Part shown: piece after piece, positions 1 through 64,000 of the stretch | Position numbering within the stretch: the stretch's first letter is position 1 | Layout: each line of letters starts with the position of its first letter | Assembly (NCBI GenBank): GCA_027314515.1 | Contig: DAHVAR010000094.1 | Coordinates: forward strand, 1 to 64,000 | DNA from: Actinomycetota bacterium | GTDB taxonomy: Bacteria; Actinomycetota; Actinomycetes; Streptosporangiales; Streptosporangiaceae | Length of the DNA: 64,000 bases | Direction: 5' to 3' | Notes under the pieces: generated by a model | The model's database searches: none | What the model was told of the DNA's origin: nothing | Seen by the model: only the letters and a program-made list of their open reading frames with translations | Program-made: the position numbers and the translations under genes

Positions 1-121
1 GGGCAGCTCTGACAAAACGAGGCGCCTGGGCGATCTGGGGGATCGGCCTGCGCCCAGGGGATTCCGGGGACCGGCCCGGGCAGCGGGGCGGGATGTTAGC
101 GGTGCGCGGACGGCGCCGGGC

Positions 122-1114
122 TCAGGGCACCGCGGCGTGGCCGAGCAGACGGGCGGCGTTACCGCCGAGCACCGCGGCCTCGGCGGCAGCGGGCAGGCCG
201 AGCGCGCGAACCTCGCCGACGGGGTCGTCGCTGCCCATGTCGAAGGGCCGGTCCGAGCCCAGCAGCACGTGCTCAGGACCTGCATCCTCGATCAGCCGCC
301 GGAGCAGCGCCTGGTCGTGGGTCACCGTGTCATGGTAGAGCCGGGCAAGTGAGACGTCGGGCGCCTCGCGCAGCCGGGCGCGCGCAGCGGGCACCTGCGC
401 GTAGGCGCGCCGCAACCGCCCGCGGACGGCCCACAGTGCTCCGCCAGCGTGGGCAAGCACGATCTTCAGCGCCGGATGCCGCTCCAGCACGCCGGCCATC
501 ACCAGATGTGCAGCGCCGATTGCGGTCTCCACCGGGTTGGCCACGCTGTTCCAGAGGTAATAGTCGCCAAATACCGGCAGCGCGAGCCCGCGGGTCGCGG
601 GATGGACGAAAATCAGCGCCCCGGTGTCCTCGGCCGCCGCCCAGAACGGCTCGAATGCGTCATCACCCAGGTAGCGGCCGGCGATCTCGGGCGTGAGCTC
701 GACTCCGGCAAGCCCGTCGGCCATCACCGTGCGCAGGTCGTCCGCCGCGCTCACCGGATCCTGGAGCGCGACCGCGCCGAGAGCGCTGAACTGGCCGGGG
801 TCCGCCGCGACGATGCCGGCCAGGGCGTCGTTCTGGAGCCGGCAGATCTGCCGGGCTTCCGGCACTGGCATCTCGAACGGCAGCAGCCTGACCCAGGGCG
901 AAAGCAGCAAGTGGCCGACGCCCTGCGCGGCCGCCTGCTGCGCCATCCGGCTGGTGTCGGTGAATTCCCTGACCACCGATGTCAGCTCCCGGCCATCGTG
1001 GAAGATCACGGAGCGCCCGTCCGCCTGCGTGACCTGTGGTCGCCAGCTTCCGGTCCGTCCCTCACCGGCCGTCGCGGCCGGAACCACTATGTGCGCATGC
1101 GCATCCACGATCAC
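122..1114 (-). CDS. Amidohydrolase 2 family protein (ACMSD-like)
   Basis: A 330-residue metal-dependent TIM-barrel hydrolase or decarboxylase. The N-terminal DAHAHI supplies the HxH metal pair; FVHPATRG (about residue 170), LAHAGGALW (about 220) and LLGSDRPFD (about 287) fit the remaining metal and catalytic positions of the amidohydrolase 2 / aminocarboxymuconate-semialdehyde decarboxylase group. Length is normal for the group, whose members often act late in aromatic ring-cleavage pathways by decarboxylating or hydrolysing ring-opened acids. The gene lies 149 bp downstream of the FAD oxidoreductase on the same strand and may be read with it, although a 13-bp tandem repeat occupies the gap. 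The substrate cannot be named. Confidence 0.85.
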   Translation of the reverse strand: MIVDAHAHIVVPAATAGEGRTGSWRPQVTQADGRSVIFHDGRELTSVVREFTDTSRMAQQAAAQGVGHLLLSPWVRLLPFEMPVPEARQICRLQNDALAGIVAADPGQFSALGAVALQDPVSAADDLRTVMADGLAGVELTPEIAGRYLGDDAFEPFWAAAEDTGALIFVHPATRGLALPVFGDYYLWNSVANPVETAIGAAHLVMAGVLERHPALKIVLAHAGGALWAVRGRLRRAYAQVPAARARLREAPDVSLARLYHDTVTHDQALLRRLIEDAGPEHVLLGSDRPFDMGSDDPVGEVRALGLPAAAEAAVLGGNAARLLGHAAVP

Positions 1115-1146
1115 GTAGTTCCCCTGTCCGTTGCCCGGCGCGCTGC

Positions 1147-1211
1147 CGTTGCCCTAGTCCGCTGCCCTAGTCCGCTGCCCTGGTCTGTTGCCCTGGTCTG
1201 TTGCCCTGCCG
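1147..1211. repeat. 13-bp tandem repeat, five units
   Basis: Five head-to-tail 13-bp units of the form YGYTGCCCTRGTC; the last has a diverged end. They fill the gap between the amidohydrolase start (1114) and the end of the FAD oxidoreductase (1264), so they would lie in the amidohydrolase leader. A role is not evident; slippage-generated repeats are common in GC-rich spacers. Confidence 0.85.
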
Positions 1212-1263
1212 CCCGCTGCGCGCAGCTAGCCGCGCGCGGCTAGCCGCTCCCAGCTACCCGCGC

Positions 1264-2883
1264 TCAGCTCGCCGCGGCCGGGCGGGTGAGCGTGGCGTGC
1301 GGCGGCGCGCTCAGCACTTCAGCCGGGTCGTGGCCGAGGTCGTGCAGCAGCACGATCGCGGCATTGCGGCCCGGCGCGCCAGTAATAGAGCCACCAGGAT
1401 GAGTGGACCCGCCGGTCTGGTAGAGACCGGGAATCGGCATGCGGTGCGAAGCCCAGCCCGGCACCGGCCGCATCGGGCCGCTGCCCGCGAGCCCCCGGTC
1501 GCCGCCGTGGAAGGCGCCGTGCACCATGTGCCGGTTGAGCCGCTCGTAGTCAGCCGGCGACTTCACCAGCTGAGCCAGGATGACGTCGTCGGTGAAGCCC
1601 GGCGCCGCGGCGCGCACGCGGGCAATCTGCCGCCGGGCGTGCTCGGCCTTGACGGTCTCCCAGTCGCCCATGCCGTCCGGCAGTTCGTAGATCTGCTGGC
1701 TGAGGATCTTCACGGTGTGCTGGCCGGCCGGCGCGCGGGCCGGGTCGACCAGCGTCGGCGTGGCCACCAGCAACCACGGCACGTCGGAGACGAACCGCCC
1801 GGTCCGCAGGTCCTGGCCGAGCCGCACGACGTCCTCGGGCCAGCCGACGGTTCCGGCCGACACCGCCGTCACCGGGCCGTCCGGGGTCTCGAACCGCGGC
1901 GGAGCGCTGGTCGCCAGGTACACGCCGAACCCTGGCACGCCGACGTCGTAGGTATCGATCCCGTAGTGGAACTCCTCTGGCCACGCGTCGGCGGGCGCCA
2001 TGTCGCGCAGGTGGGTGACGTGGATGGTGGACAGCACCGCGGTGCCGGCCAGGTACTGCTCGCCGTCGGCGGTCTCGACCCCGACGCATCGCCCGCCGTC
2101 CAGCACCAGCCGGGTGACCTCTTTGCCGCACAATACGGTGCCGCCGTGGCTCTCCAGGTAGCCGGTCAGCGCGGTGGTCAGCTGTCCCGACCCGCCTGCC
2201 AGGATGGACCAGCTGCGCTGCTGCCGGCCGAAGATAAGCGAGTACGCCAGCAGGCCCGAACCGGGAACGTCAACGGCCTGGTTGGTCTGGAAGGCCATCC
2301 AGAGCATGAAGGCCTGAACGTGCCGGCTGCTGAACTCGTGCCTGATGATGTCCCAGGCCGACAGAACGCGCCGGCGCTGCCACACCCGGCCGCGGGGGTG
2401 CTCGGCCAGCCGCGCGTCCAGCGACGGCCCGAAGCCCACCGGAGTGAACTGCGAGCCGCTGAAGATGCCCTTCACCTCGTCGTACTCGGCCAGCATGCGC
2501 AGGTAGCTCGCGGCGTCGGCGGGGGAGAAGCGGGCGATCTCGGCGGCGGTGCGGTCCCGGTCGAGCCACATGGTGAAGTGCTCCCCGTCGGGAAACGCGA
2601 CGTGCGCGACCGGGTCGGGGTCGATGTAGCGCAGCCCGTAGTCGGCGATCAGCCCGAGTTCGTCGCCGGTGAGCAGCGGGTTGACGCGGATCAGCGTGTG
2701 CCCGGTCGCGCAGGTGTCGATCAGGAATCCGGGCAGCAGGAGTTCCTCGGTCGCGGCGCCACCGCCGGGTATGTGACGCGCGTCCAGCACCAGGCACCGG
2801 TAACCGGCCTTGGCCAGGTAGCAGGCAGCGATCAGGCTGTTGTGCCCGGCCCCGGCAACGACGACGTCCGCGCTGGTGTCCAT
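1264..2883 (-). CDS. FAD-dependent oxidoreductase, phytoene desaturase/PYROXD2-like
   Basis: A flavoprotein of 539 residues. The N-terminal Rossmann motif VVVAGAGHNSLIAACYLAKAG is followed by an acidic strand end (LVLDAR) and a GGGAATEELLLPGF stretch, as in the NAD(P)/FAD-dependent phytoene-desaturase/PYROXD2-like family. The C-terminal GSTHPGGSITGAPGRNAA segment is the second FAD-contacting region. The ATG at 2883 was chosen because the Rossmann fold begins four residues later and GGAG lies just upstream; the open frame continues to 3165 but that part has no family resemblance. A TATAGT -10 box and a LacI-type near-palindrome sit 25-45 bp upstream. It is divergent from the MDR gene at 3047. 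The substrate is unknown. Confidence 0.85.
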   Translation of the reverse strand: MDTSADVVVAGAGHNSLIAACYLAKAGYRCLVLDARHIPGGGAATEELLLPGFLIDTCATGHTLIRVNPLLTGDELGLIADYGLRYIDPDPVAHVAFPDGEHFTMWLDRDRTAAEIARFSPADAASYLRMLAEYDEVKGIFSGSQFTPVGFGPSLDARLAEHPRGRVWQRRRVLSAWDIIRHEFSSRHVQAFMLWMAFQTNQAVDVPGSGLLAYSLIFGRQQRSWSILAGGSGQLTTALTGYLESHGGTVLCGKEVTRLVLDGGRCVGVETADGEQYLAGTAVLSTIHVTHLRDMAPADAWPEEFHYGIDTYDVGVPGFGVYLATSAPPRFETPDGPVTAVSAGTVGWPEDVVRLGQDLRTGRFVSDVPWLLVATPTLVDPARAPAGQHTVKILSQQIYELPDGMGDWETVKAEHARRQIARVRAAAPGFTDDVILAQLVKSPADYERLNRHMVHGAFHGGDRGLAGSGPMRPVPGWASHRMPIPGLYQTGGSTHPGGSITGAPGRNAAIVLLHDLGHDPAEVLSAPPHATLTRPAAAS

Positions 2884-2907
2884 GCTGTCTCCGGTCCTGC
2901 GGTTCTG

Positions 2908-2928
2908 ACTATAATGCAAACCATTGCA
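2908..2928 (-). promoter_or_regulatory. Promoter with LacI-type operator, site A
   Basis: Read on the minus strand, TGCAATGGTTTGCA (2928-2915) is followed after one base by TATAGT (2913-2908), a good actinobacterial -10. The start codon at 2883 would have a leader of about 18 nt. The same arrangement recurs at 13828-13847 and 16256-16276. The near-palindromic GCAA...TTGC pattern resembles LacI/GalR-family operators; the regulator is not identified. Confidence 0.6.
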
Positions 2929-3046
2929 GGGATTCCTGCCCCATGCAAGGGAACGGGCATTGCGCCCCCAGCGGCTGCGCCGGGCTCGCGCTTGACGGGC
3001 AGCGGCGCCGGGTGCGCCGTACTGCTGCAGCGTGAGGAGGAGCCTG

Positions 3047-4018
3047 GTGCGCGCAATCGTCGTTCCCGCGTTCGGCGGTCCGGACGTGCTGACGGTCAGG
3101 GACGTGCCGGAGCCTCGCCCGGGACCCGGAGAGGTGTCGGTGTCCGTCCGGTACGCCGGCGTCAACTACACCGACGTCCGCAACCGCCGAGGGCACGGGC
3201 TTGGCGAGCCGCCGTTCATCCCGGGCGTCGAGGTGTCGGGCACGGTCCGGGCGGTGGGAGAAGGCGTTACCGCGCTGCAGCCCGGCCAGCCGGTGGCGGC
3301 GTTCACCCGCGGGCACGGTTACGCCGAAGTAGCGGTCGCCTCGCAGGAGTTCACCCTTCCGGTGACCGAGGATCTCGCGGGCCGCCCGGAATCGGCCGCC
3401 ATGCTGATCACCATTCCGCTGGTGCTGCTGCTGCTGCGCCGGGTGGCACGGGTGACGCCTGCGGAGACGGTGCTGCTGCACAGCGCGGCCGGCGGGGTCG
3501 GCACGGTGGCCGCCCAGCTTGCCCGGCTGGCGGGACTGCGTCCGCTGCTCGGCACCGCGGGCGGCGCGGGTAAGGCCGAGTTCGCGCTCAGCCACGGGTT
3601 CGGCGCCGTTTTCGGGTACGACGACTTCGCCGACGGGGTGCTCGCGGCGACCGATGGCCGCGGCGCCGACGTGATTTTCGACCCGGTGGGCGGCGACGTC
3701 CGCGCTCGCTCGTTCCCGCTGGTCGCGCCGTTCGGCCGGCTCGTCACCTACAGCAACATCAGCGGTGAGCCTGAGGTCGCACCCGATGCGGAATGGCTGC
3801 GGGCGCGCTGCATCGGTTACGTCGGATTCTCGGCAGGCCAGCTCTCCGGCCGGGATCCGGCCGCGATGCGGCCGGTCCTGGAGGAAGCGGTGCAGCTGGT
3901 CGGCTCGGGCCAGCTCGACCCGGGCGTCAGCGGCGTCTATCCGCTGGAGCGGGCGGCTGACGCGCACCGCGTGTTCGAAGACCGCGCAGCCCTGGGCAAG
4001 CTGATCCTGAGCGTCTGA
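3047..4018 (+). CDS. Zinc-independent MDR oxidoreductase, NADPH:quinone reductase-like
   Basis: A medium-chain dehydrogenase/reductase of 323 residues. It has the GroES-like N-terminal half (YAGVNYTDVRNR, PGVEVSGTVRAVGEGV) and a Rossmann half with VLLHSAAGGVGTVAAQLARL, the typical quinone oxidoreductase (QOR) nucleotide motif. No cysteine-rich zinc loop is present, so a zinc-independent enzyme acting on quinones or enones with NADPH is expected. The GTG at 3047 is chosen because GAGGAGG (3034-3040) lies six bases upstream; a GTG at 3032 is in frame but falls before this site. It is divergent from the FAD oxidoreductase, with 163 bp between them holding operator site A. Confidence 0.85.
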   Translation: MRAIVVPAFGGPDVLTVRDVPEPRPGPGEVSVSVRYAGVNYTDVRNRRGHGLGEPPFIPGVEVSGTVRAVGEGVTALQPGQPVAAFTRGHGYAEVAVASQEFTLPVTEDLAGRPESAAMLITIPLVLLLLRRVARVTPAETVLLHSAAGGVGTVAAQLARLAGLRPLLGTAGGAGKAEFALSHGFGAVFGYDDFADGVLAATDGRGADVIFDPVGGDVRARSFPLVAPFGRLVTYSNISGEPEVAPDAEWLRARCIGYVGFSAGQLSGRDPAAMRPVLEEAVQLVGSGQLDPGVSGVYPLERAADAHRVFEDRAALGKLILSV

Positions 4019-4043
4019 ACCGTCAGCTCACCGGGCCGGGCGC

Positions 4044-4123
4044 GGTCGCTCGGGCGGGCGGTCGCTCGGGCGGGCGGTCACTCGGGCGGGCGGTCACTCG
4101 GGCGGGCGGTCACTCGGGCGGGC
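4044..4123. repeat. 16-bp tandem repeat, five units
   Basis: Five units of GGTCRCTCGGGCGGGC in direct tandem. The last unit overlaps the stop codon and final codons of the VOC gene at 4110, so repeat growth would alter that protein's C-terminus. It occupies the gap between the convergent MDR and VOC genes. Confidence 0.9.
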
Positions 4124-4454
4124 CGCCGCCGAAGCCGATCTCGTTGCCGTCCGGATCGCGGTATGTCACCTTGCGGACGCCGTTGCCGTACGTCTCCTGC
4201 ACGGCCGGGTCAATCCCGCGGGCGCGGATGCTCTGGACCCGGTCATCGAGGTTGCTGACGTACACCGTGTGCAGCGCATGACCGGCGTGCTCGGGCGACA
4301 CCTTGATGTAGAGGTAGCGGTGTTCGGCAAGCTCCCACACTGCCTCCGTGGCGTTCGGGTAGAACGCTGGCTCATTGCCGAGTAGCCGGCCGTACCAGGC
4401 GATGGCGTGCTCGTAGTCACTCACCGGGAGCCCGCCGAAGAGGTCGATCGTCAC
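4110..4454 (-). CDS. VOC (glyoxalase/bleomycin-resistance fold) family protein
   Basis: A 114-residue single-module VOC protein. It shows the usual layout: LFGGLPVSDYEHAIAWYGRLLG at the start, a middle AVWELAEHRYLYIKV strand and a C-terminal YRDPDGNEIGFG motif whose glutamate is often a metal ligand. Translation starts with GTG at 4454. Such proteins are dioxygenases, isomerases or antibiotic-binding proteins; nothing here decides between them. Its 3' end runs into a 16-bp tandem repeat. Confidence 0.8.
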   Translation of the reverse strand: MTIDLFGGLPVSDYEHAIAWYGRLLGNEPAFYPNATEAVWELAEHRYLYIKVSPEHAGHALHTVYVSNLDDRVQSIRARGIDPAVQETYGNGVRKVTYRDPDGNEIGFGGGPPE

Positions 4455-4463
4455 GCGTTAACG

Positions 4464-4640
4464 CTAGCCGGGCCCGGAGTCGTCATCCCGGCGAAGACGC
4501 GATGCGTGTGCCCGATCAGGAACTCTGCCGAGGAAGTCCGGGACGGCCGTGATGAACTCCGGGGCGGCCAGGGCGCACGAGTGGTCGCCCGGCACCACGA
4601 CGAGCTGCCCGTAAGGCCCTCTTGCGGGTGCCAGCACGGT
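4464..4640 (-). pseudogene. C-terminal fragment of an alpha/beta hydrolase
   Basis: Read on the minus strand this stretch gives GPYGQLVVVPGDHSCALAAP followed by EFITAVPDFLGRV, which resembles the last helix and catalytic-histidine loop (PGxDH) of an alpha/beta hydrolase. No N-terminal part is present: the same frame has a stop at 4656-4658. The frame closes at 4464. It is interpreted as a relic left by rearrangement. Confidence 0.4.
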
Positions 4641-4655
4641 GCTGAATCGCCCGGT

Positions 4656-4868
4656 TTACTTGTTGTAAGTGATGTCGGCGATTTGGCCGTTGAAGTAGTA
4701 GCCGGGGTAGCCGTCGCCGCCGCCGGAGGTGTAGTGGGGTTCGCTGGGCCAAGTGCCGCCGATGTAGCCGTTGCCGAAGGTTAGGTTGGTGGGGCTCCCA
4801 AGGCGAATGGGGGGAGAGAGGGAGTCATGACAGGGCTCCTTCGCTTGCGGACCGGTCCCACTCAACAT
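4656..4868 (-). pseudogene. C-terminal fragment of a LamG/concanavalin-like domain
   Basis: The frame encodes about 70 residues. The last 45 (NLTFGNGYIGGTW... YYFNGQIADITYNK) resemble the end of a LamG/concanavalin A-like lectin domain, where FNG-x-IAD is a common closing strand. Upstream residues have no resemblance, and there is no signal peptide or rest of the fold. It lies next to the hydrolase fragment at 4464-4640, so this 400-bp gap appears to be a graveyard of gene ends. A short expressed peptide cannot be excluded. Confidence 0.4.
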
Positions 4869-4874
4869 GCCGGG

Positions 4875-5759
4875 TCATGACTCGGTTCGAGCCGCTCGTC
4901 GTTGGGTGGGCCGGTGTGGCTCCCAGCGGAAGAGGACGATGGCGGCGAGCAGGCCGCCGATGGCCCAGCAAGCGAGGACGATCACGTCGCGGATCGGGAG
5001 GAACGGGGCGCCCGCGGTGTGGCGGACGGCGTGCGTGACGGCGTCGATGAGGGGCTGGGCGGGCAGGTAGGTGGCGAACGTGGACAGCCAGTGTGGTTCG
5101 CTGATGTTGGTGAACAGCACGCCTGAGACGATGATCACCGGGAAGTAGATGAAGATGAGCGTCGGGAAGGCGGCCTCGACGGTGGGGATGACGCGGGTGA
5201 GCGCGGTGGCGGTCGCCGCCCAGGCGAACGCACCGAGGAACAGGACGGCCACGATGGCGAAGGCTGCAGTGATCGTGAGTTGGGTGTCCGGGCCGTCGCC
5301 GAAGTGGCTCCCGTAGAAGGCAAGGGCGGCCGTGACGGTGACCGCCCCGGCCGTGACAGCGACCAGCGCGGTGGCAAGGATGCGGCCGAGGAAGTAGCAC
5401 CACCGAGGCAGCGGGGTGGCCCGCCAGCGCTTCAAGACGCCTTCTTCTCTGGCGGCGACGAGGCGCACGCCGTAGGTGCTCCAGGCGGTAATGGTGAGGC
5501 CGAAGACGGCGTAGCCGGCGACATCGGGTCGGGTGTCCTTGCCTTTGGAGGCCACCAGCAAGATGACCGGCAGTCCGACACCGACGGCGATCGCCCGGCC
5601 CGAGGAGATGAGGAGGCGGACCTGGTAGCGGATCTGGGCGGCCAAGAGCCGGCCCGCACTTGGGAGCCGGCCTGCCTTGGTGCCGGTGGCGTCGGCGGCG
5701 GTGTTGGTAGCGGTGTGAGCGACGGGGCTCATGGCGGCGGTGGCAGCGATGTCAGGCAT
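4875..5759 (-). CDS. ABC-2 type transporter permease
   Basis: A 294-residue integral membrane protein of the ABC-2 exporter family. After a soluble alanine-rich N-terminus it has about six hydrophobic segments (near residues 55-72, 82-100, 126-150, 160-185, 195-215 and 255-275) and the cytoplasmic stretch VLKRWRATPLPRWCYFLGRI, which matches the coupling-helix region of ABC-2 permeases. Its start overlaps the end of the ATPase gene by 8 bp, indicating translational coupling. With the ATPase it should form an exporter of the drug-resistance or bacteriocin-export kind; the substrate is unknown. Confidence 0.9.
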   Translation of the reverse strand: MPDIAATAAMSPVAHTATNTAADATGTKAGRLPSAGRLLAAQIRYQVRLLISSGRAIAVGVGLPVILLVASKGKDTRPDVAGYAVFGLTITAWSTYGVRLVAAREEGVLKRWRATPLPRWCYFLGRILATALVAVTAGAVTVTAALAFYGSHFGDGPDTQLTITAAFAIVAVLFLGAFAWAATATALTRVIPTVEAAFPTLIFIYFPVIIVSGVLFTNISEPHWLSTFATYLPAQPLIDAVTHAVRHTAGAPFLPIRDVIVLACWAIGGLLAAIVLFRWEPHRPTQRRAARTES

Positions 5760-6678
5760 GGGTGTGGACCTCCGGGGTGAGTGGCTCGCCGATGGTGGTC
5801 AGGTATGCGTCTTCGAGGCTGGGGGGTCCGACCTCGAGTCCGGCCAGGTCGAGGTGCTGGCGGTCGGCCCAGCTGATGAGCTCGCGCAGGGATGCGGCCA
5901 GGTCGTTGCTGGCGATGATCAGGCTGCGGCCCTTCGCATCGAGGTGCCGGGCGATCCCGGCGGGCAGTTCGGCTGGCGTGATGTGGTCGGGGAGCCGGTA
6001 GCCGATGGTGCTCGGACCGCCTCTCCTGCGCAGGTCCCCTGGGGTGGTGTCGGCGACGATTTGCCCTCCGGCGAGCACGATGACCCGATCGGCGAGATGG
6101 TCGGCCTCGTCGATGTAGTGGGTGGTGAGCACCACGGTGGTCCCTGCCGAGGTCAGGTTCTCGACGCCGGCCCAGGTTCGCCTACGCGCCTCGGGGTCGA
6201 GCCCGGTGGTCGGCTCGTCCAAGAACAGAACCTCGGGTCGACCGACGATACCGATGGCGAGATCCACTCGCCGTCGCTGGCCGCCCGAGAGGACGCCCAC
6301 TCGGGTCTGCGCGTCGTCGGTGAGGTCGACCAGGTCGAGCACCTCGCCAACCCCCAGTGGTGCTGGGTAGAGCCCGGCGAACAGTCTGAGCGTGTCGGTG
6401 ACGGTGAGCTCGGCGTCGAGGCTGGTCGACTGGAGCACGAGCCCGATGCGGGCCCGCCAGGAGCGATCACCACGGTGGGGGTCGGTGCCGAGGACCCGGA
6501 CGGTGCCGGCAGTCGGAGCGACGAAGCCTTCGAGCATCTCCAAGATGGTGGTCTTGCCGGCCCCGTTCGGGCCGAGCACCGCCAGAACCTGGCCGTCGGG
6601 GACCTCGAAGCTGACGTCGTCGACCGCCGCGAGGTCGCCGTACTGCTTGGTGAGGTCTTCGACCATGACTGCGCTCAT
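5752..6678 (-). CDS. ABC transporter ATP-binding protein (DrrA-like)
   Basis: The 308-residue ATPase has Walker A GPNGAGKTT (about residue 40), the Q-loop, signature LSGGQRRR, Walker B LFLDEPTTGLDPE and switch histidine TTHYIDEAD, in the order typical of DrrA/ABC-2 exporters. A C-terminal extension of about 90 residues with LEDAYLTTIGE is standard for this subgroup. The ATG at 6678 is chosen because it overlaps the stop of the preceding small gene (ATGA) and starts the conserved MVEDLTKQYGD region. A longer frame to 6996 exists but overlaps the small membrane protein. Confidence 0.92.
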   Translation of the reverse strand: MSAVMVEDLTKQYGDLAAVDDVSFEVPDGQVLAVLGPNGAGKTTILEMLEGFVAPTAGTVRVLGTDPHRGDRSWRARIGLVLQSTSLDAELTVTDTLRLFAGLYPAPLGVGEVLDLVDLTDDAQTRVGVLSGGQRRRVDLAIGIVGRPEVLFLDEPTTGLDPEARRRTWAGVENLTSAGTTVVLTTHYIDEADHLADRVIVLAGGQIVADTTPGDLRRRGGPSTIGYRLPDHITPAELPAGIARHLDAKGRSLIIASNDLAASLRELISWADRQHLDLAGLEVGPPSLEDAYLTTIGEPLTPEVHTHA

Positions 6679-6869
6679 CGCCGTTGGGTTCCTTCTCGAG
6701 TGTCGCCACGGACCCCGCCACGCAACCGGACGGCGCCCCACACGACGAGCACTACGCCGACGACCAGGGACACACGGCTGTCGGGCCCGCCGACGAGCCC
6801 GTAGACCACGAGCACTACGCCGATGGGAATCTTGAGAAGCCCATTGCGGTAAAGGGAGTTTGAGAACAT
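6675..6869 (-). CDS. Small two-helix membrane protein heading the ABC operon
   Basis: A 64-residue protein made mostly of two hydrophobic segments (IPIGVVLVVYGLVGG and VSLVVGVVLVVWGAVRL) and a basic tail. The ATG at 6869 has AAGGAGG eight bases upstream, an excellent ribosome site, and its stop overlaps the ATPase start by 4 bp. It is therefore a real gene and the first in a three-gene operon with the ATPase and permease. Its role is unknown; it could be an exporter accessory subunit or a membrane sensor for the divergent kinase. Confidence 0.75.
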   Translation of the reverse strand: MFSNSLYRNGLLKIPIGVVLVVYGLVGGPDSRVSLVVGVVLVVWGAVRLRGGVRGDTREGTQRR

Positions 6870-6974
6870 GACAGCGCCTCCTTGGGTTGTCCAACCGGTA
6901 CTCCAAGCGTGTGCCGCCACGGCCGAACGCCCATCGGCGCAGGGGTAGAACTTCGTCGGGCCCACAGGCTCCAG

Positions 6975-7020
6975 CCCTGGGTAGAGCCATCTCCACCCAG
7001 GGTTATACGCGGGTTATACG
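6975..7020. promoter_or_regulatory. Divergent control region: inverted repeat plus GGGTTATAC direct repeat
   Basis: CCCTGGGT (6975-6982) and ACCCAGGG (6995-7002) form perfect 8-bp arms around 12 bp, and pairing continues imperfectly inwards. Right after them GGGTTATACG occurs twice with an 11-bp period. The region lies between the ABC operon start (6869, minus) and the histidine kinase (7058, plus), so it is a likely binding site for the response regulator encoded at 8269. Confidence 0.5.
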
Positions 7021-7057
7021 GGGAGCGACGCTCTCCACCCTCGGGGCGATGTAGCGG

Positions 7058-8272
7058 ATGCCAGTCAGTCGTATCGTTTCCCCTGTGAGCGCCGAGCGAG
7101 AGACCACGCCGACCTTGGCCGGGCTGCGCCAGGCGCGCGTGCAGCAAGTGGCGATCAGGCGATGGCTCCGCCTGCTCCTCCCGGCCCTGCTCGTCCTCAT
7201 CGTGGCGTCCGGGGTCCATGCCCGCCCGACCCCGGGTCTGTCGGGCCGGGACCTTGCCGTGTCGGTTGGCCTCGCTGGGTTCGTTGCCGGCCTGGTGGGT
7301 GCTCGCTGGACGCTCCGACGCCCGGGCGCTGTCCACATCGTCTTTGCCGCCGTCCTTGTTGCCGGCTCGGTGGCACTCATGTGGGCGCAGCCGAGCGGCC
7401 CCGGCGCGGTCGGGGTTCTCGTCGGTGTGCTCTTTGCTGCCCGGTTCCTGCCAGGGCGGGAAGCGGTCGGCGTGTCGGTGGTCGCCTTTGCGGTCTTGGC
7501 GGTGATCGCGGGGATCAGTGGGCGAGGTCCCGGCCTCCCACTGCTCGGCGTCCTCGGTGGCTTTGTCGGGATGGCGTTTCTGGCGAACCGGCTGGGTGAG
7601 GCGAACGAGCAGGCCGAGCAGCTACTCGTCGAGCTGGAGCAGAGCCGGGCTGCCGAAGCACGCGCCGCAGGGATGGCCGAGCGCCAGCGACTCGCCCGGG
7701 AGATGCACGACGTGCTCGCGCACTCCCTGTCGGGGCTCATGCTCCAGCTCGAAGGTGCCCGGATGCTCGCAGCCGGGAGCCCGGGCGATCCTCGACTCCC
7801 CGAGGCCATCGACCGGGCCCACCATCTGGCCAAGACCGGCCTTGAAGAGGCACGGCGGGCCATCGGGATGCTGCGCGACGACGAGCTCCCCGGACCCGAG
7901 CGCCTGGCCGGGTTGGCTGCGCAGTTCGAAGAGGACCGGAGTGTGCCTTGCACGTTGAGCGTCTCCGGCGTGGAGCACGAGATCTCCTCTGAGGCTCGCC
8001 TGGCGCTCTACCGGGTGGCCCAAGAGGCCCTCACCAACATCGCAAAGCACGCCCACCCGGAGCGAGTCGAACTGCACCTCGCCTACGAGTCACACGTGAC
8101 CCGGCTCGTCGTCGAGGATTTCGCCACGGCCAACGGCACCCGTCCTTCCCCGACCGGCGAAGCCGCCTACGGCCTCACCGGCATGCGCGAACGCGCCGAG
8201 CTGTTCGGCGGCACGCTCACCACCGAGACCACCTCCTGCGGCTTCCGTGTCGAGCTGGACGTGCCGGCATGA
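7058..8272 (+). CDS. NarL-type sensor histidine kinase
   Basis: A 404-residue membrane sensor kinase. About five hydrophobic segments lie between residues 30 and 170, followed by a short coiled coil (NEQAEQLLVELEQSRAAEARA). The HisKA_3 dimerisation helix has the phospho-acceptor in RLAREMHDVLAHSLSGL, and the HATPase domain has RVAQEALTNIAKHA (N-box) and YGLTGMRERAELFGG. It lacks a large extracellular domain, so it probably senses within the membrane. The start is uncertain: ATG 7058 has no clear ribosome site, while GTG 7085 sits seven bases after TATCGT and could be a leaderless start. The gene overlaps the response regulator by 4 bp. Confidence 0.9.
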   Translation: MPVSRIVSPVSAERETTPTLAGLRQARVQQVAIRRWLRLLLPALLVLIVASGVHARPTPGLSGRDLAVSVGLAGFVAGLVGARWTLRRPGAVHIVFAAVLVAGSVALMWAQPSGPGAVGVLVGVLFAARFLPGREAVGVSVVAFAVLAVIAGISGRGPGLPLLGVLGGFVGMAFLANRLGEANEQAEQLLVELEQSRAAEARAAGMAERQRLAREMHDVLAHSLSGLMLQLEGARMLAAGSPGDPRLPEAIDRAHHLAKTGLEEARRAIGMLRDDELPGPERLAGLAAQFEEDRSVPCTLSVSGVEHEISSEARLALYRVAQEALTNIAKHAHPERVELHLAYESHVTRLVVEDFATANGTRPSPTGEAAYGLTGMRERAELFGGTLTTETTSCGFRVELDVPA

Positions 8273-8940
8273 GCGAAGCGATCCGCGTCCTCATCGCAGA
8301 CGACCAGCGAGTCGTCCGCGAAGGTCTCGCCATGGTGCTCGGGCTCCTCGATGGCGTCGAGGTGGTAGGTGCCGCCTCAGACGGCAACGAGGCCGTCGCT
8401 GTCGCTGGGGACCTGCGGCCCGACGTCGTGCTCATGGACCTTCGGATGCCCCGCTGCGACGGAATCGAAGCCACCCGACAGCTGCGGGATCGTCAGACCG
8501 AGACGAAGGTCGTAATCCTCACCACCTACGCCGATGATCAATCGGTGATCGAGGCGCTCCGGGCCGGCGCCCGCGGGTATCTCACCAAGGACGCCGGCGG
8601 GGAAGAGATCCGCCAAGCTCTCCGCCGCGTCCTCGACGACCATGCGGTGATCGACCCTGCCGTGCAACACCACCTCGTCGACGCCATCGCCACCGCGGCA
8701 CAAGCATTGGCACCGGAACAGAGCCGATCACTGGCCTCCCGGCTCCCCGACGGTCTCACGCCCCGGGAAGCCGAAGTGCTCTCCCTCATCGCGACGGGCC
8801 TGTCGAACGCGGAGATCGCCGCACGGCTCGTGGTCAGCGAAGGCACCGTCAAGAGCCACATCAACCACCTGTTCGCCAAGATCGACGCACGTGATCGCGC
8901 CCAGGCCGTCACCTACGCCTACCAGCACGGCCTCGCGTGA
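8269..8940 (+). CDS. NarL/FixJ-family response regulator
   Basis: A 223-residue regulator with an N-terminal receiver domain (acidic pair in IADDQRVV, phospho-acceptor aspartate in DVVLMDLRMPRCDG, conserved lysine in YLTKDAG) and a C-terminal LuxR-type HTH (LTPREAEVLSLIATGLSNAEIA, then VSEGTVKSHINHLFAKI). It is translationally coupled (ATGA) to the kinase. Together they most likely control the divergent ABC exporter operon, an arrangement common in actinobacteria. Confidence 0.95.
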   Translation: MSEAIRVLIADDQRVVREGLAMVLGLLDGVEVVGAASDGNEAVAVAGDLRPDVVLMDLRMPRCDGIEATRQLRDRQTETKVVILTTYADDQSVIEALRAGARGYLTKDAGGEEIRQALRRVLDDHAVIDPAVQHHLVDAIATAAQALAPEQSRSLASRLPDGLTPREAEVLSLIATGLSNAEIAARLVVSEGTVKSHINHLFAKIDARDRAQAVTYAYQHGLA

Positions 8941-9500
8941 CGCTGCACACCTTGCCTCCCCTCCTGTCCCTCCTGTCGGGACCGCCAGGAGGCCACCGGG
9001 CCGGCGACGACGTGTTCGGCCGCATCTACACCCTTGACCACCCCGAGATCGCCCCGCTGGTCAAGGTGGCGGCCATCCTCGATGACAAGATCGCCGCCAG
9101 CATCGGCACCCTGCTCACTCCCACCACTCGCCGCCCTCACTGGGGCAAGCACAATCCGCTCCGGGACCGCGCCGAGCACATCACCGCCACCTTGACCAAC
9201 GCCGGATGGCTGGTCGACCCCGGCAGCCCTGACGATCCCCTCTGCGACGCCGAGCGGGTCGCCGCCGAACTCGACATCCACCCCAACACCGCCCGACGGT
9301 GGATGGCTGACGGCACCGTAGCGGCCATTGCCGCCCCCGACGCCCAAGGCGTGCCTCGCCGCTACAGCCGCCTCAGAGAGGTATGGGCGCAGCGCGACCG
9401 GCTGGCCCAGCGGATCTTGCTGCCCGACCTGGCTGAGCAGCTTGGCGTCCGCTACCACGAGGTCTACAACACCGTCCGCCGCCTCGGGCTCGTTACCTCG
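8937..9500 (+). pseudogene. Truncated helix-turn-helix DNA-binding protein gene
   Basis: From a GTG overlapping the response-regulator stop, the frame reads about 185 plausible residues. These include CDAERVAAELDIHPNTARRW followed by MADGTVAA, an excisionase/MerR-like HTH, and a second HTH-like part, LPDLAEQLGVRYHEVYNTVR. At about 9497, after RRLGLVT, the sequence turns into the antisense of a TniQ-like gene, and the remaining open frame to 9950 has no protein character. The 3' end therefore appears to have been cut off by insertion or deletion. The family is not recognised beyond the HTH motifs. Confidence 0.5.
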
Positions 9501-10060
9501 GCGAGCACGAGCTGGGCGATGCCGTGGTTGCGGGCGAGCCAGTCAGCGCGCCGGTTGGCGGGGACGGCTTCGGGCGATGGGCGCGAGGCTGATCTGGGCT
9601 GTGCGGCCGAGCCAGATCTGGTGGCGGGCGCAGATCCGCTGATGTGCGGGCAGGTGCACGGGCACCGGGTCGCAGGTCCCGTGCCGGGCGGCGCAGCGGC
9701 GGCATGCGGCAGCGGCACGCACTGCCGGGCGTTCGCCGGGACGGCCGGCGCCGAGCGCGGGGGGGCATGCTGGAGGGCGCTGGCGCTGACGCCGGTGATC
9801 GCGGCCAGGTGCCAGGCGAGCCTTTGCCGCGGCTGCGCGGCGCCGGCGAGATCGTCGCACGCGGCGGCACGGGCCGCGAACCACGGCGGCAGGCAGGCCG
9901 TGATCTCGCTGACCGGGATGTGGCTGGCCGCAGCCACGCGTGTCAGGTAGGACTCGATCGTCTCGCCGGCGAGCGGGGCGACGCGGAACGGGAGCGGCTG
10001 AGGCCGGTGATGCCAGCCGGGCGGGTGCGTGCCCGGCTGCCAGGGCTTGCATGTTCCGCA
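9500..10060 (-). pseudogene. TniQ-family gene with two frameshifts
   Basis: Three blocks of TniQ-like sequence lie in order on the minus strand but in two frames. The first is LPFRVAPLAGETIESYLTRV to about ITGVSASALQHA (frame 1). The second is ACRRCAARHGTCDPVPVHLP then AHQRICARHQIWLG, the zinc-ribbon region (frame 2). The third is PEAVPANRRADWLARNHGIA then QLVLAEVT (frame 1 again). The first shift falls at or near a run of seven Gs on the plus strand at 9759-9765; one extra base there would restore the frame. TniQ proteins assist target choice in Tn7/Tn5053-like transposons. No partner transposase genes remain. Confidence 0.6.
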
Positions 10061-10177
10061 GGCAACGCCGATGCCGTGGCTGCGCAGTTCCCGGGTGAAC
10101 GCCGGATAGCTGCCGGCACCGCCGAGCAGATCGCGACGGCCACCAGCCTTGTGCCGGTGCAGATTGAGATCAGCCAC
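10061..10177 (-). pseudogene. Short fragment resembling an IS21-type transposase (IstA)
   Basis: The minus-strand frame encodes DLLGGAGSYPAFTRELRSHG followed by a cysteine pair (CGTC). This resembles the segment of actinobacterial IS21-like transposases around SYPAFTRxLRxHG. Nothing more of the transposase is present and the frame runs on into the TniQ relic. It is called a relic on the strength of one short motif. Confidence 0.35.
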
Positions 10178-10330
10178 CGCGAGGCTGTGCTCTCGCTGCC
10201 AGTGCTGCTTCCGTAGCTGTCACCCGGGTCGTCAGCCGGCAATGCCGGAGTCATGGGAGTTCAGCCCAGGGCGCTGGCTCAGCCCAGGGCGCCCGGCCCG
10301 GCCGGGGAACCGTCGCGATTTCCTGTAGCT

Positions 10331-10377
10331 GTCGCAACATCTACTGTTGTGACTCTTACTGTCGCGGCTGGTAAACT
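10331..10377 (+). promoter_or_regulatory. marR promoter with operator palindrome; apparently leaderless
   Basis: GTCGCAACA (10331-10339) and TGTTGTGAC (10345-10353) are 9-bp inverted arms with one mismatch and a 5-bp spacer. TAAACT (10372-10377) is a -10 box ending six bases before the ATG at 10384, so the transcript probably begins at or next to the start codon. The palindrome covers the -35 area, the usual position for MarR autorepression. Confidence 0.6.
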
Positions 10378-10383
10378 TGCGTC

Positions 10384-10809
10384 ATGGCTCAGATCATGCA
10401 GATCCTCGGCGGCGGCTCGCTCCTTCATCGGGTGTCTCGATCGATGACCACCAAGCTGGACCGGCGGTTCGCGACGTTTGGCCTCACCACGCAGCAGGCT
10501 GCGCTGCTGCTGATCGCCTGCGGCGGAGTGGCAAGCCCCGGTCAGCTCGCAGCTGCCGTCGGCACTGATACGGCAGGCATGACCAAGCTGCTGGACCGGC
10601 TACAGGACAAGGGACTCCTGAGGCGGCGGCCCAATCCGGCCGACCGCCGCTCGGTCCTGGTCGAGCCCACGGAGCGCGGGCAAGCGCTCGTCCCGGACCT
10701 CACTCCGGTATTCAGTGAAGTGGCCGGGCAGGCCTTCGATGGCTTCTCCGGCGACGACATCGCGGACCTGACCCGTCTCCTGCGGCGAATGAGCCAGAAC
10801 CTGGAGTAG
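10384..10809 (+). CDS. MarR-family transcriptional regulator
   Basis: A 141-residue winged-helix regulator. The recognition region is ASPGQLAAAVGTDTAGMTKLLDRLQDKGL, and the wing RRRPNPADRRSVLVEPTERG has the conserved D-R pair of MarR proteins. Length and helix order are typical. The gene converges with the molybdenum hydroxylase gene (46 bp apart). The likely operator directly upstream suggests autoregulation. MarR proteins usually respond to phenolic ligands, which would suit a catabolic neighbourhood, but the ligand is unknown. Confidence 0.9.
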   Translation: MAQIMQILGGGSLLHRVSRSMTTKLDRRFATFGLTTQQAALLLIACGGVASPGQLAAAVGTDTAGMTKLLDRLQDKGLLRRRPNPADRRSVLVEPTERGQALVPDLTPVFSEVAGQAFDGFSGDDIADLTRLLRRMSQNLE

Positions 10810-10854
10810 CCCGGAGGCCGCACTCGTCCGCCCCTGTGAGCTGGCCGCAGGCGA

Positions 10855-13737
10855 TTAGCTGGCCGCGATAGCCCGCTCGATCTGCTCGCGGGTGAGCGGC
10901 AGGTCGCGGACGCGCACCCCGATCGCGTCGGCTACCGCGTTGCCGATCGCGCCGGCGACAGGTCCCTGGGCGAGCTCGCCCGCTCCGGCTTCCTCCTCGC
11001 CGGGCGCGTCGACGATGTGCACCTCGACGGCGGGAACTTCGGTGAACCGCAGGATCGGGTAGCTGCCCCAGCTCGCCGACGTGATCTGGGCCCGGTCGAA
11101 CCTGACCCGCTCGCGCAGCGTCCAGCTGGCGCTTTGCACCGCGCCGCCCTCGACCTGGTTGGCTACTCCGTCCGGGTTGATCACCCGGCCCACGTCCACC
11201 GCCAGCCAGAGCCTGCGCAGGCAAATGTCGGTGTCAGCCAGAACCTCGGCGACGGCCGCGCAGTACCCGGCCACGCCCTTGTAGCGGGCGACTGCCACGC
11301 CCAGTCCGGTCCCGTCCTGGCGGGCGCGGGTGTCCCAGCCGGCCATCCTGGCCGCCTCGGTCAGTACCCGGCGAGCGCGGGGGTCGGTCAGGTGATCGAG
11401 GCGGAACTGCACCGGGTCCCGGTCCGCGGCGGCGGCCAGTTCATCCATGAAGGATTCGATGGCAAACACGTTCAGGTGCGCGCCGAGCGAGCGCAGCGAC
11501 GAGGTCCGGATGGGCATCTGCATCAGCAGGTGCCGCGTGACGTGCAGATCCGGGATGTCGTAGCCGGGCACCGCGTTGCGGGTGGCGCCCATCGCGCCGG
11601 TCGGCGGCCCGTCCGGCGCGGGCGGCATCGGATCCCCGTCCGCCAGGTGGGTCAGGGCCAGCAGCCTGGGATGCCCGTCGGTGCCAGGCCGGCCGATGAA
11701 GCCATTGCTCCACACGTCCTGCTGCCAGGTCATGATCCGGCCGGCCGCATCCAGGCCCGCGGAGAGCCGGGCCAGCATGGCCGGCCCGGCCGGACCCCAG
11801 CGCATCTCGTCCTCGCGCGTCCAGAGCACTCGCACCGGCCGGCCCGGCACGGCGCGTGCCAGCAGCACCGCGTCCATGGCCGCATCGTCCGCGCCGTTGT
11901 GGCCGTAGACGCCGGCGCCCTCAGCATGGTGGACGGTAACCCGATCGTCGTCGATTCGCAGTCCCGCGGCGATGGCCGCGCGCAGGGCGAAGATGCCCTG
12001 ACTGTGGCTCCAGACCGTCACGGACTCGCCGTCCCAGCGGGCGATCGCGCAGCTTGGCGCCATCGATGCGTGCGCGATGAACGGCCTGGTGAACTCGGCG
12101 GTCAGCGCGGTCGTGACCGCGGCAACGGCAGCGGGATCAGCGGCGTCGACTACGGTCTGCGCTTCCGACGGTGCGGCCAGCAGGAAGCTTCGCAGGTCGC
12201 GCTCGTCGGGCAGGCTCGCGGCTTCGGGCAGCTGCCACCGGGCCGCGCGGCCCAGCCGCTGTGCCGCCCGCAGCGCGCCGCGGTCAGTCTGCGCCACGAC
12301 GCCGAGGAAGGATCCGTCGCGCACCAGCACTGCGCCGGGGCCAAGCTCGCCTGAGGCGGCCCAGCCGGGACTGGCTTCGCACGAGCCGGGTTGGCCGGGG
12401 CCGGGCTTGCCGCCGGCAAGCGTTCGGCGAGGCTCACCGGCGCCGTCGTCCGTCACAGCCAGGCCGACTAGCCGGGCTGCCAGTGACGGTGGCCGGACGA
12501 CCCGGCCGAACAGCATGCCGGGCAGCCGCATGTCGTGCAGGAACCGCGGCCTCCCGGTGACCTTGTCCGGCAGGTCGATCCGCTGCGCTTGGTGACCGGC
12601 CACCGACCACTGGGCGACGGGCCTGGACGGCACCGGGTCGCCGGCTGGCCGGTCCAGCTCCCCAGTTGGCAGCGACCAGTAACTCACGCCAGTCGGGCGG
12701 TCACCCGACAGCACCTGCCCGCCGCTGACGGTGAGTTCGCCGGAGCGCACGGCGAGCCGTTCCGCAGTGGCGGTGACTAGCAGCGCGCGGGCCTGGGCGC
12801 AAGCCTGCCTGAGCGCCGAGCCGGAGTCTTGCACCGACCGGCTGCCCGAGGTGAATCCCTCGTCCGGGCTACTGCTCGTACTGACCGGCGCGACGCGCAC
12901 CTGAGTCAGCGCGACCTGGAGTTCCTCCGCGGCGATCTGTGCCAGTGCGGTCCAGATGCCCTGGCCGTACTCGACCTTGCCGGTCCTGATGGCGACCTTG
13001 CCCGGTCGGCTGAAGTCGAGCCAGCGGGCCAGCGACGGGTTAGCTGCAAGGCTGGCGGGCAGCCCGGCCCCGGTGGTCGCGGCTGCGGCAGTGCTCGCGG
13101 CTGCGGCAGTGCTCGCGGCCGGGGCAGGGCTCGCGGCCGGGGCAGTGGTTGCGGGTCCGTTAGTGGCTGCGGGTCCGTTAGCGGTCGCGACGGCCGTGGG
13201 CGTGGTCGGAGTGGCCGTGCTGGCGGCGGCGGGAGCGCTCGCGGCGGCGTTGGTGCTGGTTCCGGACGACCGTCCGGTCTGGCTCGCAGCGCGCAGCACC
13301 GCGCGGACGATCCGGCCGTGACAGCCGCACCGGCACAGGTTGCCTTCCAGCGCGTGTCGCACGTCCTGCTCGGACGGCGCGGGCTGGGCGTGCAGCAGCG
13401 CTACCGCGCTGATCACCATGCCCGAACTGCAGTAACCGCATTGCGCGGCCTGCTCGTCGATGAAGGCCTGCTGCACCGGATGCGGGCAGCCGTCGGTCGC
13501 GAGTCCCTCCACTGTGGTGATCGGGCCGGACACCGCCGAGACCGGCAGGTCGCAGGATGACCTGGCCGTGCCGTCGATGAGCACGAAGCATGCTCCGCAC
13601 AAGCCCAGCCCGCACCCGAACCGCGGTCCGGTCAGGCCAAGGTCGTGCCGGAGTACGTCGAGCAGCGGCGTGCCGGGCTCGCACTCGACGGTCCGCTCGG
13701 CACCGTTGACAACCAGGTGGAACTCTTCCGCGTCCAT
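10855..13737 (-). CDS. Fused [2Fe-2S]/molybdopterin hydroxylase, isoquinoline 1-oxidoreductase-like
   Basis: The 960-residue protein joins two subunits that are normally separate. Residues 1-155 are the iron-sulfur subunit: a plant-ferredoxin motif (FGCGLGLCGACFVLIDG, then CDL) and a second cluster (QCGYCSSGMVISA and GNLCRCGCHGRI). A low-complexity Ala/Thr/Pro linker follows (about 165-235), and the rest is the molybdopterin subunit (GKVEYGQGIWTALAQIAAEE near the start, EGAGVYGHNGADDAA in the middle, VEGGAVQSASWTL near the end). No FAD subunit is encoded nearby, as in two-subunit isoquinoline-type enzymes that hydroxylate N-heteroaromatics or aldehydes. The ATG at 13737 is chosen because the ferredoxin domain begins there, with GAAGGA just upstream. 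Confidence 0.88.
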   Translation of the reverse strand: MDAEEFHLVVNGAERTVECEPGTPLLDVLRHDLGLTGPRFGCGLGLCGACFVLIDGTARSSCDLPVSAVSGPITTVEGLATDGCPHPVQQAFIDEQAAQCGYCSSGMVISAVALLHAQPAPSEQDVRHALEGNLCRCGCHGRIVRAVLRAASQTGRSSGTSTNAAASAPAAASTATPTTPTAVATANGPAATNGPATTAPAASPAPAASTAAAASTAAAATTGAGLPASLAANPSLARWLDFSRPGKVAIRTGKVEYGQGIWTALAQIAAEELQVALTQVRVAPVSTSSSPDEGFTSGSRSVQDSGSALRQACAQARALLVTATAERLAVRSGELTVSGGQVLSGDRPTGVSYWSLPTGELDRPAGDPVPSRPVAQWSVAGHQAQRIDLPDKVTGRPRFLHDMRLPGMLFGRVVRPPSLAARLVGLAVTDDGAGEPRRTLAGGKPGPGQPGSCEASPGWAASGELGPGAVLVRDGSFLGVVAQTDRGALRAAQRLGRAARWQLPEAASLPDERDLRSFLLAAPSEAQTVVDAADPAAVAAVTTALTAEFTRPFIAHASMAPSCAIARWDGESVTVWSHSQGIFALRAAIAAGLRIDDDRVTVHHAEGAGVYGHNGADDAAMDAVLLARAVPGRPVRVLWTREDEMRWGPAGPAMLARLSAGLDAAGRIMTWQQDVWSNGFIGRPGTDGHPRLLALTHLADGDPMPPAPDGPPTGAMGATRNAVPGYDIPDLHVTRHLLMQMPIRTSSLRSLGAHLNVFAIESFMDELAAAADRDPVQFRLDHLTDPRARRVLTEAARMAGWDTRARQDGTGLGVAVARYKGVAGYCAAVAEVLADTDICLRRLWLAVDVGRVINPDGVANQVEGGAVQSASWTLRERVRFDRAQITSASWGSYPILRFTEVPAVEVHIVDAPGEEEAGAGELAQGPVAGAIGNAVADAIGVRVRDLPLTREQIERAIAAS

Positions 13738-13827
13738 GCCTTCCTTCGCAGCGCCGGGCGCCGGAGCGTGCTCGGCGCGCTGGCGCGGCCGGTTCCGGTT
13801 CCGGGTGTTGACCGCAGCCTGCTTCCA

Positions 13828-13847
13828 AGAGTATGCATTCGTTTGCA
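13828..13847 (-). promoter_or_regulatory. Promoter with LacI-type operator, site B
   Basis: TGCATTCGTTTGCA (13834-13847, plus-strand reading) abuts, on the minus strand, TACTCT (13833-13828), a TAnnnT -10 box aimed at the molybdenum hydroxylase. It matches sites A and C in sequence and position. It lies between divergent genes and could also affect the hydrolase at 13920. Confidence 0.55.
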
Positions 13848-13919
13848 GAGACGGTGGCAAACCGGGCCGGACCATGACGTCCGGCAGACCGCGACAACCG
13901 ATGGCGAGAGGGTTCGCGC

Positions 13920-15002
13920 ATGGACGACAGGCTGGCCATGGCAATCTCACACTGGGCTCCGCGCTTCACGACCAACGGGGTGACGGCCGGGGACTTCGAC
14001 CGGATCGTCAACGGCATCTCCTCGTGGGATGAGTGGTGCTCGGCCTGGAGCGCGGTAGCCGCCGAGCACGAGCAGCTAGGCCGGGACGCTCTGGCAGCCG
14101 GGCGGATGATATCGGCGGGCGAGCATTTGTCGCAGGCTGCCGTCTACTTCCACTTCGCCAAGTTCCTGTTCGTCGGCGACATGGACCAGATGCGGGGCGC
14201 GCACGACCGCGCAGTCGCTTGCCTGACCGATGCGCTGCCGTACCTCGATCCGCCAGGCCGCCGGATCGAGATCCCGTTCGAGTCTTCGCGCCTGGTCGGC
14301 GTGCTGCGGCTGCCTGCCGGAGCCGGGCCGCATCCGGTCATGATCATGATTCCGGGGCTGGACTCGGCCAAGGAGGAACTGCGCAGCACCGAGGACCTCT
14401 TCCTGGAGCGCGGCATCGCGACCGTCAGCGTGGACGGCCCCGGCCAGGGTGAGGCGGAGTACGACCTGGCCATCAGGGGTGACTGGGAGGTGCCCGGCGC
14501 GGTCATCATCGACCGGGTCAGCGCGGAAGATGGCATCGACCCGGACCGGATCGGCGTCTGGGGCGTCAGCCTCGGCGGCTATTACGCCCCTCGGGTGGCC
14601 AGCGGCGACGACCGGGTGCGCGCCTGTATCGCGCTGGCCGGACCGTACTCGTTCGCCGACGACTGGGACAGCCGCCCGGTACTCACCCGCGAGGCCTTCA
14701 GGGTCAGGTCCAAGTCGCCGGACATGGAGACAGCCAGGCGCAAGGCCGGGGAGCTGACCCTGGCCGGCCGGGCCCGACTGATCAAGTGCCCGCTGCTGGC
14801 TGTGATGGGCAAGCTCGACCGCCTCATTCCCTGGCAGCATGCGCAGCGACTGGTGGACGAGGCGGGCGGCGACGCCCGGCTGCTGCTGCTCGAGCAGGGC
14901 AATCACGGCTGCGCGAACCTGGCGCCGTTCCACCGCCAGGCCACCGCCGACTGGGCGGCGGACCAGCTTGGCGGGACCGTGAGCAAGTCGGCGGCCGGCT
15001 GA
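13920..15002 (+). CDS. Alpha/beta hydrolase resembling 2,6-dihydroxypseudooxynicotine hydrolase
   Basis: A 360-residue hydrolase with an N-terminal helical cap (about 1-120) and an alpha/beta core. The nucleophile is Ser217 in GVWGVSLGGYYA, the acid Asp300 in GKLDRLIP and the base His329 in QGNHGC. From memory these are the same positions as in the nicotine-pathway C-C hydrolase of Arthrobacter, whose catalytic Glu148 is Asp148 here (PGLDSAKEE). That enzyme splits a 1,3-diketone-like side chain from a dihydroxypyridine ring. The neighbouring molybdenum hydroxylase and semialdehyde dehydrogenase-like enzyme recall the same pathway type. The downstream LVIVD gene overlaps its stop (TGATG). Confidence 0.82.
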   Translation: MDDRLAMAISHWAPRFTTNGVTAGDFDRIVNGISSWDEWCSAWSAVAAEHEQLGRDALAAGRMISAGEHLSQAAVYFHFAKFLFVGDMDQMRGAHDRAVACLTDALPYLDPPGRRIEIPFESSRLVGVLRLPAGAGPHPVMIMIPGLDSAKEELRSTEDLFLERGIATVSVDGPGQGEAEYDLAIRGDWEVPGAVIIDRVSAEDGIDPDRIGVWGVSLGGYYAPRVASGDDRVRACIALAGPYSFADDWDSRPVLTREAFRVRSKSPDMETARRKAGELTLAGRARLIKCPLLAVMGKLDRLIPWQHAQRLVDEAGGDARLLLLEQGNHGCANLAPFHRQATADWAADQLGGTVSKSAAG

Positions 15003-16231
15003 TGGACGAGCGCGCGCCCGCCGCGAGCGCGCCCGCCGCGAGCGCAGCAGGCCTGCGCCTGATCGCTCACCACGACCTCGGCGGCTACGGCGACGGCATG
15101 CAGGTGATCCGCCACGGCAACGCGCTGTACGTGGGCCACACCGGCACCAGCGGCATGGGCACCTCTGTCCTTGACGTCACCGATCCGGCCCGGCCTGTCC
15201 TGGTCAGCCAGTGGCCGGCGCCACCGCGCTCGCATACCCACAAGGTGCAGGTGGCCGACGGCCTGCTGCTGGTCAACGCGGAGAAGTTCCCCTACCAGGC
15301 GCAGCTGACCGAGCCGTTCTCGGCCGGCCTGATCGTCTACGAGCTGAGCGACCCGCTGCGGCCGCGGCAGATCGGCTTCTGGCCAAGCGGCGGGCGCGGG
15401 GTGCACCGGATTGTCTGGACCGGCGGGCAGTACGCGCACATGTCGGCCATCCCCGACGGCTTCACCGATCGCATCTGGGTGGTGGCCGATCTATCCGACC
15501 CGGCCCGCCCGGTGGAAGCCGGCCGCTGGTGGTGGCCAGGCCAGCGGGAGGGCGAGGAGCCGGGCTGGCCGTCGGGCGAGCGCTATGCGGCCCACCATGC
15601 CCTGATCGTCGGCGACCGGGCTTACCTCGGATACGACGACGCGGGCATGGTCATCCTGGACGTGTCGGACCTGACGAGCCCGCGCCAGGTGGGTCACCTG
15701 AGCTGGGACGGCGGGTCGACCCACACGTGCCTGCCGCTGCCGGGCCGTGGCCTGGTGATAGCCACCGACGAGCAGGTCAGGGACGGGCCCGATGCGCCGA
15801 TGCGGGCAATCCGGGTGATCGACGTGGCAGGCGAGCGGCCGCAGGTGCGGTCACTCTGCCCGCATCCGGCCGGCTACAGCCACCTGCCGCTCCGATTCGG
15901 CGCGCATAACCTGCACGAGAACCAGCCCGGCTCCTACCGCAGCGAGCGCCTGGTGTTCGCCAGCTACTTCAGTGCCGGGGTGCGCGTCTATGACCTGGCC
16001 GATCCCGGGCACCCGGCCGAGGTCGCGCACTGGGTGCCGCAGCCCCCGGCCGGCCAGCAGGTTCCGCAGATCAACGATCTGTTCGTGGATGACGCCGGCC
16101 TGCTATGGGTGACCGACCGGATCGGCGGCGGTCTGTACGTCCTTGAGCCCGAGCCGGCCCTGGCCGAGCTGATGGCCCAGTCACGGCTGGCCCAGTCACG
16201 GCTGGCCGAGACACCGGATCAGGGCGCCTGA
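15002..16231 (+). CDS. LVIVD-repeat beta-propeller protein
   Basis: A 409-residue protein without signal peptide, built of repeats in which a strand ends in a D-V/L-S-D-P-x-x-P turn: SVLDVTDPARPVLV, IVYELSDPLRPRQI, VVADLSDPARPVEA, VILDVSDLTSPRQV, RVYDLADPGHPAEV. This is the LVIVD repeat and predicts a beta-propeller. Function in the family is not established. It is translationally coupled to the C-C hydrolase, so it may bind the same substrate or the enzyme. The C-terminus carries a small duplication (AQSRLAQSRLAE). Confidence 0.8.
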   Translation: MDERAPAASAPAASAAGLRLIAHHDLGGYGDGMQVIRHGNALYVGHTGTSGMGTSVLDVTDPARPVLVSQWPAPPRSHTHKVQVADGLLLVNAEKFPYQAQLTEPFSAGLIVYELSDPLRPRQIGFWPSGGRGVHRIVWTGGQYAHMSAIPDGFTDRIWVVADLSDPARPVEAGRWWWPGQREGEEPGWPSGERYAAHHALIVGDRAYLGYDDAGMVILDVSDLTSPRQVGHLSWDGGSTHTCLPLPGRGLVIATDEQVRDGPDAPMRAIRVIDVAGERPQVRSLCPHPAGYSHLPLRFGAHNLHENQPGSYRSERLVFASYFSAGVRVYDLADPGHPAEVAHWVPQPPAGQQVPQINDLFVDDAGLLWVTDRIGGGLYVLEPEPALAELMAQSRLAQSRLAETPDQGA

Positions 16232-16255
16232 GGGGCCCGACGGGCTCTTCTGGGC

Positions 16256-16276
16256 TGCAATCGTTTGTGATAGTGT
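16256..16276 (+). promoter_or_regulatory. Promoter with LacI-type operator, site C
   Basis: TGCAATCGTTTGTG (16256-16269) is followed after one base by TAGTGT (16271-16276), a TAnnnT -10 box. The first gene of the six-gene operon starts at 16340, giving a leader of about 57 nt. This is the third copy of the arrangement seen at 2908-2928 and 13828-13847. Confidence 0.55.
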
Positions 16277-16339
16277 GCCCGCAGTGGTCGGGAGTCGTGC
16301 GGCAGTCACTGCGGGGGACTGTGCGGGAAGGACGTCGTG

Positions 16340-17281
16340 ATGGCATACCGGGCCCTTGAGCAACCCTCAATCGGCTGGATCGGGGCGGGCCGGATGGGCC
16401 TGCAGATGGCGTCCAGGCTGCTGGACGCCGGGCACGACGTCGCGGTCTACAACCGCACGAAAGCCAAGGTAGCGCCACTCACCGACCGCGGAGCCGTGGT
16501 CGCAGACTCGCCGGCGGAACTGGCCTCGCGGGACGTCGTGTTCACCATCGTGGCCGGGTCGGATGACCTGCTGCAGGTGACGGCCGGCGAGAACGGCGTG
16601 CTGGCCGACGCCGGCCGTGCCCCTGGCTTGCTGGTGGACTTCACCACGGTCTCGGTGCAGGCCTCGGCGGCGGTGCGGGAGGCGGCGGAGAAGCGGGGCA
16701 CCGAGTTCCTCGCGGCGCCGGTCAGCGGCAACCCGAAGGTCGTGCGGGCCGGCAAGCTGTCCCTCGCGGTATCCGGCAGCCAGCAGACGTTCGACGCGGC
16801 GAAGCCGTTGCTGGAGGTGTTCGGCCGCCGGGTTACCTACGTGGGCCAGGACGAGGTGGCGCGGCTGGCAAAGATCTGCCACAACGTGCTGCTCGGCGTG
16901 ACGATGCAGAGCCTGGCCGAGGTGACAGTGCTGGCCGAGAAGGGCGGCATCAGCCGGGCCGCGTTCCTGGAGTTCATCAACCATTCGGTCATGGGGTCGA
17001 TGTTCAGCCGGTACAAGTCGCCCGCGCTCGTGCACCTTGACTTCACCCCGACTTTCACCGTGCCGTTGCTGCTGAAGGACTTCGACCTCGGCCTTGCCGC
17101 CGCGCGCGAACTCGAGGCACCCATGCCGGTCGCCGCCACTACCGCTGCCCTGGTCGCCTCGGCGCTCGGAGCCGGGTACCGCACGCAGGACTTCGCCACA
17201 ATGCTGCTGGAGCAGGCCAGGCGGGCCGGCCTGACGCTGGAAGCCGAGGATGCCGGCGTCGACGACGGGCTGGAGGACTGA
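16340..17281 (+). CDS. NAD(P)-dependent dehydrogenase, 3-hydroxyisobutyrate dehydrogenase family
   Basis: A beta-hydroxyacid dehydrogenase of 313 residues. It has the N-terminal dinucleotide motif IGWIGAGRMGLQMASRLLDAG with YNRTKAK after strand 2 (an arginine there often indicates NADP), the substrate-site motif FLAAPVSGNPKVVRAGKLSL and the catalytic lysine in ARLAKICHNVLLG. Members oxidise 3-hydroxyisobutyrate, tartronate semialdehyde-related acids or 4-hydroxybutyrate. The ATG at 16340 has GGGAAGGA seven bases upstream. It opens the operon running to 24214 and overlaps the next gene by one base. Confidence 0.88.
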   Translation: MAYRALEQPSIGWIGAGRMGLQMASRLLDAGHDVAVYNRTKAKVAPLTDRGAVVADSPAELASRDVVFTIVAGSDDLLQVTAGENGVLADAGRAPGLLVDFTTVSVQASAAVREAAEKRGTEFLAAPVSGNPKVVRAGKLSLAVSGSQQTFDAAKPLLEVFGRRVTYVGQDEVARLAKICHNVLLGVTMQSLAEVTVLAEKGGISRAAFLEFINHSVMGSMFSRYKSPALVHLDFTPTFTVPLLLKDFDLGLAAARELEAPMPVAATTAALVASALGAGYRTQDFATMLLEQARRAGLTLEAEDAGVDDGLED

Positions 17282-18525
17282 TGAGCAGCGCTCGCCCGCT
17301 CCCGGCGCCAGGGCACGGCGGCGCCGACTTCGAGCAGCGGGTCGACTTCGACCGGCTGCGGCGTTACCGGCTCGACCGCGCGCGCGCCGCGCTGGCGGCC
17401 AGCGACTGCGGCGCTTTCCTGCTGTTCGACTTCTACAACATCCGCTACACCACCCAGACCTGGATCGGCGGCGCGCTGGGCGACAAGATGACGCGGTATG
17501 CGCTGCTGACCCGCGATGCCGAGCCGGTGCTCTGGGACTTCGGGTCTGCTGCCAAGCATCACCAGTTGTACTGCCCCTGGCTGCCGCCGGAGAGCTGCCG
17601 GGCCGGCATGCTCGGCCTGCGCGGCGCGATCGCGCCGGAGGCCGGCCTGATGAGGTCGGCGGTGACCGAGATCAGGCAGCTGCTTGCCGAGCATGGCCTG
17701 GCCGGGCAGCCGGTCGGCGTCGACATCATCGAGTTGCCGTTCCACGCCGAGATGCAGCGGCAGGGACTGACCGTCGTCGATGCGCAGCAGCCGATGCTGG
17801 ACGCGCGGCAGATCAAGTCGGCAGACGAGATCATGCTGCTGACCCAGGCGGCGGCCATGGTGGACGGCGTCTACCAGGACATCGTCGAGAGCCTCAAGCC
17901 AGGCATCCGCGAGAACGACATCGTGGCGCTGGCGAACAAGCGCCTGTACGAGATGGGCTCGGAGCAGGTCGAGGCGATCAACGCGGTGTCCGGCGAGCGC
18001 TGCAACCCGCACCCGCACAACTTCTCCGATCGCCTCATCCGGCCCGGTGACCAGGCCTTCTTCGACATCATCCAGAGCTACAACGGCTACCGTACGTGCT
18101 ATTACCGCACCTTCGCCGTCGGTCACGCGACACCGTCGCAGCGGGACGCATACACCAGGGCGCGGGAGTGGATGGACGCGGCGATCGAGGCGGTCAAGCC
18201 CGGTGTCGGCACCGACGACATCGCCCGGCTGTGGCCGGCCGCCACCGACTTCGGCTTCGCCAGCGAGATGGCCGCATTCGGCCTGCAGTTCGGCCACGGC
18301 CTCGGGCTCGGCCTGCACGAGCGCCCGATCATCAGCCGCCTCAACAGCCTCGCCAGCCCGATCGAGATCCAGCCCGGGATGGTGTTCGCGCTCGAGACGT
18401 ACTGCCCGGCCTCGGACGGGTTCTCCGCGGCGCGGATCGAGGAAGAGGTCGTGGTGACCCCGGACGGCCCGCGGATCCTCACCCTCTTCCCCGCGCAGGA
18501 TCTCGTCATCGCCAACCCGTACTGA
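17281..18525 (+). CDS. M24 (creatinase/aminopeptidase P fold) family protein with an altered metal site
   Basis: A 414-residue pita-bread protein: N-terminal creatinase-like domain to about residue 170, then the catalytic domain. Expected metal ligands are Asp262 (FFDIIQ), His339 (FGHGLGLGLHERP), Glu372 (FALETY) and Glu387 (RIEEEVVV). The second aspartate, which should fall 11 residues after Asp262, is Cys273 in GYRTCYYRTF. The protein may therefore bind one metal, use a thiolate ligand, or act without metal as creatinase does. In this operon it could cleave a C-N bond in a catabolic intermediate. Whether it is a peptidase cannot be told. Confidence 0.85.
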   Translation: MSSARPLPAPGHGGADFEQRVDFDRLRRYRLDRARAALAASDCGAFLLFDFYNIRYTTQTWIGGALGDKMTRYALLTRDAEPVLWDFGSAAKHHQLYCPWLPPESCRAGMLGLRGAIAPEAGLMRSAVTEIRQLLAEHGLAGQPVGVDIIELPFHAEMQRQGLTVVDAQQPMLDARQIKSADEIMLLTQAAAMVDGVYQDIVESLKPGIRENDIVALANKRLYEMGSEQVEAINAVSGERCNPHPHNFSDRLIRPGDQAFFDIIQSYNGYRTCYYRTFAVGHATPSQRDAYTRAREWMDAAIEAVKPGVGTDDIARLWPAATDFGFASEMAAFGLQFGHGLGLGLHERPIISRLNSLASPIEIQPGMVFALETYCPASDGFSAARIEEEVVVTPDGPRILTLFPAQDLVIANPY

Positions 18526-18541
18526 CTCCAGGAGCGTCGGC

Positions 18542-19999
18542 ATGACACAGGTGGACCAGCTGGTCAGCGGCCTGCTGACCGATCTGTATATCGGCGGCAA
18601 GGCCGTCCCGGCCGCGGCGGGCGGGCGGTTCGACGTGCTCGACCCGGCTACCCGCACGGTGATCGCCTCGGTGGCGGACGCCGGCGTGCAGGATGCCATC
18701 GCCGCCGTCGGTGCCGCTGAGGAAGCGGCGGCGTCCTTCGCCGCGACCGCGCCGCGCGCCAGGGCGGAAATCCTGCGCGCCGCGTTCGAGCTGATGACCG
18801 CGCAGCGCGAGGACCTGGCGACGCTGATAGCGCTGGAGAACGGCAAGGCCCTGACAGACGCACGCGCCGAGGTGTCGTACGCCGCCGAGTTCTTCCGCTG
18901 GTACGGCGAGGAGGCGGTGCGGGCCGACGGCTCGCTCGGCATCGCCCCGTCGGGCAGCAACCGGATCATGGTCATGCGCCGGCCGGTCGGCATCTGCGTG
19001 CTGGTCACGCCGTGGAACTTCCCGGCCGCGATGGCGACCAGGAAGATCGGCCCGGCGCTGGCGGCCGGCTGCACGATGGTGCTCAAGCCCGCCAGCGACA
19101 CCCCGCTGACCGCGCTGGCCATGGCAAAGATTCTGGAAGCCGCCGGCGTGCCGCCCGGTGTGGTCAACGTGCTGCCGGGACGGCGGTCCGGCCAGATCGT
19201 CTCGGCGATGCTGCACGACCCGCGAGTGCGCAAGCTCAGCTTCACCGGCTCTACCGAAGTGGGGCGCATCCTGCTGCGCGAGTGCGCCGACAACATCGTG
19301 AACACCTCGATGGAACTCGGCGGGAACGCGCCGTTCGTGGTCTTCGCCGATGCCGACCTCGATGCCGCCCTCGAGGGCGCGATGATCGCCAAGATGCGCA
19401 ACGGCGGCGAGGCGTGCACCGCGGCCAACAGGTTCTACGTGGAAGCCCCCGTCGCGGCGGAGTTCTCCCGCAGGCTCGCGGGGCGGATGGCTGCCCTCCG
19501 CGTCGGGCCCGGCGTCCAGGAGTCCACGCAGGTGGGCCCGCTGGTGAACGACGAGGCAGTGGAGAAGGTCGAATCGCTGGTCAGTGACGCGGTCGGCGCG
19601 GGGGCGACGGTACTGACCGGCGGCACGAGGCCCAGGCAGGACGGCTGTTATTACGAGCCGACGGTGCTGACTGGCGTCGCGCCGGGCTCGGCGATCCTGC
19701 GCGAGGAGATCTTCGGGCCGGTCGCGCCGATCGTGACGTTCGAGACCGAGGACGAGGCCGTCGCGCTCGCCAACGACACCGAGTTCGGGCTCGTCGGCTA
19801 CGTCTACACCGGCGACCTCGCCCGCGGCCTGCGGGTGAGCGAGCGGATGGAGTCCGGGATGATCGGGCTGAACCGCGGCCTGGTCAGCGACCCTGCCGCC
19901 CCGTTCGGCGGAGCCAAGCAGAGCGGGATCGGCCGGGAGGGCGGCCATGAGGGCTTGCTCGATTACACCGAGCCGCTGTATGTCGCGGTCAACTGGTGA
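18542..19999 (+). CDS. NAD(P)-dependent aldehyde dehydrogenase, succinate-semialdehyde dehydrogenase-like
   Basis: A 485-residue ALDH. It has the cofactor-binding VTPWNFPAAM with K-P-A in VLKPASDTPLTA, the general base Glu258 in MELGGNAPF, nucleophile Cys292 in GEACTAANRFYV, and the C-terminal EIFGPVAPIVTF. GEACTAANR and the GLVGYVYTGD region are closest to the succinate/glutarate semialdehyde dehydrogenase branch. Its role would be to oxidise a semialdehyde made by the preceding enzymes. CAGGAG lies seven bases before the ATG; the VOC gene overlaps its stop. Confidence 0.9.
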   Translation: MTQVDQLVSGLLTDLYIGGKAVPAAAGGRFDVLDPATRTVIASVADAGVQDAIAAVGAAEEAAASFAATAPRARAEILRAAFELMTAQREDLATLIALENGKALTDARAEVSYAAEFFRWYGEEAVRADGSLGIAPSGSNRIMVMRRPVGICVLVTPWNFPAAMATRKIGPALAAGCTMVLKPASDTPLTALAMAKILEAAGVPPGVVNVLPGRRSGQIVSAMLHDPRVRKLSFTGSTEVGRILLRECADNIVNTSMELGGNAPFVVFADADLDAALEGAMIAKMRNGGEACTAANRFYVEAPVAAEFSRRLAGRMAALRVGPGVQESTQVGPLVNDEAVEKVESLVSDAVGAGATVLTGGTRPRQDGCYYEPTVLTGVAPGSAILREEIFGPVAPIVTFETEDEAVALANDTEFGLVGYVYTGDLARGLRVSERMESGMIGLNRGLVSDPAAPFGGAKQSGIGREGGHEGLLDYTEPLYVAVNW

Positions 20000-20508
20000 G
20001 GCCTGACGTGCCCGTTCCCGGACTTACTCGCATCGATCACATCGGGTTCACCGTGCCCGATCTCCAGCAGGCGCGGCAGTTCCTGATCGATGTGCTCGGC
20101 TGCGAGTACATGTACTCGCTCGGCCCCTTCGTTCACGATGACGACTGGATGTCGCAGCACCTGAACGTCCATCCCCGCGCGGTCATGCAGCAGCTGCATT
20201 TCTTCCGCTGCGGCGGCCAGGCGATCTTCGAGGTGTTCCAGTACGCGGCACCCGACCAGCGCCAGGTCATGCCGCGCAACAGCGACTACGGCGGGCATCA
20301 CGTCGCCTTCTACGTCGACGACATGGACGCCGCCGTGGACTACCTGCGCGCGAAGGGCGTGCGGGTACTCGGCGATCCGACCGCGAGCAGCGGGCCGAGC
20401 GAAGGCCAGCGGTGGGTCTACTTCCTGGCCCCCTGGGGCATGCAGTTCGAGCTCGTGTCCTACCCGGGCGGGAAGGCGTACGACCGGCAGGAAACGGGCT
20501 CGGCCTAG
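19996..20508 (+). CDS. VOC family protein
   Basis: A 170-residue glyoxalase-fold protein: RIDHIGFTVPDLQQARQFLI at the N-terminus (histidine metal ligand), GGHHVAFYVDDMDAAVDYL in the second half and FLAPWGMQFELVSYPGGKAY near the end (glutamate ligand). The HIGFTVPDL...GGHHVAFYV pattern fits members that act as dioxygenases, lyases or epimerases. The GTG at 19996 overlaps the aldehyde dehydrogenase stop; GTG at 20008 is an alternative. The tight operon position suggests a catabolic step, reaction unknown. Confidence 0.85.
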   Translation: MRPDVPVPGLTRIDHIGFTVPDLQQARQFLIDVLGCEYMYSLGPFVHDDDWMSQHLNVHPRAVMQQLHFFRCGGQAIFEVFQYAAPDQRQVMPRNSDYGGHHVAFYVDDMDAAVDYLRAKGVRVLGDPTASSGPSEGQRWVYFLAPWGMQFELVSYPGGKAYDRQETGSA

Positions 20509-20549
20509 GCCGGCCGCTACCTCCGGCGACGGCAAGGTCAGGGAGCGCA

Positions 20550-22757
20550 ATGGAGCAGAACCAGCTGCAGATGTCCGCGCCATGGGTCGAGATCATCGCG
20601 ACCCGGCAGGACTGGGACGCGGCCGACCCGGACTTCCTGGTCGGCGCCTTCGCCCAGCTCATCCTGATCCGCGCGTTCGAGGAATACGTGCTGGAACTGG
20701 CCGCCGACGGCCTCATCCACGGCCCTGCCCACTCCAGCATCGGCCAGGAAGGCGGCGCGGTCGGCTCCGTGCTGGCACTGGCCGCCGGCGACACGGTGAA
20801 CGGCTCGCACCGGGGCCATCACCAGTTCCTGGCGAAGGCGCTTGCGTATGTGGCTCCGAAAGGCATCGACCCGACCCGGCCGTTTCCCGACGAGGTGCGG
20901 GCGGTGCTGCTGCGCAGCCTCGCCGAGGTCTGCGGGCTGGACCGTGGTTTCAGCCACGGCCGCGGCGGTTCGATGCACCTGCAGTGGCGGGAGGCCGGGG
21001 CGATCGGCACCAACGCCATCGTCGGCGGCGGGGTACCGCAGGCAGCCGGGTCGGCGTGGGCGCATAAGCACGCGGGCACTGACGCGGTCGCGGTCACCTA
21101 CTTCGGCGACGGCGCGATCAACATCGGCTCGACGCTGGAGACGCTGAACCTGGCGGCTGCCTGGAGCCTGCCGCTGTGCTTCTTCATCGAGAACAACCGG
21201 TACGCGGTGTCGACCACGGTGCAGGAGGCGACCGGCGAGCCGCGGCTGTCGGCGCGCGGTCCCGGCTTCGGCATCGCCAGCTGGAAAGTGGACGGCATGG
21301 ACGTCCTGGCGGTGCACCTGGCCATGCGGCAGGTCGTGGACCACCTTCGGGCCGGGAACGGCCCGGCCGTGCTGGAGGCGGATGTCTACCGTTACTTCCA
21401 CCAGAACGGCCCGTTTCCCGGCAGCGCCTTCAGGTACCGCACCAGGGAGGAGGAAGCCCGGTGGCGGGCACGCGACCCGATCAGCCAGATTGCCGGGCAT
21501 CTTGCGCGCCGCGGGATTCTCGCCGAGACGGCGGTGGAGGCCGCGCGGCAGCAGGCCGCCCGGTTGATGGCGGAGATCGGCTCGGTGCTGCTCGAGCCGG
21601 TGCCGGGAGGCAAGCCGGCCACCCGGCAGATCAAGGCTGCCGAGTGGCCGGATCCGGCGTTCGCCGACGTGGGCGTGCGCGGTGACCTGAGCGAGTTCGC
21701 GGATGCGCCGATCGCCGACCGGGCCGACTTCCGCGGGCCGACCGCGGAGATGACGTTCATCGATGCGGTTGCCGGGGTGATGGCACGCCGGATGAGCTGC
21801 GACGACCGTATCGTGATCATGGGCGAGGACATCCACCGGCTGAACGGCGGGACCAACGGCGCGACGAAGGGCCTGGCCCAGGCTCACCCCGACCGGGTGC
21901 TGGGCACGCCGATCAGCGAGAACGCGTTCGCCGGGCTGGCCGGGGGAGTGGCCCTGGACGGCCGGTTCATCCCGGTAGTCGAGTTCATGTACGCCGACTT
22001 CATGTGGGTCGCCGCCGACCAGCTTTTCAACCAGATCGCGAAGGCCCGGCACATGTACGGGGGACTCGGCGACGTCCCGCTCGTGCTGCGCAGCAAGGTC
22101 GCCATCGGCACCGGCTACGGGTCGCAGCATTCGATGGATCCGGCCGGGATTTTCGCCACCTCGCTGGGCTGGCGGATAGTGGCGCCATCGACGCCGTTCG
22201 ACTACATCGGGCTGATGAACAGCGCGCTGCGGTGCCGCGACCCGGTCGTGGTCCTGGAGCACGTAGACCTCTACCCGGTGTCCGGCGAGGTGCCGGACGG
22301 CGAGTGGGACTACTGCCTGCCGGTCGGCCGGGCCGCGGTGCGGCGCGCCGGATCGGAGCTCACGGTGCTGACCTACCTGGCGATGACGCAGCGGGTGCTG
22401 GACGCCGTGGCCGCGAGCGGCGGGTCTGGCGGAGGCGGGTCCGGCGGGGGTGGCGTGGACGCGGAGGTGATCGACTTGCGCTGGCTTGACCGTGCGAGCA
22501 TCGACTGGGACACGATCGGCGCGAGCATCAGGAAGACCAACCGCGTCCTGATCGCGGAGCAGGGCGCTCTCGGCACCTCGTACGGGGGCTGGCTGGCGGA
22601 CGAGATCCAGCGGCGGTTCTTCGACTGGCTCGACCACCCGGTGCAGCGGGTCACCGGCGGCGAGGCGTCACCCACGATCAGCAAGGTGCTCGAGCGTGCG
22701 GCTATCGCTCAGGTGAGCGACGTCGTCAGCGCGCTGATCGAGCTAGCGAAGGCCTGA
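20550..22757 (+). CDS. Fused E1 alpha/beta subunits of a thiamine-dependent 2-oxoacid or acetoin dehydrogenase
   Basis: The 735-residue protein carries E1 alpha (about 1-340) and E1 beta (about 400-735) in one chain. The alpha part shows the thiamine diphosphate motif FGDGAINIGSTLE... ENNRYAVST and the phosphorylation-loop-like region FSHGRGGSMHLQW. The beta part shows MTFIDAVAGVMARRM, IMGEDIHRLNGG and YADFMWVAADQLFNQIAK. A glycine-serine stretch (GGSGGGGSGGGG, about residues 624-635) sits inside the beta C-terminal domain. It forms the decarboxylating component of a complex with the E2 at 22760. No E3 is encoded in the window. AGGGAG precedes the ATG at 20550. Confidence 0.9.
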   Translation: MEQNQLQMSAPWVEIIATRQDWDAADPDFLVGAFAQLILIRAFEEYVLELAADGLIHGPAHSSIGQEGGAVGSVLALAAGDTVNGSHRGHHQFLAKALAYVAPKGIDPTRPFPDEVRAVLLRSLAEVCGLDRGFSHGRGGSMHLQWREAGAIGTNAIVGGGVPQAAGSAWAHKHAGTDAVAVTYFGDGAINIGSTLETLNLAAAWSLPLCFFIENNRYAVSTTVQEATGEPRLSARGPGFGIASWKVDGMDVLAVHLAMRQVVDHLRAGNGPAVLEADVYRYFHQNGPFPGSAFRYRTREEEARWRARDPISQIAGHLARRGILAETAVEAARQQAARLMAEIGSVLLEPVPGGKPATRQIKAAEWPDPAFADVGVRGDLSEFADAPIADRADFRGPTAEMTFIDAVAGVMARRMSCDDRIVIMGEDIHRLNGGTNGATKGLAQAHPDRVLGTPISENAFAGLAGGVALDGRFIPVVEFMYADFMWVAADQLFNQIAKARHMYGGLGDVPLVLRSKVAIGTGYGSQHSMDPAGIFATSLGWRIVAPSTPFDYIGLMNSALRCRDPVVVLEHVDLYPVSGEVPDGEWDYCLPVGRAAVRRAGSELTVLTYLAMTQRVLDAVAASGGSGGGGSGGGGVDAEVIDLRWLDRASIDWDTIGASIRKTNRVLIAEQGALGTSYGGWLADEIQRRFFDWLDHPVQRVTGGEASPTISKVLERAAIAQVSDVVSALIELAKA

Positions 22758-22759
22758 CG

Positions 22760-24214
22760 ATGGCGAGGCTGCTCCGCGTTCCCGCAATCTCCGCCGGGGC
22801 GAGCGAGGCGGTGCTGGCTACCTGGCCGCTGGCCGAGAACGTCCCGTATGCCGCCACCGACGTGATCGCCACCGTGGAGACCGAGAAGGCCGTCGTCGAC
22901 ATCGAGGCCGAGGAGGACGGCGTGATCCTGCGCCGGCTCGTCGGCGAGGGCGCGAACGTCGCGGTCGGCCAGCCCATCGCGCTGCTCGGCGCGCCGGGCG
23001 AGCCGGCCGGGGACATCGATGAAATGCTGCGCGCGCACGGAGTGGCGGCCGGGCCGCCGCCTGCGGCTCCGACCGCTCCGGCGGCTCCGGCCGCTCCCGC
23101 TGGCTCGCCCGTGTCATCCGCGCCTTCGGCGGGCTCGCCGGCGAGTGGTGCTGACCTGGTTCGCGCCGCACCGGCTGGCAACGGGCAGCCGCAGGGGCCA
23201 GGGCCGCACGACGCCGAGCAGGCCGGGGCACTGCAGGCCGGGGCACTGCGGGCCGGGGCGCAGCGGATCTTCGTCAGCCCGCTAGCCCGGCGGCTGGCCC
23301 GCGACAGCGCACTGGACCTGCGGGCGATCGCCGGCACCGGGCCGAATGGCCGCATCATGCGCCGTGACGTCGAGCAGGCAATGCGCGCCATCGGCCGGGC
23401 GCCGGCCGCGGCGACCGGCTGGCTGGCAGAGCCGGCGCTTCAGCCGTCGCCAGCCGTCACCACCGGAACCGCGGAGGGCGCGGCAGCCGGATGGCCGACC
23501 CCGGTGGCGCCGGCCGCCCCACCGGCGGCTGCGGGGCACACCGCCATCGCGCACAGCCGGGTTCGCCAGGCGATCGCCAGCCGGCTCACCGAGAGCAAGC
23601 GGACGGTCCCGCACTTCTACCTCAGCGGGAGCGCCAGGGCAGGCAAGCTGCTCCGGTTGCGAGCGGAACTCAACGACGGTACGAGCCCGGTCCGGGTCTC
23701 GGTGAATGATCTCGTCATCAAGGCAGTTGCCCGCGCGCATCAGCTTGTGCCCGCCATGAACGTGATCTGGACGCCCGATGCACTGCTGTCATATAGCTCA
23801 GTCGACGTCGGCGTGGCGGTCGCCAGCCCGCGCGGCCTGGTGACTCCGGTACTCCGCTCGGCCGAGCGGTACCCGATCTCCGCGCTGTCCGCCGCGGTTG
23901 CTGATCTGGTCGATCGGGCCGGAGCCGGCCGCCTCCAGCAGCGCGAACTCGAAGGCGGCACGACCTGTGTGACAAACCTCGGCATGTTCGGCGTCGAGGA
24001 GTTCAGCGCGATCATCAACCCGCCGCAATCGTCGATCATCGCCGTCGGCGCCATCCACGACGCCCCGGTGGTTAAGAAGGGGAAGCTGGGAGTCGGCGCG
24101 GTAATGCGGGTGACTCTATCTGTCGATCACCGGGCAGCGGACGGGACCACGGCAGCCGAGTGGATGAAGGCTTTCGTGGCGCTGATCGAGCATCCCGCGC
24201 AGATCCTGGCGTGA
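22760..24214 (+). CDS. Dihydrolipoamide acyltransferase (E2)
   Basis: A 484-residue E2. The N-terminal lipoyl domain carries the lipoylated Lys43 in VETEKAVVDIEAEE. An Ala/Pro linker follows, then the E3-binding domain (about 170-205; VSPLARRLARDSALDLRAIA, GPNGRIMRRDV), a second linker and the catalytic domain (about 255-484) with the active-site SVDHRAADGTTAAEWM. It starts two bases after the E1 stop. Together they would convert a 2-oxoacid or acetoin-like compound to an acyl-CoA, with E3 borrowed from elsewhere in the genome. This is the last gene of the operon. Confidence 0.92.
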   Translation: MARLLRVPAISAGASEAVLATWPLAENVPYAATDVIATVETEKAVVDIEAEEDGVILRRLVGEGANVAVGQPIALLGAPGEPAGDIDEMLRAHGVAAGPPPAAPTAPAAPAAPAGSPVSSAPSAGSPASGADLVRAAPAGNGQPQGPGPHDAEQAGALQAGALRAGAQRIFVSPLARRLARDSALDLRAIAGTGPNGRIMRRDVEQAMRAIGRAPAAATGWLAEPALQPSPAVTTGTAEGAAAGWPTPVAPAAPPAAAGHTAIAHSRVRQAIASRLTESKRTVPHFYLSGSARAGKLLRLRAELNDGTSPVRVSVNDLVIKAVARAHQLVPAMNVIWTPDALLSYSSVDVGVAVASPRGLVTPVLRSAERYPISALSAAVADLVDRAGAGRLQQRELEGGTTCVTNLGMFGVEEFSAIINPPQSSIIAVGAIHDAPVVKKGKLGVGAVMRVTLSVDHRAADGTTAAEWMKAFVALIEHPAQILA

Positions 24215-24334
24215 CCGTCCTGCCCCTGACGTCTCCGCGGAAACGTTCGGCGGCGCCCTGCCGGCCGGCAGCTACGGTGCGCCCGCTAGTAGCTGAACCG
24301 CTGTTGTCGCCCGCGGGTGAACCGCTCCCGCCAG

Positions 24335-24694
24335 TTATGCCCCGGGAGCCTCAGGCCGGTCAATGATCCGCAGCCACGAGCCGTCGGGCTGGCGGCGCAG
24401 CACCTGGACTCGGACGCCGGCGTTGTCGGCCGAGCGCGTCGAGGTTAGCGCCAGGTCCTCGAACCTTACGGTCGGCAGCGGCGCCTCGCTGCCGAACTTC
24501 ACCCCCGCATCGACCAGCTGCTGGTAGAGCGCCTGGATAGCGTCCCGCCCGGTCACCGGCCGGTCGGCCGGGTAAGCCAGCACGGCATGCGGTTCGTACA
24601 GGGCCGCCACCCCCGCCGCGTCACCGGCGTTGAGCCGCTCGGCGACCAGGCGGGTCACGTCCGCAGGCTGCATCGGCTTGGCTTCTCCGCTCAT
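24335..24694 (-). CDS. SnoaL/NTF2-like family protein
   Basis: A 119-residue cone-fold protein: ADVTRLVAERLNAGDAAGVAALYEPHAVL, then the GRDAIQALYQQLVDAG helix and closing strands VRVQVLRRQPDGSWLRIIDRPE. This matches the DUF4440/SnoaL-like group of small ligand-binding or isomerase domains. The ATG at 24694 is chosen because AAGGGG lies about eight bases upstream; an in-frame ATG at 24721 lacks this. It converges with the E2 gene. Function unknown. Confidence 0.75.
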   Translation of the reverse strand: MSGEAKPMQPADVTRLVAERLNAGDAAGVAALYEPHAVLAYPADRPVTGRDAIQALYQQLVDAGVKFGSEAPLPTVRFEDLALTSTRSADNAGVRVQVLRRQPDGSWLRIIDRPEAPGA

Positions 24695-24873
24695 CGCACG
24701 CCCCTTGCAGTTGCCATGCAACCGACGCTAGCCGATGCAGCCGCTCACAAGCACGGGCCATTAGCGCGCGGAAGGGCTGGTCCACTTCCGGCGGTGCGGA
24801 TAGTCAGTTGCCCTGGCCTGGCCGGGCATGGTTGCCTTGCTCGGGCTCCGTCTTGTCCGTCCGGGAGGCTGTC

Positions 24874-25650
24874 ATGTGTGGTCAGGGTCACGGCACGGTG
24901 CTGGTCACTGGTGTCGGCCGGCGGCGGTCCATTGGCGCAGGTCTCGCGCTCGGGCTTGCCGAGGACGGGTGGGACCTGGTGCTGAACTGCTGGAAGCCGT
25001 ATGACGACCGGCTGGGCTATGAGCGCGGCGAGCACGATGCCGACGACGTGGCGGCGCAGTGCCGCCGCCTGGGGAGCAGGGTTGAGATCATGCCCGCGGA
25101 CCTTGCCGCGGCCGGTACCGCCGCGGATCTGGTAGCGGCCGCGTCCGGGCTGGGCGCCCTGCGCGGGCTGGTGATGTCGCATTGCGAGAGCGTGGACAGC
25201 TCGATCCTGGACACGACGCTTGACAGCTGGGAGCGGCATTTCGCGGTCAACGCCCGTGCCGTGTGGCTGCTGATCAAGGCATTTGCTGAGCGCCTGCCTG
25301 CCAGCCCGACGACGGAGGTCAGAGGGCGGATTGTCGCGCTCACCAGTGACCACTCTGCGCACAATTTGCCGTACGGAGCGAGCAAGGGGGCTCTGGACCG
25401 GGTCGTTATGGCAGCGGCTATCGAGCTCGCCAGCCGCGGCATACGCGCCAATGTCATCAACCCCGGCCCGATCGACACCGGCTGGATGACCCCGGCCATC
25501 CGCCAGGCGTGCGTGAGCAGCACGCCGGCCGGTCGCCTCGGGACGCCGGCCGACATCTCGGATCTGGTCCGCTTCCTCATGTCCGACGCCGGAGGCTGGA
25601 TCAACGGGCAAGTCCTGTACAGCAACGGCGGGTTCAAGACGTCCAGCTGA
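24874..25650 (+). CDS. Short-chain dehydrogenase/reductase (SDR)
   Basis: A 258-residue classical SDR with one departure. The cofactor motif is the longer VLVTGVGRRRSIGAGLALGL, of the kind seen in enoyl-reductase-like SDRs (TGxxxxxSIG). The catalytic stretch is LTSDHSAHNLPYGASKGALD (Tyr and Lys of YxxxK), followed by NVINPGPIDTGWM and the C-terminal GGWINGQVLYSNGG. CGGGAGG ends five bases before the ATG at 24874. It resembles SDRs that reduce 3-oxoacyl groups or antibiotic-modifying SDRs; the substrate is unknown. Confidence 0.85.
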   Translation: MCGQGHGTVLVTGVGRRRSIGAGLALGLAEDGWDLVLNCWKPYDDRLGYERGEHDADDVAAQCRRLGSRVEIMPADLAAAGTAADLVAAASGLGALRGLVMSHCESVDSSILDTTLDSWERHFAVNARAVWLLIKAFAERLPASPTTEVRGRIVALTSDHSAHNLPYGASKGALDRVVMAAAIELASRGIRANVINPGPIDTGWMTPAIRQACVSSTPAGRLGTPADISDLVRFLMSDAGGWINGQVLYSNGGFKTSS

Positions 25651-25745
25651 CCCGGTGACACTCTCGCTGAAACCCCGGGCCGGTTGAAGCCGCCCGGCTG
25701 GCGAGCGTCGTTGTGGTGGTCTGCTGCCGGCACCTGCCTGACTGG

Positions 25746-26636
25746 TCAGATCGATTTGCCGGCCGCGGCGACGCCGGCTGACGTGCAAACGCTGGCCGGC
25801 TGATTGCCGGTAAGCGTGCAGATCGCGGCGGTGATCATGTTGGCTGCCCCGTCGATGTCGCGGCCGATCGCGCTGGCCGGGTCGTGCATCGCCGCGGCGA
25901 CTTGCGCCCAGGTCAGCCCGGCCAGGGCGGACGGCACGTACTGAGCGCTCGGGACGAGGTAGCGGTTGCCGATGTCGACGAACGGAATCGAGCCGCCCGA
26001 GTACCGGGCGAACAGCGCTTGCTCTTGCGGCGTGGGGTGCTGGAGGTAGACGTGCGCGAAGGGGGTGGCCGGGTCGGCCTTTTCCCCGTACCACTCGACC
26101 GGCACGAACCTGAGGTACTTGCTGGCGTAGCCGGCGTCGGCGAAGGTCAGCGTGGGCGTGCTCGGGTAGACGTCGGCAGGCGAGGAGTGGATGAAGCGCA
26201 GTCCGGTAAGCGTGCCGAACCGGCTCACGGCGGCTGCGATCGCCCACCGTTCCGCGGCGCAGTACGGGCAGAACTCGCCGCCCATGTACAGCAGTTCCGG
26301 CGTCCGGCCGGCCATGAGCTCAGGTTGCCCGCTGATCGATTTCAGGCCCGTCGCGGTGCCTGCGCCTACCCGGTTGAACGTGGCAGCCGGTGCGGTCGTG
26401 ATCTCGCGCGCGACCGCCGGGTCGGCTGCCGCCGCACCCGGCCCTGCGGGTGCCGGGGACCTGCCGAGGCTGACCAGCACGACCACGATCACCAGCAGCA
26501 CCACGACGGCGACGCTGCCGCCTGCGATCGCGATTCTCCGGCGCGTCTCGGCGCGCCTTGCCGCCGCCTGCTGGGCGGCGATCTTCTGGCGGGCCCGCTG
26601 CGCCGCAAGCCGTTCAGCCTTACCCATGGTGCCCAT
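25746..26636 (-). CDS. DUF929-family membrane-anchored thioredoxin-like protein
   Basis: A 296-residue protein: a basic Gln/Ala/Arg-rich cytoplasmic N-terminus (1-36), one membrane helix (about 37-58), and an extracytoplasmic domain with MGGEFCPYCAAERWAIAAAV, the CxxC motif of the DUF929 family. CPYC suggests a thiol-disulfide role outside the membrane. ATGs at 26636 and 26627 are both possible starts. A 26-bp perfect palindrome ends 41 bp upstream-to-16 bp upstream of the start, between this gene and blaI, so it is probably under BlaI control. Confidence 0.82.
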   Translation of the reverse strand: MGTMGKAERLAAQRARQKIAAQQAAARRAETRRRIAIAGGSVAVVVLLVIVVVLVSLGRSPAPAGPGAAAADPAVAREITTAPAATFNRVGAGTATGLKSISGQPELMAGRTPELLYMGGEFCPYCAAERWAIAAAVSRFGTLTGLRFIHSSPADVYPSTPTLTFADAGYASKYLRFVPVEWYGEKADPATPFAHVYLQHPTPQEQALFARYSGGSIPFVDIGNRYLVPSAQYVPSALAGLTWAQVAAAMHDPASAIGRDIDGAANMITAAICTLTGNQPASVCTSAGVAAAGKSI

Positions 26637-26651
26637 CCCGCCGGTCGTTAT

Positions 26652-26690
26652 CTACGGTCTACGTACGTAGACCGTAGCATTCGTTAGACT
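26652..26690. promoter_or_regulatory. BlaI-type operator (26-bp perfect palindrome) and blaI -10 box
   Basis: Positions 26652-26677 are a perfect palindrome with half-site CTACGGTCTACGT; the core TACGTACGTA has the TAC...GTA form of BlaI/MecI operators. TAGACT (26685-26690) is a -10 candidate for blaI and places the palindrome over the -35 region. The DUF929 gene starts 16 bp away on the other side, so one site could control both directions. Confidence 0.7.
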
Positions 26691-26750
26691 GCTCCCGGTA
26701 GCTGTCAGCGGCCCGCAGGTAACGGCCCGGCGGCGCAGCGGGGAGGCAAC

Positions 26751-27119
26751 GTGCGCGGATTCGGTGACCTGGAGTCAGTGGTCATGCACATGGTGTGGGA
26801 CTCCTGCGGGCCGGTGACCGTCAGGGAACTGTTCGATCAGCTCAGCCGCGATCGCTCGATCGCGTACACGACGGTCATGAGCACTATGGACAACCTGCAC
26901 CGCAAGGGCTGGCTCGCGCGGGTCAAGGACGGCAAGGCCTACCAGTACACCGCGACTGCGAGTCGCGAGGAGTACAGCGCGCGGCTGATGCGAGAAGCGC
27001 TGGCTGGCGGAGGGGACACCGAGGCAGTGCTCACGCACTTCGTCGCGCAGATCGGCGGAGCGGAGTCGCAAGTGCTGCGCACGGTGGTGCAGCGGCTATC
27101 CGGCCGGCGGCCGGAATGA
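26751..27119 (+). CDS. BlaI/MecI/CopY-family repressor
   Basis: A 122-residue winged-helix repressor: LESVVMHMVWDSCGPVTVRELFDQL, then YTTVMSTMDNLHRKGWLARVKDGKAYQYTA, the recognition helix and wing of BlaI/MecI proteins, and a C-terminal dimerisation part. The GTG at 26751 has GGGAGG just upstream. Its stop overlaps the start of the M56 metallopeptidase (ATGA). In the classical system a BlaR-type membrane protease triggers loss of the repressor. Confidence 0.92.
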   Translation: MRGFGDLESVVMHMVWDSCGPVTVRELFDQLSRDRSIAYTTVMSTMDNLHRKGWLARVKDGKAYQYTATASREEYSARLMREALAGGGDTEAVLTHFVAQIGGAESQVLRTVVQRLSGRRPE

Positions 27120-28075
27120 CCCCGGCGCTGCTGATCTGCGCGTATGCGCTGGCAGTCGGGTGGTTCCTGCCGGAGTTGCTGGCGGCGCTGACCGCCCCCG
27201 GCATGAGCGCGCGGCTGGGGCTGACGGCCTGGCTGACCTCGATGGCCTGCGTGCTGGCGTGCTTCGCTGTCGCGCTGCAGTACCTGCTCGGCGCGGCAGT
27301 CACGGGCTGGCCGCTGCTGGCTCAGGCGATCTGCCGGTCGGCTACCGGGCACGCCTGCCCGCCGCTGGTATACCGGGGCGCGATCCTCGAGATCCCGCTC
27401 AGCGCCGCCGCGCTCGGCGGGGCGCTGGCCGCGACGGTGCTGGCCTGGCAGTACGGCCGCCGGCTGCAGCGGTCCCGGCGGCGGACGCGCGCCCACGCCG
27501 AGTCAGCCCGGATCACCGGCCGCGCGCTGACGGCGGCCAGCGGCACGGTAGTTCTCGACGTCCAGCAGCCGGCCGCCTACTGCGTGCCGGGCCGCCCGCC
27601 CGCCATCGTGCTTACCGCCGGCGCCCTTGCCGTACTCGAGCCCGCGCAGCTCACCGCGGTGATCGCGCACGAGAAGGCGCACCTGGCCGGCGGCCATCAC
27701 AGGCTCGTCGCGCTCACCCGCGGGCTGGCCGCAATCCTTCCGCGGGTGCCGCTGTTCACGCGCGGCGCCGCAGAGGTGGAGCGGCTTGCCGAGATGCGCG
27801 CCGACGACCGCGCGGCGCGTGACTTTGGCCGGCCGGTCCTCGTCACAGCGCTGCTGGCCATGGGCACCGGCACGGCAATTCCCGTTCTCGCGCTGGCGGC
27901 AACCGCCCAGAACGTGACAGCCCGCGTGCATCGCTTGCTCGCCCCCCCGCCGCGCGCCCGGCACATCGGCAACGGACTGGCTCTCGTCACCGTGACGCTG
28001 CTCGTCGCGGCGGGGTCGGCGCTGATCGCCCGGTTTGCCGGCCCGCTGGCCGCCCACGCCTTGGCGGTGCCGTGA
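27116..28075 (+). CDS. M56-family membrane metallopeptidase (BlaR-like, no penicillin sensor)
   Basis: A 319-residue membrane protein with hydrophobic segments near residues 3-22, 35-58, 87-105 and 280-305. The zinc motif is HEKAH in LTAVIAHEKAHLAGGHHRLV, with a downstream acidic ligand in RLAEMRADDRAA. It ends after the last helix and has no penicillin-binding sensor domain, as in many actinobacterial M56 proteins. It is coupled to blaI by a 4-bp overlap and is probably the protease that inactivates the repressor or a partner. Confidence 0.9.
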   Translation: MTPALLICAYALAVGWFLPELLAALTAPGMSARLGLTAWLTSMACVLACFAVALQYLLGAAVTGWPLLAQAICRSATGHACPPLVYRGAILEIPLSAAALGGALAATVLAWQYGRRLQRSRRRTRAHAESARITGRALTAASGTVVLDVQQPAAYCVPGRPPAIVLTAGALAVLEPAQLTAVIAHEKAHLAGGHHRLVALTRGLAAILPRVPLFTRGAAEVERLAEMRADDRAARDFGRPVLVTALLAMGTGTAIPVLALAATAQNVTARVHRLLAPPPRARHIGNGLALVTVTLLVAAGSALIARFAGPLAAHALAVP

Positions 28076-28263
28076 CACCCGAGCTCAGCGCGTCACGCAG
28101 CGCTGGCCGTGCGACGAGATCACGGCGGTCTTGGACGCGTGCGCGCATGGGGGGCCGGCTGCCGTGGGTACATCAAAAGCTCAGGTACCGTCGTCGCCCT
28201 GACTGATGGCAGCACTCGTTGTCTCCGGCGGCCCGGATATCGTCCTAACGCGGGGGAGAGCGG

Positions 28264-29415
28264 ATGCTGACAGCGGAGACAGTTGATCGGATTGTCCGGT
28301 TCGACGGGGACGAGCTACCCGTTACTTCCGTCTATGCGCACATCGACGCTGATCCAGGTCATCGCGAGGATCTGCACGCCCGGGTGACGAGCATGCTGGA
28401 CGAGGTCTACCCGCTAGCGAAGAGCGACTCCGTCGATCATGAAGCTCGCCTGTCGCTGCGAGCCGACATCGACCGGATCAGGGAGTCGCTGGTGCAGGAA
28501 CGCTGGAAGCCGGGCGCCGTGGCCATCTTCGCCTGCAGCGGGCGCAATCTGTACGAGGAGGTGCCCCTGCCGCGCCGGGTCCGTGACCAGGCGGTAGTCG
28601 ATGCGATGCCGCACGTCCGGCCGATGCTGACAGTCCTGGACGAGTACCACCGCGCCTGCGTTGTGGTCGTGGACAAGGCCTCTGCCCGGCTCTGGGAGAT
28701 CTACCAGGACGAACTGCGCGAAGTGGGCACGGTCAGGGACCGGGTGCTGCGCAAGCCGAATTTCGCCGCGTGGCGGGTCGAGCAGCGGGTCCGCAACAAG
28801 GCAGACGAACTGAGCAAACGGCACTATCGGAACGTCGTGGAGCGGCTCGAGCAGTTGTTCCGTGCTAAGGACTTCGACCTGCTGATCGTCGGCGGTCACG
28901 AGTACGAGGTGCCGGCCTTCATCGACTTCCTGCCGAAGGACCTGCGGGCGATGGTCGCGGGCACCTTCAGCGTCGACCCGGCCGAGCCGGTGCTCGCCGA
29001 GGTGCGCGCGAACTCTGACGCGATCCTGCAGAGTTACGAGAGTGCGCAGGAGAGGCAGTTGGTCAGCGACATCATGGCGAAGGTGGCATCGGGCGGGCTG
29101 GCCGTCGCGGGCCTGAACAGCTGCCTGTGGGCTGGCTCGATCGCCGCGATACAGACCCTGCTCGTCATGGACGGCGTCGTGGTGCCGGGCGTGATATGCG
29201 ATCAATCGGGCTGGCTGGCGCGATCTGGCGATAGCTGTCCACTCTGCGGCAATCAGACCAGGCAATCCCCGGACATCGTCGACGAGCTAGCCCAGGAGGT
29301 AATCGCCGAGGGCGGCTCTGTCAAGCACATCAGCGATGATGATCGGCTAGCTGAGCCGCTCACTGCCGCGTCGATCCGGTTCCCGCTGCCACCGTTGCCG
29401 GTCCCGGCCGGCTGA
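28264..29415 (+). CDS. Bacterial release-factor-like protein (baeRF/Vms1-like)
   Basis: A 383-residue protein of the eRF1/Vms1-like fold found in bacteria. It has an N-terminal region (VTSVYAHIDADPGHREDLHAR), a central region CVVVVDKASARLWEIYQDEL, LLIVGGHEYEVPAFIDFLPKDLRAMVAG and a C-terminal part ending with a CPLCGN zinc-knuckle-like pair. This order matches the baeRF families thought to act in ribosome rescue or peptidyl-tRNA release; direct evidence in bacteria is scarce. GGGGGAGAG lies before the ATG at 28264. The 187 bp upstream holds nothing else recognised. Confidence 0.75.
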   Translation: MLTAETVDRIVRFDGDELPVTSVYAHIDADPGHREDLHARVTSMLDEVYPLAKSDSVDHEARLSLRADIDRIRESLVQERWKPGAVAIFACSGRNLYEEVPLPRRVRDQAVVDAMPHVRPMLTVLDEYHRACVVVVDKASARLWEIYQDELREVGTVRDRVLRKPNFAAWRVEQRVRNKADELSKRHYRNVVERLEQLFRAKDFDLLIVGGHEYEVPAFIDFLPKDLRAMVAGTFSVDPAEPVLAEVRANSDAILQSYESAQERQLVSDIMAKVASGGLAVAGLNSCLWAGSIAAIQTLLVMDGVVVPGVICDQSGWLARSGDSCPLCGNQTRQSPDIVDELAQEVIAEGGSVKHISDDDRLAEPLTAASIRFPLPPLPVPAG

Positions 29416-29465
29416 CCGGGCATCTGCCGCCGACCGCGCAGCGCCAAGGCGGTTTCGCTGGCCGC

Positions 29466-30023
29466 TCAGCCAGCTACCCGGCGGCCGGCGAATTGCTCGA
29501 TGATCGCCGGGCAGAAGGCGGGCAAGTCTGCGGGGGACCGGCTGGTCGTGAACTGGCCGTCGATGACGACTTCCTGGTCGACGGCCTGGGCGCCGGCCAG
29601 GCGCAGGTCGGTCCACAAACTCGGCCACGAGGTCAGTCGCCGGCCGCGGACCACGTCGGCCTCGATGAGCGTCCACGGGCCGTGGCAGATCGCGCCGATG
29701 GGCTTGCCGGTCTGCGCGAACGCCTTCACGAAACCGACAGCAGTGGCATTGATCCGCAGCAGGTCGGGACTGACGGTGCCACCCGGCAGCAGCAGCGCGT
29801 CATAGTCGTCCGGCTTGGCGTCGCCGATCTGCCGGTCGACCGCGAGCGTGCCGGCCGGTACCAGGTCGAACTGCCGGGCCTGGATCTCGCCCGGATGGAT
29901 GGACAGCAGGTCGCAGGCGGCGCCCGCGCCGTACACGGCACCGCGGGGTTCCTCAAGCTCGTTCCGCTCTACACCGTCGGTCGCCAGGATCGCGACTGTC
30001 ATGCCGCCAAGATCTCGGGTCAT
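29466..30023 (-). CDS. DJ-1/PfpI-family protein
   Basis: A 185-residue class I glutamine-amidotransferase-like protein. The nucleophile elbow is IGAICHGPWTLIEADVVRGR, with the acidic residue in DGVERNELEEPRG; DALLLPGGTVSPDLLR is typical of PfpI/YhbO. Such proteins are proposed deglycases, chaperones or proteases. It lies 20 bp downstream of the formaldehyde dehydrogenase gene and is likely co-transcribed, which would pair two enzymes that deal with reactive carbonyls. Confidence 0.87.
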   Translation of the reverse strand: MTRDLGGMTVAILATDGVERNELEEPRGAVYGAGAACDLLSIHPGEIQARQFDLVPAGTLAVDRQIGDAKPDDYDALLLPGGTVSPDLLRINATAVGFVKAFAQTGKPIGAICHGPWTLIEADVVRGRRLTSWPSLWTDLRLAGAQAVDQEVVIDGQFTTSRSPADLPAFCPAIIEQFAGRRVAG

Positions 30024-30043
30024 GGCTGCTCCCGTGGTTGTGG

Positions 30044-31189
30044 TTAGCCGGCCGGGAAGAGTGTGACTTTGGTCCAGCCGTTATCGCGGTTGTCGAAGTG
30101 CCGGTATGCCTGCGGTGCCTGGTCGAGCGGGAGCTGGTGGGAGATGACGAAGGACGGAGTTGCCTTGCCGGTGCTGATGAGGTCGCGCAGGTGGGTGTTG
30201 TAGGCCTTGACGGGACACTGCCCGGTGCCCATGTGCTGGCCCTTGAACCAGAAGTTCCCGTAGTCGAAGGCGATCTCGCCGCGCCGGGCGAGTTCGTCGG
30301 AGCCGCCGGGGTCTGCGGGGACGTAGAGACCGACCACGCCGATGTGACCGGTGGGCTTGACGGAATCAACGAGCTCGTTCAGGGTCTGACTGGGGTGCTC
30401 GTGGCCGGCCGGGTCGTGGGCCTGGTAGCCGACGCACTCGCAGCCGCAGTCGGCGCCGTGGCCGTCGGTAACGTGCAGGACCTGCTCGACGGGCGAGGTT
30501 GCGCCGTCGTTGATCGGGATGGCGCCGATCTTCTCGGCGAGAGCGAGCCGGTCCGGGTGGCGGTCGATGACCATGACTTTGCTGGCGCCTTTGATGATGG
30601 CGGAGTAGGCGGCCATCAGGCCGACCGGGCCGGCGCCGTAGATGACGACGGTGTCGCCGGCGGTGACGTGGGCCATTTCGGTGGCGTGGTAGCCGGTAGG
30701 GAAGATGTCGGAGAGCATGACGTAGTCGTTTTGCTTCTCGGTCGCGTCGTCGGGCAGCGGGAGGAGGTTGAAGTCGGCCCACGGGACTTGCAGGTATTCG
30801 GCCTGGCCGCCGTTCCAGGGGCCCATGTCGGCGAAGCCGTAGGCGGCGCCGGCGATGCCGCGGTCGGGGTTGGCGGTCAGGCAGTAGCTGGTCAGGCCGC
30901 GTTCGCAGTTGGGGCAGTGGCCGCAGGCGACGTTGAACGGGACCGCGACCATGTCGCCGGGGCGGAGTTGCTCGACCGCGGGGCCAGTCTCCACGACGCG
31001 TCCCATGTTCTCGTGGCCCAGGACCCGGCCGGCTTCGATGTCGGTGCGGCCTTCGTACATGTGCAGGTCCGAGCCGCAGATGTTGGTCCTGGTGATCTGC
31101 ACGACCGCGTCACCGGGCCGCTCGATGCGCGGATCGGGGACCTCGGTCACCGATACGTCCCGCGGGCCGTTATACACAAGCGCTTTCAC
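30044..31189 (-). CDS. fdhA: Zinc-dependent alcohol dehydrogenase, glutathione-independent formaldehyde dehydrogenase type
   Basis: A 381-residue zinc MDR enzyme. Catalytic zinc ligands are in NICGSDLHMYEG and GRVLGHENMG; the structural zinc loop is CGHCPNCERGLTSYC. The nucleotide site is VVIYGAGPVGLMAAYSAI with VIDRHPDR. An insertion after the Rossmann core (CECVGYQAHDPAGHEHPSQT) and FWFKGQHMGTGQCPVK are characteristic of the Pseudomonas putida-type formaldehyde dehydrogenase/dismutase, which keeps NAD bound and needs no glutathione. It heads a two-gene operon with the PfpI protein. Confidence 0.9.
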   Translation of the reverse strand: MKALVYNGPRDVSVTEVPDPRIERPGDAVVQITRTNICGSDLHMYEGRTDIEAGRVLGHENMGRVVETGPAVEQLRPGDMVAVPFNVACGHCPNCERGLTSYCLTANPDRGIAGAAYGFADMGPWNGGQAEYLQVPWADFNLLPLPDDATEKQNDYVMLSDIFPTGYHATEMAHVTAGDTVVIYGAGPVGLMAAYSAIIKGASKVMVIDRHPDRLALAEKIGAIPINDGATSPVEQVLHVTDGHGADCGCECVGYQAHDPAGHEHPSQTLNELVDSVKPTGHIGVVGLYVPADPGGSDELARRGEIAFDYGNFWFKGQHMGTGQCPVKAYNTHLRDLISTGKATPSFVISHQLPLDQAPQAYRHFDNRDNGWTKVTLFPAG

Positions 31190-31411
31190 GGCAGGCCTCC
31201 CGTCATCGCCGCATTACCTCCGGCCGCGGTTACGCGGTTGTCAGCAACGATGCCGCGATGGCGAGCCGGCGCGCATCCCTCGGCCGGGTAGTTTGACCGC
31301 CGCCGGCGCAGGCGGTCCCGGGGTCAGCGGGACGCGGGTATTAGCCTGCCTGCATCGGCATCAGCCGGCCTGCTCGGCTGGCCGGCCAGGCAAGGAACGG
31401 GGGAATCACAG

Positions 31412-31768
31412 ATGTCCGGTGACTTCGCCAGCGCACTGCAGCACACGAACCAGGTCGAGCTCACTGTTACCGGCAGGAACACCGGGCGGCAGATTACGCT
31501 CCCGGTATGGTTTGTGCGGGATGGCGATAAGTTCTACCTGCTCCCGGTCAGAGGGTCAGATAGTGATTGGTTCAAGAACGTGCTCAAGACGCCGCGATTG
31601 CGGCTCACCGCGGACGGCGCGACCGTGACCGCCACGGCCACGCCGGTTACCGAGCCCCGCCAGGTGCACGAGGTCGTCGAGAGGTTCCGCGCGAACTACG
31701 GGCCTGACCTGGTGGCCCAGTACTACCCGAAGACCGACGTCGCCGTCGACGTCAGATTGCCCGGCTGA
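31412..31768 (+). CDS. Deazaflavin (F420)-dependent nitroreductase-family protein
   Basis: A 118-residue split-barrel protein: LTVTGRNTGRQITLPVWFVRDGDKFYLLPV, GSDSDWFKNVLKTPRLRLTADG and a closing helix. The TGRxTGR...P and GS...W pattern is that of the Ddn/DUF385 family, whose members use F420H2. It is shorter than most but complete. It is divergent from fdhA (222 bp apart) and 10 bp upstream of the SCO6745-type gene. Confidence 0.8.
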   Translation: MSGDFASALQHTNQVELTVTGRNTGRQITLPVWFVRDGDKFYLLPVRGSDSDWFKNVLKTPRLRLTADGATVTATATPVTEPRQVHEVVERFRANYGPDLVAQYYPKTDVAVDVRLPG

Positions 31769-31777
31769 GAGGCGAGC

Positions 31778-32671
31778 ATGTCAGGATTGATCGGCGTCAC
31801 GCCGCACACGGCCCGGCGCACCTTCCGCGCGGCGGAGCCGATCCACGGGATGATCTATTTCACCCCGTACGGCCCGGATGCGTACGGCAAGGTCGGCATC
31901 ACGGATCCGCGCATGGCTTACTTCGCCTCGCGCTCGGCCGCGCTCGGCCGCGTGCCAGCCGAAACCGTCATCGCTACCTTCTTCAACTTCAGCCCCGCGA
32001 TCGTCCGCCGGTGCATCCCGGCAGCGTGGGACATTGCCACCCCGGCCCAGGTGCTGGCGGCGCGGCTGGACGCGGCCGACCGGTCGCTGCGCCAGGCGTG
32101 GCCGGACGACGTCGCAGGCCCGCAGGTGCGCGAGGCGGCCGACCTGGCGCAGCGTGCCGCGCAGCGGGCGGCCACGCGCCCGCAAGGCCGCCCGCTGTTC
32201 GCGGCGCACGCCGCGCTGCCCTGGCCCGACGCGCCGCACCTGGTGCTCTGGCACGCGCAGACGCTGCTGCGCGAGTACCGGGGCGACGGGCACGTCGCGC
32301 TGCTGCTGGCCGAGGGACTCGACGGCCCTGGCGCTCTCATCTCGCATGCCGCGACCGGCGCCGTCCCCGCCGAGGTATTGCGGGCGACCCGCGGCTGGAG
32401 CGAGCAGGAGTGGGCCGCAGGGGCCGAAGGCCTCCGGGAGCAGGGCTGGCTAGCCGACGGGCCGGAGCTCGCGCTGACCGAGCTGGGGCAACAGCGGCGC
32501 CAGGCCGTCGAGGACCGCACCGATCAGCTGGCCGCCTACCCGTACGAGGCAATCGGCGAGGACGGCTGCGCCCGGCTCAGTGAGCTCACCGCCCGGCTGT
32601 CAGCCGCGGTGATGGCTGCCGACCTCGGGTTCCCCGCCGTTCTGGCGACCCAGTATGCGGGAGCAAGCTAA
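31778..32671 (+). CDS. SCO6745-family protein
   Basis: A 297-residue, mainly helical protein: RRTFRAAEPIHGMIYFTPYG, YFASRSAALGRVPAETVIATFFNFSPAIV and ALPWPDAPHLVLWHAQTLLREYRGDGHVALL are hallmarks of the actinobacterial SCO6745-like (SalK-related) family. The second half resembles a degenerate winged-helix region (GWSEQEWAAGAEGLREQGWL, LTELGQQRR). No enzymatic role is established. It follows the F420-type gene by 10 bp and is probably co-transcribed. Confidence 0.75.
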   Translation: MSGLIGVTPHTARRTFRAAEPIHGMIYFTPYGPDAYGKVGITDPRMAYFASRSAALGRVPAETVIATFFNFSPAIVRRCIPAAWDIATPAQVLAARLDAADRSLRQAWPDDVAGPQVREAADLAQRAAQRAATRPQGRPLFAAHAALPWPDAPHLVLWHAQTLLREYRGDGHVALLLAEGLDGPGALISHAATGAVPAEVLRATRGWSEQEWAAGAEGLREQGWLADGPELALTELGQQRRQAVEDRTDQLAAYPYEAIGEDGCARLSELTARLSAAVMAADLGFPAVLATQYAGAS

Positions 32672-32693
32672 GCGGGCTGGCGCCTGCCAGGCA

Positions 32694-33089
32694 CTACTTG
32701 TGCGAGAAACCTGAGCACGACGGCCCCGTCCGTCCGTGCGGCAGCCCGCCCGCAGTTCTTGCCTGAGCGAAGGCCGGTCGCGCCGGGCCCGGGCAGCCAC
32801 CGCGGCTGGCTCCGGAGAACAATGCCAGAGCCGTTCCGGCTAGCACCATGCCGACCAGGAAGAAGATGGTGAGCCACATCGCGAACGTCATCTTGGCCGG
32901 TTCTGCACCGTGATCTGCCGGCGTGACGGTCGGCGTCCGGGGTCCGCCTAGTTGCTCGGACTCCGGCAATGCCGTGTTCGCTGTCACGGTTGTGAAGGAC
33001 TCGAACGCGATCGTCAGTTCTGGGTCGGCAATCCGCAGGTTGTGCTCGATCGCATCCAGCGCAATCTGCTCGCTAGCCTTCAAGCTCAT
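32694..33089 (-). CDS. DUF3040-like single-pass membrane protein
   Basis: A 131-residue protein starting MSLKASEQIALDAIEHNLRIADPELTIAF, like the N-terminus of DUF3040 proteins (S-x-x-E-x-x-x-L-x-x-I-E...DP). One membrane helix lies at about residues 68-90 (MTFAMWLTIFFLVGMVLAGT), followed by a Gly/Pro/Arg-rich tail. DUF3040 proteins are small actinobacterial membrane proteins of unknown role. Confidence 0.65.
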   Translation of the reverse strand: MSLKASEQIALDAIEHNLRIADPELTIAFESFTTVTANTALPESEQLGGPRTPTVTPADHGAEPAKMTFAMWLTIFFLVGMVLAGTALALFSGASRGGCPGPARPAFAQARTAGGLPHGRTGPSCSGFSHK

Positions 33090-33239
33090 GGCTCTCTCCG
33101 TGCTCGCGTGTCGGGATATCGGCTGTCGGCAAGAGACCGGTTGCCGGGTTCGCGGCAGGCCGCTCAGGCTATAGGGACAGTCCTACCGTGGCGCCGGACG
33201 ACGATGCATCCCGGCGATCAATCATCTTGGGGCGCCGGA

Positions 33240-34367
33240 TCAGCAAGGACCCAGCGCATCGCTCGTCAGCAACGCCTGTCCGAGGGCCGACCAGGCCCCG
33301 CCGTAGTAGGTCGGGTAGTGGCGCTGCTGCAGCGCTGCTTCGTCCAGCAATTGCCTGGATTGCCTGCCATGGCCTGCTGCCTTTGCCGCTGCCGCTGCCG
33401 CTACCAGCGGCAGTGCGGCATGCGTCGCAGTCAGTACAGAGCCGTTAAGGCGCAGCGCAAGCGCGCGCGCGTGGCGTCTGGCTCGCAGCAGCCGCCACCA
33501 GCGCGCCGCCAGCGCCCTGGCGTGCGGATTGCAGGACGCGGCAAACCAGACGACCGTGCGCTGGGCATCCAGCCCGTACTGCGCCTGGGTCTGCGTTCCG
33601 TCGGGTGAAGGCTCCGGCTGCGGGGCGTCGCCGACGTTGAGCTGCGCCCAGTCGGGCGGAAGCCGCTTGCCGTTGTCGGTGATCTGGCGGGTGAGGCGCA
33701 CGGCGCCGGCCTCCAGGCGGAGCCAGGTCTCATCACCGGTGAAGTGCGCGAGCCCTTGAAACGCGGCCAGCGACCAGTAGCTGGGGTCGATCGTGGCTGG
33801 CGGACCTGTAGCCCATGGCCCGGCTGCCAGGATCGGGACCCCGTCAGGACCACTGACCACCTCGTGCGCCAGCACCGCATCGGCTATTTCGCGCCCGTCG
33901 CGATGCCAGGCGGCCGCGTCGGGCCCGGAGTAGCGGAGCAGGGCCCAGGCGATCAGCAGGTCCGCATCACTGGCAGCGCCGGGGCCGATGACCCGGCCCG
34001 CGGCGTTTGCGTGGAAGGCGAAGAGATGATTGCGGAGTTGCAGGTGCCGTTTCGTCCACATCCATATTCGCCGGAACTGGGTGCTATCGCCGGAAGCCTC
34101 GGCCAGCAGCATGCCGTACGCCTGGCCCTCGCTCACTGTGTCGTGGCCCTGGTCGATCCGCACCACACGGCCATCGGGGCGGGCGTAGGTCTGCAGGAAC
34201 CTGGCCGCCGCCTGCTGCGGGCCGCCGCTGCCGCAGCCCGCGATGCTGACCGCGAGCCCTGCCGCGGCAATGACCACCATCAGCCGGAAGGCCGCCCTCA
34301 GATGCCGTGCTCTGGCAGTTGTCTTCGGCCGCACTCCGGGCCCACGGCAGGTACCTGATCGGATCAC
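33240..34367 (-). CDS. Glycoside hydrolase family 8 lipoprotein (BcsZ-like endoglucanase)
   Basis: A 375-residue secreted hydrolase. A twin-basic N-terminus and hydrophobic stretch end in the lipobox VSIAGC (lipidated Cys45). The (alpha/alpha)6-barrel begins with the acid residue Glu80 in TVSEGQAYGMLLAE and continues with the aspartate pair in AASDADLLIAWALLRY (134 and 136), the GH8 signature. IDPSYWSLAAFQGLA is also conserved. GH8 enzymes with a lipid anchor trim beta-1,4-glucans made by neighbouring synthases. The GTG at 34367 is preceded by GAGGGGG. Nearby GT2 and GH5 genes suggest a polysaccharide locus. Confidence 0.88.
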   Translation of the reverse strand: MIRSGTCRGPGVRPKTTARARHLRAAFRLMVVIAAAGLAVSIAGCGSGGPQQAAARFLQTYARPDGRVVRIDQGHDTVSEGQAYGMLLAEASGDSTQFRRIWMWTKRHLQLRNHLFAFHANAAGRVIGPGAASDADLLIAWALLRYSGPDAAAWHRDGREIADAVLAHEVVSGPDGVPILAAGPWATGPPATIDPSYWSLAAFQGLAHFTGDETWLRLEAGAVRLTRQITDNGKRLPPDWAQLNVGDAPQPEPSPDGTQTQAQYGLDAQRTVVWFAASCNPHARALAARWWRLLRARRHARALALRLNGSVLTATHAALPLVAAAAAAKAAGHGRQSRQLLDEAALQQRHYPTYYGGAWSALGQALLTSDALGPC

Positions 34368-34421
34368 GCGAAGCCCCCTCGGCGGCCGGCGGCGCTCATG
34401 GCGGTGATCGCTAGCGGACGG

Positions 34422-34438
34422 CGGGCAACAGTTGCCCG
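34422..34438. repeat. Perfect 17-bp palindrome in the LuxR upstream region
   Basis: CGGGCAAC-A-GTTGCCCG, followed at once by a smaller pair GGAAC...GTTCC (about 34443-34458). It lies in the 387-bp gap between the GH8 gene and the LuxR regulator. It could be an operator or an RNA hairpin; no family is recognised. Confidence 0.6.
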
Positions 34439-34464
34439 AGACGGAACTGCGGCGTTCCGAAGTG

Positions 34465-34509
34465 TTCTACCGGGAGACCCGGCCGGGCTTCATCGCGGAG
34501 ATCAACCAT
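34465..34509 (-). repeat. Dispersed 45-bp repeat, copy 1 (inverted)
   Basis: Read on the minus strand it begins ATGGTTGATCTCCGCGATGA and ends CCCGGTAGAA. It is an imperfect inverted partner of copy 2 (34574-34618) with 64 bp between, so the pair could fold into a long hairpin. Together with the palindrome at 34422 it fills most of the gap before the LuxR gene. Confidence 0.75.
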
Positions 34510-34573
34510 GTTTCGCGCGGCCGGGTCCAGGCGACGCTGGCGCGCGAGCCGGATACTCTCGCGGCGGCCCGAG

Positions 34574-34618
34574 ATGGTCGATTGCCGGGATGAAGCCCGG
34601 CCGGGCCTGCAGGTAGAA
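34574..34618 (+). repeat. Dispersed 45-bp repeat, copy 2
   Basis: It begins ATGGTCGATTGCCGGGATGA and ends CAGGTAGAA; the middle GAAGCCCGGCCGGG is shared with copy 1. It lies 137 bp upstream of the LuxR-family gene. Confidence 0.75.
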
Positions 34619-34754
34619 CGGCAAGCAAGGCCCTGCATCGTTCGCTCGGCGAGAATGGCGGCGCGCTGCCTGTTCCGGCTCGATCACAACTGAGTTATCC
34701 TGCCACTATGGGCTTCGCCTACCACAGGCGTAACGAGATCTTGGCGATATCCGG

Positions 34755-37118
34755 GTGAGCAACCAGGGTCTCTATACCCGTAAGCGCACCTCGGCAGCCC
34801 GGCTGATGGGCGGCGCGAGGAGTGTCCCCAGCGCGCCCGGCAGGACGCTGATCTTCGCGAGCAAGCTTCATCCCCCGATGGCACAGGCGGGGACGGTCAT
34901 TCGCCAGGCCCTGCTCGATCGCCTCGACGAGGCTCTTTCCGCCAGGTTCGTCCTGCTGGTCGCGCCCGCCGGATGGGGCAAGACGTCGCTGCTGTGCGAC
35001 TGGTACTCGGCTGGCGAAACCGACCGCATCGCATGGCTGTCGGTTGACCAGGGTGACAACGACCCGGTGAGCTTCTGGGCTCATGTCGTCGCGGCAGTCA
35101 GCACCGTGCGCCCTGGCGCGGGCGCTGGTGCCCTGGAGGCGCTCGCCGCGGCCGGGGTGAAGAGCACGGATGCCGTGCTATCTCGGGTAATGAACGACTT
35201 CGCAGGCATTCGGGTACCGGTGACGCTGGTGCTCGACGACTATCACCTCATCTCCAACCAGGCCATCCAGGAATCGATGACATTCCTGGTGGAGCACTTG
35301 CCGCCCGCTTTGCGCCTGGTGCTGGCTAGCCGGTCCGACCCTGCGCTTCCGCTGGCCCGGTTGCGGGCCAGGGGCCAGATGGCCGAGATCCGGGCTGATG
35401 AGCTCCGCTTCTCGGCGGCCGAGACGACGCAGTTGCTCAACGGCACGGTGGGCGCGACGCTCCCGCCGGACGCCGTCCAGGCGCTGCACGATCGGACTGA
35501 AGGCTGGGCCGCCGGGCTCTACCTGGCCGGCCTATCGCTGCGCGGACGCGACGACGCCTATCGGCAGGTGCACGCCTTCCATGGCGATGACCGCCAGATC
35601 GTCGACTATCTCGCCGCCGAAGTCCTTGACGGGCTGCCGCCGGATGTCCGCTCGCTGCTGCTGCGCACATCGGTCCTGGAGCGCTTGTCCGGCCCGTTGT
35701 GTGACGCGGTGACCGGCACGGGCGGCTCGCAGCGCCTGCTCGAGGAGATCGAGCGGTCACAGCTCTTCCTGGTCCCGCTGGACTCCGCTCGCCACTGGTA
35801 CCGCTATCACACCCTGTTCGCCGAACTCTTGCGCCACGAGCTGGAGATATCGGAGCCGGGCCTGGCCCCGCAGCTGCACCGGCGCGCTTCGATGTGGCAT
35901 CGCGAGCACGGGTCGATCGCCGATGCGATCGGGCACGCCATCGCCGCATCCGATCTGACCGATGCCAGAGAGCTCATCGTCTCGAACTGGAACCCGGTGG
36001 TCCATCAGGGGCTGATCGCGACGGTGGAGTCATGGCTGGACAGGTTGCCGCCGGAGATGCTGGTGCAGGACGCCCGGATGTGCGTTATCAGGGCGTTCCT
36101 CGCCCGCCACCTTGGCCGGCTTGATGAGGTGGACCCGTGGCTTGACGCCGCCGCCGCGGCTGCGCCGCAAGGCGCGTTCGGCCAGGGTCCAACGTCGGTC
36201 GAGTCGGCTGTGGTCATGGTCCGGGCCGGACAGCTGGTCATGACCGGCGACCTCGCCAGAAGTGAGGCGGCCAGCCGGCGGGCGGTCGAGCGCGAAGCGG
36301 CCGGGACGGCTCGATGGCAAGCGATCACGCTGGCAACGCTGGGCGCGGTGCTGAGCTGGCGCGGGCAGGACGCCGAGGCACGCACCACGCTCGAGCAGGC
36401 GGTGGCTCCGACCCGGGCAGCCGTCAGCAACCTGGCCACGCTCTGGGCGCTCGGCTGCCTGGCTGCGATCGCCATCAGGTCGGGCGATGCGGAGTCGTGC
36501 GAGCGGTACCTGGACAAGGCTTCGAAGCTCGCCGCTCATCATGGCCTCGGCCAGTACTGGGCCACGGCGATGGTGCCGCTGGCAGCGGCTGACCTGCACG
36601 AGCTGCGCGGCGAGTGGGGTGAGGCCGAAGACGCTGCGCGGGAAGCACTGCAGATCGGCAGGCGCGGGCAGGCGCGGCCGGAAACCGCCCAGGCGCTGCT
36701 CTGCCTGGCGAGGCTCAAGGCCCGAGCCGGGGAATCGCACGGCGCGCGGGCGTATCTCGGCGAAGCCAGGGAAATCATCGCCACCTGCCCGGAGCCGGGC
36801 ATACTCACCGAGGTCATGACGAAGACCGACCGCCTGGTAAGTCAGCAATTGCTGATTCCCCGGCCACGGCCGGGCAGTGCCAGCTCCGGCCGGCCCGGTC
36901 GGCGGCCAGACGGCCTGACGGCCCGCGAGGCCCAGGTTCTCGAACTGCTGGCCGCCGGCGACACGAACAATGAGATAGCGGTCAAGCTCGTAGTGAGCGT
37001 CCACACAGTGGAGCGGCACCTTCAAAACGCCTACCGCAAGGTCGGCGTCCGGAACCGGGCCGATGCTGCCGCGTACATAACCCGGACCACGCCGTTAGGC
37101 GCAGCCGCCTGCGGCTAG
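34755..37118 (+). CDS. MalT-like (LAL-type) LuxR-family regulator
   Basis: A 787-residue STAND-type activator. An N-terminal ATPase has Walker A VAPAGWGKTSLL (about residue 74) and Walker B-like VTLVLDDYHLI (about 155), with sensor LVLASRSDPALPLARLRARGQ. A long helical TPR-like region runs from about 420 to 700, and the C-terminal LuxR HTH is LTAREAQVLELLAAGDTNNEIA / VSVHTVERHLQNAYRKVGV. Such proteins switch on upon binding ATP and an inducer such as a sugar. Its position between GH8 and GT2 genes, and between copies of a dispersed repeat, suggests control of the polysaccharide genes. It starts with GTG. Confidence 0.93.
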   Translation: MSNQGLYTRKRTSAARLMGGARSVPSAPGRTLIFASKLHPPMAQAGTVIRQALLDRLDEALSARFVLLVAPAGWGKTSLLCDWYSAGETDRIAWLSVDQGDNDPVSFWAHVVAAVSTVRPGAGAGALEALAAAGVKSTDAVLSRVMNDFAGIRVPVTLVLDDYHLISNQAIQESMTFLVEHLPPALRLVLASRSDPALPLARLRARGQMAEIRADELRFSAAETTQLLNGTVGATLPPDAVQALHDRTEGWAAGLYLAGLSLRGRDDAYRQVHAFHGDDRQIVDYLAAEVLDGLPPDVRSLLLRTSVLERLSGPLCDAVTGTGGSQRLLEEIERSQLFLVPLDSARHWYRYHTLFAELLRHELEISEPGLAPQLHRRASMWHREHGSIADAIGHAIAASDLTDARELIVSNWNPVVHQGLIATVESWLDRLPPEMLVQDARMCVIRAFLARHLGRLDEVDPWLDAAAAAAPQGAFGQGPTSVESAVVMVRAGQLVMTGDLARSEAASRRAVEREAAGTARWQAITLATLGAVLSWRGQDAEARTTLEQAVAPTRAAVSNLATLWALGCLAAIAIRSGDAESCERYLDKASKLAAHHGLGQYWATAMVPLAAADLHELRGEWGEAEDAAREALQIGRRGQARPETAQALLCLARLKARAGESHGARAYLGEAREIIATCPEPGILTEVMTKTDRLVSQQLLIPRPRPGSASSGRPGRRPDGLTAREAQVLELLAAGDTNNEIAVKLVVSVHTVERHLQNAYRKVGVRNRADAAAYITRTTPLGAAACG

Positions 37119-37458
37119 CTGCATAGCCCCGCTCACGGGCGCATCATCACGCGACGGCCGCCCGTCGCCAAAGATGGTTGATCGCCGGGATGGCACCGCG
37201 TTTCCCGCCCGGTAGAAATTTGGGTAGCGGATGAGGTTCTCCAGAAGCCCCCGGAAGCAAGGTGGTCAGCTAACAAGGCCGAGTCATAAGCACGCAAGCG
37301 CGGGCAGAGCTTGCGTAACCAGAAGATTCGGAGACCCAGTTGACGAACGCAACGATAACCAGGCTGCCGTGGGCCAAAGTCGGCCGGGTCGCAAAATTCG
37401 GGATTGCCGGGTTTACCAATGATGTTCTGCGCGTCGTCTCGGCACGGGGCCGGGCAGC
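37119..37458 (+). other. Non-coding leader before the glycosyltransferase operon
   Basis: A 340-bp gap of lower GC than its surroundings with no convincing gene. It holds dispersed-repeat copy 3 (37174-37217) and a stable hairpin ACGCAAGC/GCTTGCGT (37292-37316, 9-nt loop), with further short complementary pieces. It may be a long 5' leader with regulatory RNA structure; no known riboswitch class was recognised. Confidence 0.4.
37174..37217 (+). repeat. Dispersed 45-bp repeat, copy 3 (diverged middle)
   Basis: It begins ATGGTTGATCGCCGGGATGG and ends CCCGGTAGAA as in the other copies, but the middle (GCACCGCGTTTCCCG) has diverged. It lies just after the LuxR gene, so copies of the element flank that gene. 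Confidence 0.65.
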
Positions 37459-38769
37459 GTGATGGCGGATGTCATTTTCGCCGGCCTGCTGCTGGTTTCG
37501 CTACTTGTCACGGCCCAGGCCTCCCACACGCTGTACCTGACGCTGTATACCTGGGACCGGCCGCCGGCTGAGGCCCGCGCGCCCGATCATTTCCTGGCGC
37601 CGCGCTTGTCGTTCACGGTCATGCTCCCGGCGCGCCACGAGGAACAGGTCATCCGCGCGACCATCGCGCGCCTCGCGCGCGTGAATTACCCGGCCCACCT
37701 CATCCAGGTCCTGGTGATCTGCTCCGCCGATGATCAGGACACCATCGGCAAGGCCGAGGAGGAGATCATTCGCCTCCGGCGGCGGGGCCGGGCGAATGTC
37801 CAGATAGTTGTGTTCAGCGACGGCCCGGTCAACAAGCCGCACGGCCTCAATGCCGCGTTGCCGCACGCGCATCACGACGTCGTCACCATCTTCGATGCCG
37901 AAGACGACATGCATCCGGACATTTTTAACGTCGTGAACACGGTAATGGAAGAAGAGAAAGTCAAGGTCGTCCAGGCCGGAGTCCAGCTCATGAACTTCGA
38001 CTCCAACTGGTACTCGGCGCTGAATGTCCTTGAGTACTTCTTCTGGTTCAAGAGCCGCCTGCACTACCACGCCAAGCTCGGGGCGATCCCACTGGGCGGG
38101 AACACCGTCTTCTTCGAGCGCGCCCTCGTCGCCCGCCTTGGCGGCTGGGACGAGCAGAACCTGACCGAGGACGCGGACATCGGCCTGCGCGTGTCGGCGG
38201 CTGGCGAGCGGATCCGCGTCGTCTACGACGACCGCTACGTGACCAAGGAGGAAACCCCGCCGACGCTGGCGCAGTTCATCCGGCAGCGCACCCGGTGGAG
38301 CCAGGGATTCTTGCAGACCCTGCGCAAAGGGGTGTGGCGCGAACTGCCAACCGCCAAGCAGCGACGGCTCGCCTTCTACACCCTCGCTTTCCCGCAGGCC
38401 CAGGCCCTGCTCGGCATCTACTTCATCTTCTCGCTCACGACGATGCTGACATTCAAGACGCCGGTACTGGTGGCGCTGATCTCGTTCCTGCCCGTGCTCT
38501 TGCTGCTAGCGCACTTGCTTGTTTCGGTTATCGGCCTGCACGAGTTTGCCGGGGCGCACGGGCTGAAGGCGCCGTTGCGGACGGTCCTGCTGCTGGCCAT
38601 CGCCTGGATTCCCTATCAGCTTGTCCTGTCCTACGCGGCATTGCGGGCGGTCAGGCGCCAGTCCCGCGGCATCATCAACTGGGAGAAGACCCAGCACATC
38701 GGAGCCCATCGCAGCGAGTCCGCCGACCGGGCACTGGGGCTAGACGAGGCGCGCGAAAATGTCGCATAG
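37459..38769 (+). CDS. Family 2 processive glycosyltransferase (cellulose/hyaluronan synthase-like)
   Basis: A 436-residue membrane glycosyltransferase. It has one N-terminal helix (about 5-22), then a GT-A domain with FTVMLPARHEEQVI, the DxD-type FDAEDDMH, acceptor-site NLTEDADIGL and the product-binding QRTRWSQG (QxxRW) of processive GT2 synthases. About three C-terminal helices (310-400) would form the export channel. There is no PilZ domain. It probably polymerises a beta-linked glucan or related polymer from a UDP- or GDP-sugar. GTG 37459 and ATG 37462 are adjacent candidate starts. The next gene overlaps its end by 11 bp. Confidence 0.9.
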   Translation: MMADVIFAGLLLVSLLVTAQASHTLYLTLYTWDRPPAEARAPDHFLAPRLSFTVMLPARHEEQVIRATIARLARVNYPAHLIQVLVICSADDQDTIGKAEEEIIRLRRRGRANVQIVVFSDGPVNKPHGLNAALPHAHHDVVTIFDAEDDMHPDIFNVVNTVMEEEKVKVVQAGVQLMNFDSNWYSALNVLEYFFWFKSRLHYHAKLGAIPLGGNTVFFERALVARLGGWDEQNLTEDADIGLRVSAAGERIRVVYDDRYVTKEETPPTLAQFIRQRTRWSQGFLQTLRKGVWRELPTAKQRRLAFYTLAFPQAQALLGIYFIFSLTTMLTFKTPVLVALISFLPVLLLLAHLLVSVIGLHEFAGAHGLKAPLRTVLLLAIAWIPYQLVLSYAALRAVRRQSRGIINWEKTQHIGAHRSESADRALGLDEARENVA

Positions 38770-40465
38770 GACGGCACCCGGCGCAAGGGTCACCGGGCTC
38801 GCTCCGCGTGGCAGTGCCCCGGTAACCCGGCGTGCCAGCGTCGCTTCCTCGGCACATGACTGGTACGCCGCACGCGGCCGGCTGGGCACCATCGCGCTGG
38901 CCTTCGCGATTCTCAGCGGGGTGGTAACGCATAGCTACCACCTGTTCGACTATCCGCTGTGGGAAACCGACGAGGGCATCTACATGGAGCGCGCCTGGGC
39001 GGTCATCCGCGAGGGCCGGCTGAGCCCGCAGACCTATGTCTTCGACCATGCGCCCGCCGGCTGGCTGATGATCGCGGCCTGGGTGCTGCTGCTTCCCGGC
39101 CAATTCGAGACATTCGGCAATCCGGTGAACGCCGGCCGCGTGCTGATGGTGATCCTGCACGCGGCAAGCACGTACTTCCTGTTCGAGATCGCGCGCAAGC
39201 TGTCCCGCGGCCTGCTGGCACCGACGATAGCGTGCTTCTTCTTCAATTTCTCCTGGCTCGCGGTCTACTACCAGCGGATGGTACTGCTCGACAACATCAT
39301 GGTCTTCTGGGTGCTGCTGAGCATTTACCTGCTGCTGCGCGAGGACGTGCTGCTGTTCACCGGCCTGTGGTCCGGCCTGGCGTTCGGGATATCCGTGGTC
39401 ACCAAGGAGAATGCGATATTCTTCGCTCCGACCATTTTCTACCTGCTGACTCGCCGGGCCAAGCAGGACGAGAGCCGGCACTTCACGATATTCTTCTGGC
39501 TATTTTCCGCCGCTACGCCGATCGTTGCCTATTTCTTGTACGCCACGCTCAACAATGAACTGCTGCCGACCGACCTCTCCTTCAACCTGAACGCCGGGCA
39601 GAAGGGCCATGTGTCCCTGCTGTACGAGATGTGGTATCAGGTTCACCGCGATCAGGGGACGTTGTTCAACCCCAGGAGCGCTGACCCGTACCTCTATACT
39701 GCCTGGCTGCCCAAGGACCCGTTCCTGATTATCGGCGGCACCATAGCCATGATCATCTGCATCTGGATCGGCTGGCATGTGCGGCAACGGGATCCCGCCC
39801 TGCTGGTGGCCGGAACCCTTGCCTTCGAGATTGCGTTCTACCTGGCCAGGGGAAGCGTCATACTCGACTTCTACGTGATTCCGCTCATCCCGATGTACGC
39901 CTTGTGCATCGCGTTCGTGGCGGACCGAGCGCTGAGAAGCATTCCAGTCCCCGCGTCACGTTTCCTCGTGCCGGCGATCTGCGGATGCGCGGCGCTATTC
40001 CTGCTGGTGCCGCCCGGCGGCTACCTGATCAAGCACGGCCAGGGGGTACACGGCCAACCCGGACCGTTGCAGGCGGCCGACCCTTATCACGTGCCGCTGA
40101 CCTACCTCCAGGCCGAGCAGATCGCCTGGATCCGGCAGCACATCCCGCCGAACGCGAAGATCATTTCCGACGACGACATCTGGGTCGCGCTGCACGACGT
40201 TGCCCCCTACTACCGCTACGACGAGTCGCACTGGAATGCCGCGTCAGACCCGCAGGTCAAGAAGATGTACGGCAACGGCAACTGGCAGGACATCAATTAC
40301 ATCGTGCTGTCCAACGGCATGCAGCACGCGATGATTCTCAATAACACGAACGGCCAGGAGCAATGGATGCTCACCGCCCTGAGTAACTCTGTCGAAGTCT
40401 GGCACGCGTCTAAAGGGTCGGCGAGCGGGAAAGTGAGCGTCTCAATCTGGAAGGTTCAGCCATAG
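38759..40465 (+). CDS. GT39/ArnT-like membrane glycosyltransferase
   Basis: A 568-residue polytopic protein with about 10 hydrophobic segments. The first extracytoplasmic loop has YPLWETDEGIYMERAWAVI, with the acidic pair expected for the catalytic base of PMT/ArnT-type enzymes. The soluble C-terminal part (about 440-568) has the weak-fold region ending SVSIWKVQP. These transfer sugars from polyprenyl-phosphate carriers to protein or glycan outside the membrane. It overlaps the GT2 gene and precedes the surface protein, which might be its acceptor. Confidence 0.85.
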   Translation: MSHRTAPGARVTGLAPRGSAPVTRRASVASSAHDWYAARGRLGTIALAFAILSGVVTHSYHLFDYPLWETDEGIYMERAWAVIREGRLSPQTYVFDHAPAGWLMIAAWVLLLPGQFETFGNPVNAGRVLMVILHAASTYFLFEIARKLSRGLLAPTIACFFFNFSWLAVYYQRMVLLDNIMVFWVLLSIYLLLREDVLLFTGLWSGLAFGISVVTKENAIFFAPTIFYLLTRRAKQDESRHFTIFFWLFSAATPIVAYFLYATLNNELLPTDLSFNLNAGQKGHVSLLYEMWYQVHRDQGTLFNPRSADPYLYTAWLPKDPFLIIGGTIAMIICIWIGWHVRQRDPALLVAGTLAFEIAFYLARGSVILDFYVIPLIPMYALCIAFVADRALRSIPVPASRFLVPAICGCAALFLLVPPGGYLIKHGQGVHGQPGPLQAADPYHVPLTYLQAEQIAWIRQHIPPNAKIISDDDIWVALHDVAPYYRYDESHWNAASDPQVKKMYGNGNWQDINYIVLSNGMQHAMILNNTNGQEQWMLTALSNSVEVWHASKGSASGKVSVSIWKVQP

Positions 40466-40481
40466 TCATAGGAAGGCCATA

Positions 40482-42077
40482 ATGATGGACGCCAAGCTTA
40501 ACGGAAGCTCTGCCGCGGAACGCGAAAGTCGCCCTGGTAGCGCAGGTCCGCCACGGCCGAGAAGTGCTGGCGACTCGGGTCCGCCAGGGCGGAAGAATCC
40601 TGGCGGCTCGGGTCCGCCACGGCCGAGAGGCGCTGGCGGCTCGGGTCCGCCAGGGCGGAAGAAGGTCAACTGGAAGGCCATGATTGGCGCCGCGGTAGCC
40701 ATCGTGATCGTCTGGCAGCTCTTCAACGTGCTGACGCAGAACACGAAGAAGCCCGCCAGCGCCAGCCAGAACGCGACATCGGGCCCGGTCGCGCCGTCAG
40801 TAAAGCCGACGCCGATGCCGACCGTGACACTGGGCGGCCGCGCGGTAGCGGCCGGCGCCGGGCCGGTGATCATACTCAACCCGGGCCTGGTGGCTCCGGG
40901 CGGATATGTGAACGTCGAGGGCAGTGGCTTCACCCCGGCCTCGGCGGTCTCGGTATGGCTGCGGTCGGGCGGCAAGTCGAGCAGTTCGACGCTGGTCGCG
41001 CACGGCAAGACCGATAAGTGGGGCAACCTCACCGTGGGCTTCCACATGCCGACCGCGGTCAACACCTCGAACGCCGAGGTCGTGGCCCAGCAGGCTGGCG
41101 GTGCCAAGACCGCCACGGCGTCGCTCTCGTCATCTGGCGGGGTGGGCACCGCGAGCATCATCGGCAAGGCGGCAGGTAAGCCGGGCTCGATGGTGACCGT
41201 GGCCGCCAGCGGGTTCGGACCTGGCGAGCAGGTGAACGCTTACTGGGGCCGGACCGCCGGCATCCCGGCAGCAACGCTGACCGCCGATAGCGCGGGCGAT
41301 ATCCGTGCCACCCTGCGGGTCGGCATAGCCCCGGTCGGGCCAACCTCCCTGGTGCTGGTCGGCCAGCGGACGAAGGTGACGGCGACGGCTCCGTACCTGA
41401 TGCTGGGCCTGTACCCGAGCACGACGGCACATCCCTGGGCCATGCGGGCAGGCCATGCGATGACCTTCACCGGCAGCGGGTTCGCGCCCAGCGAGCAGGT
41501 GCTCATCTACCTCAACTCGAACCGGTCCCAGCCTGCGCTGACCCCGGCGGCCAACAGTTACGGCGACTTCTCGGTCAGCTTCGTGGTGCCGTTCGGGCTC
41601 AAGGGCGTCCAGCACCTGACCGCCATCGGCGACCAGAGCCGGGCCGGGGTGACGTCGGCCTTCACTGTCCTGCCGTACGATCCGAGCGCTCAGGCAAGCA
41701 CGTACGGCGCCCTGCCAGGCACCACCGTGAGCTTCTACGCCAACGGCTTCGCCGCCAATGAAGTGGTCCTGGTCTATATCGGCGGCCAGGGCAACGCCGG
41801 TCAGCTAGTGACCGCGTTCCGGGTCAACGCGCAAGGCTCCGCCGCCGCCGCAGGCTCGTATGTCGTGCCAAGCGGAGTCGGACCGCAGGTCACGTTCCGC
41901 CTCGTCGGCCAGCAGAGCGGCGGCACGGCTACCGCGAAGATCTCGGTGACCGCGCCGAAGGGCGCTGTGCCGAGCGTCCCGCCGCAGCCGCCGTACGTGC
42001 TGCCACCCAGCCTGGGCGGCAAGCCGGCCCCGGCGCCAAGCCACTCGCCGGCGAAGTCGGCCTCCTCGCACCCATGA
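40482..42077 (+). CDS. Repeat-bearing single-pass surface protein
   Basis: The 531-residue protein has a cytoplasmic tail (1-60) of four 11-residue repeats rich in Gly, Pro, Arg and Lys, one membrane helix (about 66-84), a Ser/Thr/Pro segment, then about four Ig-like beta domains marked by repeats of the type GSGFTPASAVSVWL, ASGFGPGEQVNAYW, GSGFAPSEQVLIYL and ANGFAANEVVLVYI. The C-terminus is Pro/Ser-rich (PAPSHSPAKSASSHP). No sortase motif is seen, so it is held by the N-terminal helix. The Ser/Thr/Pro segments could be glycosylated by the GT39 enzyme upstream. Family not recognised. Confidence 0.75.
   Translation: MMDAKLNGSSAAERESRPGSAGPPRPRSAGDSGPPGRKNPGGSGPPRPRGAGGSGPPGRKKVNWKAMIGAAVAIVIVWQLFNVLTQNTKKPASASQNATSGPVAPSVKPTPMPTVTLGGRAVAAGAGPVIILNPGLVAPGGYVNVEGSGFTPASAVSVWLRSGGKSSSSTLVAHGKTDKWGNLTVGFHMPTAVNTSNAEVVAQQAGGAKTATASLSSSGGVGTASIIGKAAGKPGSMVTVAASGFGPGEQVNAYWGRTAGIPAATLTADSAGDIRATLRVGIAPVGPTSLVLVGQRTKVTATAPYLMLGLYPSTTAHPWAMRAGHAMTFTGSGFAPSEQVLIYLNSNRSQPALTPAANSYGDFSVSFVVPFGLKGVQHLTAIGDQSRAGVTSAFTVLPYDPSAQASTYGALPGTTVSFYANGFAANEVVLVYIGGQGNAGQLVTAFRVNAQGSAAAAGSYVVPSGVGPQVTFRLVGQQSGGTATAKISVTAPKGAVPSVPPQPPYVLPPSLGGKPAPAPSHSPAKSASSHP
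40545..40664 (+). repeat. 33-bp in-frame repeats within the surface protein gene
   Basis: Four units (the last partial) encode GPPRPRSAGDS, GPPGRKNPGGS, GPPRPRGAGGS and GPPGRKK. Units 1 and 3 and units 2 and 4 are more alike, so the true repeat may be a 66-bp duplication. They make a strongly basic cytoplasmic tail. Confidence 0.9.
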
Positions 42078-42116
42078 CCGCAGCCGGGCTCTGCCGGTCC
42101 CCGTGACCTGATCCAG

Positions 42117-42584
42117 ATGGGAATGATCAGCATGAAGTCGATCTTCGGTCCGCACACGGGGCGAGTGGCGAGCTTCCTCACCGACCTGCAGAACCTGTCG
42201 GCTGACGAGATCAGCCGGGTGGCGGATACCTGGAAACAGGCGAGCAACACCGAGCGCGTCCGGGCCTGGGCGGAGCTGTACCGAACCTCTTCGGAGGACC
42301 AGCGGTATCGCATCAGGGCCGCGGCGTCGAGCGCCCGGGCGGAGGCGATGACCCTTGCTTACAGCAGGCACCGGCCGGACTGGGCCTTCTGGACGGCCGT
42401 CTGGGACGCTGCCGCGGCGATCGCCGCGGGCGACCAGATCGGCAGGAACTACGACGTGCTGACGGCGCCGCTCGTGGCCGTCATGCCGCCGCTGGCCCGA
42501 GGCGCGGCCGAGCAGGCTGGCGTCGAGCACGTCGTGCCTGCTCAGCCGTCAGCCCCAGACCGCAGGGAGGCGCGCGCGCCGTGA
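42117..42584 (+). CDS. Hypothetical helical protein upstream of a sensor kinase
   Basis: A protein of 155 residues, not recognised. It is mostly alpha-helical by composition (FLTDLQNLSADEISRVADTW, AWAELYRTSSEDQRYRIRAA), with no membrane segment or known motif. An alternative start is ATG 42132 (MKSIFG). Its end overlaps the start of the histidine kinase (4 bp), so it is translationally coupled to the two-component system and may be a signalling accessory. Confidence 0.65.
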   Translation: MGMISMKSIFGPHTGRVASFLTDLQNLSADEISRVADTWKQASNTERVRAWAELYRTSSEDQRYRIRAAASSARAEAMTLAYSRHRPDWAFWTAVWDAAAAIAAGDQIGRNYDVLTAPLVAVMPPLARGAAEQAGVEHVVPAQPSAPDRREARAP

Positions 42585-43660
42585 AGAGCCGGTTCCGCCA
42601 GCTCTTCGAATCGTCTCCGGACCCGATGGTGATAGTGAACCGGGCTGGTCAGGTCCGTCAGGCCAACGCAGGGGCCGAGTCGCTGTTCGGCTACCGGCGG
42701 GGGGAGATGCGCGGCCAGGACGTCGGGCGGCTCTTTCCCGGCCAGCCGGTAGCGTTCGGCGAGGAAGTCACCGGCGAGGAAGTCACCGGCGAGGGCGGAA
42801 CCGGGCGCCGGCTGGATCTGGTCGCCAGCCGCCGCGACTTCAGCCAGTTCCCGGCCGAGGTCTACGTCGTCCCTATAGCGAGCAGGGAAGGCACGGTGAC
42901 CGTCATGTGCGTCAAGGACATCACCGAGGCGCAGCGCGCTCAGTTCGTTCTCGAACTCGGCCTGGGCACACTCGAGTCGGCGGACCGGGACCAGCAGGCG
43001 CTGCTCGGTCATCTCATCCGCGCGCAGGAGGAGGAGCGCGGCCGGATCGCGGCCGACATTCACGACGACACCATTCAGATGCTCGCCGCGGCCAACCTGC
43101 GGCTGCAGCAGCTCAGGCATCGGCTCTCCGATCCCGATGAGCTGCGCATTCTCGGCAAGCTCCAGGAGACGCTCACGCTGTCGCTGAGCCGCTTGCGACA
43201 GCTCATCTTCGACCTCAGGCCGCCCAGCCTGCAGCGGGGCAGTCTCGACGCGGCCCTGCACGCGCTGCTTGAGCAACTGCGCACCGAGAACGGGATCGCC
43301 TACCATCTCGATGACACTGCCAGTGCCCGGACCCCGGGCACTGGCACCGTGCTGATGTACCGGATCATCCAGGAGGCACTGGCGAATGTCCGCGACCATG
43401 CCAGCGCGACGACCGTGCGGGTTCAGTTCACTGACGTCGACGGCGGCTGCCTGGTCCGCATCGTCGACGACGGCGTCGGCTACAACCCCGCGGAGGTCGA
43501 GAACCGCCCTGGTCACCTCGGCCTCACCCTGATGCGGGAACGCGCACAGGTGGCAGGCGGCTGGTGCCGGATCGAAAGCGCACCGGGCGACGGGACCACC
43601 GTGGAGTTCTGGGTTCCGTTGGGCGGATCACCTGAGGCTGGCCGTGGCCGGGCGGCGTGA
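42581..43660 (+). CDS. Soluble PAS-domain sensor histidine kinase (NarL type)
   Basis: A 359-residue cytoplasmic kinase. A PAS domain covers about residues 5-120 (FRQLFESSPDPMVIVNRAGQ... GAESLFGYRRGEM), followed by the HisKA_3 helix with His in ERGRIAADIHDDTIQMLAAA and a HATPase domain (IIQEALANVRDHA, then RPGHLGLTLMRERAQVAGG). A 15-bp tandem duplication (42758-42787) repeats GEEVT inside the PAS domain. It starts with GTG and overlaps the response regulator by 17 bp. With no membrane segments it should sense an internal signal. Confidence 0.9.
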   Translation: MKSRFRQLFESSPDPMVIVNRAGQVRQANAGAESLFGYRRGEMRGQDVGRLFPGQPVAFGEEVTGEEVTGEGGTGRRLDLVASRRDFSQFPAEVYVVPIASREGTVTVMCVKDITEAQRAQFVLELGLGTLESADRDQQALLGHLIRAQEEERGRIAADIHDDTIQMLAAANLRLQQLRHRLSDPDELRILGKLQETLTLSLSRLRQLIFDLRPPSLQRGSLDAALHALLEQLRTENGIAYHLDDTASARTPGTGTVLMYRIIQEALANVRDHASATTVRVQFTDVDGGCLVRIVDDGVGYNPAEVENRPGHLGLTLMRERAQVAGGWCRIESAPGDGTTVEFWVPLGGSPEAGRGRAA

Positions 43661-44318
43661 GCGCGGTAGCCCGATCAGGGTGCTGCTCGTCGAAGACCAT
43701 CCGGTCGTTGCCGAGGGCCTGTCGTCGCTGCTGGCGGACTACCCGGACCTGGAAGTCGTCGCTAGCGCCGTGTCCGTCGCCGCGGTGGTCCCGGCGCTGA
43801 CGGGGTCATCGCCCGACGTGGCCGTGATCGATTTCCACCTCCCCGACGGCACCGGCGCCGACGCGGCCGACCTGATCCATGCTCGCTCTGGGTCCACCGC
43901 AATCGTCTTCCTCAGCGCGGACGACACCGATGAGCCGCTGCTGGCCGCGATCGAAGCCGGGGCCAGCAGCTACCTGCTCAAGTCCTCGACGGGCGAGGAG
44001 ATCGTCGAGTCGATCCGCGCGGCGGCGGCGGGTGAGACGCTCATTCCGGCCGCCACCATCGCCGGCGCGCTCGCGCGGCGCCGCGAGATCGATCGCGCCC
44101 ACGCCAGCCAGGCGCAGTTGCTGGCAAGCCTGACACCGCGGGAGAAGGAAATACTCGGCCTCATGATCCACGGTGCAGATAACCGGGCTGTCGCCGAGCG
44201 CCTGCAGATCAGCTACGCGACGGTGCGGACGCACGTTCGCTCGATCCTGGCCAAGCTCGGCGCGCGCTCGCAACTCGATGCGGTCGCTAAGGCGGTCCAG
44301 CTAGGCCTGCGGGACTGA
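43644..44318 (+). CDS. NarL/FixJ-family response regulator
   Basis: A 224-residue regulator with receiver domain (VLLVEDHPVVAEGL, phospho-acceptor in DVAVIDFHLPDGTG, lysine in YLLKSSTGEE) and LuxR-type HTH (LTPREKEILGLMIHGADNRAVA, then ISYATVRTHVRSILAKLGA). It is coupled to the PAS kinase. The target is probably the polysaccharide region, judged only by position. The open frame of an inverted IS630-type transposase overlaps its last 106 bp on the other strand. Confidence 0.93.
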   Translation: MAGRRERGSPIRVLLVEDHPVVAEGLSSLLADYPDLEVVASAVSVAAVVPALTGSSPDVAVIDFHLPDGTGADAADLIHARSGSTAIVFLSADDTDEPLLAAIEAGASSYLLKSSTGEEIVESIRAAAAGETLIPAATIAGALARRREIDRAHASQAQLLASLTPREKEILGLMIHGADNRAVAERLQISYATVRTHVRSILAKLGARSQLDAVAKAVQLGLRD

Positions 44319-45325
44319 TCCCGTACGCCACCAGGCTCGTCCGCGTCGGCGGGCTTGGTCCAGGCAAATGGCTGTGAGCCGTCGGTCCAGCCGGTCAGGA
44401 CGGCGCCGATCGCCGCGGATACGCCGAGGGTGCCGGGAAGCGCTGGCGGGCTGCCGCCCGCGGACGGCGAGCTGAGGGTGACGAAGACCTCGGTCATGGT
44501 CAGCCAGGACCTGTGGGTCGCGGTGAAGTGCGGCGTGATGCGGGGATGTCTGGCCAGCCAGGCCCGCACGTCGGGGTGCCGGCGAGTGGCATAGCTGTCG
44601 ACCGCGACGACGTGCAGCACGGCGTCCGGCCTCGCGGCCGCGGCCTGCTGCAGGAAGTGCAGGAACTTGCGGTGCCGGCGGCGCGGGTAGTAGGTGCCTG
44701 CGACGTCCTGCGTGGCCGCCGACGTCAGCGCGGCCAGCAGGGCCACGGCACCGGCGTTCTCGTCAGCCTGATCCGCTGGCCCGTCCGGTCGTGCCGGGCT
44801 TCCGGTCCCGTCGAGCACGACCGCGTAATCGGGCGGGCTGAGGTACAGGCCGGTCACGTCCCGTGCGCTGATGTCCAGCCGGGGCTGCGTCGCGAACCGG
44901 AACGGCTCGCGCCGCCACGGCTGCAGGCCCAGCTCTCGCCAGGTAGCCGCGACCTTGACGTAGGACACGCCGAGTTCACCGGCCAGCAGCCTGGACGACC
45001 AGTGCGTTACTCCCGGCCGCGGTGGCGGCGGGGCCAGCGTCGCCAGCACGATCGCCGCGTCATCGGTGTGCCGCGGGCGGCCGGGCTTGCGCCGGTCCTG
45101 CAGGCCGCGGAGGCCCTCGACGGCGTAGCGCTTCTTCCACGCGATCACCGTCGGCTTGGACGCCCCGGTCCGGGCGACGATCTCGCTGGTCCGCGCGCCG
45201 TCGGCGGCCAGCAGCACGATCCGCGCGCGCTGCGCGAGCCCCGGCCGTACCGATGGTGAGCAGGCCCACGACGTCAGCACCTGGCGATCGCGCGACGGAA
45301 GATCCACCCGCACAGTTAACGGCAT
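44213..45325 (-). mobile_element. IS630-type transposase, 3'-truncated
   Basis: A reading frame of 370 residues with an N-terminal HTH (TSEIVARTGASKPTVIAWKK, then GLQDRRKPGRPR) and an IS630/Tc1-like DDE domain: YAVVLDGTGSP (first Asp), VVAVDSYATRRHPDVRAWLA (second Asp) and HRSWLTMTEVFVTL (Glu). Family resemblance stops at about QPFAWTKPAD; the remaining 40 or so residues are antisense to the intact response regulator. The native C-terminus is therefore missing and the copy is probably inactive. ATG 45325 is the preferred start. No terminal inverted repeats were identified. Confidence 0.75.
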
Positions 45326-45575
45326 GAGCTGCCCGATAGCGGCCGCTGCGGTCACGTTACTTCGCTCACACAGCGCCGGGTGCCGGGCCATCCGCGGCTC
45401 TCGCGCATGCCGCTGACGTGCGGCCCGGTTCGCTGTCTACCGCAATGGAAGTAGGCGGCCGCCGGCCAGCTGGCGTGCCCGGAACTCGGTCACCAGTACG
45501 ACGCTTTCTGCGGTGCCCGCTTCCTAGGCTCTCCAGGCAGTACCGAGCACCTAGACATGCCCTGGAGGCGTCGAA

Positions 45576-46943
45576 GTGAAGTTCCCGACAGCAATGGCCC
45601 GCATCCGTCGCTCCCGAGCCGGTGAGCCGGCTCACGCGGCAGGACGCAGCCCCAGTGCCGGGTTGCTGAGGTCACCCATCGGCCGCCGCGTGACGGAAGC
45701 CGCTGGCCGAGCGGCCGGCACCACGCTGGGGTCGCCAATGCGCCGCCGCGTGACGGGCGCCGCCGTCCTGGCGGCCAGCGTCGCGACAGGCGTCGCGGTG
45801 TTCTCATCGGTCGGTTCAGCGGCGAGTCCGCCGGCCATCGGGCTGACAGCAGCCACCAACCCCGGCGCGGCTCCGCAGCTGCACGTGTCCGGCAACAAGC
45901 TGGTCAGCGCTACCGGCCAGCAGGTCCTCCTGCACGGCGTGGACCGCTCCGGCACCGAGTACGCGTGCGTGCAGAACAAGGGCATCTTCGACGGGCCCAC
46001 CAGCACGGCGTCGATCAATGTCATGAAGTCCTTCGGGATCAACGCGGTCCGGGTACCGCTCAACGAGGCCTGCTGGAACGGGGACTCCTACGTCAACCAC
46101 GCGTACTCGGGCGCGACCTACCGGTCCGCGGTCGAGGGCTACGTGAAGCGGCTCAACGCCGACGGCATGAACGTCATCCTCGACCTGCACTGGACGAACG
46201 GCTCTTACACCGGACCGGCCTCGGCCTGCTCGTCGGCGCAGGCGACGTGCCAGAAGCCGATGCCCGACGCGGCGCAGGCAATCCCGTTCTGGAGGTCGGT
46301 GGCAAGCACCTTCAAGGGCAACGACGCCGTCATCTTCGACCTGTTCAACGAGCCCTACCCGGAGCAGGCCGACCAGATGAACTACGCCGAGGGCTGGCAC
46401 TGCTGGCTGTACGGCGGCAACTGCGCTGGCATCTCTTACCCGGTGGCCGGCATGCAGAGCATGGTGAACGCGGTCCGCTCCACCGGGGCGAACAACGTGC
46501 TGATGCTCGGCGGCCTGGAGTGGTCGAACTACCTGAAAGGCTGGCTGTCGCACGAGCCGGTCGACCCCGCTCACAACCTTGCCGCGTCATGGCACTCCTA
46601 CAACTTCAACGCCTGCAACACGCAGTCGTGCTGGAACAGCCAGATCGCGCCGGTGGCGGCCAAGGTCCCGCTCATCGCCGGGGAGATCGGCGAGAACGAC
46701 TGCGCCGACACCTATGTCCACCCGCTGATGAACTGGCTGAACTCCAAGTCCGCCAGCTACCTGGCCTGGACGTGGAACACCGACTTCAACTGCGCCACTG
46801 GCCCCGGGCTGATCACCGGCTACAACGGCAAGCCGACCGGCTTCGGCGCCGGTTACGAGTCGGCGCTGCGCGGCATGGCCACCGGCCACGTGCTGGGCAC
46901 CGGTCACGCGCTGGCCAGCAGCCGCGGCAAGGCGCATCCGTAA
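45576..46943 (+). CDS. Secreted glycoside hydrolase family 5 enzyme (endoglucanase-like)
   Basis: A 455-residue protein. The GTG at 45576 has GGAGG seven bases upstream, giving a long basic N-terminus before the signal-peptide-like segment RRRVTGAAVLAASVATGVAV (about residues 56-75) and AxA-type site. The catalytic barrel shows NAVRVPLNEACW, VILDLHWTNG, the acid/base Glu in FDLFNEPYPEQ and the nucleophile in PLIAGEIGEND, the two glutamates of GH5. No carbohydrate-binding module is attached. With the GH8 lipoprotein and the GT2 synthase it points to beta-glucan metabolism at the cell surface. Confidence 0.88.
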   Translation: MKFPTAMARIRRSRAGEPAHAAGRSPSAGLLRSPIGRRVTEAAGRAAGTTLGSPMRRRVTGAAVLAASVATGVAVFSSVGSAASPPAIGLTAATNPGAAPQLHVSGNKLVSATGQQVLLHGVDRSGTEYACVQNKGIFDGPTSTASINVMKSFGINAVRVPLNEACWNGDSYVNHAYSGATYRSAVEGYVKRLNADGMNVILDLHWTNGSYTGPASACSSAQATCQKPMPDAAQAIPFWRSVASTFKGNDAVIFDLFNEPYPEQADQMNYAEGWHCWLYGGNCAGISYPVAGMQSMVNAVRSTGANNVLMLGGLEWSNYLKGWLSHEPVDPAHNLAASWHSYNFNACNTQSCWNSQIAPVAAKVPLIAGEIGENDCADTYVHPLMNWLNSKSASYLAWTWNTDFNCATGPGLITGYNGKPTGFGAGYESALRGMATGHVLGTGHALASSRGKAHP

Positions 46944-46960
46944 CTCCTGCCCCTCCACCC

Positions 46961-46993
46961 GGCCACCAGCCCGGCTCTGCCGGGCTGGTGGCC
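46961..46993 (+). terminator. Strong GC hairpin after the GH5 gene
   Basis: GGCCACCAGCCCGG and CCGGGCTGGTGGCC are perfect 14-bp arms with a 5-nt loop. It starts 17 bp after the GH5 stop and ends 31 bp before the thiolase gene. There is no T-run, as is common for actinobacterial terminators. Confidence 0.75.
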
Positions 46994-47024
46994 CGCCGGT
47001 CAATGCCCCGTTACCATGATCAAT

Positions 47025-48632
47025 ATGAGCGGGAACGGCACGCATGGCGACGTCGATCCCCGCACGCCGGTCGTGGTCGGGGTAGGGCAGGTGTCCGAGC
47101 GGCTGGATGATCCGGGCTACCGCCGCCGCTCGCCGGTCGAGCTCGCGGCCGATGCCGCGCGAGCGGCCCTCGCCGATACCGGTGCAGCGGAGCGCGCGGT
47201 GGCTGACGCGATCGACACGGTCGCGGGGATCCGTCAGTTCGAGACCTCAGCACCCGGCGCGACGGCACCGCTCGGCCGGTCGGACAACTACCCGCGGTCG
47301 GTGGCGAGCCGCATCGGCGCCAGCCCGGCCCGTGCGATCCTGGAAGTCGTCGGTGGCCAGGCCCCGCAGCACCTGGTCAACGAGTTCGCCGGCGTCATCG
47401 CCGCGGGCGGCAGCGAAGTCGTGCTGCTGTTCGGCTCGGAGGCCATCTCGACGGTCGAGCGCTACGCGCAGGATCCCGGCCGGCCGGACTTCACCGAGCA
47501 TGCCGAGGGAGATCTGGAGGACCGTGGCTACGGCTTGCACGGCATGTTCTCCCGCCATTTCGCCGAGCACGGCCTCACCGGCGCGCCCAGCCAGTACGCG
47601 CTGATCGAGAACGCCCGCCGGGCCCGGCTCGGGCTGACCCGCGACGAGTACGCCGCCGCGATGGGCGAGCTGTTCGCCCCGTTCAGCCGGGTAGCGGCGG
47701 CCAATCCGCACGCTGCCGCGCCGGTCGAGCGGAGCGCGGCCGAGCTAGTCACGCCGACCAGCGCCAACCGCCTGATTGCCGACCCGTACACCCGGTACAT
47801 CGTCGCCAGGGAGAAGGTCAACCAGGGCGCTGCCGCGCTGCTGATGTCCGTCGGAGCCGCCCGCCGTCTGCAGGTGCCCGCTGACCGATGGGTGTTCCTG
47901 CACGGTCATGCGGACCTGCGGGAGCGGAGCCTGCTGGACCGCGTCGAGCTGTCGGTGAGTCCCGCCGCGGTGATGGCCGTGACGCACGCACTGGAGCTAG
48001 CCGGCCTGGGCGCCGGCGGGCTGGCCACTCTCGACCTCTACAGCTGCTTCCCGGCGCCGGTCTTCAACATCTGCGACGGCCTTGGCCTGACGGCGGGCGA
48101 CCCGCGCGGGCTGACCCTGACCGGCGGCCTGCCGTTCTTCGGCGGCGCGGGCAACAACTATTCCATGCACGCGATCGCCGAGACGGTTCAGCGAGCCCGG
48201 CAGGCGCCCGGCTCGTTCGGGCTCGTCGGCGCAAATGGCGGCATCATGAGCAAGTACTCGGCAGGCGTGTATGGCACCGCCCCGGTCGCCTGGGTACCGG
48301 ACCGCAGCAGCGAACTGCAGGCCGAGGTGGATAGCTGGGCGGCGCCGGCGCAGGTTCACGCGGCCGATGGATGGGCCGTCATCGAGACTTACACGATCCG
48401 GCACGGCCGTGACGGGACACCGGCCGGCATCATCGTCGGCCGCCTCGATGCCGACGGCTGCCGCTTCATCGCCCGCACGAATGACGGGGACGCCGAGACG
48501 CTCGAACTCCTCGCCGAAGCGGCCGAGCCCATCGGCGAGCGGGTTTACGTCCGGTCGTCCGGAACCGCGAACCGGATATCGCCCGGCCCCGGCCATCGCG
48601 CGGCGGCTGCGGCGGTTCCGGCGGCTCGCTAG
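47025..48632 (+). CDS. Thiolase-fold acetyl-CoA acetyltransferase-like protein
   Basis: A 535-residue thiolase-superfamily protein. The N-terminal half has TPVVVGVGQVSER and EVVGGQAPQHLVNEFAGVIA; the C-terminal half has LDLYSCFPAPVFNICDGLGL and LTGGLPFFGGAGNNYSMHAI. The usual N-terminal nucleophilic cysteine is absent (GGQAP), as in a subgroup of SCP2-like thiolases of uncertain activity. The last 130 residues form an extra domain. ATG 47025 lies seven bases after TACCAT and may be leaderless; ATG 47016 is also in frame. Substrate unknown. Confidence 0.82.
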   Translation: MSGNGTHGDVDPRTPVVVGVGQVSERLDDPGYRRRSPVELAADAARAALADTGAAERAVADAIDTVAGIRQFETSAPGATAPLGRSDNYPRSVASRIGASPARAILEVVGGQAPQHLVNEFAGVIAAGGSEVVLLFGSEAISTVERYAQDPGRPDFTEHAEGDLEDRGYGLHGMFSRHFAEHGLTGAPSQYALIENARRARLGLTRDEYAAAMGELFAPFSRVAAANPHAAAPVERSAAELVTPTSANRLIADPYTRYIVAREKVNQGAAALLMSVGAARRLQVPADRWVFLHGHADLRERSLLDRVELSVSPAAVMAVTHALELAGLGAGGLATLDLYSCFPAPVFNICDGLGLTAGDPRGLTLTGGLPFFGGAGNNYSMHAIAETVQRARQAPGSFGLVGANGGIMSKYSAGVYGTAPVAWVPDRSSELQAEVDSWAAPAQVHAADGWAVIETYTIRHGRDGTPAGIIVGRLDADGCRFIARTNDGDAETLELLAEAAEPIGERVYVRSSGTANRISPGPGHRAAAAAVPAAR

Positions 48633-48718
48633 GCCGCCGTGGCGGCGCTGTTACGATCGCCGGGCCGCGGCAGTCGATACGGTGAGAGCAGGACTCATCG
48701 CAGTCGTGGAGGTCTGAG

Positions 48719-49045
48719 ATGGCGACGAAGATTGCAGTCATGCTGGAAGACGATCTTGACGGCGGACGGGCGGACGAGACGGTCCGGTTCGGAATCGGCG
48801 GAACCGAGTACGAGATCGACCTCAGCGCGAGAAATGCCAGGGCCCTCCGCGCCGGCCTGGGGCCGTTCGTCGAGCATGCGCGCAAGGCCGGGCGCGGGCC
48901 CCGGCGCCGGCCGGCCCGTCCGGCGTCGGCTCGCGAGCGCAGCAGCGACATCCGTGCCTGGGCGAAGGCCGAGGGCATCGCGATCAGTGACCGCGGGCGC
49001 ATTCCGGCGAGCGTCGTCGAGCAGTACGAGGACGCGACCCGCTAG
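48719..49045 (+). CDS. lsr2: Lsr2-family nucleoid-associated protein
   Basis: A 108-residue H-NS-like xenogeneic silencer. The N-terminal dimerisation domain is KIAVMLEDDLDGGRADETVR followed by FGIGGTEYEIDLS, and the C-terminal DNA-binding part is SDIRAWAKAEGIAISDRGRI, in which RGR inserts into the minor groove of AT-rich DNA. GGAGG lies six to eight bases before the ATG. The 86-bp spacer before it has no other gene. Actinobacteria often have several paralogues, so this need not be the main one. Confidence 0.95.
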   Translation: MATKIAVMLEDDLDGGRADETVRFGIGGTEYEIDLSARNARALRAGLGPFVEHARKAGRGPRRRPARPASARERSSDIRAWAKAEGIAISDRGRIPASVVEQYEDATR

Positions 49046-49062
49046 CGGGCGCGGGTGAGCCG

Positions 49063-49425
49063 TCAGGTCGCGATGTCGGGATACGGCAGGCTCCAGTGGC
49101 CGAGCCGGGCCGCGAACTCGCGCTGGAAGGCCAGCGGCTCGGCGTAGTCACGTTCGAAGAGCGCGATGAACAAGGTGAGCAGCAGGAAGTTGTGCGCGCC
49201 AAGCTCGAACAGGGTGACATAGTCGTGGCTGGCCAGCGCGGCACGCTCGGTGTCGGTGAAGGCATGCCAGGTACTGCGCTCCTGCCCGTGGCAGTTGAGG
49301 ATCAAACCGGCCTGCTCGGCCTCCCACCATGCAATGGTGCCGCTCGGGTCCGCCCGGTAGCGCTCTACCAGCTCCGGGTCCCGGTCGATGGTGAACAGGA
49401 ACTTGTCCACCAGGTACTTGCTCAC
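49063..49425 (-). CDS. Class III extradiol dioxygenase, LigA-type alpha subunit
   Basis: A 120-residue helical protein: MSKYLVDKFLFTIDRDPELV, then ERAALASHDYVTLFELGAHN, which is the LigA-type small subunit of protocatechuate 4,5-dioxygenase relatives that covers the active site of the beta subunit. It lies 10 bp downstream of the LigB-type gene on the same strand, so the two should form one enzyme. Confidence 0.85.
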   Translation of the reverse strand: MSKYLVDKFLFTIDRDPELVERYRADPSGTIAWWEAEQAGLILNCHGQERSTWHAFTDTERAALASHDYVTLFELGAHNFLLLTLFIALFERDYAEPLAFQREFAARLGHWSLPYPDIAT

Positions 49426-49435
49426 TGTGTCCGCC

Positions 49436-50296
49436 TCATTGGGTCCCCTCCGGGTACCAGGTGAAGTAGGCCTCCATGGTGTGGAACAGATCGAGCGAGT
49501 CGGTGTAGTCGGCCTTCGCGCCGTCGCCCGCCACGCCCATCATGAGCAGGAAATCCATGAAGCCGTGCGTGGCGTTACCCGGCAGCCACAAGCTGTCCAG
49601 GCTGACTTCGGCGAGCGCGGACTCCAGGTCGCCGGAGGCGATCCAGCTCACCGCCTTGCGGTCGAACTCCGGATCCGGTCCGTGCGGGCCGAACTGGCGC
49701 GGGCCGCCGAGTTCGAGCGACAGGTGGCCGGTTCCGATGATGGCCACGCGCTTGTCGCTGGGCCAGGACTCGACCAGCCGCCTGATGGTCCGGCCGAGCT
49801 CAGCGAACCGGCTGGGCTGCGGCAGCGGGGGCGCGAAGATGTTGGTGTAGACGGGCACGATGGGCAGGTCAGCTTCCGGCCGCAGGGTGATCAGCGGGCA
49901 GGTGATGCTGTGATCGATCCGCAGCTCGTTGCTGAAGGCCAGATCGAATCCGGCGTCCATGCCCTGGCGCAGCAGGTAAGCCGACAAGTCCTCGTCGCCG
50001 CGCAGGAACATTCTCGGCAGTCCGAACTCGCGCTCCTCGTTGTACCAGTTGCCGTCGTAGAACGGCGCCTTGCCGATCAGGAACTGCGGCATGTTGTCCA
50101 GCCAGAGCTGGTGGAAGTGATCGCTGCCGACCATCACGAGCACGTCAGGGCGGGCGGCGGTGAGCGTTTCGCGGAAGGCCGCTATCTTCGCAACCCACTC
50201 GTCAGCGAACGGCGGCCGGTCGGACCCGGCCGAGGTGCTCGCCTTGTAGTAGAACGGGTGATGCGTCGAGGCGATGACCGCGGCGACTGTGGCCAT
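49436..50296 (-). CDS. Class III extradiol dioxygenase, LigB-type catalytic subunit
   Basis: A 286-residue non-haem iron ring-cleavage subunit. The N-terminal IASTHHPFYY gives the first iron histidine, VMVGSDHFHQLWLDNMPQF the second, and AIIGTGHLSLELGG holds the catalytic histidine and acidic ligand region. LPGNATHGFMDFLLMMGVAG is also conserved. Members open gallate, protocatechuate or other dihydroxylated rings. ATG 50296 is preceded by AAGGAG. It is encoded with the alpha subunit, and the CoA-transferase lies just upstream on the same strand. Confidence 0.9.
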   Translation of the reverse strand: MATVAAVIASTHHPFYYKASTSAGSDRPPFADEWVAKIAAFRETLTAARPDVLVMVGSDHFHQLWLDNMPQFLIGKAPFYDGNWYNEEREFGLPRMFLRGDEDLSAYLLRQGMDAGFDLAFSNELRIDHSITCPLITLRPEADLPIVPVYTNIFAPPLPQPSRFAELGRTIRRLVESWPSDKRVAIIGTGHLSLELGGPRQFGPHGPDPEFDRKAVSWIASGDLESALAEVSLDSLWLPGNATHGFMDFLLMMGVAGDGAKADYTDSLDLFHTMEAYFTWYPEGTQ

Positions 50297-50368
50297 GGCA
50301 CTCCTTCGTCGTGATCCGATCAGTATTATCCGGGCCGGCAATCACATACTCGGCATGCTGCTCCACCG

Positions 50369-51574
50369 TCAGGCCGGCGTCCATGCCGATCGTGCTGCGT
50401 GGTCACCGGCAGGCTGGCTCAGCCAGGCGCGGATCTCATCGCCGTGCTCGTCAAGACGCGGCGGCGGCAGGTCATATCGCGGCGCGGCAGCGGAGAAGGT
50501 CAGCGGGTGACGGATGGTCGCGACCGCGGCGTCCCCCTGGCCTGCCCGCACAACAGGGGACAGGCCGAGCCGCTCGGCGAACGCGACTCCCTCGGCGACG
50601 GTATTGACCGGCCCGCACGGCACGCCCGCCTGGATCAGCTCGCCGAACCATTCCCCGGCCGTCCGCTTCGCCAGCAGGCCAGTCAGCAGCGGCCGGAGTT
50701 GATCCCGGTGGGCCGTGCGACCGTCGGTGCGCGCGAACCGGGCGTCATCGGCCAGGTGCTCGCCGCCGAGTACCCGGCACAGCTTGCGGAACTGGGCGTC
50801 GTTGCCGGCCGTGATGATCAGGTCTCCACTGGCCGTGGGCAGCGGCTCGTAAGGGAACAGGCTGGGGTGCGAGTTACCCATCCGGACCGGGGTCACCCCG
50901 CCGGCCACGTAGGCGCTGGCCTGGTTGACCATCGCCGACAGCGCGGAGGTCATCAGGCTTGCCTCGACGTGCTGGCCGGCGCCAGTGGCGGCGCGCTGAC
51001 CGAGCGCGGCAAGTATGCCGATCGCCGCGTGCAGTCCGGTGATCACGTCGAAAACCGAGATGCCAGACCGGAACGGCGGTCCTGCCGGGTCCCCGGTGAG
51101 GCTCATCAGCCCGGATATGGCCTGAACCATGAGGTCGTAGCCGGGCAGGTTCTTCCCGCCCGCGGAGCCGAACCCGGTGATGGATGCGTACACGATGCCG
51201 CGGTTTGCGCCGGCGACCGACTCGAAGTCGAGGCCGAACTTCGCCAGGCCGCCGGGCTTGAAGTTCTCCACCAGGACATCAGCGCGCCTGGCTAGTTCGC
51301 GAGCGGCGGCCAGATCCCTGGCATCGGTGAGGTCGAGCGCGATCGAGCGCTTGTTGCGGTTGATCGCGAGGAAGTAGGTCGCCACACCGTCCGCGCTGAC
51401 CGGCGGCACCCAGCGGCGGGTGTCGTCGCCCTGCGGGCTCTCGACCTTGATCACGTCCGCGCCCAGGTCGGCGAGCAGCATCGTGCAATACGGGCCGGCC
51501 AGCACCCTGGAGAAGTCGGCGACCAGCACGCCCGTCAGCGGCGGGGGATGTGCCGTAGATTCAGCCTGGCTCAT
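50369..51574 (-). CDS. Class III (CaiB/BaiF) CoA-transferase
   Basis: A 401-residue family III CoA-transferase. LTGVLVADFSRVLAGPYCTMLLADLGADVIKVE is the family opening, and the catalytic aspartate is expected in GYDLMVQAISGLMSLTGDP. The C-terminal LDEHGDEIRAWL is typical. ATG 51574 gives the usual length; the frame extends upstream but through the operator region. It would activate an organic acid by moving CoA from a donor such as succinyl-CoA. The likely IclR operator begins 20 bp upstream. Confidence 0.9.
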   Translation of the reverse strand: MSQAESTAHPPPLTGVLVADFSRVLAGPYCTMLLADLGADVIKVESPQGDDTRRWVPPVSADGVATYFLAINRNKRSIALDLTDARDLAAARELARRADVLVENFKPGGLAKFGLDFESVAGANRGIVYASITGFGSAGGKNLPGYDLMVQAISGLMSLTGDPAGPPFRSGISVFDVITGLHAAIGILAALGQRAATGAGQHVEASLMTSALSAMVNQASAYVAGGVTPVRMGNSHPSLFPYEPLPTASGDLIITAGNDAQFRKLCRVLGGEHLADDARFARTDGRTAHRDQLRPLLTGLLAKRTAGEWFGELIQAGVPCGPVNTVAEGVAFAERLGLSPVVRAGQGDAAVATIRHPLTFSAAAPRYDLPPPRLDEHGDEIRAWLSQPAGDHAARSAWTPA

Positions 51575-51593
51575 CGGCAGCGACAATTCCTCT

Positions 51594-51618
51594 GTCCGCT
51601 TGGCGGACATTAGTCCGC
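51594..51618. promoter_or_regulatory. Likely IclR operator before the CoA-transferase
   Basis: GTCCGC-TTG-GCGGAC (51594-51608) is a perfect inverted repeat, and its right half pairs again with GTCCGC at 51613-51618 across ATTA. The same GTCCGC-N3-GCGGAC motif occurs at 52546-52560 next to iclR. The position just upstream of the CoA-transferase start suits promoter control. Confidence 0.65.
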
Positions 51619-51671
51619 AGACGAGCAAGTTTCGCGCCGTCGGTCCTGTGCTGTCAAGGGGAGCCGTGCGG

Positions 51672-52490
51672 TCAGGACGCGGCCTGCCGCAGCGGAACCG
51701 CGATCTGCGGGGTGGCCTGATGGGCGGCCCAGTCGGCGCTGATGGCACCGGCAACCTGAAGCAGCAGTGGCAAGTACTCCCCGGTGAGCACCTGCACGGG
51801 CGTCTCGGCGGCGTGCACCGTCACGTTCAGTGCGGCGATGACCCGGCCGTTGCCGTCGCGAAGCGGCGCGGCAACAGACCGGATGCCGAGCGCAAGCTGC
51901 TCGTCGGTCAGCGACCAGCCGCGCGCGCGCACGTCACGCAGTTCGGCGGCGCGCTCCGCGGCAGTCGGCTGCCAGCGGGCCGCGATGCCGGACCGGCTCG
52001 GCTCGGCGAGCGCCTGCTCGGCCTCTTCCGGTGTCAGGGCGGCAAGCAGCACCTTGCCCAGCGACGTCTGCATGGCCGGGAACCTGGTGCCGATGGTCAC
52101 CGCCAGAGTGATGATCTTGGGGACCGCCACCCTGGCCACGTACACGATGTCCGAGCCGTCCAGCTGGGCGATCGAGCTCGACTCGTGGGTCCGCCCGACC
52201 AGTGCCTCCAGGTGCGGCCGGGCTAGCTCCCACAGGCTCTTGGACAGGACGTAGCTCATGCCGAGGTCGAGTACCCGCGGGGTGAGCTCGAAGCCGCCGT
52301 CGGCCACGCGGACGTAGCCAAGATCCTGCAATGTCAGCAGCATGCGCCGGGCGGTCGGCCGGGCCAGTCCGGTGGCGGCGGCCACCGCGGCCAGGCTCAT
52401 CACCGGCTGACCGGGCTGGAAGGCCCGGATCACGTCGAGCCCGCGGGCTAGCGCCTCGATGAAGTCGGGGCTGGTGTCCTGCCGTGCCAT
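51672..52490 (-). CDS. IclR-family transcriptional regulator
   Basis: A 272-residue regulator. The winged-helix domain is IEALARGLDVIRAFQPG, MSLAAVAAATGLARPTARRM, LLTLQDLGYVRVADGGFELT. The ligand domain has ESSSIAQLDGSDIVYVARV, FPAMQTSLGKVLLAAL and SVAAPLRDGNGRVIAALNVT. It is closest in pattern to PcaR/PobR-like members that respond to aromatic acids. ATG 52490 is preceded by GGGAG. It lies between the CoA-transferase and a divergent amidohydrolase. Confidence 0.92.
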   Translation of the reverse strand: MARQDTSPDFIEALARGLDVIRAFQPGQPVMSLAAVAAATGLARPTARRMLLTLQDLGYVRVADGGFELTPRVLDLGMSYVLSKSLWELARPHLEALVGRTHESSSIAQLDGSDIVYVARVAVPKIITLAVTIGTRFPAMQTSLGKVLLAALTPEEAEQALAEPSRSGIAARWQPTAAERAAELRDVRARGWSLTDEQLALGIRSVAAPLRDGNGRVIAALNVTVHAAETPVQVLTGEYLPLLLQVAGAISADWAAHQATPQIAVPLRQAAS

Positions 52491-52545
52491 GCCATCTCCC
52501 TTGGTGCGCACGCCCGCAATGACTGTAGCGCGGCGCCGGCCTGCT

Positions 52546-52560
52546 GTCCGCTCTGCGGAC
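52546..52560. promoter_or_regulatory. Likely IclR operator in the iclR-amidohydrolase gap
   Basis: GTCCGC-TCT-GCGGAC, a perfect inverted repeat, matches the site at 51594-51608. It lies 56 bp upstream of iclR and 147 bp upstream of the amidohydrolase, so it could serve both autoregulation and the divergent gene. Confidence 0.65.
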
Positions 52561-52657
52561 CAGCATCTGGCCAGCCGATGCTGACGGCCGCATCCCGGGC
52601 CTTGACACCGATCGCCAAACCGGGAACGCTTCCGGTCAGGCTCCAGGCAGTCGTTAT

Positions 52658-52673
52658 CCGGACGCCTGTCCGG
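52658..52673. promoter_or_regulatory. CCGGAC-GCCT-GTCCGG palindrome before the amidohydrolase
   Basis: Perfect 6-bp arms with a 4-bp spacer, 35 bp upstream of the amidohydrolase start. It resembles the GCGGAC-N4-GTCCGC overlap at 51603-51618 and may be a second, weaker IclR site. Confidence 0.4.
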
Positions 52674-52707
52674 TAGAACGAATCCCCGGCGAGAATGGAG
52701 ATCTGCG

Positions 52708-54219
52708 ATGAGTGCAGGAGCTGCTCCGGCAGCCGAGCCCGACCTGACGTCAGGCCGCCCCCTGGTCTTCCGCAACGCGACGATCCTGACCATGGACGAC
52801 GCGCACACCATCGCCGGAGATGCCGATCTCCTGATCGACGGCGAACGGATCGCCGCGGTAGGCAAGAACCTGACGGCACCTGACGGAGCGGTCGAGGTCG
52901 ACGGTACCGGCGGCGTGCTGATGCCCGGCATGATCGACACGCACCGGCACATGTGGCAGACGGCGATGCGCGGTTACGGTGCCGACTGGACACTCACTCA
53001 GTATTTCGTGTGGTACTACCTGAACTGGGGCAAGGTCTTCCGGCCCGAGGACATCTACGCAGGTAACCTGCTGGCCGCGATCGAGGCCGTTGACGCCGGC
53101 GTGACCACGACCGTCGACTGGTCGCACGGCTTGCAGACGATAGACCACGCCGAAGCCGCGGTGGACGCACTGACGGCGGTGCCGGGCCGGTTCGTGCTGG
53201 CCTACGGCAACATCCAGGCAGGTCCGTGGGACTGGTCAGGCAAGCCCGAGTTCCGGGACTTCGTGACCAGGCGGTTCGGCGCCGCTAGCGACATGCTCGG
53301 ATTCCAGATGGCATTCGATGTCACCGGCGATCCCGCGTTCCCTGAGCAGGCTGCCTTCGAAGTCGCCCGCGATCTCGGCGTGCCCGTCACCACGCACGCC
53401 GGGGTCTGGGGAGCAACCAACGACGACGGGATCCGGCTGATGCACGAGCACGGGTTCATGACCCCGTCGACGATCTACGTGCACGCGGCCACCCTGACCA
53501 GGGACTCTTACCACCGCATCGCGGCAACCGGCGGGTCGGCGTCGGTTTCCACCGAGAGCGAGCAGAGCGCGGGCCAGGGCTACCCGCCCACCTGGCGGCT
53601 GCGGGAGCACGGTATCCCGGTCTCGCTATCGATGGACACCAGCGTCTGGTGGAGCGGGGACTTGTTCTCCGCCATGCGGACGACACTGGGCGCGGACCGC
53701 TCGCGGGAGCACCTGGAGGCGCACGCCAGGCAGGAGACCGTTACCAACTGTCATCTGCGCGCGGAGGACGTTGTCGACTGGGCCACTCGCGGCGGCGCGA
53801 AGGCACTTGGCCTGGACTCCGTTGTCGGCTCACTCGAGCCGGGCAAGAAGGCCGATGTCGTGCTCATCAAGAACGACGCGTCGCCGGTCATGTTCCCGCT
53901 GCTGAACCCGTACGGTCATGTCGCGTTCCAGGCTCAGCGCGGCGACGTGCACACGGTGGTGATCAACGGCCGCGTGGTGAAGCACGCCCACAAGCTCACC
54001 GGAGGCAGCCTGGCCAAGGCCCGCGAGGTTGTCAGCCGGACGGTGGACTACCTGCAGGGACAGCTCGGGCCGGAAGCCTGGACCGAGGGCATGCACCCGC
54101 AGATCCCGGCAACCACGGTGCTGGACAACCCTTACACCTATACCGAGTGGGATGCTGGCTCGGCGCAGTGGAAGGGCGGCATCGCGGGCAAGGATACCGA
54201 GGGCAAAGACACCGCCTGA
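52708..54219 (+). CDS. Amidohydrolase superfamily deaminase/chlorohydrolase (TrzN/MtaD/SsnA-like)
   Basis: A 503-residue metal-dependent hydrolase. A small beta-sandwich domain brackets a TIM barrel with metal ligands in PGMIDTHRHMWQT (HxH), VPVTTHAGVWG (His) and VSLSMDTSVWWSG (Asp). The C-terminal LGLDSVVGSLEPGKKADVVLI followed by VVINGRVV is standard for the SsnA/MtaD/atrazine-hydrolase branch. These remove amino or other leaving groups from heterocycles. GGAG lies seven bases before ATG 52708. It is divergent from iclR and probably part of the same regulon. Confidence 0.88.
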   Translation: MSAGAAPAAEPDLTSGRPLVFRNATILTMDDAHTIAGDADLLIDGERIAAVGKNLTAPDGAVEVDGTGGVLMPGMIDTHRHMWQTAMRGYGADWTLTQYFVWYYLNWGKVFRPEDIYAGNLLAAIEAVDAGVTTTVDWSHGLQTIDHAEAAVDALTAVPGRFVLAYGNIQAGPWDWSGKPEFRDFVTRRFGAASDMLGFQMAFDVTGDPAFPEQAAFEVARDLGVPVTTHAGVWGATNDDGIRLMHEHGFMTPSTIYVHAATLTRDSYHRIAATGGSASVSTESEQSAGQGYPPTWRLREHGIPVSLSMDTSVWWSGDLFSAMRTTLGADRSREHLEAHARQETVTNCHLRAEDVVDWATRGGAKALGLDSVVGSLEPGKKADVVLIKNDASPVMFPLLNPYGHVAFQAQRGDVHTVVINGRVVKHAHKLTGGSLAKAREVVSRTVDYLQGQLGPEAWTEGMHPQIPATTVLDNPYTYTEWDAGSAQWKGGIAGKDTEGKDTA

Positions 54220-54298
54220 TCGCCTGGCCGCCTGGCCGCCTGTTCGCCTGATCGCCTGGACGCCTGATCGCCTGGCCGCCTGGACGCCTGGCCGCCTG
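54211..54298. repeat. 8-bp tandem repeat, eleven units
   Basis: Eleven units of NNCGCCTG, where NN is mostly AT, GC or GA. The first unit contains the amidohydrolase stop codon, so changes in copy number lie just outside the coding region. Confidence 0.92.
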
Positions 54299-54343
54299 GC
54301 ACGAGGTCACTCGCGCACCGGTCGTCGATCGCGGCAGCAAGCT

Positions 54344-54377
54344 GATCGTCAAGCCGGACTGATCGTCAAGCCGGACT
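54344..54377. repeat. 17-bp direct duplication
   Basis: GATCGTCAAGCCGGACT occurs twice in direct tandem. It is in the 318-bp non-coding gap between the amidohydrolase and the universal stress protein; apart from this and the 8-bp repeats nothing was recognised there. Confidence 0.9.
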
Positions 54378-54537
54378 GGTCAGCTCGCCGCGGCGCGCGT
54401 GACCACGCCCGCCCCGGCTGGAGCGCCGGCACATGGCCAGCGGCCTGCGCCCGCACTGTACGAGCCGGCCCGGCAGTAGGGCGGACGGTTTCGGGGAAGG
54501 CTTACCGGCGTGGCGGTGAGGCATGGCAGGGGGGGAC

Positions 54538-55008
54538 ATGAGCACGGCTTCAGGCAACGGCGAGGGCAACGGCAGCGGCCGCCGCATCGTCGTCGGGGTC
54601 GACGGCTCGCAGCCGTCGCAGGAGGCGCTGGCCTGGGCAGTGAGCCAGGCTGAACGGACCGGTGCCGCGGTCGATGCGGTGATCGCCTGGCACAACCCGG
54701 TGGTCATCGGCGGAATGCCATACGGTCCGGTCGCTGTCCTGGGGGAGTCGGATTTCGGCAAGTTCGCGGCCAGCACGCTGAATAACAGCATCCGCTCGGT
54801 CGTCAAGGCGGACAGCCCGGTGAGCGTCAGGCCAGTCGTCCGGCAGGGGAACGCGGCTCAGGTGCTGCTGGATGCCGCGGCCGGAGCTGACCTGCTGGTG
54901 GTCGGCAGCCGCGGCTACGGCGGCTTCACGGAGGCGCTGCTCGGCTCGGTCAGTCAGCACTGCGTGCACCATGCTCGCTGCCCGGTGGTCGTCATCAGGG
55001 GGTCATGA
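54538..55008 (+). CDS. Universal stress protein (UspA family)
   Basis: A 156-residue single-domain Usp with the ATP-binding pattern: RIVVGVDGSQPSQEALAWAV at the start and LVVGSRGYGGFTEALLGSVS (G-2x-G-9x-GS) near the end. A G-rich tract (54528-54535) serves as ribosome site for ATG 54538; an in-frame ATG at 54523 is less likely. It belongs to a cluster of two Usp genes and a CBS-BON gene, the composition of dormancy or hypoxia regulons in actinobacteria. Confidence 0.92.
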   Translation: MSTASGNGEGNGSGRRIVVGVDGSQPSQEALAWAVSQAERTGAAVDAVIAWHNPVVIGGMPYGPVAVLGESDFGKFAASTLNNSIRSVVKADSPVSVRPVVRQGNAAQVLLDAAAGADLLVVGSRGYGGFTEALLGSVSQHCVHHARCPVVVIRGS

Positions 55009-55019
55009 CCGCGTCAAGA

Positions 55020-55041
55020 TCCGGGGCCCGAGGTCCCCGGA
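55020..55041 (+). terminator. Possible terminator hairpin after the Usp gene
   Basis: TCCGGGG and CCCCGGA are perfect 7-bp arms with an 8-nt loop, 12 bp after the Usp stop. There is no T-run. The rest of the gap to 55274 shows nothing recognisable. Confidence 0.4.
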
Positions 55042-55273
55042 GGGCCGGACCTTCTGCCCGTGCTCCCGCCGCGACTCTGGCGGGCGACGTCCTGGTAGTC
55101 GGGACCCGGTCGGGCAGCAGGACCGGCAGGCTGATCCACGGCTCGGTGAGCCGATAGTGCGCACGGCGCGCGCGCTGCCCGGGTGATGCTCGTCGATGCG
55201 GGGCGGATGCGCGCGATGCTGACGGGGTAAGGCTAGCCAGGAACGCAGGGCACGCCGGGGGAGGATCTGGCCA

Positions 55274-56011
55274 GTGAACGCGACCGTGCGGGACGTGATG
55301 ACCACCCGGGTCATCGCGATCCCTGAAGATGCGGACTTCAAGCAGATCGCGCACATGCTCGCCAAGTTCCGGGTCAGTGCCTGCCCAGTCGTCAGCGACA
55401 GCGGCGCTGTCGTGGGCGTGGTCTCCGAGGCAGATCTGCTGTTCAAGCCTGCCGAGCCGGATCTCCCGGTTGGCCTGACCCGGCTGCGCTGGAAGCTCGG
55501 TGAGGAGTCCAAGGCTACGGCCGTCACCGCGGATCAGCTCATGACCTCGCCGGCCGAGACCGTCACGCCGGAAACGCCGGTCGCGGTCGCCGCCAGGGTC
55601 ATGCAAGATCGCCGATTGAAGCGGCTGCCCGTCGTGGACGACGAGAATCACCTGGTCGGCATCATCAGCCGGGTCGACGTGCTGAGTGTCTACGAGCGGC
55701 CGGACGCCGAGATTCTCGGCGAGATAACGGAACTCATCGCGGCCGAGTTCGGCCTGGATCCCGCCGACGTCGAGGTGACGGTGACGGCCGGGGTGGTCAC
55801 CCTGGCCGGGTCCGTGCCTGAGGAGAAGACCGCGCTGGAGCTCACGGCGCGGATCCGGCACATCGAAGGTGTCGTCGCGGTTCGCAACCGTCTTGCTGAC
55901 GGCGGGAAACGGGCATTACCCGGTCGCCCGGCTGGCCCGGCCGACCGCTCCTGCCCGGCCGACCCGGCTGGCCCGGCCGCATCGCCTTGCAGGTGCTGGC
56001 TAGCGGCCTGA
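55274..56011 (+). CDS. CBS-pair plus BON domain protein
   Basis: A 245-residue protein. Two CBS motifs (VRDVMTTRVIAIPEDADFKQ, VGVVSEADLL; then ADQLMTSPAETVTPETPVAV, VGIISRVDVL) form an adenosyl-ligand-binding Bateman module (residues 5-145). A BON domain follows (about 150-212; DVEVTVTAGVVTLAGSVPEE). The last 35 residues are Pro/Ala/Cys-rich and partly antisense to the neighbouring Usp gene (12-bp overlap). GGGGGAGG precedes GTG 55274. It probably senses energy charge. Confidence 0.9.
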   Translation: MNATVRDVMTTRVIAIPEDADFKQIAHMLAKFRVSACPVVSDSGAVVGVVSEADLLFKPAEPDLPVGLTRLRWKLGEESKATAVTADQLMTSPAETVTPETPVAVAARVMQDRRLKRLPVVDDENHLVGIISRVDVLSVYERPDAEILGEITELIAAEFGLDPADVEVTVTAGVVTLAGSVPEEKTALELTARIRHIEGVVAVRNRLADGGKRALPGRPAGPADRSCPADPAGPAASPCRCWLAA

Positions 56012-56437
56012 TGGCACCACCGCGACAGGGCACTTCGCGTGGTGGACAACCTGCTGGGCGACCGAGCCGACGGCCAGCTCGCCGAATCCGCCGCCACCGC
56101 GGCTGCCGACCACCAGCAGGTCGCAGCCTTCCGACCCGTCGATCAGTGCCCTGGCCGGGAAGCCGTTCATGGCCACCACCCGCACGCTGGCCGGCTGGCG
56201 GTCACCGAGCTCGGCGGCGATCTTCGCGACCGCGTCCTCGGCCAGCGTGCGCGCGCTGGCCACTCGCTCGTCATCGCCGGGCATCGCGACCGGCTGCCCG
56301 GACCAGTAGCCAGCGATCACCGAGTTCACGGTGATGACGGTCAGCTCCGCGCCTCGCAGGCCGGCCTCGGTCATGGCCCACTCAAGCGCCCGGCTGGCGT
56401 TGTGCGACCCGTCGATGCCCACCACGATCCCTGGCAT
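56000..56437 (-). CDS. Universal stress protein (UspA family)
   Basis: A 145-residue Usp: GIVVGIDGSHNASRALEWAM at the start and VVGSRGGGGFGELAVGSVAQ near the end, the ATP-binding G-2x-G-9x-GS motif. AAGGAGAGG lies before ATG 56437. It converges with the CBS-BON gene, and their ends overlap by 12 bp. Confidence 0.92.
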   Translation of the reverse strand: MPGIVVGIDGSHNASRALEWAMTEAGLRGAELTVITVNSVIAGYWSGQPVAMPGDDERVASARTLAEDAVAKIAAELGDRQPASVRVVAMNGFPARALIDGSEGCDLLVVGSRGGGGFGELAVGSVAQQVVHHAKCPVAVVPSGR

Positions 56438-56657
56438 GTCACCCTCTCCTTTCGGGCGCGCCGGTGGCTAGCCCGTTCGTCTCCTGATGCTGGCAAAGCG
56501 CCCGGAACGGCAGCAGAGGCAGAGGGCTTAGCGATGGCGGGCCATTAGTCCTGAGATTGTCCGGTCCGGACGATAGCCTGACGCCTGACGATCGAGCGTG
56601 ACACCGGCGACGTCCCGCTGACGCCTGGCCGGCAGCAGACGACGGGACGGCGCCGGC

Positions 56658-56689
56658 AGGTAGCCATGACGACAGGTAGCCATGACGAC
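56658..56689 (+). repeat. 16-bp tandem duplication over the LacI start codon
   Basis: AGGTAGCCATGACGAC occurs twice in direct tandem and contains the start codon. The first ATG (56666) is out of frame and opens a 20-codon reading frame ending with TGA at 56726-56728, inside the regulator gene. The second ATG (56682) starts the regulator. Confidence 0.9.
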
Positions 56690-57704
56690 AGGCAGCGACG
56701 CCCCTGGCCAGGTAACCGGCATTCGTGAGGTGGCCAGGCTGGCCGGCGTTTCGGTAGCAACGGCGAGCCTGGCGATTAACGGCCAGCCGGGTGTGGCCGA
56801 GGAGACCCGGCAGCGCATCCTGGCCACGGCCAAGGCCCTTGGCTACCGGGCTAACCCGCAGGCGCGGGCGCTGCGGCGGGGGCGGACCAGCACGTATGGC
56901 TTCGTCGTGCGGAATTTCGCCAACCCGTTCTTCCTCGAGGTGCTCAGCGGAGCGCAGCAGGTTGCCGCCGACTCCGGGGCGACGCTGCTGGTGCTGGATT
57001 CGCAGTACTCGCTCGATCGCGAGCGGCAGCATGTGTGCGAGCTAGCCGCGCAGCGGGTGGCGGGCCTGGCCATCGCGCCGGTCGGAACTGGCGAGTCGGT
57101 ACGGCTGTGGCACCGGCTGCGTCCCGGTGCTCCCGTGGTGGCGCTGAATGGTTCGGCGGCAGGGGTGCCAGGGCTGAGCCGGGTGCGGCCGGACGATGCC
57201 GCGGCCGTAGAACTGCCGATGCGGCGGCTGGCCGAACTCGGCCACTCTCGGGTCGCCTTCCTGTCCGCCCCGCGGCAGCTTATGGCTGACCCGGACCGGC
57301 TGCGTCACTTCCGCCTGCTGGCGCGGGAACTCGGGATGCGCCCGGATGTGCTGTACTCGCCGCTCACGATCACCGACGTGCAGCGCGCTGCGCTGGCCGA
57401 GCTCGCCAGGCCACAGCCGCCCACCGCGATCATCACGAACTCCGACTACACCGCCTACGGCATCTATAAGGCCGCGCGTGAGCTGGGCGTGGTCATCGGC
57501 GCAGGCGTCTCGGTAGTGGGACACGACGACTTGCCAACATCTGAGCTGCTTGAGCCGCCGCTTGCGACCATCCGGATCGATCACCGTTCCATGGGCACCG
57601 TCTTGATGCGGCGGCTGCTCGAACTCGAGCCGCCGGGCGACTACACCGCCGAGGTCACGCTGGTGGAGCGCGCGTCGGTGCAGGCGCCCCGGCGCCCCAG
57701 GTGA
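56682..57704 (+). CDS. LacI-family transcriptional regulator
   Basis: A 340-residue repressor. The HTH is IREVARLAGVSVATASLAIN with the hinge RANPQARALRRGRTSTYGFV; the periplasmic-binding-protein-like domain has RNFANPFFLEVLSGAQQVAA, AELGHSRVAFLSAP and AIITNSDYTAYGIYKAAREL / VSVVGHDDLPTSELLEPPLA. It lies 204 bp upstream of the ABC importer operon and a LacI-type palindrome sits between them, so it probably represses that operon in response to the transported compound. Confidence 0.93.
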   Translation: MTTGSDAPGQVTGIREVARLAGVSVATASLAINGQPGVAEETRQRILATAKALGYRANPQARALRRGRTSTYGFVVRNFANPFFLEVLSGAQQVAADSGATLLVLDSQYSLDRERQHVCELAAQRVAGLAIAPVGTGESVRLWHRLRPGAPVVALNGSAAGVPGLSRVRPDDAAAVELPMRRLAELGHSRVAFLSAPRQLMADPDRLRHFRLLARELGMRPDVLYSPLTITDVQRAALAELARPQPPTAIITNSDYTAYGIYKAARELGVVIGAGVSVVGHDDLPTSELLEPPLATIRIDHRSMGTVLMRRLLELEPPGDYTAEVTLVERASVQAPRRPR

Positions 57705-57742
57705 ACATCAGGTGACGTGCGGCGTCTAGTCGGTAACGTCTC

Positions 57743-57793
57743 TTGACACTCCGGACGGGCTACGCGAGCATACCGATGCTAAACGTTTTAGGC
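57743..57793 (+). promoter_or_regulatory. Promoter and LacI operator of the ABC importer operon
   Basis: TTGACA (57743-57748) is a good -35. GCAT-ACCG-ATGC (57768-57779) covers the expected -10 area, and CTAAA-CGT-TTTAG (57779-57791) is a perfect inverted repeat around the AACGTT-type core of LacI-family operators. Its position just downstream of the promoter suits repression by the LacI protein encoded upstream. Confidence 0.6.
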
Positions 57794-57908
57794 AGCTGGT
57801 TTCGTTACCTTTTGCCTGACAGGACGCTCACTTCCTGGTAATGCTGCGGTTCGGGGTCCGGGAGACCGCGGCGGCCTTATCGGCACAGGGAAGCAACAGG
57901 AGGCATTC

Positions 57909-59027
57909 TTGAGATCGCCATATCGGTATGCGCTCGCCGGGCTTGCTGGCCTGGCGCTGCTGGCAGCTGGCTGCGGGTCGAGCACATCGGGCTCCAGCGG
58001 CGGAACGAACTGGTCGAAGGTCACCTCGGCGGCGGCCGGCGGCGGCATGAGCAAGCTCATCGCCGCCGCTAAGAAAGAGGGCACGCTGAACGTCATCGCC
58101 CTGCCGCCAACCTGGGCGAACTACGGCACCATCATTTCCGACTTCGAGAAGCTGTACGGGATCAAGGTCGTGTCCGCCCTGCCAGACGGCTCGAGCCAGC
58201 AAGAGGTCGACGCCGTGAAGACGGAGAACGGCACCGCCAAGGCACCCGACGTCCTCGACGTCGGCATGGCGGTGGCGCTGGCGAACACCAACCTGTTCGC
58301 CCCGTACCAGGTCAGCACCTGGAGTGGCATACCGGCCGCGCAGAAGGACCCGAGCGGCCGGTGGGTCCAGGACTACGGTGGCTACATGGCGGTCGGGTAC
58401 TCGAGCAAGTTCGGCACCATCACCTCGCTGAACCAGCTGCTGGGCCCGAAGTTCAAGAACGCTGTCGCGCTGAACGGCAACCCGACCGCGGCGAACGCCG
58501 CGCTGAACGGGGTCATGATGGCAAGCCTGGCTGAGGGCGGCTCCGCCAGCAGCATCGCCCAGGGCGTGAACTTCTTCCATCAGCTCAAGGTGAAGGGCAA
58601 CTTCTCCCCGGTGCAGGCGACCGGCGCAACCGTCAAGGCCGGCACGACTCCGGTCGTGTTCAACTGGGACTACCTCAACCTGCCGAGCTATGTCGGCGTG
58701 TCGAACTGGAAGGTGTTCATCCCACCGAACGCGGTACTCGGCGGCTACTACGCCCAGGCCATCAACAAGGACGCGCCGCACCCGGCAGCTGCCAGGCTGT
58801 GGGAGGAGTTCCTGTACTCGCAGGCCCCGGCCGGCGGGCAGAACCTCTGGCTGGACGGCGGCGCACGGCCGGTCGAGGAGGCGGCGATGACCGCCAACGG
58901 CACGATCAACAAGGCGGCCGCGGCGAAGCTGCCGCCGGTGATCGGTACACCGGTGTTCCTGTCCGAGGGCCAGGCTACGGCCGCCGCCAACTACCTGGCC
59001 ACCAACTGGGCCAAAGCCGTCAGCTAG
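57909..59027 (+). CDS. ABC transporter substrate-binding lipoprotein (family 1)
   Basis: A 372-residue lipoprotein. TTG at 57909 is the start, with AGGAGG five bases upstream. The signal peptide ends in the lipobox LLAAGC (Cys22). The mature part opens LIAAAKKEGTLNVIALPPTW, the usual start of the iron/polyamine/2-aminoethylphosphonate group of family 1 binding proteins, and has YGGYMAVGYSSKF and TPVVFNWDYLNLPSY. It would deliver solute to the two permeases downstream. The ligand is unknown. Confidence 0.9.
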   Translation: MRSPYRYALAGLAGLALLAAGCGSSTSGSSGGTNWSKVTSAAAGGGMSKLIAAAKKEGTLNVIALPPTWANYGTIISDFEKLYGIKVVSALPDGSSQQEVDAVKTENGTAKAPDVLDVGMAVALANTNLFAPYQVSTWSGIPAAQKDPSGRWVQDYGGYMAVGYSSKFGTITSLNQLLGPKFKNAVALNGNPTAANAALNGVMMASLAEGGSASSIAQGVNFFHQLKVKGNFSPVQATGATVKAGTTPVVFNWDYLNLPSYVGVSNWKVFIPPNAVLGGYYAQAINKDAPHPAAARLWEEFLYSQAPAGGQNLWLDGGARPVEEAAMTANGTINKAAAAKLPPVIGTPVFLSEGQATAAANYLATNWAKAVS

Positions 59028-59036
59028 CGAGGGAAT

Positions 59037-59903
59037 GTGGCGGTAGCTGCGACAACGAAGACCGGCGCCCGGCCATCACGGGCCGGGCGCCGGCTGGCTG
59101 TTCCGGCGTGGACCGGAACAGTTCCGTTCCTTGCCTACGTCGGCGTGTTCCTGCTGTGGCCGACCGGGATCGTGGTAGTCGACTCGCTCAAGAACCCGTC
59201 CGGCGCCTGGCAGCTGTCGAACATTACCGAGCTGGCTAATCCGCTGGTACGCGGTTACTTCATCGGCTCATTCAAGCTGTGCCTGCTGTCCTCGGTCGCC
59301 GGGGCGGTGCTCGGCGCGATCTTGGCCTATGCGGTGGCGTCCGGCAACCCCGATGGCGTCGTGCGGCGCCTTTACCTGGCCGCCTCGGGCGTGCTTGCCC
59401 AGTTCGGCGGGGTGACGCTGGCATTCGCCTTCCTGGTCCTGATCGGGCCGGTGGGCCTGCTGTTCCACGCGAGCTGGTTCTACGAGTTCCCGTGGGGCAT
59501 CGGCCTGATCTACACCTACTTCCAGATTCCGCTGATGGTGCTGGTCTTCCTGCCCGCTATCGACGGGCTCAAGATCCAGTGGCGTGAGGCGTCGGAGAAC
59601 CTCGGCGCGTCGGCCTGGCAGTACTGGCGGTACGTGGGCGGACCGCTGCTCGCCCCGGCGTTTCTCGGCGCGACGCTGCTGCTGTTCGCCAACGCGCTCT
59701 CCGCCTTCGCCACGATCGCGGCCTGGGAGAACCAGATTGCCTACGTCGTGCCGCAGCAGATCAGCACGGCGCTGTCGAGCGAGGTCGGGCTCAGCAACGT
59801 CAACGTCGCTGACCTGCTGGCCCTGGGAATGATCGTCATGGTCGCGATCGTCATGACCTTGTACGTGCTCCTGCAGCGAAGGGCGGCTCGATGGCTGCGC
59901 TAG
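59037..59903 (+). CDS. ABC transporter permease (first)
   Basis: A 288-residue permease with about six helices. The first (about residue 31-50) follows a basic N-terminus. The coupling EAA loop is WREASENLGASAWQYWRYVG at about residue 182. It belongs to the PotB/FbpB-like permeases of polyamine, iron and phosphonate importers. It starts with GTG nine bases after the binding-protein stop and overlaps the next permease by 13 bp. Confidence 0.9.
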   Translation: MAVAATTKTGARPSRAGRRLAVPAWTGTVPFLAYVGVFLLWPTGIVVVDSLKNPSGAWQLSNITELANPLVRGYFIGSFKLCLLSSVAGAVLGAILAYAVASGNPDGVVRRLYLAASGVLAQFGGVTLAFAFLVLIGPVGLLFHASWFYEFPWGIGLIYTYFQIPLMVLVFLPAIDGLKIQWREASENLGASAWQYWRYVGGPLLAPAFLGATLLLFANALSAFATIAAWENQIAYVVPQQISTALSSEVGLSNVNVADLLALGMIVMVAIVMTLYVLLQRRAARWLR

Positions 59904-60766
59904 CGCCGGTCGGCGAGGTAGTGCGGGAGCCTGCGGCCAGGCGGGCCGCCGGCGTATCGGCCCGTCGCCGCCGGCGGCTCAACGCGTTCCGTTACCTCGT
60001 CTTCACCGTATTCGGGCTGTTCTTCGCGCTGCCGCTGCTGGCAATGGCCCGTTTCTCGCTGGAAGGGGCGAAGCTCGGCACCTGGTCGCTGACAGCGTGG
60101 TCGCAGATCGCCTCCTATCAGGGCACCCAGGCCGTCGGCATCCCGCCGCTGATCAGCTCGATCGAGATTACGCTGGAGCTGGCCCTGATCACCTGCACGG
60201 TCATCGTGCTGTTGCTGGTCCCGACGATGATCTGGATCCGGCTGCGGGTCCGCTGGCTCAGCCGCACGTTCGAGTTCCTGTGCCTGCTGCCGCTGACCAT
60301 CCCGGCGATCGTGCTGGTGGTCGGCCTCGGGCCGATCTACAACAGGATCCAGCGGATCAGCCTGTCGTCGCTGATGCTGTTCTGGGTGTACGTGATCCTG
60401 GCACTGCCGTATGCCTACCGCGCGCTGGCTGCGGGGCTTGGCGGGCTCGACGTCACGACCCTGGCAGAGGCGGCCCGCAGCCTGGGCGCGCGGTGGCTCA
60501 CCGTGATAGTCCGGGTCATCGTGCCGAACATGTGGCAGGCCATACTCAACGCGCTGCTGCTCACCTCGGCGCTGGTACTCGGCGAGTTCACCATCGCCTA
60601 CCTGCTGCTGTACAACAACCTGCAGGTCGAGCTGTACTCCATCAGCCGAAATACGCCTAATGCTGGCGTGTTGTTCGCTACTTCTACCGCGGCGCTGGCG
60701 TTCGCGTTCGCGCTGCTGCTGATCCTTTCCTACGTCGGCCGCCGCCGTCGGCGCAGCCGGGGATGA
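59891..60766 (+). CDS. ABC transporter permease (second)
   Basis: A 291-residue permease, partner of the preceding one, with about six helices and the EAA loop TLAEAARSLGARWLTVIVRV near residue 195. The N-terminus is basic (RRAAGVSARRRRRLNAF) before the first helix. It is of the PotC type. The ATPase gene begins one base after its stop, confirming the operon. Confidence 0.9.
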   Translation: MAALAPVGEVVREPAARRAAGVSARRRRRLNAFRYLVFTVFGLFFALPLLAMARFSLEGAKLGTWSLTAWSQIASYQGTQAVGIPPLISSIEITLELALITCTVIVLLLVPTMIWIRLRVRWLSRTFEFLCLLPLTIPAIVLVVGLGPIYNRIQRISLSSLMLFWVYVILALPYAYRALAAGLGGLDVTTLAEAARSLGARWLTVIVRVIVPNMWQAILNALLLTSALVLGEFTIAYLLLYNNLQVELYSISRNTPNAGVLFATSTAALAFAFALLLILSYVGRRRRRSRG

Positions 60767-60767
60767 G

Positions 60768-61888
<1,121 letters not shown>

Positions 61889-61892
<4 letters not shown>

Positions 61893-63637
61893 CCGGCGCC
61901 GGCCAGCACGAGCCGGGCAGGCGCCCGCCGCTGACCACGGACCGATCCCTGACGTGGGGTCCAGTGCTGCGGCGCGGAGCCAGCGCGCCGTACCGGGCTG
62001 TGGCATTTGCCAGCGGCGAGCGGCACCTGGTCCGGGACGACTTTGCCGCGCTCACTTCCGGAGCCGGGCTGCAGGCAGTGCCCGGGCGGCCGCAGGCAGT
62101 GCCCGGGCCGGATGCAGCCGCCCGGCCGGAGCCGTGGCCGGGCACCGGCCGGCCATTGCTCAGCCTCGTCCATCTGACCGACCTCCAGCTTGCCGACGTC
62201 CAGTCCCCGACGCGCTTCGAGTTCCTCAACCGCTACTTCGCCGATCCGCGTTACGCCGAGATCGTGCCGGTGCAGCGACCGCAGGAGGCGCTGACGGCGC
62301 ACGCCGTGGACGCGATGCTGCGCACGGTCAACGAGGTAACCTGTCCGGCCAGCGGGATGGCGCCGGAGCTTGCGATCACTACTGGCGACGCCATCGACAA
62401 CGCGCAATGGAACGAGATGCAGATGTTCCTCGCGCTGTTCGACGGCGGGCTGGTGCGGGCCAACTCCGGCGGTCCCGGCTACGCCGGAGTCCAGGCGCTT
62501 GACTGGCCCGACGACGTGTTCTGGAAGCCGGACGGCCCGAGCGGGGACGGCCCCGACCTCTTCCGGCGGGAGTTCGGCTTCCCGCACCACCCGGGGTTGC
62601 TGCAGCGCGCGCTGCACGATTTCGCGGCCGGCGGGCTGCGCATGCCGTGGCTGTCGTGCTTCGGTAACCACGAGGCGCTGAACCAGGGCGTCGGAACGAT
62701 CACCCCGGCACTCGCCAGCGCGCTCGTCGGCGACCGGAAGCCACTGCAGCTGCCGCCCGGCTTCGACCATGATCGCGCGCTCGAGTTCTTCACCGAGCAG
62801 CCCGAGGCGTTCATGGCCGGCCCGGCCCGGACGGTGGCCGCCGACGCGCACCGATGGCCCATTACCAAGCGGGACTTCGTCGAGGCGCACTTCCGGCCGC
62901 AGGCCCGCCCGTTCGGGCACGGGTTCACTCAGCAGAACCGGCTTGACGCCACCGCTTACTACGTCTACGACACCCCGGCGGTGCGCTTCATCGCGCTGGA
63001 CACCAGTTGCGCGGCCGGCGGCGCGGCCGGGTGCCTTGACGCTGACCAGGCGCGGTGGCTGCAGGCCCGGCTCGCTGAGGTCCACTCGCGGTTCCACGAC
63101 GGGAACGGGCGCGACGTGCGAACCGGCAACGACGACCGGCTCGTCGTCCTGTTCTCCCACCACGGAGTCGACACGCTCAACAGCAGCCGGGCCGGCGGCT
63201 CGAGTGCCGCGGCCGAGCCGGTTCTCGGCGCCGCCGAACTGCTTGGGCTGCTGCACCGGTTCGGCAACGTCGTGCTCTGGCTGAACGGCCATACCCACAC
63301 CAACGCCGTCCGTGCGCGCCGCCACCCGGACGCTCCCCGGCGCGGGTTCTGGGAGGTGACAACCTCTGCCATCGTGGACTGGCCCTGTCAGGCCAGGCTT
63401 GTCGAGATCCTGGACTGCGGCAGCTACCTGTCCATCGTGTGCACGATGGTCGACCACGACACCCCGGCCGCTGCGCAGGTGCTGGCAACCGGCGACGACC
63501 TGGCCTCGCTGCACCGGGAACTGGCCGCCAACGTGCCGTTGATCGGCGCGGACTCTGCTCGGCCTGGCACCTGGACCGACCGCAACACCGAGCTGCGGAT
63601 ACCCGCGCCGTTCCCGCTGTCGCGGCTTCCCGGCTGA
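61889..63637 (+). CDS. Metallophosphoesterase (TIGR03767/PPA1498-like)
   Basis: A 582-residue calcineurin-like phosphoesterase with long inserts between its motifs: HLTDLQLADVQ (a glutamine replaces the usual second histidine), LAITTGDAIDN, CFGNHEAL, VVLFSHHGVD and LNGHTHTNAV. This order and spacing match the actinobacterial TIGR03767 group. Unlike many members there is no twin-arginine signal, so it should act in the cytoplasm. It is coupled to the importer ATPase by a 4-bp overlap, which suggests that the imported compound is a phosphate ester or phosphodiester broken down by this enzyme. Confidence 0.85.
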
Positions 63638-63762
63638 CGGCGGGACTGGTCAAGTTCGGGTTAAGGCGAAGGATGTTGCACCGATTCGGGCTAAAAAACC
63701 TACGCGATAAACCTCACCTGGCCCCGTTGGCGTGACGGGCTAGGTAGCCGGAGGCTGCGGCC

Positions 63763-64000
63763 TTGAACCTGGGCTTGCTCATCTTCATCGGCCTGGCGGC
63801 TCTGCTGGCCGTCGTGACCCTAATCTCGGACCTCGCCGGTGCCAGGGGGAGCAGGATCCGGGTCTGGCGCCGCTCCGCTCCGCTCGGGCCCGGGCAGCGG
63901 CTGATCGGGGCGGGGGTCTGCCTGGCGTGCGGCGCCATCTTCCTCGGCGAGCTTGCGCGATACCGGCACTGGCCCGGCCATCGGTTTCACCACATGCTCG
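63763..64000 (+). CDS. Membrane protein, 5' part only (runs off the window)
   Basis: TTG 63763 has GGAGG (63750-63754) eight bases upstream. The frame is open to the window edge: an N-terminal helix (LLIFIGLAALLAVVTLISDL), a basic loop (RGSRIRVWRRS) and a second helix (LIGAGVCLACGAIFLGELA). Family not recognised. The 125-bp gap before it contains TTCGGGTTAA and TTCGGGCTAA, related direct repeats in an AT-richer patch. Confidence 0.55.
   Translation, partial: MNLGLLIFIGLAALLAVVTLISDLAGARGSRIRVWRRSAPLGPGQRLIGAGVCLACGAIFLGELARYRHWPGHRFHHML

Follow-up and report, generated by a model that had tools for sequence, protein, structure and literature searches.

A conserved palindrome between a BlaI-protease gene pair and a divergent DUF929 gene, a predicted operator with exchangeable envelope targets in actinobacteria

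A 26-bp perfect palindrome located between a blaI-protease gene pair and a divergently transcribed DUF929 gene is very probably the operator of this BlaI. We examined it in a 64,000-nucleotide stretch of an actinobacterial contig (the window) and at related loci, whose comparison points to a BlaI-protease module whose envelope targets can be exchanged. The operator and its target are well supported by comparison among genomes, while the signal is something we infer. We consider it rather probable that the full explanation holds, with a BlaI operator, an anti-repressor protease, a DsbA-like DUF929 protein and an envelope thiol or metal signal. The features of the locus are as follows.

25746..26636, minus strand: DUF929 protein (PF06053, 6.7e-22, 78.6 bits vs. 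a cut-off of 24.6)
26652..26677, no strand: 26-bp perfect palindrome, predicted BlaI operator for both divergent promoters (exact, unique, conserved, with symmetric changes)
26685..26690, plus strand: TAGACT, putative -10-like hexamer of blaI, read from the sequence, with similar hexamers 3' of the operator in most orthologous loci
26751..27119, plus strand: BlaI/Penicillinase_R repressor, 122 aa, GTG start (PF03965, 1.2e-24)
27116..28075, plus strand: membrane zinc protease of the BlaR1 type without a penicillin sensor, 319 aa (HEKAH at 185-189, E226, C73/C81)

The palindrome, CTACGGTCTACGTACGTAGACCGTAG, is exact at 26652-26677, as the original prediction had described it, and none of the other perfect palindromes in the 64-kb window is as long; Markov simulations at the window's composition gave an expectation of about 0.02 or fewer perfect 26-bp palindromes per 64 kb. 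A genome scan had been proposed, and it bore out the uniqueness of the site, with the 16-bp core occurring once in the 5.86-Mb assembly when up to two mismatches were allowed. In its centre, TACGTACGTA, the palindrome keeps the TAC-N4-GTA spacing of the BlaI/MecI/CopY family operator TACANNTGTA (PMC7253601), but the inner positions are G/C where that operator has A/T. The same genome contains two other blaI genes (on contigs C123 and C266), neither of which has such an operator in its upstream 200 bases. The palindrome, previously described as ending 16 bp from the DUF929 start, is separated from the ATG at 26636 by 15 bp; judged by alignment with relatives, the true start is probably Met4 (26627), 24 bp away. 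Overlap with the blaI -35 region, also predicted, is only inferred: if TAGACT at 26685-26690 serves as the -10 hexamer, the -35 would fall inside the palindrome, but a sigma-70 scan returned no promoter.

A BlaI relative was present in all 297 genomes of the order, and 12 genomes, the window's own (G000) among them, yielded an orthologue of the window BlaI (66-100% identity); the named relatives among the matches are uncultured Actinomycetes/Streptosporangiaceae metagenome-assembled genomes. The operator is present at the blaI promoter in all 12 orthologous loci, including the other four that are linked to DUF929, so that the conservation expected by the original prediction was indeed found. 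We then scanned seven whole genomes with a degenerate operator pattern, allowing up to three mismatches and using the reversed pattern as a control. Each of the six orthologue-bearing genomes contained exactly one site, always at the blaI promoter, while G305, which has no blaI orthologue, contained none, and the reversed pattern gave no matches in the genomes scanned. A larger regulon was sought at this threshold in the seven genomes, and no sites beyond the blaI promoters appeared. The operators of G000 and G109 share CTACGGTCTACGTACGTAGACCGTAG, and those of G307 and G342 share CTACTATCTACGTACGTAGATAGTAG; both are perfect palindromes, and they differ at two positions, each altered on both arms (GG..CC vs. 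TA..TA). Such symmetric conservation would be expected of a site bound by a dimeric repressor. Together, conservation in 12 of 12 loci, a single site in each of the six genomes and symmetric reshaping argue that the palindrome is very probably the operator of this BlaI. Overlapping half-site repeats extend the operator in G289, G340, G341, G298, G325 and G310, and the G307 locus has an additional shorter dyad.

The original prediction named DUF929 as the divergent target, which holds for five of the 12 loci (G000, G109, G271, G310 and G307). At five others (G289, G340, G341, G342 and G298) its place is taken by a gene for an unrelated extracytoplasmic protein with one transmembrane (TM) segment, and the remaining two (G229 and G325) lack a divergent target. 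An obligate DUF929 partnership was rejected because divergent DUF929 is missing from seven of the 12 loci, and the distribution suggests instead a BlaI-protease module whose targets are exchangeable. In the DUF929 tree, the copies of G000, G109, G271 and G310 group with those of G305 and G306, and the G307 copy falls in another well-supported branch, from which it appears that DUF929 came to lie at the operator, or was swapped in under it, more than once. The DUF929 orthologue of G305 (64%) has no blaI in its vicinity. The alternative target carries two motifs, HxHxH and WLHTH..H, and has two Cys residues that are invariant; it matched no Pfam family above cut-off, and a PDB profile search returned no match. 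Members of its family (L047:628-1416, L126, L127, L128 and L129) also share the motif CFYWLHTHAADG(I/V)xHIESP.

The persistence of the operator and blaI without DUF929 (G229, G325), or with a different neighbor, is what would be expected if the site served only to autoregulate the blaI-protease operon, with an incidental divergent gene and the real regulated genes elsewhere. Where a target exists, however, the site mostly lies a few tens of bases from the divergent start codon and must therefore overlap the divergent promoter. Genes from two branches of the DUF929 tree and from one unrelated family, each encoding a one-TM extracytoplasmic protein, have been placed there, and no second site with up to three mismatches was found in six genomes. 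We regard pure autoregulation as fairly unlikely.

The window BlaI has a Penicillinase_R winged-helix domain (PF03965, 1.2e-24, 87.3 bits vs. a cut-off of 22.6). The nearest solved structure is 2g9w (2.1e-20), whose record is titled "conserved hypothetical protein" and which we take to be BlaI (Rv1846c) of Mycobacterium tuberculosis, like the window protein an actinobacterial BlaI. In the accessible portions of two reports, the targets given for mycobacterial BlaI are beta-lactamase, cell-division and ATP-synthase-linked genes, and DUF929 is not among them (PMC8265638, PMC12565901). The CopY/CopR copper repressors belong to the same DNA-binding family and have a similar operator architecture (consensus RNYKACANNYGTMRNY, PMC7253601). 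Unlike them, the window BlaI lacks C-terminal CXC motifs, is partnered by a membrane protease and has no copper exporter nearby. The idea that BlaI itself senses metal was abandoned because the protein proved to lack the CXC copper motif; its only Cys, C19, is not conserved. F97 of the window BlaI aligns with the Phe at P1' of the Staphylococcus aureus BlaI cleavage site (PMC9834060), a match that is no more than suggestive of cleavage by the protease.

The protease gene overlaps the end of blaI by 4 bp, with its ATG over the blaI stop codon. Its product had been predicted to be an M56 protease, an assignment that needed correction, although the partner and the layout are of the BlaR1 type: the best Pfam match is Peptidase_M48 (1.2e-8, 35.4 bits vs. 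a cut-off of 20.3), and Peptidase_M56 scores below its cut-off of 31 (0.0012, 18.5 bits). The HExxH...E signature is intact: 11 orthologues all share H185, E186, H189 and E226, and hydrophobic segments flank it on both sides. A PDB profile search with the protease gave no match. At one locus, in G342 (C110, L114), blaI has a perfect operator yet no protease gene 3' of it within the downstream stretch covered.

The BlaI-BlaR1 and MecI-MecR1 systems of S. aureus and Bacillus licheniformis likewise combine a Penicillinase_R repressor with a membrane HExxH protease and a dyad operator, core TAC-N4-GTA, between divergent genes. This shared repressor family and gene order, together with the influence of mycobacterial BlaI on beta-lactam efficacy (as the title of PMC12565901 has it), would fit an ordinary BlaR1-type response to beta-lactams or cell-wall damage. 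The window protease differs, however, in the very part that would detect a beta-lactam, since the 319-aa protein stops after its last hydrophobic stretch and has no C-terminal penicillin-binding sensor and no such Pfam domain, in agreement with the original prediction. It also differs in falling under the M56 cut-off and in carrying a Cys pair in a predicted extracytoplasmic loop. Nor is the target a beta-lactamase or penicillin-binding protein (PBP), neither of which was recognised beside blaI in the loci whose neighbors were examined; it is DUF929 or another one-TM extracytoplasmic protein. A beta-lactam or cell-wall response is thus quite improbable.

The Cys pair consists of C73 and C81, both invariant in all 11 members of the protease clade. 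Both are located between the predicted TM2 and TM3, in a segment corresponding to loop EL1 of BlaR1, which has been implicated in signalling (PMC9834060). The second Cys was found in none of 24 proteases compared outside the clade, and most of the other actinobacterial relatives compared retain the first Cys alone. A lone extracytoplasmic-loop Cys is likewise conserved in most of the actinobacterial BlaI-linked proteases compared (L145-L153, L048-L072). The AlphaFold model of the protease is unusable (pLDDT 44), so the proximity of C73 and C81 and the topology of the loop rest on homology. Because the pair is kept regardless of the divergent target, it would be part of how the circuit senses its signal and does not point to DUF929 alone.

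The window DUF929 protein has a basic N-terminus, one TM helix and a predicted extracytoplasmic thioredoxin-like domain, in which a CPYC motif and a cis-Pro-like SIPF are joined by another Cys pair towards the C-terminus. C120-P-x-C123 and P215, the putative cis-Pro, are invariant in 12 DUF929 sequences; members from actinobacteria and Ktedonobacteria alike keep the CPxC, the cis-Pro-like Pro and the second Cys pair without exception. The family has been assigned to the thioredoxin clan (PMC3091736). With a structural model at pLDDT 81, DsbA headed the Foldseek list, at a best E of only 0.16, and the top rows in VIA-align were thioredoxin-like with modest Z scores of 6-6.7; TlpA/Sco-type copper-insertion proteins were also among the fold matches. 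DUF929 is a probable DsbA-like thiol oxidoreductase that would make or shuffle disulfide bonds outside the cell.

The genomic neighborhood of the family suggests what such an enzyme would work with. VKOR genes lie beside at least 27 of 42 related DUF929 loci, a lower bound because flanks of about 1.5 kb were considered. Since VKOR adjoins most DUF929 genes of the family, these proteins may be DsbA-like partners of VKOR. The window genome itself contains a DUF929-VKOR-DUF929 cluster on contig C261 (L137:8210-10526; VKOR, PF07884, 1e-26), and such a cluster is also present in G109 (C243, L139). None of the five BlaI-linked DUF929 copies, the window copy included, has VKOR within these flanks, and the simplest reading of these stand-alone copies is that they are inducible spares with a role of their own. 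A related arrangement is CutRS of Streptomyces, likewise an actinobacterial envelope regulator, which controls VKOR and hence the disulfide-forming machinery (PMC10433416); in contrast to the protease-repressor pair described here, it is a two-component kinase and response regulator. The envelope redox role put forward in the original prediction is strengthened by the VKOR linkage and the clade-specific Cys pair, whereas its suggestion of respiratory stress found no support.

We propose that a BlaI dimer bound to the palindrome would repress in both directions, shutting off the operon that encodes BlaI and the protease as well as DUF929 on the other side. The protease, sited in the membrane, would act as the anti-repressor, converting an extracytoplasmic signal into BlaI proteolysis as BlaR1 does: the loop with the Cys pair, equivalent to EL1, would read the signal and activate the cytosolic protease domain. 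Cleavage of BlaI would then induce both the blaI-protease operon and DUF929, a putative membrane-anchored DsbA-like thiol oxidoreductase and a stand-alone paralogue of the VKOR-adjacent copies. The signal would most likely be the thiol/disulfide state of the envelope, or its thiophilic-metal state. In its most specific form, in which a disulfide in the protease loop reads envelope redox, BlaI is destroyed and a DsbA-like DUF929 is induced within a system of exchangeable envelope targets, we offer the proposal tentatively, as a possible account. Copper or other thiophilic metals could instead be what the circuit senses, with envelope proteins for metal handling or repair of metal damage as the targets. 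The invariant HxHxH, WLHTH..H and Cys residues of the alternative target suggest that it binds metal, the repressor family includes CopY, a metal could be bound by the Cys pair, and the TlpA/Sco-type fold matches of DUF929 fit such a role. The missing CXC motif and copper exporter, and a protease loop that has no conserved His or Met beyond its Cys pair, speak against it, and we consider metal sensing a doubtful candidate.

The window contains other features near this locus and further away. A baeRF_family10 protein (PF18854, 28264-29415), weakly similar to mycobacterial ribosome hibernation factors, adjoins the protease gene. An 18-bp perfect palindrome, GCGAGTACATGTACTCGC, at 20102-20119 lies about 300 bp 5' of a 781-aa ORF (20412-22757), which is followed by an ORF at 22760, and is possibly the operator of another regulator. 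A 20-bp perfect palindrome, GCTAGCCGCGCGCGGCTAGC, is found at 1225-1244. PADLOC returned marginal matches only.

Neither the repressor family nor the type of operator is new, and the principle of pairing a repressor with a protease is known as well. In the literature searched, we found nothing on DUF929 together with BlaI, no DUF929-type target for such a pair and no case of a single conserved operator under which the envelope targets are exchanged; nor did we find loss of the penicillin sensor combined with a clade-specific Cys pair in the loop, or redox sensing by an M56 protease. BlaI-protease pairs are common in bacteria. This clade offers a single defined operator, a target with likely disulfide chemistry and a two-Cys candidate sensor that is open to point mutation. 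DUF929, a family rarely named in the literature searched, gains a functional hypothesis. If the proposal is true, the locus would represent a circuit by which actinobacteria sense redox state through proteolysis and so control the formation of disulfides outside the cytoplasm.
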